Positions 1-40,126 of a stretch of DNA of 40,126 bases are shown here, piece after piece. The stretch is from NCBI RefSeq assembly GCF_000333375.1, contig NZ_BACZ01000044.1:7528-47653 (forward strand). The letters run 5' to 3'. This stretch comes from Curtobacterium sp. B18. GTDB lineage: Bacteria; Actinomycetota; Actinomycetes; Actinomycetales; Microbacteriaceae. The notes under the pieces are model-generated. The model was not told the DNA's origin. It was given only the letters and a program-made list of their open reading frames with translations, and did no database searches. The number at the start of each line of letters is the position of its first letter. Position 1 is the first letter of the stretch. Both the position numbers and the translations under genes were made by a program.

Positions 1-46
1 AGTCGACGACGCGGGAGTCCGGGTGGCGGCAGAAGGGGCAGAACAT
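1..46 (-). CDS. nrdR: Transcriptional repressor NrdR, N-terminal fragment
   Basis: Only the first 15 codons are in the window; the gene continues past the left edge. They read MFCPFCRHPDSRVVD, which is the conserved start of NrdR, including the first CxxC of its zinc ribbon. NrdR is known as an ATP/dATP-sensing repressor of ribonucleotide reductase genes. The ATG (46-44) lies 12 bases after the hisD stop on the same strand, so the two genes are probably cotranscribed. The pairing hisD-nrdR is common in Microbacteriaceae (recalled, not searched). The identification rests on the motif only. Confidence 0.8.
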   Translation of the reverse strand, partial: MFCPFCRHPDSRVVD

Positions 47-58
47 GTCGTGCCCAGG

Positions 59-1367
59 CTACCGGTTCGTGCGCTCCGTCACGGCGGCGCCGTGCGCGGG
101 GAGCTGCTCCTCGGTGGCGAGGGCGACGATGTGCGGCGCGACCTCGGCGAGGGCGTCGGGCGTGTACCGGACGACCTGCTGGGCCCGCAGGGAACGTCGA
201 GGCGGACAGCCCGGACCCGAAGCGGGCCTGCCCGCCCGTGGGCAGGACGTGGTTCGACCCGGCGAGGTAGTCACCGAGGCTCACGGGCGTGCTCGGTCCG
301 ACGAACACCGCACCGGCGGCGTCGATGTCGGCGAGGACCGCGTCGTCGTCGGCGGTCTGGATCTCGAGGTGCTCGGGTCCGTACGCGTTGCTCACGGTCG
401 CCGCGTCGGCGAGCGAGTCCACGAGCACGATCGCGGACTGCGGTCCGTCGAGCGCGACCTGGAGGCGCGACACGGTCCCGACGCGCGCCGCGCGTTCCGG
501 GATGGCCGCCTCCACCGCGTCGGCGAACGCCGCGGACGTCGTCACGAGGACGGCGCCGGCCTGCTCGTCGTGCTCGGCCTGGCTGATGAGGTCGGCGGCG
601 ACGTACCCGGGGTCCGCGGTGTCGTCCGCGATCACGAGGATCTCGGTCGCGCCGGCCTCGGAGTCGATGCCGACCGTGCCCCGCACGATCCGCTTCGCCG
701 CGGCCACGTAGTTGTTCCCGGGACCGGTGACGAGGTCGACCGGCTCGAGGCCGATCTCGCCGACACCGTGGGCCAGGGCGCCGACGGCTCCGGCGCCGCC
801 CATGGCGTAGACCTCGTCGATGCCGAGGAGCCCGGCCGCGGCGAGGATCGTCGGGTGGACCGCGCCGCTGTGGTCGCGCTGCGGCGGCGACACGAGCGCA
901 ATCGACCGGACGCCGGCGACCTGCGCGGGTACGACGTTCATGACGACGCTCGAGGGGTAGACGGCCTTGCCGCCGGGCACGTAGAGCCCGACGCGGCGCA
1001 TCGGCTGCCAGCGCTGGTGCACCTCGGCACCGTCGGCCAGGGTGGTGACGGACGCGGCGGGGACCTGTGCGGCACTCGCCGCCCGGACCCGGCGGATCGC
1101 CTCGTCGAGCGCCGTGCGGAGTTCCGGCGTCAGGCCGGCGACGGCCGCGGCGATCTCGGCCGCCGGGACCCGGACGTTCGCGGGCGCTCCCCCGTCGAAC
1201 CGTTCGGCCTGGTCGCGCAGCGCCGACGCCCCGTGCTCGCGGACGGCGTCGACGAGCTCGCGGGCGGCGTCGACCGCGTGCGAGACGTCGCCGGTGGCGC
1301 GCGGCATGAGTCGGTGGAGTTCGGCGCGGGCGGGGAGCCCGCCGCGGAGGTCGATTCGCTGCATCAT
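59..1367 (-). pseudogene. hisD: Histidinol dehydrogenase HisD, with a one-base frameshift near the 3' end
   Basis: HisD oxidises L-histidinol to L-histidine in two NAD-dependent steps in the cytoplasm. Translating the minus strand from ATG 1367 (MMQRIDLRGG) gives typical HisD sequence, including YVPGGKAVYPSSVVMN, VTGPGNNYVAAAKR, EILVIAD and DLISQAEHDEQAG. The frame stays intact down to about base 193. There, three G on the plus strand (190-192) stand where two are expected, so the conserved tail ([15 protein letters not shown]) and the TAG at 61-59 lie in the next frame. Removing one base gives 435 aa, the normal family length. Uncorrected, translation loses the last ~45 residues and runs through the nrdR start. 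Because HisD is needed for histidine synthesis, a sequencing error is the likelier cause, but a real mutation cannot be excluded. MMQ offers two adjacent ATGs (1367 or 1364). Confidence 0.85.
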
Positions 1368-1377
1368 GAGGGTGTCG

Positions 1378-1383
1378 ATCCTA
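1378..1383 (-). promoter_or_regulatory. Predicted -10 box of hisD
   Basis: TAGGAT on the minus strand, with its first T 16 bases before the hisD ATG. This predicts a very short leader. No convincing -35 hexamer is visible. It sits in the 53-base divergent gap between hisD and the first glycosyltransferase. Confidence 0.35.
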
Positions 1384-1406
1384 CCGATCGACGCCGTGTG
1401 GCCCAG

Positions 1407-1412
1407 TAACGT
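1407..1412 (+). promoter_or_regulatory. Predicted -10 box of the WsaF-like glycosyltransferase operon
   Basis: TAACGT starts 14 bases before the ATG at 1421 and would give a leader of about two bases. GAGGG just before the ATG could instead serve as a ribosome binding site if transcription starts further upstream. No clear -35 element. Confidence 0.3.
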
Positions 1413-1420
1413 GAGGGTCG

Positions 1421-2773
1421 ATGAACTTCGAGAAGGCACGACGCCTCGTCGGCGACCTCGTCCGTGTGAACGAGCGCTACGCCCGGGACGGCCACTACCG
1501 GAACGACGTCCGCGAGCGACTCGGGCGGACGGTGTCCCGCGTGGACGTCGGGGTGGCCCGGCGCGAGCGCGACCGTGCACCGCTGACCGCCCGCCCGTTC
1601 GAGGGCCTGGTAGAGACGAGCCTCGCGCTCGCCGGCATCCGGACGACCGACCGCGCGCCCGAGGTCGTGCTCGTGGTCGACGAGCTCCGCGAAGGTGCTG
1701 CCTTCGCCGGTGTGCAGACCGCACTGGCAGTGGCGCTCGCGCTCGGCGGACGGCTCGGCCGACCGGTCCGCGTGGTGATGGTCCGCTGGACCACGCCGGG
1801 CAACAGCGCCGCCGCGGCCGAGGCCCTCGTCGCCGACCGCTTCCCGGAGTCCCGCGTCGACGGCCGCCCGGGGGTCCGGGTGGTCCGCCGCGAGGACGTC
1901 CTCGACACCACGTTCGGCGACGACGACGTCTGGATCGCCACGCACTGGAAGACCGCGCACCCGATCGACGTCGCGGTCACCGCCGGGGTGATCGGCCGCG
2001 AGCGCGTCGTCTACCTCGTGCAGGACTACGAGCCCGGGTTCAGCCCGTGGTCGACGGAGTACGCCGTCGCCGCCTCCACCTACCGCGCCGGCTTCCGGAT
2101 GCTCGTGAACTCGGAGCCGCTGCGCCGGTACCTCGCCGAGGTCGAGGCACTCGACGTGCCGCGCGAGCGCACCTTCGCGCCGCACCTGGACCTCGAGCTG
2201 CTCGACCGCGTCGCCGAGGCACGCCGGCACGAGGACGTCGTGCGCGTGCTCTTCTACGGTCGTCCGAGCAAGCACCGCAACCTGTTCCGACTCGGTGTCG
2301 CCGCGCTCCGGGTGGCGGTCCAGGAGCTCGCCGCCGACGGCCTGCGGGTCGAGTTCCACTCGGCGGGCGAGCAACACGGTGACGTCGAGCTCGACGGCGG
2401 CCGCGGCGACGTGAAGCTCGTCAGCCACGGCACGATGCCGTGGGACGACTACTTCCGCTTCATCGCGTCGACCAACGTCGTGCTGTCGCTGCAGCACAGC
2501 CCGCACCCGAGCCACCCGCCGTTCGACGGTGCGATCTCGGGGGCCCGTGTCGTCACCAACGAGTTCCGGGACACCCGCGCGCACCTGCACCCGAACCTGA
2601 CGGCCGTGCCCGCCGACGCCCGGTCCCTGGGGCTCGCCGTCGCCGACGCGGTCCGGCGGGCGGCGGCCGAGGGGCCGACCGGTGCCGTCCCGCTCGCCGA
2701 CGGCGCGCTCGGGGGTCCGCTCGACGCGGCCGTCGACGCACTCGCCACCAGCCTCGAGGAGCCCTCCGCATGA
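1421..2773 (+). CDS. WsaF-like GT4 family glycosyltransferase (probable rhamnosyltransferase)
   Basis: A 450-aa cytoplasmic glycosyltransferase. The central and C-terminal parts carry the pattern of the WsaF/rhamnan-synthesis GT4 group: VYLVQDYEPGFSPWSTEY (about residues 203-220), NSEPLRRYL, then LFYGRPSKHRNLFRLGV in the C-terminal Rossmann domain, and a late segment with HPSHPPFD and GARVVTN where nucleotide-sugar binding occurs in this fold. WsaF of Geobacillus adds rhamnose to an S-layer glycan, so rhamnose transfer is a reasonable but untested guess. The ATG at 1421 follows GAGGG. The stop overlaps the next start (ATGA at 2770), so this is the first gene of a translationally coupled run with the two GT2 genes downstream. 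No signal peptide or membrane segment is seen. Confidence 0.75.
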   Translation: MNFEKARRLVGDLVRVNERYARDGHYRNDVRERLGRTVSRVDVGVARRERDRAPLTARPFEGLVETSLALAGIRTTDRAPEVVLVVDELREGAAFAGVQTALAVALALGGRLGRPVRVVMVRWTTPGNSAAAAEALVADRFPESRVDGRPGVRVVRREDVLDTTFGDDDVWIATHWKTAHPIDVAVTAGVIGRERVVYLVQDYEPGFSPWSTEYAVAASTYRAGFRMLVNSEPLRRYLAEVEALDVPRERTFAPHLDLELLDRVAEARRHEDVVRVLFYGRPSKHRNLFRLGVAALRVAVQELAADGLRVEFHSAGEQHGDVELDGGRGDVKLVSHGTMPWDDYFRFIASTNVVLSLQHSPHPSHPPFDGAISGARVVTNEFRDTRAHLHPNLTAVPADARSLGLAVADAVRRAAAEGPTGAVPLADGALGGPLDAAVDALATSLEEPSA

Positions 2774-4215
2774 CCCGCACCACCCTCGTCGTCGTCCCGG
2801 TGTACGGCGATCTCGAGTCCCTGCTCCGCTGCGTGGACGGGCTGGTCGAGCACCTCGACACGGACCGCCACCGCGTGCTGCTCGTCAACGACTGCGGCCC
2901 CGACGCGGACGCGATCGAGACCGCCCTGCTCGGGCGCATCGCTGACCGCCCCGGCTTCCGGTACGAACGCAACGACCACAACCTCGGGTTCGTCGGGACC
3001 TGCAACCGCGCCGTGACCGAGCTCGACGCGGGCGCCGACGGCGACGCGGTCCTGCTGCTGAACAGCGACGCGGTCCCCACCGCCGGCTTCCTCGACGCGA
3101 TGCTCGCCGTCCTCGACGAGGACCGCACCGGCGTGGTGACCGCCAGGAGCGACAACGCGACGATCGCGAGCATCCCGTACCGGCTGACGAACCGCGGCGC
3201 GGCGCGGACCGAGGCACGGACCCGCGCGGTGTGGGACGCGATCGCACCGCTGCTGCCGGCGTCGCAGGTGCTCCCCGTCGCGATGGGCTTCTGCTTCCTG
3301 ACCCGGCGCGAGCTCGTCACCGAGCACGGCCTGTTCGACGAGGCGTTCGCCCCCGGGTACGGCGAGGAGAACGACTACTGCCTCCGCATCGCCGCGCACG
3401 GCTGGCTCGCGAAGATCGCGAACCGGGCACTCGTCCTGCACGCCGGCGGGAAGAGCTTCGCCGGCAACCGGTCCGCGCTGCGCGCCGCCCACCAGCGCGA
3501 GCTCGAGCGCCGCTACCCCTTCCTGCCGGACGCGGTCGCCGCCTACCAGCGGCACGGCACGACGGCGACCGAGCGGTTCGCCGACGTGCTCGTCCCCGCG
3601 GGACCCGCCGCGCGGCTGGCGGTCGACCTGCGTCACGTCGAGGACGCCGCGGGGCTGGCCCGGCGGATCGACGCGGCCTTCGGGGACGGCTTCGCCCTGG
3701 AGGCGCGGCTCCCCGCTGGCACGCCGGCCCCGGACGGCTGGACGGTCACCACCGACGACCCGGACCCGGACGACCTCGTCACCGTGCAGGTGCTGGTCGA
3801 CCCGACACCGGCCGACCTCGTCACGGCGAACCGCCGCGCCGCCTTCTGGGTCGTCGTCGAGACCGGCGTCGCGTCCGTCCCGTGGTCGTCCGCGCCGTAC
3901 CGCGCCGGGTCGGACCGCGTCGACGCCCTCGTCCGCCCGTTCGCGGACGTGGTGGGCCCGGAGGAGCTGGAGAGCGCCCGCGAGGGCGTGGAGCACAGCA
4001 TGCTCGCCCCGCTCGAGGGCACCTCTGCCCACCTCGAGCGGCGCTGGGCGGCACTGCTCCCCCTCGACCTCGCTGTCGCCGAGGTCGGCGCACGCGGCGC
4101 CGCCACCGAGGTCGCGCGACTCCGCCGGGAGCTCGAGGACCTGCGCACGAGCCGGTCCTTCCGCACCGGTCAGGCGATCGCCAAGGTCGCCGCACGACTG
4201 CCGGGGCGTCGCTGA
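2770..4215 (+). CDS. GT2 family glycosyltransferase, coupled to the upstream WsaF-like gene
   Basis: 481 aa from the ATG at 2770, which overlaps the preceding TGA by four bases and decides the start. The GT-A domain begins at once (TLVVVPVYGD). It contains LVNDCGPD, a nucleotide-sugar motif region with LLLNSDAVP (about 95-104, NSD in place of DxD), ARSDNATIASIPY, and a GYGEENDYCLRI block (about 195-206) typical of GT2 rhamnosyl-type enzymes. The last ~170 residues form a poorly conserved C-terminal region ending in a basic tail. The gene at 25593-27047 is a clear paralogue sharing most of these blocks. The acceptor and donor sugar cannot be read from the sequence. Confidence 0.78.
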   Translation: MTRTTLVVVPVYGDLESLLRCVDGLVEHLDTDRHRVLLVNDCGPDADAIETALLGRIADRPGFRYERNDHNLGFVGTCNRAVTELDAGADGDAVLLLNSDAVPTAGFLDAMLAVLDEDRTGVVTARSDNATIASIPYRLTNRGAARTEARTRAVWDAIAPLLPASQVLPVAMGFCFLTRRELVTEHGLFDEAFAPGYGEENDYCLRIAAHGWLAKIANRALVLHAGGKSFAGNRSALRAAHQRELERRYPFLPDAVAAYQRHGTTATERFADVLVPAGPAARLAVDLRHVEDAAGLARRIDAAFGDGFALEARLPAGTPAPDGWTVTTDDPDPDDLVTVQVLVDPTPADLVTANRRAAFWVVVETGVASVPWSSAPYRAGSDRVDALVRPFADVVGPEELESAREGVEHSMLAPLEGTSAHLERRWAALLPLDLAVAEVGARGAATEVARLRRELEDLRTSRSFRTGQAIAKVAARLPGRR

Positions 4216-6815
4216 TGGCCGACCGGAGCGGCATCGGACGCATCACCCGGCGACTCGCACGCGGGCTGCGGGGCCCCGAGAAGCCGCTTACCGTCACGGA
4301 CCGGCTCGACCGGTGGGCGCGGCGCATCGGCGAGTTCGGCGTGCTCGACCGCCCGTACCTCGAGGCCCAGACCGGGCGAACGTTCGCCACCGACGACGAG
4401 GCGATCGCCTTCTACGTGCACAACGACGGGCAGCGGGGGCTCTCGCTCAGCCCCCTCGTGGAGCACGAGTGGATGCGCGAGCACCAGCCGGTGCCCGCGA
4501 TGTCCTGGTACGACGCACTGCACCAGGAGGGGCCGGAGCTCTTCCAGACCGGACCGCTCTTCGACGCCGCGGCGTACGCGGCGTCGCTGTCGGCGGCCGA
4601 CCGACCGGCGTCCACGCTCGATGCGCTCCGCCACTTCCTGCGGAACGCGACCGACGAGACCACGCTCCCCGTGCCTCCAGGCCGTCGCGGACCCGCGCCG
4701 ACCTGGGCCGCCGTCCGCGAGTCGGCCACGGTTGCGGCTCGCGAGTTCGCCGCGGCCCAGCACCGGACCCGGCGTCGCTACCGGGCGACGTGGGACGGAC
4801 CGGAGACCGCCGAGGTCCTCGCACGGTACCCGCGCGGGGCCGCCCGCCGCGAGGCCGAGCAGCCGCTCGTCTCCGTCGTGATGCCGGTGCACCGCCGGGC
4901 CGACGTCGTCGGCGCGGCCATCGCGTCCGTGCGCGCCCAGCAGCACGCCGCGTGGGAGCTCGTGCTCGTCGACGACGGGTCGGGTGACGACACGGTCGAC
5001 GTCGTGCGCCGGGCCGCGGTCGACGAACCGCGCATCCGCCTCATCGAGCGCGAGAACGGCGGCGCCGGTGCCGCACGCAACACCGGGCTGGCCGCCGTGC
5101 GCGGCGACTTCGTGGCGTTCCTCGACGCGGACAACACCTGGCGGCCCGAGCACCTCGCCGTCGCGGTGTCGGCGCTGCTCGAGACGGACGGTCCCGGGGT
5201 GCACACCGGCGTGCGGATGATCGGTGCGAACAACGCCGACGACTCCACCGCGCCGGTCGAGACGTACCGCGGCGAGGACGGCACCCTCGACGACCTGTTC
5301 GCCGGGAACTTCATCGACCTCAACGCCCTCGTCGTCCGCCGGGACGTCGCCGCCGCCGTCGGCCCCTTCGACGAGACGCTCCGGCGGTGGATCGACTGGG
5401 AGTGGCTGCTCCGCATCGGGAAGCGCTTCGGCGTCCCCGCGTACGTCCCCGTGATCGGCGTCGACTACGACAACGTCCGCGACCCGCGGCGGGTCTCGTC
5501 CGCGCAGCCAGCGTCGTGGCAGGAGGTCGCGCTCGCGCGGCACCGCATCGACTGGGACGCCCTCGCCGCGGCGGCGCCCACCCGCGACGCCGCCCTGGTG
5601 TCCGTGGTCGTGCCCGTCTTCCGCGACTGGACGATGACCCGTCGGGCCGTCGACACCGTGCTCGGCGCGGCCGACCACGACGGCGACCGGGTCGAGGTCG
5701 TGCTCGTCGACAACGGGTCGCCGCGGTCCGTGTCGGCGATCCTCGGCGCGTGGTTCCGCGACGAGCCCCGTGTCGTGCTGCAGCGCGAGGACCGCAACCG
5801 CAACTTCGGGCTCGGCAGCGACCTCGGCCTCGCCCGTTCCGCCGGCGGCACCGTCGTCATGCTCAACAACGACACCGAGGTCACCACCGGGTGGCTCCGC
5901 CCGCTCGTCGCGGCGCTCGAGGACCGTGCCGTCCTCGGCGCGCAGCCGCTCCTCGTCTACCCGGACGGCGTCGTCCAGACCGCCGGCACCGTCTTCGGCG
6001 GCGACAAGGTGCTGCCCTGGCACTTCCTCGGCGACCACCCGCGCCACGACGCGTCCCGAGCCTTCGGCGCGACCGCCGGCGACCCGGGCTCCCCCGCCCG
6101 GTTCACCGCGATCACCGCCGCGGCGGCCGCCTTCCGGGCCGCCGACCTGATCCGCTGGCACGGGTTCGACCCCGTGTACGCGAACGGCCTCGAGGACGTC
6201 GACCTGTGCCTGCGGGCCATCGAGTCCTCGCCTGCCGGATCGGCCTTCGTCGTCGTGCCGGCGTCCGTCGTCGTCCACCACGAGAGCCGCACACCCGGCC
6301 GCGACGACGCCCGCGTCGACAACCGCCGGATCTTCGACGAGCGCTGGCGCGGTCGCTACCCGGCCGCCGACGCCGTCGACCGGTACGACACCGCCGGCCT
6401 CCGGTACCTCGGCGTCGAACCCGGGCTGCCGAAGGGCCACGACGTGCACGTCCGGTCGTCGCGGCCCGTCGTCGTCCGCGAGGAGGGGGCCGTCGGGCTC
6501 CGCGTCGCGATCAAGCACGACGGGACCCGCGTGGCGGACGTCACGGCGCTCGTCGCCGCACTGGAGGCCGCCGGCCACACCGCGGCGGTCGACATGCCGA
6601 CGTCCTGGTACCGGGGGTCCAGCGGGATCGACGAGGTGACCGTGACCGTCGTCGGCGGTGGCTCGGCGTCCGGTCGCGCCGGTGCGTCGTTCGTGCCGCA
6701 GCCGGGCGCGCGGAACGTCGTCTGGGCCGCGCCGGGGCAGGTCGTGGCGGACGGGGACTTCGCGGTGGTCGTGCCGACGGGGGACGGGGCGGAGCAGGTG
6801 GTCCGGGCACTGTAG
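4215..6815 (+). CDS. Large glycosyltransferase with two tandem GT2 domains
   Basis: 866 aa. The ATG at 4215 shares its A with the previous TGA (TGATG), so this is the third gene of the coupled run. After an N-terminal region of ~215 residues resembling the spacer of polysaccharide GT2 proteins (residues near DRPYLEAQTG and FYVHNDGQ), a first GT2 domain starts near 220 (LVSVVMPVHRR, VLVDDGSGDDT, AFLDADNTW). A second starts near 463 (LVSVVVPVFRDW, VLVDNGSP, VMLNNDTEVT, ANGLEDVDLC). The second domain is of the O-antigen/rhamnan type with NND and an ExxDL block. Such tandem enzymes often add two sugars or polymerise a repeat, but this is inference. About 110 residues after the second domain have no fold I recognise. 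Confidence 0.78.
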   Translation: MADRSGIGRITRRLARGLRGPEKPLTVTDRLDRWARRIGEFGVLDRPYLEAQTGRTFATDDEAIAFYVHNDGQRGLSLSPLVEHEWMREHQPVPAMSWYDALHQEGPELFQTGPLFDAAAYAASLSAADRPASTLDALRHFLRNATDETTLPVPPGRRGPAPTWAAVRESATVAAREFAAAQHRTRRRYRATWDGPETAEVLARYPRGAARREAEQPLVSVVMPVHRRADVVGAAIASVRAQQHAAWELVLVDDGSGDDTVDVVRRAAVDEPRIRLIERENGGAGAARNTGLAAVRGDFVAFLDADNTWRPEHLAVAVSALLETDGPGVHTGVRMIGANNADDSTAPVETYRGEDGTLDDLFAGNFIDLNALVVRRDVAAAVGPFDETLRRWIDWEWLLRIGKRFGVPAYVPVIGVDYDNVRDPRRVSSAQPASWQEVALARHRIDWDALAAAAPTRDAALVSVVVPVFRDWTMTRRAVDTVLGAADHDGDRVEVVLVDNGSPRSVSAILGAWFRDEPRVVLQREDRNRNFGLGSDLGLARSAGGTVVMLNNDTEVTTGWLRPLVAALEDRAVLGAQPLLVYPDGVVQTAGTVFGGDKVLPWHFLGDHPRHDASRAFGATAGDPGSPARFTAITAAAAAFRAADLIRWHGFDPVYANGLEDVDLCLRAIESSPAGSAFVVVPASVVVHHESRTPGRDDARVDNRRIFDERWRGRYPAADAVDRYDTAGLRYLGVEPGLPKGHDVHVRSSRPVVVREEGAVGLRVAIKHDGTRVADVTALVAALEAAGHTAAVDMPTSWYRGSSGIDEVTVTVVGGGSASGRAGASFVPQPGARNVVWAAPGQVVADGDFAVVVPTGDGAEQVVRAL

Positions 6816-6917
6816 AGCCGAGGATCCGTCCTTTCTGGGGCCGTTTCTGCGGGCACGTTCACCGGCTTCCAAGCCAGACGCCGCCGTCTGTTCACGTTGG
6901 CGGAGCACGATGTCTGC

Positions 6918-7073
6918 ATGTCGCTCCTCTCCGATGCCATGCGGTCGACCTTCACGACCAAGTGCTCCGTGTGCGGTGCCGTCATCCGGAGGCGCGACGC
7001 GCTCGCTCACGAGGGGCTGGCGTTCTGCTCGGTCCTGCACGAGGCCGAGTACATCGTCGCCACAGCGGACTGA
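6918..7073 (+). CDS. Small TRASH/YHS-like zinc-binding protein
   Basis: 51 aa starting MSLLSDAMRSTF. It contains CSVCG (residues 16-20), then RRRDALAHEGLAFCSVLHEAEY. This spacing, CxxC followed about 20 residues later by FCSxxH and an aromatic residue, resembles the treble-clef TRASH/YHS metal-binding motif, with His in place of the last Cys. The frame is open from ATG 6918 to TGA 7071-7073 and codon third positions are GC-rich, as in real genes here. A GGAG lies about 14 bases upstream of the ATG, which is rather far. It stands alone between two glycosyltransferase genes. Function unknown; metal sensing or a structural adaptor is possible. The stretch 6816-6917 before it shows no gene and no clear hairpin. 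Confidence 0.5.
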   Translation: MSLLSDAMRSTFTTKCSVCGAVIRRRDALAHEGLAFCSVLHEAEYIVATAD

Positions 7074-7083
7074 CGACTCCCCG

Positions 7084-7089
7084 TAGGAT
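7084..7089 (+). promoter_or_regulatory. -10 box predicting a leaderless transcript
   Basis: TAGGAT begins exactly 12 bases before the GTG at 7096, so the first base of the start codon falls at the expected transcription start. There is no good Shine-Dalgarno sequence, which fits leaderless translation. No -35 match is obvious. Confidence 0.45.
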
Positions 7090-7095
7090 CGGGCG

Positions 7096-8154
7096 GTGCC
7101 CGATCGCTCCCTCGCGGTGTTCCCGGCCTACCGGGACAACCCGTACCTGAACCTCATGCTGCTGGCGCCGCGGGCGCGCGGCTGGAACGTCCTCGAGAGC
7201 ACCCGCCTCGAGCAGCTCGAACAGCACCTCGGACGCCTCGGCGCCGGTGACGTGTTCCACATGCACTGGACCGCGCCGATCGTGCAGCGGACCGACGACG
7301 ACCTCGCTGCGGCCGGCGCACGCCTCGACCGCTTCCGCACCGCTGTCGACGCGGCACGCGCCCGGGGCGCGCGGCTCGTGTGGACGATCCACAACGTCCT
7401 CCCCCACGACGCCCGGCACCTCGAGCTGGAAGTGACGCTCGACCGGTACCTCGCCGCCACCGCCGACGTCGTGCACGTGATGAACGCGGACACCGCCGCC
7501 GCCGTCGCCGTCGCGGAGCACTACACACTGGACCCGGACCGCATCGTCCGCATCCCCCACCCCAGCTACCAGGGCGTCTACCCGGCATCGGTCACGCGCT
7601 CCGAGGCGCGTGCGGCCCTCGGCCTGATCGACTCGGACCGGACCGTGCTCGCCTTCGGCCAGATGCGCCCGTACAAGGGCCTCGACGTGCTGGTCGACGC
7701 CGTCCGCCGGGTCCCGGCCGCGGACCGTCCGGTCCTGCTGCTCGCGGGCCGGACGTCGGACGCGGACCGGGCGTCGATCGACACCATGCTCGGCGACGAC
7801 CTCCGAGCCGTCCGCGAACACGACCACGTCGGCGACATCGACGTGCAGCGGTGGTTCCGGGCTGCCGACGTGGCCGTCTTCCCGTACCGGCGCGTCCTCA
7901 ACTCCGGCGCGCTGCACCTCGCGGCGTCGTTCGGCGTGCCGTCCGTCCTGCCCGACGAGCCGCACCTCCGCGCCGAGTTCGGGGACGAAGGGTGGGTGCG
8001 GTGGTTCGACGCCGGCGATGCGGCCGCGTCCCTCGCCGGGGTGCTCGCCGCCCCGGTCGAGGGTGCGCCGGGGGCCGAGGAGTTCAGTCGGCGGCTGGCG
8101 CCGTTCGGGCGGTCGAGGGACTACGCGCGGTTGTTGGACGAGGTCGCCCGGTAG
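7096..8154 (+). CDS. GT4 family glycosyltransferase
   Basis: 352 aa, GTG start supported by the -10 box 12 bases upstream. The N-terminal Rossmann half includes DVFHMHWTAPI and VWTIHNVLPHDA (acceptor side). The C-terminal half has VLAFGQMRPYKGLDVL (about 190-205), the GT-B signature region where the nucleotide sugar binds, and VAVFPYRRVLNSGALHLAASFGVPSVLPD, equivalent to the EPFGxxxxE region, with the first Glu not conserved. No signal peptide or membrane segment, so it is cytoplasmic and possibly membrane-associated. It ends nine bases from the convergent acyltransferase gene. The sugar transferred cannot be told. Confidence 0.78.
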   Translation: MPDRSLAVFPAYRDNPYLNLMLLAPRARGWNVLESTRLEQLEQHLGRLGAGDVFHMHWTAPIVQRTDDDLAAAGARLDRFRTAVDAARARGARLVWTIHNVLPHDARHLELEVTLDRYLAATADVVHVMNADTAAAVAVAEHYTLDPDRIVRIPHPSYQGVYPASVTRSEARAALGLIDSDRTVLAFGQMRPYKGLDVLVDAVRRVPAADRPVLLLAGRTSDADRASIDTMLGDDLRAVREHDHVGDIDVQRWFRAADVAVFPYRRVLNSGALHLAASFGVPSVLPDEPHLRAEFGDEGWVRWFDAGDAAASLAGVLAAPVEGAPGAEEFSRRLAPFGRSRDYARLLDEVAR

Positions 8155-8163
8155 CGGCTCCGC

Positions 8164-9156
8164 TCAGAAGAGCAGGCGTCTCGCCGGGCTGAGGCGGAGA
8201 ACCAGCGCGACCAGGAGCGGCGCGAAGTAGGCGATCAGGAACGTCCACTTCGACGAGGGAAGACCGAGCCGCTCCGTGATGGCCAACGAGAGTGTGTGGG
8301 TCAGGATCATCGGGATCGCGCACGCTGCGACGGCGAAGACGACATTGCGCCCCCAGGCGGGGATGAAGCGTTCCAGGCCCTCGACGACGAGGAGCATGCC
8401 GCACGAGATCGCTGCGGCCATCAACACGCTCAGGACCGGCGTGCCGAGGTTGCCGGCCTTCATGTTGAGGGTGTCGAGCGCTCCCGACCAGCCCAGCCAC
8501 CACGACGGTACGAAGAGCACGACCCCCACGAGCAGGGGATGCTCGATCGAGTCACGGTGACGGCGCAACGCCATGCCCACCAGCATGAACGCGAGCGCCG
8601 GCAACGCCATCCCTGCGGACTCCGGGATGTGCGCGATGGGGTACCGGTCCCCGATGCACCACGCGATCCCGATCCCCGCCGCGAACCAGGGCAGGAACGG
8701 GTGCAGTCGTTCGAGCCACCGCATCAGGACGGCAGCGACGAAGAGACAGGTCACGAACCAGAAAGCCGAGTACGGGCGCGAGATCCAGTCGCCGCCGAGC
8801 GGGAGGAGGGAGAGCGTCTTCGTGTCCGCGGGATCACCGACGGCTGCCCGGAACGCCGCCCAGATCACGGTCACGAGGACGAGCCAGCTGAGGTACGGCA
8901 CGAGCAGGGTCCGAGCCCGCCGACCGAGTTCGTCACGTGTCGTGCGACCGGACTTCCACAGGTACCCGGTCAGGACGAAGAACACCGGAACGTGCCAGGT
9001 GTACAGGCCTGCTTGGGCGAAGTGGCGCTGGTCCCAGGTGTGACCAGCCACGATGGCGATGACACCGACGACACGGACGAGGTCGACCGCGACCGACCGG
9101 TCCGGTCGGCTCTGCCGGTCCGCGAGGTCGTCCGTGCGAGCCGTCATCGAGAGCAT
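8164..9156 (-). CDS. Acyltransferase 3 family membrane protein
   Basis: 330 aa integral membrane protein with about ten hydrophobic segments, starting with DLVRVVGVIAIVAGH (25-39). Arg28 and His39 form the R-x10-H motif typical of acyltransferase-3 proteins, and HVPVFFVLTGYLWK follows as expected for the second segment. Members transfer acetyl or other acyl groups across the membrane onto exported sugars (OafA, WecH, NodX types). The ATG at 9156 has a TAGCAT box on the minus strand about 11 bases upstream. It lies downstream of the SGNH/OafA pair but is separated from it by 55 bases and probably has its own promoter. Role: likely O-acylation of the glycan made by this locus. Confidence 0.8.
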   Translation of the reverse strand: MLSMTARTDDLADRQSRPDRSVAVDLVRVVGVIAIVAGHTWDQRHFAQAGLYTWHVPVFFVLTGYLWKSGRTTRDELGRRARTLLVPYLSWLVLVTVIWAAFRAAVGDPADTKTLSLLPLGGDWISRPYSAFWFVTCLFVAAVLMRWLERLHPFLPWFAAGIGIAWCIGDRYPIAHIPESAGMALPALAFMLVGMALRRHRDSIEHPLLVGVVLFVPSWWLGWSGALDTLNMKAGNLGTPVLSVLMAAAISCGMLLVVEGLERFIPAWGRNVVFAVAACAIPMILTHTLSLAITERLGLPSSKWTFLIAYFAPLLVALVLRLSPARRLLF

Positions 9157-9161
9157 GCCTC

Positions 9162-9167
9162 ATGCTA
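9162..9167 (-). promoter_or_regulatory. Predicted -10 box of the acyltransferase gene
   Basis: TAGCAT on the minus strand, first T 11 bases before the ATG at 9156, consistent with a leaderless or near-leaderless transcript. Confidence 0.35.
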
Positions 9168-9211
9168 TCGATCTGCGGACACTGCCCAGGACGCACGACC
9201 AGCGGGCACGA

Positions 9212-9931
9212 TCACGACGGCGAGGCGGCCACCACGGAGAGGATGATGCTCCGGAAGGCGAGACCGAGACGTCGGTACTCGGCGGCGTCGGCCGGGTGCG
9301 TCCCGTCGGTGCTCACGCCGTTCGCCCAACTCGATCCCGACCTCGCGAAGGTCCACGGGTCGGCCCACCGCCATCCCTCCTGGACGACGAACTGCTGCAG
9401 TGCCCGCGAGTACTCGACCGCCTCGGTCGGCTTCCAGCGGTACGGCGGGAGGCCCGCCACGATGACCTGCCTCGCTCCGATCGTGTCGACGATCCGTTCG
9501 TAGGCCGGGCGTTCGTCGGCGAACGTCCGGCCGGTCCGGACCGCGTTCGTGCCGGCGAGGATGACGAGCACGTCCACGTTCTCGATCGGCTCGACGGCCG
9601 CGGCCATCTCGTCGGGTGTGGCCCCGGCACGAGCCCATCCACCTGCGAAGGCGATGCCGTCACCCTTCGCGTAGGTCATCCAGCTCTCGTCGTCGAGTCC
9701 GTTGCCGAGGAACCCGGATCGCCCCGCGCTCAGCGAGTCGCCGACCACCGCCACCCGGACATCCTGCCTCGGCACCACTTCAGCAGCCTGGGGTGCGGTC
9801 GGTTCGACGGTGAGGACGGGGACCGCGAATGCGGCGATCACCACGGCCAGGGAAGCCATGAGGAATCGAGGACGACGCACGGGTCGATTCTCCCTCACGC
9901 TCGGGTCGCTCCGATCATCACGGACGGTCAT
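9212..9931 (-). CDS. Membrane-anchored or secreted SGNH/GDSL hydrolase
   Basis: 239 aa from the ATG at 9931, which overlaps the stop of the upstream OafA-type gene (ATGA). This overlap fixes the start. Arginine-rich residues 1-22 are followed by one hydrophobic segment (23-41), a signal anchor or signal peptide, so the enzyme acts outside the membrane. Block I is VVGDSLSAG (Ser66), a GTNAVR stretch corresponds to block III, and DGTHPAD near residue 210 supplies the catalytic Asp and His. SGNH enzymes remove or move acyl groups on glycans. Its translational coupling to an acyltransferase that already carries an SGNH domain suggests joint action on the same polymer, either as a second transferase step or as an esterase. 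Substrate unknown. Confidence 0.78.
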   Translation of the reverse strand: MTVRDDRSDPSVRENRPVRRPRFLMASLAVVIAAFAVPVLTVEPTAPQAAEVVPRQDVRVAVVGDSLSAGRSGFLGNGLDDESWMTYAKGDGIAFAGGWARAGATPDEMAAAVEPIENVDVLVILAGTNAVRTGRTFADERPAYERIVDTIGARQVIVAGLPPYRWKPTEAVEYSRALQQFVVQEGWRWADPWTFARSGSSWANGVSTDGTHPADAAEYRRLGLAFRSIILSVVAASPS

Positions 9932-12015
9932 TCGACGACGCTGAGCGACCTCGTCCGGTCGAGCGCTTTCGCGAGCCACGGGCCCAACGAAGCGCTGTAC
10001 GCGTTCGAGAGGTGTGAGCCGTCGAAGTAGACGGACACTCCACCGATCGCCGAGTAGCACCGGCCGTCGTGGCAGAACTCGGACTCGACGGGAACCCACC
10101 GAACCTCGTCGCCGTACCCGTCTGCGACGAGGAGCCGCTGCGGGAGTGACGTGGAGGCCGGAAGCGCATGCGTGACGTCGTTCGTGCACGATCGGCCCGC
10201 CGCGAGACAGGCCGGCCCGATGACCTTGTCCTCGAGGGTCTGGCCGGTCAGCGGCACGTGTTGCACCATCGTCACGCTCTTGTCCGCTCGGCGCACGCCG
10301 TCGATCAGCGCCGCGTAGCCGTCGGCCTGCGCCGAGTCGGGCCCCTCGAAGCGGTAGTTCGCCCACAGGTCGGCGAGGACCACGCGGTCAGCTCTGGGGA
10401 CGAGCGTGTTCATGACCCAGTCGTTGCGCGCGGCGCACCACGCCTGCTGCTGGGTGGGGATGACGTCGCCGTAGGTCGTCCCCGTCGGAGCCGTCATGCT
10501 GGAAGGACACCGGTTCCGCGCGGCGACGATCACCTTGACGTGGTCGAGCTTGCCGGCGACGTCGAACGCCGTCGACCATGCGCCCGCGTGGGAATCGCCC
10601 CACAGGAGGATCGTCTCGGACGCTTCCCGGTCGCCGTACGTGCAGTACTTCTCGGTGTTCTCCGTGATGTCGTCGATGCAGTCGTCCTTCCAGACGAGCG
10701 GTTTGTCGGACAACGGAGCGGGCACGGCAGCACGATCGATGCGGCCCCACGGGTCGCTGCACGAGGCGTCGTCCAGCGCCGCGGCTCCGAAGCAGGACTC
10801 ACCGCCCGTGACCTGGGCGAGCAACCTGTCGTCTTCTTCCTGCATCTTCGCGCTGGCGACGCTGACGGTGCCGAAGCAGCCCGCGACGAGCACCAGGAGC
10901 GCGGTCGCACCCGCGACGAAGCTGCGCCGACGACGACGGGTCAGGACGGCGCTGCGGCGCGCCGGCGTCTCGACGTACCGGTACGACGCCCACGCAAGGA
11001 CCGCAGTGGCGGCGAGGACGACGAGCTTCAGGCGGAGCGTGAGGTCGGTCCCGAGTACCTGCGGGAGCAGGATGATGAGCGGCCAATGCCAGAGGTAGGC
11101 CGAGTACGACACGTCCCCGAGCCATCGGATCGGTCCGAACGACGCGAGGAACCCGAACGACCACGGCGAGTCAGCCGGCGCGCGGCCTGCGATCATCGCC
11201 GCAGCGCCGAGCGTCGGGAGCACGGCGGCCACACCGGGGAACGGTGTGTCGTCGGCGTACACGACGGCCGCGATCCCGATCGCGGCCAGACCGACCCACG
11301 GCAGCCACACACGCGTCCGACCCGCGAGCGCGGGGAGGAACGCGATGAGGGCTCCGACGGCGAACTGCCAAGCACGCGCTGCGGTGTCGAAGAACGCGAC
11401 GTCCGGGTCGGTGCGTGTGTGGAGCACCCCCCATGCGAAGCTCAGCGCACCGATGCCGGCGATCGCGGCGACGAGCCAGGTACCACGTCGGCGTCCGATG
11501 AGGGCGATCGCGGTGAGCAGGACGAGGGGCCAGACGATGTAGAACTGCTCCTCGACGGACAAGGACCAGAAGTGCTGCAGCGCCGTCGGAGTGGAGCTGG
11601 CGTCGAGGTAGCTCACCGACTGGGCCGCGAGGAACCAGTTCTCGGAGAACAACGACGCCGCGAGGACGTTGGCCCCCGTCGCGCTCCACGAGGAGACCGG
11701 CAGGAAGACGAGCGTGAAGGCGAGGACGAAGACGAGCACGACGACCGCGGCCGGTGCGAGGCGGCGGATGCGTCGGGCGTAGAAGCCCACGAGCATGGGG
11801 ACGGGGCGCTCCCGCTCGGCGGCCTTGATGATGTGACCGGTGATCAGGAATCCGGAGATCACGAAGAAGACGTCCACACCGACGTAGCCGCCGGGCAGTC
11901 GGTTCGGCCAGAGGTGGTAGAAGATCACCAGTGCGATCGCCACGGCGCGGATGCCTTGGATGTCCGCGCGGAGTCCTCGCTGGACTCGGTCGGCCCCGTC
12001 TCTCGGTCGATGCAC
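9928..12015 (-). CDS. OafA-type acyltransferase: acyltransferase-3 membrane domain fused to a C-terminal SGNH domain
   Basis: 695 aa. The N-terminal domain (about 15-345) opens with DIQGIRAVAIALVIFYHLWP, containing the R-x10-H motif (Arg23, His34), then GGYVGVDVFFVISGFLIT and FWSLSVEEQFYIVWP, hallmarks of the OafA/YrhL group, with about ten membrane segments. After a last membrane segment near residue 375, the extracytoplasmic SGNH domain carries LLWGDSHAGAW (about 471-481) and a C-terminal block with FDGSHLS (about 664-670). In characterised members the membrane part moves the acyl group across and the SGNH part transfers it to the sugar. The GTG start at 12015 has TAGCAT exactly 12 bases upstream. 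The gene is coupled to the separate SGNH hydrolase downstream. Confidence 0.85.
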   Translation of the reverse strand: MHRPRDGADRVQRGLRADIQGIRAVAIALVIFYHLWPNRLPGGYVGVDVFFVISGFLITGHIIKAAERERPVPMLVGFYARRIRRLAPAAVVVLVFVLAFTLVFLPVSSWSATGANVLAASLFSENWFLAAQSVSYLDASSTPTALQHFWSLSVEEQFYIVWPLVLLTAIALIGRRRGTWLVAAIAGIGALSFAWGVLHTRTDPDVAFFDTAARAWQFAVGALIAFLPALAGRTRVWLPWVGLAAIGIAAVVYADDTPFPGVAAVLPTLGAAAMIAGRAPADSPWSFGFLASFGPIRWLGDVSYSAYLWHWPLIILLPQVLGTDLTLRLKLVVLAATAVLAWASYRYVETPARRSAVLTRRRRRSFVAGATALLVLVAGCFGTVSVASAKMQEEDDRLLAQVTGGESCFGAAALDDASCSDPWGRIDRAAVPAPLSDKPLVWKDDCIDDITENTEKYCTYGDREASETILLWGDSHAGAWSTAFDVAGKLDHVKVIVAARNRCPSSMTAPTGTTYGDVIPTQQQAWCAARNDWVMNTLVPRADRVVLADLWANYRFEGPDSAQADGYAALIDGVRRADKSVTMVQHVPLTGQTLEDKVIGPACLAAGRSCTNDVTHALPASTSLPQRLLVADGYGDEVRWVPVESEFCHDGRCYSAIGGVSVYFDGSHLSNAYSASLGPWLAKALDRTRSLSVVE

Positions 12016-12021
12016 CCGCCG

Positions 12022-12027
12022 ATGCTA
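12022..12027 (-). promoter_or_regulatory. -10 box predicting a leaderless transcript
   Basis: TAGCAT on the minus strand, first T 12 bases before the GTG at 12015, the same geometry as at 7084, 15480 and 24212. Confidence 0.45.
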
Positions 12028-12039
12028 CCGGAGGCTGAC

Positions 12040-13755
12040 TCAGCTCCTGGAACCGCGCAGGCGCCCGAGTGCAGTCCGTGCCCTCCTCGCGAGGCTCGGC
12101 TCCGGTCGGCGATCGACGAGGAACCTCCAGCCGTCACGACGGTCGCTGAGGGGCTGGAGCAGGTGGGTCCCGTCGAGCGGCGGGATCGGCATCCGCGCAG
12201 TGACGAGCGGGACCTCGACCTCGACCGTCGACATCCTGAACCGCGCGGTCGCTGTCCAACGACCGGCCTGGAGCACCGAGGCATCGATCTGCGCGCGCCA
12301 TCGACCGTCGTTCGACTCGAGGGGCACGATCTCCACGGACGACTCCGGACCGCGGAGGACCACCACTGCGCTGGGTGCCTGCTCGAGCGTGGGAGACGGT
12401 CCGAGAACGGTCAGGTCCCGCGTGGTCGGACGGACCTCGTCGATGACGATCGGCGCGTACCGGCGGAGGGCCGAGATGCGACGTACGGCCTCGGCGTCGC
12501 CCGCGACCACGGCGCAGGCGGTCGCATCGATGAGCTCGGACGAGTGGTCCAGCGCTCTCGCCGCCCCGGTGACGACTCGTGCGGCGCTCGTGACGAGGGC
12601 AGCGAGCTCCGAGATCGGCACCGCGTCGGCGGTGTGCAGGTACGCGCGGAGCAGGCCGTCCACGATGAGCCGCTGGGGATCGAGGGCGGACACGCGATCG
12701 GAGCCGACGAGCAGGGCGACGGCGTCCGTCCACTGCCGGAGCAGCGCCGCCGGGTCCGACGCGCGAGTGCGCGCCGCGCTCGCGAAGGCGACGGCGGCCC
12801 GAAGTTCATCAGCCCAGAGGAGCGCGAACAGCAGCCTCCGCTCCGGGGCGGCTCCGTCGAGCACGATGGGGTCGAGCTCCGCGAGGAGGGTCGCGATCGC
12901 GGCGCGTGCCGCGGGCGGAACGTCCTCGCCGTCCGGGATCTGCGCGAAGTAGCGGTCGACGTGGACCCACCCGTCCGCATCGACCACGAGCATCGACTGC
13001 TGGCCCACGAGCTCCGGTGCACTCGACCGGACGAGTCGCGCGCACGTCGTCTCCTCGCGGAGGTACTCGAGGAAGGCACGCTCGTCGGATCGGTTCGACA
13101 TCGAACCGGCCTCGCCGCCCGCCCGATCGCGGTAGAGGTAGATGCAGTCCGGCACGACGTCGATGCTCGACGCCGTGAGCACCGCCCGGGTCATCGGCTC
13201 GATGTCGTCTGCGTGCCCGACATCCGGGAACCGCAGCGACGCCGCGTCCCAGAAGCTCCGCCGGAACATCCGATTCCAGCACGCGCGACCGGCGAGCAGA
13301 CCCGGTACCCGATCGATGGTCGTCCGTTCCACCCCGGCATCGAACGAGTACCACCGCTGGGTCGGGCTCCACGTCCGCGTCGGTGAGAACTTGAGGTGAT
13401 CGCCGATCACGATGTCGGAGCCCGAACGCTGCAGTGAGTCGAGCATCGCCCGGTACGCACCCGACGGGACGATGTCGTCCGCGTCGGCGAACACGAGGTA
13501 CTCCCCTGCCGCGGCGTCGACGCCCGTGTTGCGGGCTGCGGCGCCCCCCGGTGCGCGGGACGGCATCAGCATGACCCTGCTGTCGCGCGCCGCGATCGAC
13601 TCCACGATCCCGGGCGTCCCGTCACCCGACCGGTCGTCGACCACCAGCAGCTCCATCGAGTCGATGTGTTGGTCGAGGATGCTCTCGATCAGTTCGCCGA
13701 TCCATGGGGCAGCGTCGTGCGCCGGGACGACGACCGAGAGCATCGGAGCAGGCAT
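12040..13755 (-). CDS. GT2 family glycosyltransferase with a long C-terminal extension
   Basis: 571 aa. The GT-A domain starts at residue 5 (MLSVVVPAHDAAPWI) with LLVVDDRSGDGT, GGAAARNTGVDAA and FADADDIV (the DxD-like metal motif, about 90-97), followed by CWNRMFRRSFW, the usual end of the catalytic part near residue 200. The remaining ~350 residues are alpha-helical, then beta-rich near the end (alternating hydrophobic residues around SSVEIVPLES and WTATARFRMS). I do not recognise this extension; a carbohydrate-binding or acceptor-positioning domain is possible. The ATG at 13755 has AGGAGG about 13 bases upstream. A second ATG four codons later (MLSVV) is an alternative start. It ends 24 bases before the OafA-type gene on the same strand. 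Confidence 0.72.
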   Translation of the reverse strand: MPAPMLSVVVPAHDAAPWIGELIESILDQHIDSMELLVVDDRSGDGTPGIVESIAARDSRVMLMPSRAPGGAAARNTGVDAAAGEYLVFADADDIVPSGAYRAMLDSLQRSGSDIVIGDHLKFSPTRTWSPTQRWYSFDAGVERTTIDRVPGLLAGRACWNRMFRRSFWDAASLRFPDVGHADDIEPMTRAVLTASSIDVVPDCIYLYRDRAGGEAGSMSNRSDERAFLEYLREETTCARLVRSSAPELVGQQSMLVVDADGWVHVDRYFAQIPDGEDVPPAARAAIATLLAELDPIVLDGAAPERRLLFALLWADELRAAVAFASAARTRASDPAALLRQWTDAVALLVGSDRVSALDPQRLIVDGLLRAYLHTADAVPISELAALVTSAARVVTGAARALDHSSELIDATACAVVAGDAEAVRRISALRRYAPIVIDEVRPTTRDLTVLGPSPTLEQAPSAVVVLRGPESSVEIVPLESNDGRWRAQIDASVLQAGRWTATARFRMSTVEVEVPLVTARMPIPPLDGTHLLQPLSDRRDGWRFLVDRRPEPSLARRARTALGRLRGSRS

Positions 13756-13813
13756 GTTCCCGGTCTTCCTCCTGGTCGTCCCCCGTTCGGCGGGTACCGC
13801 CCGGAGCCGGGAC

Positions 13814-13823
13814 AGTCTAGCGT
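13814..13823. promoter_or_regulatory. Overlapping divergent -10 boxes
   Basis: The segment AGTCTAGCGT contains TAGCGT on the plus strand (13818-13823, 29 bases before the TTG at 13852) and TAGACT on the minus strand (13819-13814, about 58 bases before the ATG at 13755). The two boxes share two bases in the 96-base gap, so polymerase could serve only one side at a time. No strong -35 is visible on either side. Confidence 0.3.
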
Positions 13824-13851
13824 CGAGCGAAGATCAGGTCAGGGGGTCGAG

Positions 13852-15456
13852 TTGTCTCGACGTTGGATAGTCCGTGTCGCCGCCGTCGGCGCGCTCGCAG
13901 TCGCGTCGGTCGCGATCGCCGTACCCACACAAGCAGCCACGAAGCCCGCGCAGGTCACCGGCGTCGCGAAGGCGACACAGGACTGGGCCGGCAAGAGCGT
14001 CAAGATGACGTGGAAGGCCGTCCCGAACGCGACGTCCTACGTCCTGAAGTGGTCAACCCGATCGGACCTCGCGAGCCCGGTCTACCGGGACTCGTCTGTC
14101 GTCGGGGCCTGGATGACGAACCTCCGGCCGGCGACGACCTACTACGTCACGGTGGCTGCGAAGAACGGGACGACGGCCGGCTCCTGGGCGAAGACCGTCA
14201 CCACGACGCTCCAACCGAACGCCGTCGCGACGTTCGGGACGATCACGGCGAAGCCCGCGCAGAACGGCGTGACGGTGTCCATCCCCGAGGTGGCGAACGC
14301 CAGCGACTACCAGGTCCGGTGGTCCGCCGGCCCGAACGAGAACCGGACGCCGGACCGTTGGGCGCCGCACTTCATTCCGTGGTCGTCGGCGTTCGACCCT
14401 GCCACGCGGACGTGGACGCTCCCGGCGTCGGACAGCGACCTCACGTCCGTGGCGTACGGCAACCCGATCTACGTCCGTGCGATGGCGCGGAACACCTACT
14501 TCAACTCGACCTTCGTCCGGAAGTCAGCGCAGGTCAGCGCCTGGCCCGTCCCGACCAAGCCGGTCTCGACGGACCTCCCGGTCCACCTGGCCAGCTACAA
14601 CGTCCTGTGCTCGGGGTGCGAGACCGGCGGAACGCCGGGCTGGTCGACCCGCGCTCCGGCGATCGCCGCCACGATCAACGCGAAGGACCCCGACGTGCTC
14701 ACGGTCCTCGAAGCGAGCGGGCCGTCCGGAGGATCCGGCTCCGCCCAGGCGTACCTGGACCTCGACCGCCGGCTTCCGAACCTGCAGCTCGTCGACAGTG
14801 CTCCGATGACGGTCAGCGCCTCGCACCAGGGCAACCGGATCCTCTACGACCCCTCGAAGTACACCGTCGTCGACCACGGGGTCCTCAGCGGCATCAAGGA
14901 CTACGAGGTCTACCCGGCGTCCGCTGCGCCGGACACGAACACCCCCTGGGCGAAGCTCCGGTCGCGTGACGGCAGCGGCACCACCTTCATCGTGGTCGCC
15001 GCGCACTACGGGATCCCGTCGAGCTCCTACCCGCAGGCGCGCAAGACGCTCCTCGGCCAGAACTCGACACAGCTCCTCGCGGCGCTCGATCGCGTCAACC
15101 CGGCCAACGCGAACGGGAAGCGCCTCCCGGTGCTCCTGGGCGGCGACCTCAACGACAACCGCTACCCCGAGGACGCGATCGACGGCGCCCAGCCGACACT
15201 CGTCCGGGCCGGTTTCTACGACGCGTCGGCCTCGCAGCACCGCTACGGCACCGCGAAGACGACGTACAACAACTACCAGCCGCCGTCGAAGCAGGCAGAC
15301 GACCCGAACAAGGACGGTCAGCGCATCGACTACATCCTGACGCAGGGGCTCCAGGGCAGCGACGAGTTCGTCAACAACTGGAACCCGGGAACGTCGGTCA
15401 TCCCGTCCGACCACAACATGATCGAGACGAAGGTGCACGTCCCGGCCGTCCGGTGA
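13852..15456 (+). CDS. Secreted FnIII plus endonuclease/exonuclease/phosphatase-fold protein
   Basis: 534 aa from a TTG preceded by AGGGGG with a five-base spacer. Basic residues, then a hydrophobic stretch (about 8-24) and PTQA-ATK form a Sec signal peptide. Residues ~32-115 look like a fibronectin type III domain (VTGVAKA, SVKMTWKAV, MTNLRPATTYYVTVAAKNGTTAG), and a second partial beta-sandwich region follows. The catalytic fold starts near 246 with ASYNVLCSG. It has VLTVLEASG (metal-binding Glu), GGDLNDNR (about 430-437) and the final SDHNMIE (about 519-525), the usual Asn/Glu/Asp/His set of DNase I-like phosphodiesterases. It is complete and probably active on an exported phosphodiester, either nucleic acid or a phosphate-linked wall polymer. 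The second option is attractive here because the locus encodes glycerophosphotransferase domains, but it is only inference. Confidence 0.75.
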   Translation: MSRRWIVRVAAVGALAVASVAIAVPTQAATKPAQVTGVAKATQDWAGKSVKMTWKAVPNATSYVLKWSTRSDLASPVYRDSSVVGAWMTNLRPATTYYVTVAAKNGTTAGSWAKTVTTTLQPNAVATFGTITAKPAQNGVTVSIPEVANASDYQVRWSAGPNENRTPDRWAPHFIPWSSAFDPATRTWTLPASDSDLTSVAYGNPIYVRAMARNTYFNSTFVRKSAQVSAWPVPTKPVSTDLPVHLASYNVLCSGCETGGTPGWSTRAPAIAATINAKDPDVLTVLEASGPSGGSGSAQAYLDLDRRLPNLQLVDSAPMTVSASHQGNRILYDPSKYTVVDHGVLSGIKDYEVYPASAAPDTNTPWAKLRSRDGSGTTFIVVAAHYGIPSSSYPQARKTLLGQNSTQLLAALDRVNPANANGKRLPVLLGGDLNDNRYPEDAIDGAQPTLVRAGFYDASASQHRYGTAKTTYNNYQPPSKQADDPNKDGQRIDYILTQGLQGSDEFVNNWNPGTSVIPSDHNMIETKVHVPAVR

Positions 15457-15479
15457 CCGTGCACGACGTGGACGCACCA

Positions 15480-15485
15480 TAGTCT
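15480..15485 (+). promoter_or_regulatory. -10 box predicting a leaderless transcript
   Basis: TAGTCT begins exactly 12 bases before the ATG at 15492, and no Shine-Dalgarno sequence is visible. It lies in the 35-base gap after the secreted phosphodiesterase-fold gene. Confidence 0.45.
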
Positions 15486-15491
15486 GTATGC

Positions 15492-17162
15492 ATGGGCATC
15501 TTCGGGCGGTCGTCGATCACTGCAACTGATTGGCGGAAGGTCGCCAAGGCGATGTCCAAGTCGCTTGCGGGCATACATGGCAGGCTGGCGTTCGTCACGG
15601 ACGACACTGAACACCCGGCCATCCCGTGGCTTGTCCACGAGTTCCCGTCCGTTGTCGTCATCGGACCGTCAGAAGCGGAACGACCCGGACTGAGGTCCGT
15701 TCTCGCCGAATCACTCGAGGACGAGACCGCGGCGGTGATGATGCTCGGAAGCGTCGGTGCGATCGTCGACGTCCGATCTCGAACGGACAAGGAACGATCC
15801 TTGCGGTGGCAGTGGTTGTTCTACCACGTCCGTCGGAACGGTCTCTACCTGACCGAGCACGGGTCATCGTCCGAGTGGTGGAACGACTCGGACTTCCTTG
15901 GCGGCGAGAACCGATCGGCGCGTGACTTCGAAGAACTGTCGAGATCGGTGGATAGTGTCGCCGAACTCCACGGCGCCATCGCGTTGACCAAGAGATGTCA
16001 GCACGTCTTCAAGGTCAAGGACGAGAACGCAAACAAGGTCATACCGGCGCGACTGCCCCTCGCGCGATTGGCGCTGATCGAGACGCGCCACGGCGGCAAG
16101 TTCGAGGGCTCGACGACAGTCGTTGAACACGGTGACGAGCGCCGCCTCCCACCACAACGTTGGAATTACCACCACTCATTCGTCCGCAAAGTTTCGGGCG
16201 GAATCACGATGCGTCGAGACGGCCTCGCGCTGATCAACGACACGGTGTTGCCATCGTCTTTCAGGCACGCTCGCGCGCGAAGCGTCTCAAATCCTCAGCT
16301 CGACAGCTTCAATCAAGAATTTGGCCGGGTACGAGACCACGCGCCTGGGCGACGGCTCAACGGATCGTTCTACGACCTGAGTTCGACCATGAGCGGGCAC
16401 TTCGGCCACATCCTCACCGAGACAGTGAGCAAGCTGTGGGGATGGGATCAAGCCAAGAAGGCAGATCCCGATCTGCGAGCGATCTACCGGATCCCCCACG
16501 CTGATTATTCACCCACAGTCGAGAGAGCCATCTTCAAAGCCTACGGCATCACTGACGATGACATCGAGTGGGTACACGACGATGTTGAGGTGCAGCAGTA
16601 CGTCTGGAGTTCATACCTCTGGCAGAATCTCACCCGCTACCATTTCCATCCGCTGGTCAAGAAGACCTGGGAACGGCTTCGAGTCAACATGGTGACACCT
16701 CAGGAGACGAAGCGGCGAATCTTCGTTTCTCGAAAAAATGCCCCCACGAATCGTGCATGCCTCAACCTCGATGAGGTCGAGTCGCACTTCGCTCAACGCG
16801 GATTCGAGATCGTATACCCTGAGACTCTGCCCTTCATCGAACAGGCAAACACGTTCGGTAACGCAGCCGTCGTCGCGGGGTTCGCCGGATCCGGCATGTT
16901 CTCGATGATGTTCGCACCGCGACTCGATGGGGTTCTCGTACTCTCGCACGACTCATACACGGCGAGGAACGAGTTCCTGTACGCGACCGCTCTCTCCGAC
17001 GAACTCCACTACTACTGGTCCCGCGCCCAGGTCCAGCACGGTGACGACTTCTCCGTCGCTGCTTTCCACTCCCCCTGGGAATTCGACTTCAAAGCCCACG
17101 GACCCGCGCTCGACAAGAGCATCGCTCGCATGCACGAATTGGCGGACCGTCAGATTCACTGA
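15492..17162 (+). CDS. GT61 family glycosyltransferase (DUF563)
   Basis: 556 aa. The C-terminal half has the GT61 pattern: FYDLSSTMSGHFGHILTE (about 295-312), where the conserved His-rich NxxHfxxE-type motif falls, then KRRIFVSRKNAPTNRA, NLDEVESHFAQRGFEIVYPE (about 424-443) and GFAGSGMFSMMFA. The N-terminal ~250 residues are less conserved and may bind acceptor. GT61 includes plant xylosyltransferases and bacterial capsule enzymes, so the sugar cannot be inferred. The DNA of this gene is visibly less GC-rich than the flanking ones, with more A/T in third positions, suggesting separate ancestry. Its stop overlaps the convergent stop of the next gene by seven bases, leaving no room for a terminator. 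Confidence 0.75.
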   Translation: MGIFGRSSITATDWRKVAKAMSKSLAGIHGRLAFVTDDTEHPAIPWLVHEFPSVVVIGPSEAERPGLRSVLAESLEDETAAVMMLGSVGAIVDVRSRTDKERSLRWQWLFYHVRRNGLYLTEHGSSSEWWNDSDFLGGENRSARDFEELSRSVDSVAELHGAIALTKRCQHVFKVKDENANKVIPARLPLARLALIETRHGGKFEGSTTVVEHGDERRLPPQRWNYHHSFVRKVSGGITMRRDGLALINDTVLPSSFRHARARSVSNPQLDSFNQEFGRVRDHAPGRRLNGSFYDLSSTMSGHFGHILTETVSKLWGWDQAKKADPDLRAIYRIPHADYSPTVERAIFKAYGITDDDIEWVHDDVEVQQYVWSSYLWQNLTRYHFHPLVKKTWERLRVNMVTPQETKRRIFVSRKNAPTNRACLNLDEVESHFAQRGFEIVYPETLPFIEQANTFGNAAVVAGFAGSGMFSMMFAPRLDGVLVLSHDSYTARNEFLYATALSDELHYYWSRAQVQHGDDFSVAAFHSPWEFDFKAHGPALDKSIARMHELADRQIH

Positions 17163-19795
17163 AGAGCAGAGCTCTCCAGGGCTCTCATGGCCTGATACAC
17201 ACGCTGACTCGATCCGCCGTCACGGGTTGTCCCGAAGGCACTTGCAGCCCGGTCCGCGAACAGCTCCTCTGACACGAAGCCCCGTTCAGCGCTGCGGCGA
17301 ACGACGTCGAGCAACGCGGCCTCGTCCGCAACCACGGGTCCGAAGCCGTCCTGTCCGTAATCGAAGTAGCCTTCGCGCCGCGGATTCTTGCCTCCCCAGA
17401 ACTCCGCCTTGTCGAACTGATAGTAGGCAAGAGGAATGTCGACGAAGGCCGCGTCGAAGGCGATCGACGAATAGTCCGTGATGACGAACGCGGCACTGGC
17501 CAGGACTTCCTGGATGTCGTCCACCCCGAAGTCCAGCACCTCGACGCTGCTGGGAAGCCCGAACTCGTGCAGGTAGGGGCGCATGTGTGGATGCGGCATC
17601 AAGGCGATCCGCTTCCCGCTCGCGGTGGCAATCTGGTTGAGGAGATCCGAGTTCACGAGGGAGGAGTATCGAAGCGCGTATTCGGTTGTGCCGAAGTTCT
17701 CGATCCGTGCACGCTCGTTCGCCCCTCCGACTCGGTCTCCGACGAGGTACTGACGCCACGTCGGAATGATGACGATGCGTTCACTCTGTGAAGCCGCTTG
17801 CCGCTTCCGCAGCAATTCGTCGTGACGCGGGAGTCCCGTCAACTTCGTTTCCTTGTCCGAGAACTTGTAGGGCCCTGGACCAGCGATGGACGCGTACTCA
17901 GGCTCCGTCGTCGTCACGAAGAGGTGAGGATCCTTGCCGTTCAGCCAACGGGAGAGATCGTCCTGGATGACCCCGTGTTGCAGGAATGTGAAGAAGTACC
18001 GCGGCTGCCCGTACCGCCGCCGGTCGATGGGATGGGTGACGTAGTAATCGGCGTGCGATGACGCAAAGTGATCGGCACTCAGCAGAAGTTGCTTCCAGCG
18101 GCGAGAGCCGTGCTCCACCAAACGGAAGCCCTCTGCTTGCAAGCGTGACCAAGCGGGGCTCGTGCGCTCGAGGATGAACCATGCGTTGACTTCAGGCTGT
18201 TCCCGTGCGAGGTATCGGTAGAGGTGTTCCGCGTTGTCGTTCGCATGGTCGTTCTTGTCCATCAGCGCCCAAGCATGGGCGAAACGCCGGCGGACCCATG
18301 GCAGACGCAACGAACACGCCATCAGCCAGTTGTCGGCCTTCCACTTCGACCACTTCCGCTTGCGCCACCAAGCGCCCAGACTCCGCCGGAGATAGCGCGG
18401 ATACGAAACGTCGGTAGGCGCGTAACGCTCTCGGACACGGCGCCGCTGGTCCTGAACGACCTGGTTCACGATCGCTGGTGTCAACCCCTCGCTCGTCGGC
18501 TGCTGCTCCCAGCGACCGATGGAACGAAGAACTCCGTCGAGCCGAATCTGAACTTGGCGGCCGCGGGCGACCCACAGGAGCCTCTTGCGCATCACGGTGC
18601 GCCCGTAGAAAGAGAAGTCTTGGACGGTTTCATGCTCTGGGCGACGGGCTTGGTCATCGACCACGATCTCCTCGATCGGGAGTTCGCCCGTGAACCAGTA
18701 CTCGAGCTTGACCTGCTGGTGCACCTCGTCAACCTCGGTGAACCGAACGTACGACGAGCGGAACGGTTGCACGCCGTCGTACCCGTGGAGCAGTGCCATG
18801 CGAATCGCGTACTGCACACCGATGAAGTCGAAGCTCCGGATCGCGTCCGGGGCGATGAGCGACAGGATCTCACCGACAAGACGGTGGAACTCGGGGAACA
18901 CGTGCGTAGGCGCCGAGGCGCTCAGCGAATGGATCGCAAGCTGCGCCTTGAACATCCAGAACAGCTCGTAGAGCACGGTGTTCTCGAGCCAGCGGGGCAC
19001 GGGACCCATGCTTTGCGCCCGTTCGAGGAGGTCGAGGTATCCGTAACGGAGGATACTGGTGTACTTGCCCTCGTCGGTGAAGCTCGACCCGAGGAGTGAC
19101 GAATCATCCTCCCGAGTCCGGTAATGGTACTTCGCAGAGGCCATAAGGCCAAGGAGATGCGTGTTCGATGAAAGCAGGTACCGACCGATCAGGTGACCGT
19201 CCTCGAAGTGCGGACGAACGCGACCGTCGAATTCCAGCGCGCGCTCCACGAGGATCTCGCGACGGAAGAACGCGGAATTCACGCTCAACTGGAAGATGGG
19301 TTCCACGGCGAGGTTGACGATCCTTGACCCCGACCCGAACTTCGCACGGTGTGGGTGGTTGTCCACAAGTCGCCCGTCCGGCAGAAGCCGCATCTGGTGA
19401 GCGGCGAGGAGCGCGAGGCCCGGATGTGATCCATGAACGTCGACGAACTTGGCGACCTCCGCGAAGTAGCCCGGATCGAGGGCATCGTCGGGGTCGATGA
19501 ACGTTACCCAATCACCTCTCGCCCGCTGCAGCCCCGCGTTGCGCGCTGCAGCCACCCACTGGTTCTCCTGTGTGATGACGGTCACGTCGTCACCGCGGCT
19601 TGCTTCCCACGCGCGGAGTCGGCGGAGCGTGTCGTCCGTCGAGCCATCGTCGACGAAGATCAGCTGTACACGGCCCATGTCGAACGTCTGCGCTTCGAAC
19701 GAAGCGAACAAGTCATCGAGGTAGCGACCCACGTTGAATGCTGCGATGACGGCGGTGAACAAGTATCGCGCCGCGTCTCCTTCGCTAACCGGCAT
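17156..19795 (-). CDS. Bifunctional GT2 / CDP-glycerol glycerophosphotransferase (TagF-like), copy 1
   Basis: 879 aa from ATG 19795. The N-terminal GT2 domain has VDDGSTDD (48-55) and FIDPDD (99-104, the DxD site). The C-terminal third is a TagB/TagF-type CDP-glycerol glycerophosphotransferase. FLQHGVIQDDLSRW (near 605) matches the family's conserved His-Gly motif, MPHPHMRPYL follows, and FVITDYSSIAFDAAF (near 773) is the TDYSS CDP-binding signature. Between them lies a helical linker of about 200 residues. I infer that one polypeptide adds a sugar and a glycerol- or ribitol-phosphate to a wall polymer on the inner membrane face. It is the last gene of the exporter operon, seven bases after the paralogue's stop. 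An in-frame ATG at 19813 overlaps that stop and is an alternative start. Confidence 0.82.
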   Translation of the reverse strand: MPVSEGDAARYLFTAVIAAFNVGRYLDDLFASFEAQTFDMGRVQLIFVDDGSTDDTLRRLRAWEASRGDDVTVITQENQWVAAARNAGLQRARGDWVTFIDPDDALDPGYFAEVAKFVDVHGSHPGLALLAAHQMRLLPDGRLVDNHPHRAKFGSGSRIVNLAVEPIFQLSVNSAFFRREILVERALEFDGRVRPHFEDGHLIGRYLLSSNTHLLGLMASAKYHYRTREDDSSLLGSSFTDEGKYTSILRYGYLDLLERAQSMGPVPRWLENTVLYELFWMFKAQLAIHSLSASAPTHVFPEFHRLVGEILSLIAPDAIRSFDFIGVQYAIRMALLHGYDGVQPFRSSYVRFTEVDEVHQQVKLEYWFTGELPIEEIVVDDQARRPEHETVQDFSFYGRTVMRKRLLWVARGRQVQIRLDGVLRSIGRWEQQPTSEGLTPAIVNQVVQDQRRRVRERYAPTDVSYPRYLRRSLGAWWRKRKWSKWKADNWLMACSLRLPWVRRRFAHAWALMDKNDHANDNAEHLYRYLAREQPEVNAWFILERTSPAWSRLQAEGFRLVEHGSRRWKQLLLSADHFASSHADYYVTHPIDRRRYGQPRYFFTFLQHGVIQDDLSRWLNGKDPHLFVTTTEPEYASIAGPGPYKFSDKETKLTGLPRHDELLRKRQAASQSERIVIIPTWRQYLVGDRVGGANERARIENFGTTEYALRYSSLVNSDLLNQIATASGKRIALMPHPHMRPYLHEFGLPSSVEVLDFGVDDIQEVLASAAFVITDYSSIAFDAAFVDIPLAYYQFDKAEFWGGKNPRREGYFDYGQDGFGPVVADEAALLDVVRRSAERGFVSEELFADRAASAFGTTRDGGSSQRVYQAMRALESSALQ

Positions 19796-19802
19796 GACCT
19801 TT

Positions 19803-22463
19803 TCATTCCTCATCCGACATTGCCCCCTTGGCGAGCGACTTCCTGATTCGTCGACCCGAATCCATTCCCTGCATAGCGTCGAAAACTCGCTGACAATTGA
19901 GCTCATCGCGGGTGACGAAGGCTTCGGCAGATCGCACCGTGAACTGCGGTTCCGAGGTGAAGCCGCTCTCCGCGATGACGGCGAGAGCATCGATGACTTC
20001 GTCGGCGGAACGGCTGACCCTCCCGAAGCCATCACGACCGTAGTCGAAATACCCCCGCCGCCCCACGTGGGTGCCGTCGAAGAACGTTTCTGCGTCGAAC
20101 TGGAAGTAGACCAACGGCATGTCGAGGAACGCCGCATCGAAGGCGATCGACGAGTAGTCAGTGATCATGGCGGCGCCGCGCGCGAGCACGTCCTGCACGT
20201 TGACCTCGGCGTAACCGCGGACCTCCACTGCTGGCGGAAGGTCGAAGTCAGAGAGGTAGGGCTCAAGGTTCGGATGCGGCATGAACACGATTCGCTTACC
20301 AGCGCTGGCGGCGAGATCGTGGAGTGCAGCGGACGTCAGGAGATCGATCCATGCCCGCGCGTAGTCGCTCTCGAGGAACGCCGGATTCTTCGCGCGGGTG
20401 TTCGAGCCCTTCACCTGACGACCGGACAGTCGCTTTCTCCACGTCGGCATGATGAGAATCGCATCGCGGTCTGCCACTGCCACCGACTCGCGCTTCCGCA
20501 GGAGTTCGTCATGGCGCGGGAATCCGGTGAGGACGACTTCGCGATCTGAGAACGAATACGGACCTGGGCCGGCGATCGCCTCGCGTTCCTGCGGTGTGAC
20601 GACCACGAGCAACTCCACGGGCTTGGGGTTGATCCAGCGCGAGATGTCGTAGTTGGTGACGCCGTGCTGAAGCCAGGTGAAACGGTACTTCGGCGGGCCG
20701 TAGCGTCGGACGTCGAGCGGCTGGACAACGTACGCGTCGATGTGGGAGGACACGAGGTGAGCCGCATGGAGCAGGAGCGCCCGCCACTCCTCCGATCCAT
20801 GCGCGATGAGGCGAAAGCCTTCGTCCGCCAGCCGGTGCCAGTCCGGAGATGACCTGGTGAGGACGAACCATGCGTTGATCTCGGGATGATGCTGCCGAAC
20901 CCAGCGGTACAGGTGCTCCGCATTGTCGTTCGCTTGGTTGTCCCGGTCCATGAACACCCAAGCGTTCCCAAACCGCCGCCGTGTCGAGCGGACTCGCGCT
21001 CGGAATCCGAGCGCGACGTCTGCAAGTCGCTTCTTCTCGAGCGCTGTCGAGATGGAGCGACGCAGTCCGGACAGGGCCCAGCGTGTTGCAGATCTGTCGA
21101 GGCCGTCCCACTCGGGCAGGGAACGACCGCGCTGATCCATGATGAGCGGGTGCAGCTGACGGGCGGTCAGTTCCAATTCGGGTCCGACCATCGCGTCCGT
21201 GCCGAATGCCCGCCGTTGACCATCCAGCACCACACGCGATCGAATACCGCGTGCCAGCCAGACGTGACGTTGCCTGAGCACCGCTTTGCCGTAGAAAATG
21301 TAGTCCTGGACAGTCGCGTAAAGGGGCTGAACAACGCGCTCGTCCACGATCCACTGTTCCTCCGGCTGGTCGCCGGTGAACCAGTAGGACATTCGGATCT
21401 GTTGCGTACGCTCGTCCACTCGAGTGAGTCGGACGACGTCCGGGCGCTCGCTGTTCCCCGTGTAGCCGATGAGGACTGCTTGCCTGACTGAAGTCTCGAC
21501 GCCCATCAGGTCGAAAGTCCTCACAGCCTCGTCACTGATCAGTGCGCGTACACGGGCTACGAGCGAGTGGAAGCGGTCGAAGACGTTCGGAGGAGCCAAC
21601 GCGGTTCGAGATTCGATCGCGCGCTCGTTCTTGAAGTACCAGAACAGGTCGTACAACAGCGTGTTCTCGAGCCAGCGAGGGAGTGGACCCACTGACGCTG
21701 CGGTCTCCGCGAGGTCAAGGAGACCGTGCTCTACGACATCCGTGTACTTGCCGGGCTTGTCGTGATGGGACTCCATCAACGACGTCCCGTCTCCGCGGAC
21801 TCGATAGTGGTACTTCGCGGACGCCAGGACGCCGAGGTGGTGCGCTTCGGTGCGCAGCAGGTACTTGCCGATGAAGTGAGCGTCCTCGAACACGGGTCGA
21901 ACACGACCATCGAACTCCAAGGCGTTCGATCGGATGTCAGAAGCACGGAAGAAGCTCGAGTTGACCGCCAGCTGGATGAACGGCTCCAGATGAAGATCGA
22001 TGACGCGAGAGCCCTTGGCGAATTTCTTGCGTAGGGGGTGCGTGTTCCGAAGCTCCCCTGATTCGAACAAACGCATCTGGTGAGTCGCCAAGAGATTCAC
22101 GGTGCCCTGTCCGTGTATGTCGACGAACTTGTCGACCTCGGAGAAGTAGCCGTCATCGAAGACGTCGTCCGGATCAGCGAACGTGACCCACTCCGCATCG
22201 ACAAGTCGCATCCCAGTGTTCCGCGCGGCGGCTACCCACGCGTTCTCCTGGCGCACCACAGTCACGTGGTCCGTGCGGTCCGCCGCCCAGTTGCGGAGGA
22301 TCTCGTAGCTGTCATCGGTTGATCCGTCATCCACGAACACGAGCTGCACGCGTCTGATCGGGTAGGTCTGCCGCTCGAGGGAAGTGAGCAAGTCGGGCAG
22401 GAACCGAGCGACGTTGTAGGTCGCGAGTACCGCGGCGAAGCGAAAGGTCGGGGCGCCGGGCAT
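19803..22463 (-). CDS. Bifunctional GT2 / CDP-glycerol glycerophosphotransferase (TagF-like), copy 2
   Basis: 886 aa, a full-length paralogue of the gene directly downstream with the same domain order. The GT2 part has FAAVLATYNVARFLP, FVDDGSTDD and FADPDDVFDD. The TagF-like part has TWLQHGVTNYDISRW (near 597), FMPHPNLEPYL and MITDYSSIAFDAAFLD (near 769). The chosen ATG 22463 follows GGAAGGA with a three-base spacer. An in-frame ATG at 22508 overlaps the upstream ABC-ATPase stop (TGATG) and would add 15 residues, so the start is not certain. Its position directly after the exporter genes suggests that the exported substrate is the phosphate-containing polymer these two enzymes build. The two copies differ throughout, so they probably use different sugars or linkages rather than being a recent duplication. 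Confidence 0.82.
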   Translation of the reverse strand: MPGAPTFRFAAVLATYNVARFLPDLLTSLERQTYPIRRVQLVFVDDGSTDDSYEILRNWAADRTDHVTVVRQENAWVAAARNTGMRLVDAEWVTFADPDDVFDDGYFSEVDKFVDIHGQGTVNLLATHQMRLFESGELRNTHPLRKKFAKGSRVIDLHLEPFIQLAVNSSFFRASDIRSNALEFDGRVRPVFEDAHFIGKYLLRTEAHHLGVLASAKYHYRVRGDGTSLMESHHDKPGKYTDVVEHGLLDLAETAASVGPLPRWLENTLLYDLFWYFKNERAIESRTALAPPNVFDRFHSLVARVRALISDEAVRTFDLMGVETSVRQAVLIGYTGNSERPDVVRLTRVDERTQQIRMSYWFTGDQPEEQWIVDERVVQPLYATVQDYIFYGKAVLRQRHVWLARGIRSRVVLDGQRRAFGTDAMVGPELELTARQLHPLIMDQRGRSLPEWDGLDRSATRWALSGLRRSISTALEKKRLADVALGFRARVRSTRRRFGNAWVFMDRDNQANDNAEHLYRWVRQHHPEINAWFVLTRSSPDWHRLADEGFRLIAHGSEEWRALLLHAAHLVSSHIDAYVVQPLDVRRYGPPKYRFTWLQHGVTNYDISRWINPKPVELLVVVTPQEREAIAGPGPYSFSDREVVLTGFPRHDELLRKRESVAVADRDAILIMPTWRKRLSGRQVKGSNTRAKNPAFLESDYARAWIDLLTSAALHDLAASAGKRIVFMPHPNLEPYLSDFDLPPAVEVRGYAEVNVQDVLARGAAMITDYSSIAFDAAFLDMPLVYFQFDAETFFDGTHVGRRGYFDYGRDGFGRVSRSADEVIDALAVIAESGFTSEPQFTVRSAEAFVTRDELNCQRVFDAMQGMDSGRRIRKSLAKGAMSDEE

Positions 22464-22507
22464 TGGTCCTTCCGGGTTCTCGGGTCGGGGCAACATGTCG
22501 CCGCTCA

Positions 22508-23236
22508 TCACACGGTGGCGTCGTACGCCTTGATGACCGTTTCCGGGTCGCCGATCTGCTTCAGCTCTCCACCCTCGAGCCATGCGACTTCGTCACACAT
22601 TGCCTTCACAGTGCTCATCGAGTGGGAGACGAGGATGACCGTGCGGCCTTCGTCCTTCATCTCCTTGAACTTGGTGCGGCACCGGTTCTGGAACGTCGAG
22701 TCGCCGACTGCCAGGACCTCGTCGACTACGAGGACATCCGGCGTCACCGCGACGGCGACCGAGAACCCGAGCCGCACGTACATGCCGGACGAGTAGTTCT
22801 TCACGGGCTGGTCGATGAAGTGGCCGACGCCGGAGAACGACACGATGTCGTCGAACTTCCGCGCGACCTCCTTGCGGCTCATGCCGAGGATGGACCCGTT
22901 CAGGAAGACGTTCTCGCGGCCGGACAGCTCGGGGTGGAAGCCGGAGCCGACCTCGAGCAGCGATGCCTGCTTGCCGCGGGCGGTGATCGCGCCCTCTTCC
23001 GGCCAGAGGATCTTCGCCAGGCACTTGAGCAGTGTGGACTTGCCTGACCCGTTCTTGCCGATCAGTCCGAAGGTGGTGCCGTGCGGCACCTCGAACGAGA
23101 CGTCCTTCAGGGCCCAGAAGTCCTCGTGCACGGACTTCTTGCCCCGCATGACCATGCTCTTCAGCGAGTCGTTGCGCTCCTTGTACATGCGGAAGCGCTT
23201 CGAGACGTGGTCGACGGTAACGGCAGCATCGGTCAC
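22508..23236 (-). CDS. Polysaccharide/teichoic acid ABC exporter, ATP-binding subunit (Wzt/TagH type)
   Basis: 242 aa with a complete nucleotide-binding domain: Walker A GKNGSGKST (60-68), Q-loop region, signature YSSGM (about 147-151), Walker B VLVVDEVLAVGD (about 165-176) and the switch His in LVSHSMST. The features RFRMYKERNDSLK near the N-terminus and SGRENVFLNG are typical of Wzt/TagH ATPases. It lacks the long C-terminal carbohydrate-binding domain of O9a-type Wzt, which places it with the short form that exports a finished lipid-linked polymer. The GTG start overlaps the permease stop by four bases (GTGA), as expected for a two-gene transporter. Confidence 0.9.
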   Translation of the reverse strand: MTDAAVTVDHVSKRFRMYKERNDSLKSMVMRGKKSVHEDFWALKDVSFEVPHGTTFGLIGKNGSGKSTLLKCLAKILWPEEGAITARGKQASLLEVGSGFHPELSGRENVFLNGSILGMSRKEVARKFDDIVSFSGVGHFIDQPVKNYSSGMYVRLGFSVAVAVTPDVLVVDEVLAVGDSTFQNRCRTKFKEMKDEGRTVILVSHSMSTVKAMCDEVAWLEGGELKQIGDPETVIKAYDATV

Positions 23237-24054
23237 AGCAGTTCAGCCAGCTTCTTCTCGTTGCGGGAGAACACGAAGTAGCCGAGTGCGAGCGACGCGC
23301 ATCCGGCGATGGCGCACGCGACCAGGTCGGTCCAGTTCGGGAGTCGGTTGTCGTACATGAGGTTCCGGAAGACCTCGGAGAACCGCTCGATCGGGTTGAG
23401 CTTGTACACGTGGATGATCCACGGGTGCCCGGCCTTGTTCGCCGCGTCCTCGACGAGCGACAACGGGTAGATGATCGGCGACAGGTACATCCACATCTGC
23501 AGGGCGATGCCGACGAGGTGCTGCATGTCGCGGAAGTGCACGTTGACGATGGACAGGATCAGCCCGAGGCCGGCGGCGAACATGGCGAGGAACACCATGG
23601 TCAGCGCGATCACGGGCAGGTAGATCCAGAAGTTCGAGCCGGCGATGGCGAGGGCGATGAGCAGCACGCCCATCTCGACGAGCCAGGTGAAGCCGAACGA
23701 GCCGACGGCCGCGAGCGGCAGCGTCATCCGGGGGAAGTAGACCTTCTTGATGAGCGAGCCGTTGGCGACGATCGACGTCATGCCGGAGTTGATGACGTTC
23801 CGGGCGAAGATCCACGGCAGGAGTCCGCACATCAGCCACAGCGGGTAGATGTTCAGTCCGCTCGGGTCGCCGACCTCGAGCCGCGCCCGGAAGATGAACG
23901 AGTACACGATCGTGTAGATCAGCATCGTCGCGAGCGGGTTGATCAGCGACCACAGCTGCCCGAAGACCGTGCGGCGGTACTTGCCCTTGACCTCTCGCGC
24001 TGTGAGGTTCGCCAGCAACTCGCGCGAGGACATGAGCTCGTTCAGGTACGTCAT
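23233..24054 (-). CDS. Polysaccharide/teichoic acid ABC exporter, permease subunit (Wzm/TagG type)
   Basis: 273 aa. The N-terminal cytoplasmic part (NELMSSRELLANLTAREVKGKYRRTVFG) is the characteristic ABC-2 polysaccharide exporter start. Six hydrophobic segments follow, including MLIYTIVYSFIF, LVEMGVLLIALAIAG, MFAAGLGLILSIVNV and ALQMWMYLSPIIYPL. The motif LNPIERFSEVFRNLMY near 225-240 is also typical of TagG/Wzm. It forms the membrane channel with the ATPase encoded directly downstream and heads the four-gene operon down to 17156. ATG 24054 was chosen because the conserved family start lies there and upstream in-frame sequence looks non-coding. GGAG lies about 15 bases upstream. Confidence 0.88.
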   Translation of the reverse strand: MTYLNELMSSRELLANLTAREVKGKYRRTVFGQLWSLINPLATMLIYTIVYSFIFRARLEVGDPSGLNIYPLWLMCGLLPWIFARNVINSGMTSIVANGSLIKKVYFPRMTLPLAAVGSFGFTWLVEMGVLLIALAIAGSNFWIYLPVIALTMVFLAMFAAGLGLILSIVNVHFRDMQHLVGIALQMWMYLSPIIYPLSLVEDAANKAGHPWIIHVYKLNPIERFSEVFRNLMYDNRLPNWTDLVACAIAGCASLALGYFVFSRNEKKLAELL

Positions 24055-24223
24055 GCTTCGGGTGCTGGCTCCTCCGGAGCGCAGACAGCGCGCTCCTCGC
24101 GGGATTCGGGGGACGAGGCATTCTCGCACAACCGTTGCATGATGCACGATCCGCACCGTGAACGCTGTCCACAGAAGGTGTCGAGATGACGAAGACTCGC
24201 CGAAACCTTTGTAGAGTGACAAG
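24055..24223. promoter_or_regulatory. Divergent intergenic region between the exporter operon and the frameshifted GT4 gene
   Basis: 169 bases without a gene, relatively A/T-rich for this genome. It must hold the promoter of the exporter operon (minus) and of the GT4 gene (plus). An 11-base near-perfect inverted repeat, TGCAT-G-ATGCA (24136-24146), could be an operator. GAGAAT (minus strand, near 24125) is a possible -10 for the exporter. Neither is proven. Confidence 0.4.
24212..24217 (+). promoter_or_regulatory. -10 box predicting a leaderless transcript
   Basis: TAGAGT begins exactly 12 bases before the GTG at 24224. AAG just before the GTG is too weak to count as a ribosome binding site. 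Confidence 0.45.
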
Positions 24224-25596
24224 GTGATCGTCAGTTTCGCCAACCACTCCACGGCGCCGGTGAACCTCGGTGGTGCGGAGCGGTCACTCCTCCGGTTCGT
24301 CGAGGACTGGCTGACGATCGACCCGACCATGACCCCGACCTTCGTCACGAAGGCACCCCGGGGCAAGTTCATCGAGGCGCTCGACGAGCACGGCTGGTCC
24401 TACGACGCGCTGCGCTTCCGCGGCTGGGCCCTGCCGAGCCCGCAGCCCGCACCGGCTGCGGAGCGCGCCGCGTTCGCCACCGTCGACTACGCGGCCGTGA
24501 ACGCGATCATCCGGCTGTACGAGCGCCAGCGCCCCGGACTTCGTCGTCACGAACACGCTCGTCGCCCCCGTGGGCGTCTTTCGCCGGCGGCGGTGCTCGG
24601 GATCCCCCAGGCCTGGTTCGTCGGCGAGTACGGCGACCTCCACCACGGGTTGCAGTTCCAAACGGGGCGCGCCGGGTCCTCGGGGACATCGGCCTCATGT
24701 CGGGCGCCGTGGTCACCAACTCCGAGGCGATGCGCGCGCACCTCGCGCAGTACGTGCCGGACCACAAGCTCTCCGTCGCCTACCCGACGGTCGACACCAC
24801 GCGCCTCCAGGCCACCCGCGACCAGCCGCCCGCGGTGGCGCCGTTCCCGCAACCCGACCCCGGGCTCCGTATCACGGTGCTCGGCCGCGTCGAGGAGTCG
24901 AAGGGCCAGTTCCGCGTGGTCGACGCGCTCGGCGCGCTCCGCGCGCGCGGCGTCACCGCGAGCGTCTGCTTCGTGGGCAGCTGGAAGCACCCGGGCGAGG
25001 ACCAGCGCCTCACCGACCGTGCCCGCGCGCTCGGCGTCGCCGACCACGTCGTGTTCGCGGGCGAGCAGCACATCCCCGCGCCGTTCATCGAGGCGGCCGA
25101 CGTCTGCGTCACGCCCTCGACGATCGAGGCGTTCGGTCGCACCACCGCCGAGTACATGACGCTCGGCAAGCCGGTCGTCGCGACCCGCCAGGGCGGGAGC
25201 GCCGAGCTGGTCGAGCCCGGGGTCACCGGCACGCTGGTGGACGCGGACGACACCGCGGCCCTCGCGGACGCCCTCGCTGCGTACGCGGCCGACCCCGACT
25301 CGGCCAGGAGGCACGGTGCGGCTGCTCCGGAGCGGCTCGCCGCCGTCACGGGGTCGGGTCACGACAACGCCGCCGCGATCGAGCGGCTGGTCGCCCTGGT
25401 CGGCACCGAGGGCTACCGACTCCCCCAGGCCGCGCGCTACTGGTTCGAGCTGCCGGGGGCCTACGCGTCCCTCGGCGCGACGAGCGCCCGCGCCGCGGTG
25501 GGCCTGCTCGCGAATCGGGTGCGGTCGCGCTCGGGTGCGGTGGGCCGGCTGCTCGCCCGTCCGGGTGTCGTCGTGCGGAAGCTGGCTCGCCGGTGA
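24224..25596 (+). pseudogene. GT4 family glycosyltransferase, frameshifted by four clustered one-base indels
   Basis: The N-terminal part (MIVSFANHSTAPVNLGGAERSLLRF) and the C-terminal part (VTNSEAMRAHL, ITVLGRVEESKGQFRVVDAL, then PSTIEAFGRTTAEYMTLGKPVVATRQGG with the GT4 E-x7-E motif) belong to one GT4 protein of about 456 residues. Between 24536 and 24662 the reading is disturbed. An extra G at 24536-24537, an extra T at 24579-24581 and an extra G at 24586-24587 scramble about 17 codons and together restore the frame. A missing A at 24660-24662 then shifts it for good. With these corrected the middle reads as expected: DFVVTNTLVAPVGVF, AVLGIPQAWFVGEYGDLHH, then LQFQNGARRVLGDIGLMSG. All four changes alter the length of a base run, which suggests sequencing error, but a decaying gene is possible. 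Its stop overlaps the next GT2 gene (GTGA). Confidence 0.75.
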
Positions 25597-27047
25597 CCCG
25601 CGACCGCCGTGCGGTGACGATCGTCGTGCCGGTCTACGACGACCTGCCCGGACTCGAACGCTGCATCGAGGCGCTCCTCGAGACGGTCGACTTCTCGGTC
25701 GACCGGGTGCTGCTCGCGAACGACGTCGGCCCCCGCGTCGACGTGATCGAGGCGCGGATCCTCGAGCTCGTCGGCGACCACGACGGCTTCGAGTACGCCC
25801 GCAACGCACGGAACCTCGGCTTCGTCGGCAACTGCAACCGCGCGGTCCTCGAGCTCGACGGGACGGGCAACGACGTCCTGCTCCTCAACAGCGACACCGT
25901 GCCGATGCCCGGGTTCCTCGACGAGATGACGGCGGTGCTCGCCTCCGACGACGTGATCGGCGTCGTCTGCGCCCGCAGCGACAACGCCACGATCGCGTCG
26001 TTCCCGTACGCCCGCCGGAACCCGAGCGCGAACCTCGCACCCCGACGGACCCGCGAGCTCCACGGCCGCACGAAGTACCTGCTCCCCCGCCACACGGTCT
26101 CCCCCGTCGCGATGGGCTTCTGCTTCCTCATCCGCCGCGAGATGATCGACCGCTTCGGCCTCTTCGACGAGGTCTTCTCGCCGGGCTACGGCGAGGAGAA
26201 CGACTTCTGCCTGCGCATCAACGAGGAGGGGTTCACCTCGGTCCTCGCGAACCGTGCGCTCGTCCTGCACACCGGGTCGACGAGCTTCAGCGGTGACCGC
26301 GGCCCGTCGCTGCGGCTGGAACACGAGCGCATCCTGCTCGAGCGCTACCCGTTCTACGGCGGCGCCGTCGCCCTGTTCCTCGCCCGGTACCGCGACGCGG
26401 TGGACGTCTTCGCCGACGCCTTCCTGCCCGACGACGACGTGGTCCGGGTCGCGCTCCACCTTCCCGGCGACCTCACCGACGAGCTCGTCACCCGGGTCCG
26501 CAGCACCCTCGCCGCAGCGTCCGACGACATGGTCGTCACCGTCATCGTCCCCAGGTCGCAGGTGCGCGCGGCGCGGCAGGCCCTGCCGGGTGCGTCGATC
26601 GCCGTCGGCGGGCGTCCGCGGCAGATCTTCGACGTCGCCGTCGCCCTGGGCGCGCTGACGACGTTCGCCCAGCTCTCCGCGCTGAACGCCAACGCGCCAC
26701 GGTGGGTCCTGGTCGATCCCGTCTCGCACGACCACCGCTGGTCGCTCGCGGTCGCGAACCACCGCGCGTCGGCCATCGACCGGATCCTGCGCCGCTTCGA
26801 GAACCACAGCACCGTGTGGCACGGCGGCGACGACCTCGTCAAGATGGTCCGCATGGCCGCGTCGTCCGAGATCGACCCGGTGGCGCTCCGCGCGCGCTGG
26901 CACGCGGTGTCGGACATCGCCGAGGCCACGGGGCTGCTCGTGCACCGCGCGACCGTCTCGATCCGCCGACTGACCGCGCTCACCTTCGGTGCGCGGAGCC
27001 CCCGTCTCGTGGCGCGCATCCGCGCCATCACCGGTCGCGGGGCCTGA
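25593..27047 (+). CDS. GT2 family glycosyltransferase, paralogue of the 2770-4215 gene
   Basis: 484 aa from the GTG at 25593, which overlaps the TGA of the frameshifted GT4 gene by four bases. The GT-A fold starts at AVTIVVPVYDDLPGLERC, with LLLNSDTVPMPGF (about 90-102), CARSDNATIASFPY, SPVAMGFCFLIRRE and GYGEENDFCLRI (about 203-214). The same blocks occur in the same order in the gene at 2770-4215, so the two are paralogues sitting at opposite ends of the locus. The C-terminal ~230 residues are divergent and include a second Rossmann-like stretch (VTVIVPRSQVRAARQALPG). The donor sugar is unknown; rhamnose-type GT2 is plausible. Confidence 0.78.
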   Translation: MTRDRRAVTIVVPVYDDLPGLERCIEALLETVDFSVDRVLLANDVGPRVDVIEARILELVGDHDGFEYARNARNLGFVGNCNRAVLELDGTGNDVLLLNSDTVPMPGFLDEMTAVLASDDVIGVVCARSDNATIASFPYARRNPSANLAPRRTRELHGRTKYLLPRHTVSPVAMGFCFLIRREMIDRFGLFDEVFSPGYGEENDFCLRINEEGFTSVLANRALVLHTGSTSFSGDRGPSLRLEHERILLERYPFYGGAVALFLARYRDAVDVFADAFLPDDDVVRVALHLPGDLTDELVTRVRSTLAAASDDMVVTVIVPRSQVRAARQALPGASIAVGGRPRQIFDVAVALGALTTFAQLSALNANAPRWVLVDPVSHDHRWSLAVANHRASAIDRILRRFENHSTVWHGGDDLVKMVRMAASSEIDPVALRARWHAVSDIAEATGLLVHRATVSIRRLTALTFGARSPRLVARIRAITGRGA

Positions 27048-27066
27048 CCGGACCACCCGCCGGTCT

Positions 27067-27098
27067 GGAGGCGCGGGTCGGCGCCGACCCGCGCCTCC
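27067..27098. terminator. Perfect 32-base palindrome between convergent genes, probable bidirectional terminator
   Basis: The arms at 27067-27082 (GGAGGCGCGGGTCGGC) and 27083-27098 are exact reverse complements with no spacer, so RNA from either strand can form a very stable hairpin. It lies 19 bases after the GT2 stop and 6 bases before the stop of the convergent kinase-fold gene. There is no T run, so this is not a classical intrinsic terminator, but placement suggests that role. Its GGAGGCGCGG core recurs at 31783 and 36168. Confidence 0.6.
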
Positions 27099-27104
27099 TG
27101 GCCG

Positions 27105-27887
27105 TCAGACGAGCGCGTCGACGACCGGACCGTGCCGGTGGGCGGTGGCCGGGTCCCACGCGTCCAGCAGCTGCAGCGTCGCGATGCGGAACGCGAGCGC
27201 CCGCACCAGGAGCTGCGCCCACTCGGCGATCCCGTCGCCGAGGGCGCCGACCGCGTCGACCGGGTACCCGTGCCAACACACGGCGTCCACCGCGGCGATG
27301 GCCGCGCCAAAGCCGGCGGGCCGCCAGGACGGTGGCCAGTCGATCACCGTCGGCGGCTGACCGTCGGCGAAGAGGACGTTGCCGAGCAGGTCCCGGTGCA
27401 CGAGCTGGGACGGCGACCGGACCGGCCGGAACGCGGCACCGAGCCGGTCGAGGGCGGGGTGCCGCGGGAGCGGAGCAGTCCCCCAGGCCATGCCGTCGGC
27501 ACGACTCCACGCGTCGTCGGCATGGTCGAGGAACGCCGGGCGGTCCAGGTGCGCGATCGCCTCGTGGAACGCCGTCCCCGCGGCGATGACGTCGGCCACC
27601 CGGGTCGGGTCGGCGTGCCCGGGCACCCACTCGAGCGCTTCCCACGCGCCGGCGCGCCAGGACCCCTCGGACGTCGGGACCGGCCGGGGTGTGCGGAACG
27701 CCGGGCTGTGCTCCAGCTCGGCGAGGACCGTGGCCCGCCAGTCCGTCACCGCCGCGCCGTCGTGCGGCCGGAGGACCACGGTGTCGGCGCGCCAGGTCAG
27801 CCCGCGGCCGCCCGAGAGCAGGACCGGTCGGGCACCGTCCACCCCGAACGCCCGCAGCACGGCGGGGTCGGGGCGGACGGGCAGCAC
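27105..27887 (-). CDS. Kinase-fold (aminoglycoside phosphotransferase-like) protein, TIGR02569-type
   Basis: 260 aa. HRDLLGNVLF (near 164-173) matches the APH/kinase-like catalytic loop HxDxxxxN, and VIDWPPSWRP (near 179-188) is the following metal-binding Asp region. The N-terminal part (LLSGGRGLTWRADTVVLRP) resembles the glycine-rich loop and ATP lobe of the actinobacterial TIGR02569 family as I remember it. Role unknown; small-molecule phosphorylation is the usual guess. The GTG at 27887 lies inside a 17-base tandem repeat that also contains the dnaE stop, 35 bases upstream, with no Shine-Dalgarno sequence. Translation may therefore depend on reinitiation after dnaE, or the true start may differ slightly. 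Confidence 0.7.
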   Translation of the reverse strand: MLPVRPDPAVLRAFGVDGARPVLLSGGRGLTWRADTVVLRPHDGAAVTDWRATVLAELEHSPAFRTPRPVPTSEGSWRAGAWEALEWVPGHADPTRVADVIAAGTAFHEAIAHLDRPAFLDHADDAWSRADGMAWGTAPLPRHPALDRLGAAFRPVRSPSQLVHRDLLGNVLFADGQPPTVIDWPPSWRPAGFGAAIAAVDAVCWHGYPVDAVGALGDGIAEWAQLLVRALAFRIATLQLLDAWDPATAHRHGPVVDALV

Positions 27888-27940
27888 GTCAGACCAGGCA
27901 GTGCGTCAGACCCGGCAGCACGTCAGACCAGGCAGCGCGG
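27881..27940. repeat. 17-base tandem repeat (3.5 copies) spanning the dnaE 3' end and the next gene's start
   Basis: Copies at 27881-27897, 27898-27914 and 27915-27931, plus a partial copy at 27932-27940. The unit is GCAGCACGTCAGACCAG; the second copy differs at three positions. The TGA of dnaE falls in the third copy and the GTG of the kinase-fold gene in the first, so the dnaE terminal codons appear to have been duplicated downstream of its stop. Confidence 0.75.
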
Positions 27941-30900
27941 GCCGAGCAGGCTCTTCAGCTCGCCGAACAGGTCGGGCGTGAGGTTCACCGGGAACGGCAG
28001 CTCGAAGGTACGAGCCACGTCGTCCTTGATGAGCTTCAACCTGACCTCGGTCTCGCCGCTGTGCCGGCCGAGCACGGCGGCGAGCTCCGTGACCGTCGTC
28101 GTGGTCGCCTGACGCTCGGGCAGGCTCAGCGTGAGCGGTCCGGATCCCATCGCGTCGCCGACGTTCGGCTGGAACATGCTCACCGCGTGCAGGGCCTTGC
28201 CGTCGTCGCGGACGTTCACCCGCCCGCGCAGGACGACGATCGAGTCGGCGACGAGCGACGGCCCGAACTCCTGGTACGTCTTGCCGAGGAACATCACGCC
28301 GATCTGCCCGCCGAAGTCCTCGATGTCGACGATGCCGTACGGGTTGCCGCTCGACTTCGCGACCCGGTGCTGGACGCTCGTGAGCAGACCGGCGACCGTG
28401 ACGGTCTCGCCCTCGACCGAGTCGTCGGCCGCGATGAGGTCGGCGATGGTGATCGACTGGTGCTTGGCGAGCTCGATCTCGAGCCCGGCGAGCGGGTGGT
28501 CGGAGACGTACAGGCCGAGCATGTCGCGCTCGAACGCGAGCTTGTCCCGCTTGGACCACTCCGGCCGGTCCGGGACCTGCGACACCACGGCCGCCGAGGG
28601 CTGTTCCTCGGCCACCTCGGCGAAGAGCGAGTCGAAGTCGAACCCGACGTTGCCGTGGGCCTCGTCGCGCTTGACCTTCACCGCGCCCTCGACCGCAGCC
28701 TCGTGGATCTCGACGAGCGCCCGGCGGGAGTCGCCGAACTCGTCGAAGGCACCGGCCTTGATGAGCGACTCGACGGTGCGCTTGTTCGCGGACGAGATCG
28801 GGATCTTGCGCAGGAAGTCGTGGAACGACTCGAACGCGCCCTTCTCGGTGCGGGCCTTCACGATGTCGTCGACGACGTTGAACCCGACGTTGCGGATGGC
28901 GCCCATGCCGAAGCGGATGTCCTCGCCGACGGCGGCGAAGAAGCCGATCGACTCGTTGACGTCCGGCGGCATGACCTTGATGCCCATGCGGCGGCACTCG
29001 TTGAGGTACAGCGCGAGCTTGTCGCGGGCGTCACCGACACTCGTCAGCAGCGCGGCCATGTACTCGGCCGGGTAGTGCGCCTTGAGGTACGCGGTCCAGA
29101 ACGACACCACGCCGTACGCCGCCGAGTGCGCCTTGTTGAACGCGTAGTCGGAGAACGGCAGCAGGATGTCCCACAGCGTCTTGATGGCAGCGGCCGAGTA
29201 GCCGTTGTCCTGCATGCCCTTCTCGAAGCCCGCGTACTGCTTGTCCAGCTCGGACTTCTTCTTCTTGCCCATCGCGCGGCGGAGGATGTCCGCCTGGCCG
29301 AGGGAGAACCCGGCGACCTTCTGCGCGATGGCCATGACCTGCTCCTGGTAGATGATCAGGCCGTAGGTCGTGCCGATGATGTCCTGCAGGGGCTCGGCGA
29401 GCTCGGGGTGGATCGGGGTGATCGCCTGCTCGCCGTTCTTGCGGAGCGCGTAGTTCGTGTGCGAGTTCGCACCCATGGGCCCCGGACGGTACAGGGCGAT
29501 GAGCGCCGAGATGTCCTCGAAGTTGTCCGGCTTCATCAGGCGCAGCAGCCCGCGCATGGGGCCGCCGTCGAGCTGGAACACACCGAGGGTGTCACCGCGC
29601 TGCAGGAGCGCGTACGCCTCGGGGTCCTCGAGCCCCATGGTCTCGAGGTCGAGCTCGATCCCGCGGTTCGTCTTGATGTTGTCGAGGGCGTCACTGATGA
29701 TCGTCAGGTTCCGGAGGCCCAGGAAGTCCATCTTGATCAGGCCGAGCGACTCCGCTGCCGGGTAGTCGAACTGCGTGACGATCTGGCCGTCCTGCTCGCG
29801 CTTCATCACCGGGATGATGTCGATCAGCGGGTCGCTCGACATGATGACGCCGGCGGCGTGCACGCCCCACTGTCGCTTCAGCCCTTCGAGCCCGAGCGCG
29901 GTGTCGAACACCGTCTTCGCCTCGGGGTCGGTCTCGACGACCGTGCGGACGTCCACCGCCTCCTTGAAGCGGGGGTGGTCCTTGTCGAAGATCCCGGTGA
30001 GCGGGATGTCCTTGCCCATCACGGGCGGCGGCATCGCTTTGGTGAGCTTCTCGCCCATGCCGAAGGGGAACCCGAGGACGCGCGAGGAGTCCTTGAGCGC
30101 CTGCTTCGCCTTGATCGTGCCGTAGGTGACGATCTGCGCGACGCGCTCGGACCCGTACTTCTCGGTGACGTACTTGATCGCCTCACCGCGGCGCCGGTCG
30201 TCGAAGTCGACGTCGAAGTCGGGCATCGAGACGCGGTCCGGGTTGAGGAAGCGCTCGAAGATCAGGCCGTGCCGGATCGGGTCGAGGTCGGTGATGCGCA
30301 TCGCGTAGGCCACCATCGAACCGGCACCGGAACCACGGCCCGGGCCGACGCGGATGCCGTTGTTCTTCGACCAGTTGATGAAGTCGGCGACCACGAGGAA
30401 GTACCCCGGGAAGCCCATCTGGTTGATGATCCCGACCTCGTAGTCGGCACGCTCCTGCACCTCGGGCGTGATGCCCTCGGGGTAGCGGTACTCGAGCCCC
30501 TTGGCCACTTCCTTCTCGAACCACGAGTGCTCGGTCTCGCCGTCGGGCACCGGGAACTTCGGCATGTAGTTGGCCGCGGTGTCGAACTCGACGTTGCACC
30601 GCTCGGCGATGAGCAGCGTGTTGTCGCAGGCCTCGGGGTTGTCGCGGAAGAGGTGCCGCATCTGCTGCGGGGTCTTCAGGTAGAACTCGTCGGCGTCGAA
30701 CTTGAAGCGGTTCGGGTCGTTCAGGGTGGAGCCGGACTGCACGCACAGCAGCGCCGCGTGCGACTTGGCGTCGTGGGCGTGCGTGTAGTGCAGGTCGTTC
30801 GTGCCGACCAGCGGGATGTCGAGGTCCTTCGCCAGGCGGATCAGGTCGCTCATGATCCGTCGTTCGATCTCGAGCCCGTGGTCCATGACCTCGGCGAAGT

Positions 30901-31456
30901 AGTTCTCCTTGCCGAAGATGTCGCGGTAGTCCGCCGCCGCCTTGACGGCTTCGTCGTACTGCCCGAGCCGCAGGCGCGTCTGGATCTCACCGGAGGGGCA
31001 GCCCGTCGTGGCGATGATGCCCTCGTGGTACTCCTCGAGCAGTTCGATGTCCATGCGGGGCTTGAAGTAGTACCCCTCGATCGACGCCTTGCTCGAGAGC
31101 CGGAACAGGTTGTGCATGCCCGTGGTGTTCTCGGCGAACATCGTCATGTGCGTGTACGCGCCGGAGCCGGACACGTCGTCCCCGCCGCCGTCGCCCCAGC
31201 GGATGCGGGTCTTGTCGGTGCGGTGGGTGCGCGGCGTGATGTACGCCTCGGTCCCGATGATCGGCTTCACGCCGCCGGCCTTGGCGGCCTTCCAGAACTC
31301 GAACGCGCCGAACATGTTGCCGTGGTCGGTCACTGCGACGGCGGGCATGCCCTGCGCCGCGGTCTCGGCCACGAGGTCGCCCAGCCTGGCGGCGCCGTCG
31401 AGCATCGAGTACTCGCTGTGCACGTGCAGGTGGACGAAGGAGTCGGAATCCGACAC
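27923..31456 (-). CDS. dnaE: DNA polymerase III subunit alpha
   Basis: 1177 aa, full length for actinobacterial DnaE1. It is the catalytic subunit of the replicative polymerase. An N-terminal PHP domain starts FVHLHVHSEYSMLDGAARL and includes AVTDHGNMFGA. The polymerase core has VGPGRGSGAGS, MPDFDVDFDDRRR (near 414, catalytic Asp pair) and GVHAAGVIMS. Finger and thumb segments such as LYRPGPMG, YQEQVMAIAQ and FNKAHSAAYG follow, and near the C-terminus there is an OB-fold with VTVAGLLTSVQHRV. The GTG start is preceded by GGAGG with a four-base spacer. A TAGGCT box (31501-31496) suggests a leader of about 35 bases. It is followed by the kinase-fold gene on the same strand. Confidence 0.97.
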   Translation of the reverse strand: MSDSDSFVHLHVHSEYSMLDGAARLGDLVAETAAQGMPAVAVTDHGNMFGAFEFWKAAKAGGVKPIIGTEAYITPRTHRTDKTRIRWGDGGGDDVSGSGAYTHMTMFAENTTGMHNLFRLSSKASIEGYYFKPRMDIELLEEYHEGIIATTGCPSGEIQTRLRLGQYDEAVKAAADYRDIFGKENYFAEVMDHGLEIERRIMSDLIRLAKDLDIPLVGTNDLHYTHAHDAKSHAALLCVQSGSTLNDPNRFKFDADEFYLKTPQQMRHLFRDNPEACDNTLLIAERCNVEFDTAANYMPKFPVPDGETEHSWFEKEVAKGLEYRYPEGITPEVQERADYEVGIINQMGFPGYFLVVADFINWSKNNGIRVGPGRGSGAGSMVAYAMRITDLDPIRHGLIFERFLNPDRVSMPDFDVDFDDRRRGEAIKYVTEKYGSERVAQIVTYGTIKAKQALKDSSRVLGFPFGMGEKLTKAMPPPVMGKDIPLTGIFDKDHPRFKEAVDVRTVVETDPEAKTVFDTALGLEGLKRQWGVHAAGVIMSSDPLIDIIPVMKREQDGQIVTQFDYPAAESLGLIKMDFLGLRNLTIISDALDNIKTNRGIELDLETMGLEDPEAYALLQRGDTLGVFQLDGGPMRGLLRLMKPDNFEDISALIALYRPGPMGANSHTNYALRKNGEQAITPIHPELAEPLQDIIGTTYGLIIYQEQVMAIAQKVAGFSLGQADILRRAMGKKKKSELDKQYAGFEKGMQDNGYSAAAIKTLWDILLPFSDYAFNKAHSAAYGVVSFWTAYLKAHYPAEYMAALLTSVGDARDKLALYLNECRRMGIKVMPPDVNESIGFFAAVGEDIRFGMGAIRNVGFNVVDDIVKARTEKGAFESFHDFLRKIPISSANKRTVESLIKAGAFDEFGDSRRALVEIHEAAVEGAVKVKRDEAHGNVGFDFDSLFAEVAEEQPSAAVVSQVPDRPEWSKRDKLAFERDMLGLYVSDHPLAGLEIELAKHQSITIADLIAADDSVEGETVTVAGLLTSVQHRVAKSSGNPYGIVDIEDFGGQIGVMFLGKTYQEFGPSLVADSIVVLRGRVNVRDDGKALHAVSMFQPNVGDAMGSGPLTLSLPERQATTTTVTELAAVLGRHSGETEVRLKLIKDDVARTFELPFPVNLTPDLFGELKSLLGPRCLV

Positions 31457-31495
31457 GGAACCTCCGGTTCGCGGGAGCTGCTGCGGTCTGGGAAC

Positions 31496-31501
31496 AGCCT
31501 A
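31496..31501 (-). promoter_or_regulatory. Predicted -10 box of dnaE
   Basis: TAGGCT on the minus strand, 45 bases before the GTG start. A leader of about 35 bases would include the GGAGG ribosome binding site. No clear -35. Confidence 0.35.
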
Positions 31502-31558
31502 ACCGCGACCGAGGACAAACCCGGGCGCGTCGGCGCGGTCGCCGGGCCCCGGCGCGGC

Positions 31559-31636
31559 ACACGCGCGGACCGCGACGCCGAGGTCGCACAACGCGCCGAG
31601 GGACACGCGCGGACCGCGACGCCGAGGTCGCACAAC
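31559..31636. repeat. 34-base direct repeat, two exact copies
   Basis: Copies at 31559-31592 and 31603-31636 are identical, separated by ten bases. Each ends in GAGGTCGCACAAC, a degenerate form of the motif found in the dyad that follows. Confidence 0.75.
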
Positions 31637-31656
31637 ACGCCGCGCGCGTGCCGCCC

Positions 31657-31709
31657 AGGTCGCACGATGTGTCGCTCCTCGGCGCCGCGAGCGACAGATC
31701 CCGCGACCT
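31657..31709. repeat. Long imperfect inverted repeat
   Basis: The left arm 31657-31677 and right arm 31689-31709 are reverse complements over 21 bases with three mismatches, around an 11-base loop that is itself GC-rich. Each arm is one copy of the AGGTCGC..TGTCGCTC unit in opposite orientation. Confidence 0.65.
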
Positions 31710-31782
31710 CGCAGACGAGGTGGCAAGGCCCGATGTGGCCGGGCCCGGCGAGCCTGGCGCCCGGCGCGACCGACACCGGACG

Positions 31783-31814
31783 GGAGGCGCGGTGCGGGGC
31801 CCACCCGCGCCTCC
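31783..31814. repeat. Dispersed dyad sharing the GGAGGCGCGG core
   Basis: Arms GGAGGCGCGG (31783-31792) and its reverse complement (31805-31814), 12-base loop. The arms and the flanking CAGGCCGTC resemble the palindrome at 27067-27098, which points to a dispersed element. Confidence 0.55.
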
Positions 31815-31853
31815 AGGCCGTCGGGGGTCGCCCCGCGCCCGACGCGACGCGAC

Positions 31854-31978
31854 GCCGAGCGGGCGGGACACGCCGCGTGCGTGCCGCCGAGCGGACGGGA
31901 CACGCCGCGTGCGTGCCGCCGAGCGTGCAGAATGTGCCGCTCGGAGGCGCCGAGCGTGACGTATTTCGCCCGCTCGGC
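31854..31978. repeat. 32-base tandem units followed by two GCCGAGCG hairpins
   Basis: Units starting GCCGAGCG begin at 31854, 31886 and 31918 (period 32). The first two are nearly identical, and the third diverges into a hairpin with arms 31919-31925 and 31938-31944. A fourth GCCGAGCG at 31949-31956 pairs with 31971-31978 around a 14-base loop. Confidence 0.6.
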
Positions 31979-32030
31979 GGGACGGGACGGGACGGGGCCG
32001 CGCGGGACGGGGCCGCGCCGCGCCGCGCGC

Positions 32031-32954
32031 CTACGCGGCGCGGATGCGGTCGAGCGCCAGCTGCAGGTCGTCGGGGTACTCCGCCGAGTACGACACCCAC
32101 TCCCCCGTGCGCGGGTGCTCGAACCCGAGGCGGACGGCGTCGAGCCACTGCCGGGTCAGCCCGAGCTCGTTCGCGAGCACCGGGTCGGCCCCGTACATCG
32201 TGTCGCCCACGAGCGGGTGCCGCGTCGCCGCCATGTGCACCCGGATCTGGTGCGTGCGGCCGGTCTCGAGGTGCACCTCGAGCAACGTCGCCGACCGGAA
32301 CGCCTCGAGCGTCTCGTAGTGCGTCACGCTCGGCTTGCCGTCGGCCGTGACCGCGAACTTCCAGTCACTCGAGGGGTGCCGTCCGATCGGGGCGTCGATC
32401 GTGCCGGAGGTCGGGTCCGGGTGGCCCTGCGCGAGCGCGTGGTAGACCTTGTCGACCGTGCGCTCCTTGAACGCGCGCTTGAGGTGCGTGTACGCGAGCT
32501 CGGTCTTCGCGACGACCATGAGTCCCGAGGTGCCGACGTCGAGGCGGTGCACGATGCCCGCACGCTCGGCGGCACCGGAGGTCGCGATCGTGAAGCCGGC
32601 GGCGGCGAGGCCCCCGGGCACGGTCGGGCCGTCCCAGCCAGGCGAGGGGTGTGCGGCGACGCCGATCGGCTTGTCGACCACGACGATGTCGTCGTCGTCG
32701 TGCACGACCGTCATGCCGGGGACCTCGACCGGGATGATCCGGGGGGCTTCCTTCGGCGTCCACTCGACCTGCAGCCACGAGTCGGCGTGCAACCGATCGG
32801 ACTTGTCCACGGTCACACCGTCGACGGTCACGCCACCGGCTGCGACGACCTCGGCCGCGAAGGAGCGGCTGAACCCGAGCAGCTTCGCGATGGCGGCGTC
32901 GACGCGCTCACCGGCGAGCCCGTCCGGGACCGGCAGGGAACGGCTCTCGGTCAC
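32031..32954 (-). CDS. rluD: RluA/RluD family large-subunit rRNA pseudouridine synthase
   Basis: 307 aa. The N-terminal S4-like RNA-binding part ([26 protein letters not shown]) is followed by the catalytic domain with [17 protein letters not shown] and [17 protein letters not shown] (near 133-149), whose Asp is the family nucleophile. Further on are [14 protein letters not shown] and [10 protein letters not shown]. RluD makes pseudouridines in helix 69 of 23S rRNA. The name is by family and context, and a paralogue of the same family cannot be fully excluded. The GTG start overlaps the lspA stop (GTGA), so the two are coupled. Confidence 0.9.
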
Positions 32955-33613
32955 GTCGCGTCGTGCCCGAGGGTGTCCCGCCCGTCACGCGGCGCGCGCG
33001 GGTCGTCGACCAGGGGTCGGGAGGCGCGGAGCTCGTCCGCCTCGGAGGCGTCCGACTGCGCGCGGGCCGCGTCCGCCGCGCGCTGCTGCTTCGCGGAGAG
33101 GGCGCGCGAGCCGTCGAGGTTCACGCCGAGGATCACCAGCAGGACGAAGATCACCATGCTGATGCAGATGAACGAGTCGGCGATGTTGTAGATCGCCGGC
33201 ATCATCCACGGCGTCGAGATGAAGTCCACCACGTGGCCGCGGCCGAAGCCGGGCTCACGGAAGAGCCGGTCGAGCAGGTTGCCGAGCGCCCCGCCCAGGA
33301 GCATGCCGAGCACGAGCGCCCACCACATCGAGCGGATGCGTCGGGCGAACAGGATGATCGCGACGACGACGGCGGTGGAGACGATCGAGAACACCCAGGT
33401 CATGTTCACCGCGAACGAGAACGCGGCACCGGGGTTCCGGACGTAGAGCAGCTGCAGGACGTTCCCGAGGACCGGGACCGGCGTACCGTACGGCAGGTTC
33501 TGGACGACGAGCGCCTTCACCCCCTGGTCGAGCGCCACCACGACGACAGCGGCGAAGGCCAGTGCCGCGATCGCGCGGACACTGACCTTCGCTCGTGATG
33601 CTGGTCGCGACAA
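32951..33613 (-). CDS. lspA: Lipoprotein signal peptidase (signal peptidase II)
   Basis: 220 aa with four membrane segments (about 12-32, 72-90, 96-114 and 147-165). Motifs are [23 protein letters not shown] (106-117) and the catalytic aspartates in GHVVDF (Asp130) and YNIADSFI (Asp146). It cleaves prolipoprotein signal peptides in the membrane after diacylglyceryl transfer. A charged hydrophilic tail of about 50 residues (from 170) extends beyond the usual end, as in several actinobacterial homologues. The start is a TTG two bases after the divIVA stop. No ATG or GTG is available upstream of the first membrane segment, so TTG is the best choice. Confidence 0.93.
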
Positions 33614-33615
33614 CG

Positions 33616-34305
33616 TCAGTTGCCGAAGCCCTGCGCCGATGCCGGCGCCGGGGTGAGACCGGACTGCTCGGTGCCCGAGCCGTCCAGCTCAGCGAGCTGA
33701 CCCTGGATGTAGCTCTTGAGCTGTGCGCGGTAGTCGCGCTCGAACGTGCGGAGCTCGTCGATCTTGCCCTCGAGCTGGCGCTGCTCCTGCTCGAGCACCG
33801 CGACACGCTGACGGTTCGTGTTCTCGGTGTCGGCGATGATCTGGCGCTGCTTGGCCTCGGCCTCGGAGACGAGACGCGCGGCCTGGGCGGTGCCCTCGGC
33901 GATGAGCGCATCACGCTTCTCGACGCCTTCGCGGACGTGCTCCTCGTGGAGACGACGCGCGAGCGTCAGGAGGTTCGTGGTGCCCTCGGTGTCCTCGTCG
34001 GCCGGGACCGTGGTGGCCGGCGCGGCGGCGGCGACCGGAGCCGGCTCCGGAGCGGCTGCCACGGGGGCGGGCTCCGGCTCGGGCTCGGGCTCGGGGGTCG
34101 GGGCGGACTGCTCGGCCTCGGCCGGCTTCGGCGCCGACTCGGCCGCCTGCAGACGCTGGCGGAGCTCGTCGTTCTCGGCCGTCAGGCGACGGAGCTCGAC
34201 CACGACCTCGTCGAGGAAGTCGTCGACCTCGTCCTGGTCGTAGCCCTCGCGGAACTTCGTCGGCTGGAACCGCTTGTTGACTACGTCTTCCGGCGTCAAA
34301 GCCAT
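33616..34305 (-). CDS. divIVA: DivIVA/Wag31 family polar growth and septum-site protein
   Basis: 229 aa. MALTPEDVVNKRFQPTKFREGYDQDEVDDFLDEVV is the conserved DivIVA membrane-binding head and first coiled coil (quoted motif spans residues 1-35; key residues Phe13, Arg19 and Tyr22). A Pro/Ala/Glu-rich low-complexity linker (about 60-105) precedes a second long coiled coil (about 110-205). The protein marks cell poles and directs tip growth in actinobacteria. ATG 34305 was chosen because GAGGTGACGGCA puts the ribosome binding site at the right distance. A GTG at 34314 inside that sequence is unlikely. Confidence 0.93.
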   Translation of the reverse strand: MALTPEDVVNKRFQPTKFREGYDQDEVDDFLDEVVVELRRLTAENDELRQRLQAAESAPKPAEAEQSAPTPEPEPEPEPAPVAAAPEPAPVAAAAPATTVPADEDTEGTTNLLTLARRLHEEHVREGVEKRDALIAEGTAQAARLVSEAEAKQRQIIADTENTNRQRVAVLEQEQRQLEGKIDELRTFERDYRAQLKSYIQGQLAELDGSGTEQSGLTPAPASAQGFGN

Positions 34306-34358
34306 TGCCGTCACCTCAATAGAACTGCTGAACGTGTGGAACCGAACCGGTGCGACCG

Positions 34359-34383
34359 AATCTACCAGTCACACCGATCGGTG
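34359..34383 (-). promoter_or_regulatory. Predicted divIVA promoter with a palindromic operator-like site
   Basis: TAGATT (34364-34359) is a -10 box that would give a leader of about 47 bases. Seven bases upstream, within the spacer to any -35, lies a perfect 12-base palindrome, CACCGATCGGTG (34372-34383). A further hairpin (34417-34423 with 34430-34436) may end transcription of the upstream yggT. The 177 bases between the two genes hold nothing else recognisable. Confidence 0.4.
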
Positions 34384-34482
34384 CGGATGCCACGCCTGGG
34401 CGAGCATCGGTCCCGACCACCGTACACCGACGGTGGCCGTGAACCGTGACCGCACCCTGGGCGTGGCGCGTGTCGTGTCCCC

Positions 34483-34785
34483 CTAGTTGGCGAACACGGG
34501 GATGAGCAGGGCGATCACGAACCGGAGGATGATCGCCACCAGGAGCACGATCGTCCAGCCGAAGTCGAGGGCCACGGGACCCATGCGCATCGGCGGGAGC
34601 ACCCGTCGGACCGCCCGGATCGGCGGGTCCGTCACGGTGTAGACCACGTCGGCGACGACGAGGAGTCCTCCGCGCGGCCGCCAGGACCGGTTGAACTGCT
34701 GGACGATGTCGAGGACGAACCGCCCCCACAGCACGAAGATGTACAGCAGGAGGAGGTAGGACAAGATCGTGAGGATCGCGGTCAC
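34483..34785 (-). CDS. YggT family membrane protein
   Basis: 100 aa with two hydrophobic hairpin segments (about 4-25 and 74-97) and the family motif DIVQQFNRSWRP, VTDPPIRAVRRVLPP and LDFGWTIVLL between them. The family always sits near sepF and divIVA in actinobacterial and firmicute division clusters, and a role in division or membrane organisation is suspected but not settled. GTG start at 34785. It lies 71 bases downstream of the sepF stop. Confidence 0.88.
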   Translation of the reverse strand: MTAILTILSYLLLLYIFVLWGRFVLDIVQQFNRSWRPRGGLLVVADVVYTVTDPPIRAVRRVLPPMRMGPVALDFGWTIVLLVAIILRFVIALLIPVFAN

Positions 34786-34856
34786 GATGGGGCTCGCTCA
34801 GCTCGGGTGCGGATCGTCACGCGACGACCTGCACGGGGCGGGTGGGCCTGAGGGAC

Positions 34857-35420
34857 TCAGGACTGGGCGAAGAAGGACGCCTCGATGTCGGACTCTACCT
34901 CAGGCGCCTCACCGCTCACCGCGACGTGGGCCGGCGAGAGCAGGAAGACCTTGTTCGTGACGCGCTCGATCTTGCCGTAGAGGCCGAGCGACAGCCCCGA
35001 GGCGAAGTCGATCATGCGGCGGGCGTCGGCCTCGGTCATCTGCGAGAGGTTGATGATGACGGGGATGCCGTCACGGAAGCTCTCGGCGATGGACTGGGCG
35101 TCCTTGTACTCGCGCGGGTGGACGGTGAGGATCTCGTTCATTTCCTGGACCGGTGCTGCCTTCTGTGCGGACGTGTGCGAGCGGCGGAGCGGGGTGACCT
35201 GTGCGCCGCGCTGGTGGGTGTGCGCCTTGGGCTCGGCAGCGACGGGCGCCACCGGTGCCGCGGCGGGCGCGGGGGTCTCGTCGGCGACCTGCGCGGCCGC
35301 GGGGGCGGGAGCCGGAGCGGACTGCTGGCGCGCGGTCTGCTGCTGCGGCTCGTCCTCGTACTCGAGTTCCTCGTCGGCGAGGCCCAGGTAGACCATCGTC
35401 TTCTTCAGCGGGTTGGCCAT
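34857..35420 (-). CDS. sepF: Cell division protein SepF
   Basis: 187 aa. The start [18 protein letters not shown] is the amphipathic membrane-binding helix typical of SepF. A disordered Gln/Ala/Pro linker (about 22-85) leads to the conserved C-terminal domain with [40 protein letters not shown] and [14 protein letters not shown]. SepF anchors FtsZ filaments to the membrane and is the main FtsZ anchor in actinobacteria. ATG 35420 follows GGAGGAACC, a strong ribosome binding site. The upstream in-frame ATG has none. Confidence 0.94.
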
Positions 35421-35464
35421 GGTTCCTCCGGAGGTCGGTGCTCGTGGATGCCCTTGCAACGAGG

Positions 35465-36190
35465 CTAGGGCGCGACCGGCCGATTTCCCGTGATTGCGGA
35501 CCCGATCCGCAGGTGTGTCGCGCCCTCGAGCACGGCGTCGGCGTAGTCGCCGCTCATCCCCGCCGAGATGTCCGTCGCCGTCGGCACGACCGACACCACG
35601 CGCTCGGACACGCCGCGGAGCCGGGCGAACGCCGCGCGGGGCTCCTCGTCGAGCGGCGCGACCGCCATCACACCCCGCAGCCGGATCGTCCCGGTCGCGA
35701 GGACCCGTTCGACCATCGCTTCGACGGCGTCCGGTCGGACACCACCGCGGTCGGGGTCGTCGGTCAGGTTCACCTGCACGAAGCCGTCGATGACCGGCGG
35801 CTCCGGCTCGGCCTCGGTCGGGGCGAACGCGTCCACGACCGACTCGCGGTCGAGCGACTGCACGACGTGCGCGTACCGCCGGACCTGCCGGGCCTTCTTC
35901 GACTGCAGCTGGCCGATGAAGTGCCAGGTCAGGTCGAGGTCGGCGAGCTCCGCGGCCTTGGCCTGCGCCTCCTGGTGGCGGTTCTCCCCCACGTCGGTGA
36001 CGCCGAACGCGGCGAGCTCGCGGACGAGGGACGCCGGGTGGAACTTCGTGACGACGATGAGCGTGAGCTCGTCGGCCGAGCGCCCTGCGGCGCGCGCCGC
36101 GTCGGCGATGCCGCTCCTGACGGACGCGAGACGCGCCTCCGGTCCGTCGTCTGGTGACGAGGCGGACGGGAGGCGCGGTTCGGCTACCAA
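35465..36190 (-). CDS. YggS family pyridoxal phosphate homeostasis protein
   Basis: 241 aa TIM-barrel protein. [16 protein letters not shown] contains the PLP-binding Lys49, followed by [41 protein letters not shown] and [26 protein letters not shown] (key residues Ser, Met, Gly and Arg of the phosphate site). It has no enzymatic activity in studied members and buffers PLP supply. The only available start is TTG 36190, seven bases after the ftsZ stop, and no Shine-Dalgarno sequence precedes it. Its first ~20 codons overlap an inverted copy of the dispersed GGAGGCGCG element, so the N-terminus differs from the usual family start. Confidence 0.9.
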
Positions 36191-36197
36191 GGAGGAC

Positions 36198-37367
36198 TTA
36201 CTTCAGGAAGTCGGGGACGTCGAGCTCGTCGTCGTCGTCGTCGAACGCCGGGTCGGCGGCACGCTGCGCGGGCGCCTCGTGCTCCTGCGACGCCCACGAC
36301 GGAGCGGACGAGGACGAGTCCTCGATCGCACCGCTGGCACCGGCGGACGCCACGGGCACGGTCGCACCGGCGTCGGGGTCGACCCAGCTGGAGCGACGCT
36401 CCTTGAGCTGCGAGGTCGGCTCGCCACCGTCGAAGCCGGCGGCGATGACGGTCACGCGGACCTCGTCACCGAGGGTGTCGTCGATGACGGCACCGAAGAT
36501 GATGTTCGCCTCGGGGTGCACGGCCTCCTGCACGAGACGGGCCGCGTCGTTGATCTCGAAGATGCCGAGGTTCGAGCCGCCCTGGATCGAGAGCAGGACG
36601 CCGTGGGCACCGTCGATCGACGCTTCGAGCAGCGGGCTCGCGACGGCCAGCTCGGCGGCCTTGATCGCCCGGTCGGCGCCGCGCGAGGACCCGATGCCCA
36701 TGAGCGCCGAACCGGCACCCTGCATGACCGACTTGACGTCGGCGAAGTCGAGGTTGATCAGGCCCGGGGTGGTGATGAGGTCGGTGATGCCCTGCACGCC
36801 GGCGAGGAGCACCTGGTCGGCGGTGGCGAAGGCCTCGACCATCGAGATGCCGCGGTCGCTGATCTCGAGCAGGCGGTCGTTCGGCACGACGATGAGCGTG
36901 TCGACCTCGTCCTTGAGCCCGGCGACGCCGTTCTCGGCCTGGGACTGACGACGCTTGCCCTCGAAGCTGAACGGCTTCGTGACGACACCGATGGTGAGGG
37001 CGCCGATGGACTTGGCGATGCGGGCGACGACGGGCGCACCACCCGTGCCGGTCCCACCACCCTCACCGGCGGTCACGAACACCATGTCAGCACCGGCGAG
37101 GGCCTCTTCGATCTCCTCGGCGTGGTCCTCAGCGGCGCGACGGCCGACCTCGGGGTCCGCGCCGGCGCCGAGGCCGCGGGTGATCTCGCGGCCGACGTCG
37201 AGCTTGACGTCTGCGTCGCTGAGCAGCAGCGCCTGCGCGTCGGTGTTGATCGCGATGAACTCGACGCCACGGAGGCCGAGCTCGATCATCCGGTTGACGG
37301 CGTTGACGCCGCCGCCGCCGACACCGACGACCTTGATGACGGCGAGGTAGTTGTGGTTCGTGGTCAC
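36198..37367 (-). CDS. ftsZ: Cell division protein FtsZ
   Basis: 389 aa from the GTG at 37367 ([15 protein letters not shown]), the usual actinobacterial FtsZ start. The GTP-binding site includes [13 protein letters not shown] (15-27) and the tubulin signature GGGTGTGG (103-110), and the T7 loop is [13 protein letters not shown]. The C-terminal domain is followed by an acidic, Ser/Ala-rich linker and the terminal peptide [10 protein letters not shown], which binds SepF. FtsZ forms the division ring. A longer frame extends upstream to 37484, but the sequence there is not FtsZ-like and includes a structured leader, so it was not used. GGAGG lies 15 bases before the GTG. Confidence 0.97.
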
Positions 37368-37505
37368 GTCAGTCAGGCCTCCGGTTGAACCCTCAACCTC
37401 TACTTGAAGTTCAGGGGCAATGCTGGTAGATGTGGTGCTCGCATCGACGCTACGGGTGCCGTCCGCAGGCTGTCGCGCCGCCACGCCGCGTGTCGCGCGA
37501 TTCCG
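37368..37505 (-). promoter_or_regulatory. ftsZ leader with a GGTTGA/TCAACC dyad
   Basis: The 138-base gap between ftsQ and ftsZ has no gene. It contains a hairpin (arms 37383-37388 and 37393-37398, loop four) just upstream of the ftsZ GGAGG, embedded in the sequence AAGTAGAGGTTGAGG, which resembles conserved ftsZ leader sequences in other actinobacteria (from memory). A TAGCGT near 37455 (minus strand) is a possible -10. Confidence 0.4.
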
Positions 37506-38783
37506 CTACTTCTTCGCGCGGATGATCCCGTTGTCGGGCGCGCTCACGTCGTACTCGACCACGGTGCCGGGGTTCCGGGCCGCGTGGTCCTTCACGAGGG
37601 CCGCGAGGAGCGCCGCCTTGGCGTCGGACTGCTCGGGGTTGCCCCAGACGACACTCGAGCGGTCGCGCAGGGTGAGCGTCACGTCGTCGGCGGTCGAGCC
37701 CTTCACGCTCGTCACCTGCGACCGCACGGTCGACGGCAGCGCCAGGACGACCTCGGTCATCGTGCGGAACTCGCTCGATCCGAGCCTCGCCTTCCCGATG
37801 TCGGCGAGCGGCATGTTGGCGGGCTGCTTCGGCGAGGACTGCACGACGATGCCAGCGGGGTCGACGAGGTCGAAGGACTTCCCGGACCGCACCGCCACGA
37901 CGGGCGTGCGCTCGGTGACCGTGACGACGAGGGTGTGCGGCGGGGCCTCCTCGGTCACGTAGCTCTCGATGAGCGGGAAGCCGGCGATGTCGCGCTTGAT
38001 GGCGTCGAAGTCGAGCCGCGCCAGCGGGGTGCCGATCTGGTCGGAGAGCGCCTGGCGGACCTCGGTGGCGTCGACGCGGTTCGTGCCCTTCACCTCGATC
38101 GTCTGCAGGGCCATCAGGGGCGAGAACACCGCGACGAGGATCGAGATCCCGAACACCAGGACGATGCTCGCCGCGGTGATCCACGCGGCACGGCGGTGGC
38201 GGCTGCGGCGGGTGAAGCGACGGACCTCGGCCCGCTCGAGCAGGCGACGGCGGCGCTTGGCGATCCGGGCCTCGCGCGCGGTCTCCGCCGCGCGGACGCC
38301 GGCGCCGATCGGGCGCTCGCCCTCGCGCTGCTCGGAGCCGTGCAGGTCGGTGCCGTCCGGGTCGGAGCCGTGCAGGTCGGTGAGGTGGGCGAGCCGCTCG
38401 GCGTCCTGCCGTTCGGTCTCCCGCCGCTCGCGGGCGGTGCGCTCGGCCTCCGGGTCGTGGTGGTCCTCGTCCGGCGTGTACTCGCGCAGCCGTCCGGCGA
38501 CCGAGGACAGCCCGGCGCCGAGGCGCCGCCCCGCGGCGCCGGCGAGGGCCCCGGCACGGTCGCGCGCCGAGGCGGTCGCCGGGTCGGTGGCGGTGGGGTC
38601 GGCCGTCTCGCCGTCCGGCGCGGTCGGGGCGGGCTCGTGCCGCGCCTCCTGGACCTCCGGCTCGACCTCGCGGGACGGACGCCTCGGGGCCGTCGGGGTG
38701 CGGCGCTGCCGGGGCGCACGCGCGCCCGCAGCAGGTGCGTCCGGGCGGGCCGGACCCTCGTCGAACCCCTCTGGACGCTTCAC
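37506..38783 (-). CDS. ftsQ: Cell division protein FtsQ
   Basis: 425 aa, longer than the common ~250-300 because of an N-terminal cytoplasmic region of about 210 residues rich in Arg, Glu, Pro and Ala. One membrane segment (about 213-234, [20 protein letters not shown]) is followed by the POTRA domain ([49 protein letters not shown]). The beta domain comes next ([24 protein letters not shown]) and then the C-terminal part. It links the FtsZ ring to septal wall synthesis through FtsB and FtsL. The GTG at 38783 overlaps the murC stop (GTGA). A 30-base-period repeat at 38332-38382 encodes DLHGS twice in the cytoplasmic part. Confidence 0.9.
38332..38382 (-). repeat. Short direct repeat inside ftsQ
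   Basis: A 21-base unit at 38332-38352 recurs exactly at 38362-38382 (period 30). It duplicates the peptide TDLHGS in the disordered N-terminal tail and keeps the reading frame. Confidence 0.65.
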
Positions 38784-39949
38784 CGGGACTGCGTCCCGTC
38801 GTCGTGGAGGGCACTGAGCACCTGCGGGATGATGCGGTACACGTCGCCGCAGCTCAGCGTCATGATGATGTCGCCGTCCCGCGCGACCGCGGCGGCGCGC
38901 GCGGACGCCTCGTCCCAGTCCGGCAGGAACTCGACACGCGACTGGTCGGCGAAGCGCTCCTGGACGAGGGCGCCGGTGACGCCGGGTTCCGGGTCCTCGC
39001 GGGCGCCGTAGACGTCGAGGACGACGGTGTGGTCGGCGAGCTCCTCGTAGACCTTCGCGAAGTCGCCGGCCATCATCCGGGTCCGCGAGTACAGGTGCGG
39101 CTGGTGGATCGCGATGATGCGGCCGTCGCCGACGACGTTCCGTGCCGCCCTGAGCGCGGCCGCGACCTCGGTCGGGTGGTGGGCGTAGTCGTCGTAGACC
39201 GAGACCCCGCGCTCCACGCCGTGCAGCTCGAAGCGCCGCTGGGTGCCGCCGAAGGCCTCGATCCCGCGGATCGCGTCCGCGGCGGCGACGCCGAGTCCGG
39301 TCAGGACGGCGAACGCGCCGACGGCGTTGATCGCGTTGTGCCGCCCGGGCACGCGGAGCGTCAGGTGGTGCGATGCGCCCGCTGCGCGGAAGTCGACCTC
39401 GACGCCGGCGGACTCGGTGATGCGCTCGATCCGGACGTCGGCGTCGACGGCCTCGCCGAAGGTGACGACCTCGGGGGCGTCGGTGCGCGCGCGGATGCCG
39501 GCGGTGACGGCCTTTGCGCCGGCGTCGTCGCTCGAGATGACGACCCGCTCGGACGCCTTCGCGGCGAACTCGACGAACGCCTCGGTGAAGGCCTCCTCGC
39601 TGCCGTAGTGGTCGAGGTGGTCGGCGTCGACGTTCGTGACGAGCGCGACGGCGACGTCGTAGAGCAGGAACGAGCCGTCGGACTCGTCGGCCTCGACGAC
39701 GAACAGGTCGCTCGACCCGGGAGCGGAGCTCGTGCCGAGGGACTGGATGACCCCGCCGTTGACGAAGCTCGGGTCCAGACCCAGCTCGACCATCGCTGTG
39801 ACGATCATGCCCGTCGACGTCGTCTTGCCGTGGGCACCGGCGACCGCGACGAGGCGCTGGCCGGCGATGAGCGCGGCGAGGGCCTGCGAGCGGTGCAGGA
39901 CCGGGATGCCGCGGCGCTGGGCCTCGAGCAGCTCGGGGTCGGCTCGCAC
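38780..39949 (-). CDS. murC: UDP-N-acetylmuramate-L-alanine ligase MurC, N-terminus missing
   Basis: About 389 residues of MurC are present, from [24 protein letters not shown] to the C-terminus. These include the ATP loop [61 protein letters not shown] and GAGD-like end segments. MurC adds L-Ala to UDP-MurNAc, an essential step in peptidoglycan synthesis. The normal first ~75-80 residues (the UDP-MurNAc-binding Rossmann start with a GIGGxGM motif) are absent. Upstream of 39949 the DNA codes instead for an acyl ligase on the other strand. The Asn usually seen in RADNPEL is also missing at the break. The open frame continues to an ATG at 39988, but that extension is arginine-rich nonsense. This is probably a misjoined contig end. 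Confidence 0.85.
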
Positions 39950-40126
39950 GGGGGACCGCCGTGCCCGAGGCCCCCGGCGCCGACGCACCGGCCGCCGTGC
40001 TGTTCACGTCGGGGTCGACCGGCCCGGCCAAGGGCGTCGTGTACACGCACGGGCAGCTCGGTGCCGTCCGGGACGCGCTGGCCACCCAGTACGACATCGG
40101 CGTCGGCACCGGGCTCGTCGCCGGGT
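39950..40126 (+). CDS. AMP-forming acyl ligase (OleC/fatty-acyl-CoA synthetase type), internal fragment
   Basis: The plus-strand frame through 39961 gives about 55 residues beginning [20 protein letters not shown], then [23 protein letters not shown] is the phosphate-binding A3 motif of the ANL superfamily, and the following [14 protein letters not shown] resembles OleC-like beta-lactone synthetases or related acyl-adenylating enzymes. Both ends are missing: the window ends at 40126 and the sequence upstream switches to murC. In an intact enzyme this segment lies about 150-200 residues into the protein. It does not belong in a division and cell-wall cluster, which supports a chimeric junction. 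Confidence 0.75.

Follow-up and report, generated by a model that had tools for sequence, protein, structure and literature searches.

A sharp join between murC and a probable oleBC fragment at a Curtobacterium contig end is very probably a sequencing or assembly artefact

Results

On contig C750 of a Curtobacterium draft genome, the 3' part of murC is joined, 187 bases before the contig end, to an internal piece of a probable oleBC gene. This junction is very probably an artefact of sequencing or assembly that does not exist in the organism; we infer this cause from a sharp breakpoint close to the contig end, from gaps in the assembly at both loci, and from the separate locations of the two genes in relatives. 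The coordinates of the features are collected in Table 1.

Table 1. Features around the junction (positions in the window)
Feature	Position	Strand	Basis or remarks
ftsZ	36198..37484	-	PF00091 and PF12327; context
ftsQ, murC neighbour	37506..38783	-	PF08478 and PF03799; context
murC 3' part (UDP-N-acetylmuramate–L-alanine ligase)	38780..39939	-	TIGR01082, 342.9 bits; about 87 N-terminal codons missing
Chimeric junction (breakpoint)	39939..39940	.	congeners' parental sequences have at most about 2 bases in common there
Probable oleBC internal fragment (ANL-ligase half), 187 bases	39940..40126	+	PF00501, NF006754, congener identity, in-frame translation; reaches the contig end

The Contig and Its Genome

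The genome comprises 3,710,767 bases in 793 contigs, with an estimated completeness of 93.89% and a contamination of 2.16%. The window, the whole stretch of 40,126 nucleotides analysed here, covers bases 7528–47653 of C750, which is 47,653 bases long, so that window and contig end at the same base. Judged by murC, the host is Curtobacterium: the best-matching of the 80 named loci retained from 325 all belong to this genus, with protein identities of at most 95%.

At the other side of the window, about 25.7 kb (window ~1371–27109, C750:8898–34636) are missing at the corresponding place in the congener G001. The 10 proteins scanned from this stretch belong mostly to glycosyltransferase, glycerophosphotransferase, acyltransferase or ABC-2 exporter families, and G+C drops within it at window ~15–24 kb; the stretch is probably a variable cluster for cell-surface polysaccharide or teichoic acid. 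PADLOC run on the window reported an ABC ATPase at 22508–23236, matching several ATPase models, and nothing else.

The Breakpoint and the Truncated murC

The first-pass annotation had described an abrupt junction at 39935–39965, and the breakpoint could be placed between two adjacent bases within this interval. BLAST alignments to murC break off at 39939 in each of the seven congeneric murC loci, and among seven congeneric oleBC loci homology starts at 39940 in L050 and L054, at 39938 in L059, and at 39962–39978 in the other four. Microhomology at the join is at most about 2 bases as judged on the congeners' sequences.

The same annotation had claimed that murC lost its N-terminal start, and the profile searches agree. 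The product matches TIGR01082 at profile positions 73–448 of 449, with a score still over the cut-off of 335.1 bits, and PF01225 at positions 66–94 of 95 only, with 16.9 bits against a cut-off of 21. Measured against the whole TIGR01082 equivalog, including the N-terminal PF01225 domain, the gene is a truncated copy. On the intact gene of G006 (start at L058:3786, homology from L058:4048), the missing 5' stretch measures 262 bases, or about 87 codons, and takes in the N-terminal domain's glycine-rich loop. The open reading frame that a gene caller would report here runs over 38780–39988 with a GTG start and encodes 402 residues; the first 16 are the antisense of the ligase piece, and matches begin at residue 17 in every locus kept (80 of the 325 found).

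Identity of the Terminal Fragment

Read from 39940 on the plus strand, the tail translates in frame into 62 residues that match PF00501 (AMP-binding) at positions 157–191 with E = 2.2e-9. The best NCBIfam match is to the fatty acid CoA ligase family NF006754 (47 bits, E = 1.1e-12), which falls well short of its whole-protein cut-off, and an olefin beta-lactone synthetase model is also among the best matches. The tail had been read as an internal piece of an opposite-strand ANL ligase, a reading that both profiles bear out. In G001 the full congeneric gene (L054) encodes 905 residues, with a PF00561 alpha/beta-hydrolase domain at 71–316 and a PF00501 AMP-binding domain at 370–748.

The parent gene is thus probably oleBC, a hydrolase/ANL-ligase fusion of olefin synthesis. 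We give this as a likely identity only, because NF006754 and NF045786, the best NCBIfam models, miss their curated cut-offs with the full congeneric gene as well; what the window holds of the hydrolase and AMP-binding fusion that defines OleBC/OleC beta-lactone synthetases is 187 bases. According to PMC7158056, the olefin operon is laid out as oleA, oleBC and oleD, and Curtobacterium makes olefins in traces.

Over the aligned parts, the tail is 82.9–88.2% identical to seven congeneric ole loci, compared with 86.6–90.3% for the adjacent murC against seven murC loci, and GC3 is 0.952 in the tail versus 0.966 in murC. By these sequence measures, the tail looks native, as a piece of the strain's own ole gene would.

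Both Genes in Related Genomes

A 227-base query spanning the junction was searched in the strain's own genome and in 38 relatives. All 23 congeners matched the ole part, at a place apart from murC, with 81–91% DNA identity over 139–189 bases, and the 40-base murC part gave a separate match in at least 19 of the 23 among the matches listed. Both matches lie on one contig in eight congeners (G001, G006, G007, G009, G011, G014, G016 and G018), 1.35–1.64 Mb apart, which is the wide separation in close relatives that an assembly chimera implies. Both loci were fetched and aligned in six of these; in G007 and G011 the place of murC comes from the 40-base match.

Among the matches listed, no strong match crosses the join in any congener. 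The short ones that pass over 39939/39940 (22–86 bases, 71–100% identity, E of 1.4e-4 or weaker among those listed) are treated as chance matches in GC-rich DNA. The exact junction sequence had no match in the contigs of the other listed genomes, a set that may omit the window's own genome or one very close to it.

Upstream, murC continues in frame into the N-terminal glycine-rich motif in 79 of the 80 loci from other genomes; in the sole exception, L225, the contig ends 102 bases upstream of the match. The tail protein was found by tblastn in the flanks (up to 2 kb) of none of the 80 murC loci, and blastn of the tail gave matches of 28–50 bases in three of them, which were treated as chance. 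In the relatives examined, murC and the ole gene are intact and far apart.

Two Gaps in the Assembly

In the strain's own assembly, a congener's ftsW–murG–murC stretch maps to C471 up to its last base (6,212) and then to C750 from the breakpoint; the sequence in between, including the murC 5' end, was not found in this assembly. The order on G001 is C472, C471 and C750. A gap of 1,419 bases, into which the end of ftsW, murG and the 5' part of murC fall, separates C471 from C750, and the final 187 bases of C750 jump to 3,090,833–3,091,019.

A protein search of the genome found murC at this locus only, and the fallback claim of the earlier annotation, a rearrangement with a second murC elsewhere, finds no footing there. 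Two other PF01225 matches lie on C472 and C471, contigs that align to the cell-wall cluster of G001. In a profile search no murG was found in the genome; all 14 named controls, none of them a congener, matched, nine over the cut-off, and a congener's murG scored 247.3 bits, just below the cut-off of 250.25. Of the intact murC and murG–ftsW neighbourhood that had been proposed as a check, the ftsW side is present on C471, and neither an intact murC nor murG was found in the assembly.

Mapped onto the strain's assembly, the ole locus of G005 falls on C435 up to its last base (9,564) and on C47, at most 522 bases from its end. Between these parts only the 187-base tail was found apart from short weak matches, of which the locus has 35, and C259 is a weaker match (72% identity) to the C47 part. 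On G001 the tail falls between C47 (to 3,086,022) and C435 (from 3,100,365). The rest of oleBC was not found in the assembly beyond short weak matches. Because the other halves of both genes were not found in the assembly, we place both loci in assembly gaps, and a contig end with unassembled gaps at both loci is the arrangement expected of an assembly chimera.

Other Contig Ends

The survey took in C750 and 20 other contigs, all at least 2 kb long, and set their 42 ends against 1.2 Mb (about one third) of G001. Six of 26 other contigs (C110, C310, C350, C390, C470 and C710) were dropped as shorter than 2 kb, and C511, covered over 20,000 of its 22,710 bases, was left out. Eight of the 20 others are non-random, having come in through ligase, murC or ole matches (C358, C458, C472, C471, C158, C716, C47 and C435).

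Some G001 match was present at 36 of the 42 ends. By our reading of the alignments, 10 other ends are collinear with G001 to within 10 bases and the end of C750 is the sole clear jump inside a gene; the other 31 were unusable, lying outside the compared third of G001 or having unaligned outer stretches. At C435.start, C47.end and C150.start, 41 to 427 bases are unaligned. Since there is one clear jump against 10 collinear ends among those that could be placed, we take the C750 end as an isolated bad join.

Three ends were followed in five congeners, and none is a clear chimera: C458.start is collinear in G017, C270.start gave weak or nearby matches, and the short multi-copy sequence of C230.start (L093:1-260) recurs at many sites in G009 and G017, in some cases on either strand, in the manner of a dispersed palindromic (REP-like) repeat. 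The last 800 bases of C190.end (L092:13791-14590) align to congeners in pieces of about 150–310 bases at three distinct places, the first break falling at the end of an open reading frame; gene-order variation is the likely reading and a chimeric end the alternative. At C230.end about 630 bases match elsewhere at 76% identity. It is possible that the assembly holds a few more chimeric ends.

Discussion

Chimeric contig ends are a type of misassembly in fragmented draft assemblies, and the misassembly at a contig end that the first-pass annotation had preferred is supported by the contig end, the distant intact loci in relatives, and the missing halves of both genes. In the course of events that we propose, C750 would have run up to an unassembled gap within murC, and 187 bases of the same genome's oleBC, from inside a second gap, would have been added to its end. 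The join may stem from a false overlap or from a chimeric read or fragment, and would have arisen in the library or the assembler rather than in the cell. In the organism, murC would most likely run on into murG and ftsW (C471), with oleBC more than 1 Mb away at its own locus between C435 and C47. Two points count against an artefact: chimeric ends are uncommon here, as the survey indicates, and a true rearrangement beside assembly gaps would equally leave the halves missing.

Such a rearrangement, an inversion or translocation that broke both murC and oleBC in a cell rescued by an unassembled second murC or another enzyme, is in our judgement very unlikely, even though the tail has the genome's own composition and reading frame and a part of the genome is absent from the assembly (93.89% complete). 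MurC is essential for peptidoglycan synthesis and its N-terminal domain is required, and no second murC was found in the genome. No reciprocal junction was seen: the murC 5' end was not found in the assembly, and the matches to the ole locus are confined to the tail, the flanks on C47, C435 and C259, and the 35 short weak ones. Relatives give the rearrangement no support either, neither through a strong match over the join among the matches listed nor through the tail protein in the flanks examined, and the join sits just beside a contig end. A rearrangement would require unassembled sequence to supply the MurC activity, and there is no sign of this.

That the tail came from another organism in the sample, for example another Curtobacterium, would accord with the estimated contamination of 2.16%, and we regard it as very improbable, with DNA of another Curtobacterium a slight possibility: the tail differs from congeneric oleBC about as much as the adjacent murC differs from its counterparts, and, the tail aside, the strain's oleBC is missing at just this place.

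An artefact of sequencing or assembly thus remains the preferred reading, and its consequences concern data quality only. C750 is best trusted up to 39939, and a murC–oleBC linkage is not to be annotated. The apparent absence of an intact murC and of murG should not be taken as biological, and claims of gene absence based on this draft need care.

Compared with the Curtobacterium ftsW–murG–murC–ftsQ–ftsZ cluster, the present locus is alike in that C472, C471 and C750 align in order on G001 on both sides of the gap, and differs in that murG and the murC 5' end are missing, in the assembly gap. With the Micrococcales oleA–oleBC–oleD operon, as set out in PMC7158056, it shares a tail that aligns in frame within the AMP-binding half of the congeners' 905-residue fusion; unlike that operon, the sequence here is limited to 187 bases detached from their own locus. 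The resemblance to chimeric contig ends of draft assemblies lies in the sharp join inside two genes, the short end tail, and the unassembled halves of both partners, whereas the tail here looks like sequence of the same genome and not of a distant contaminant.
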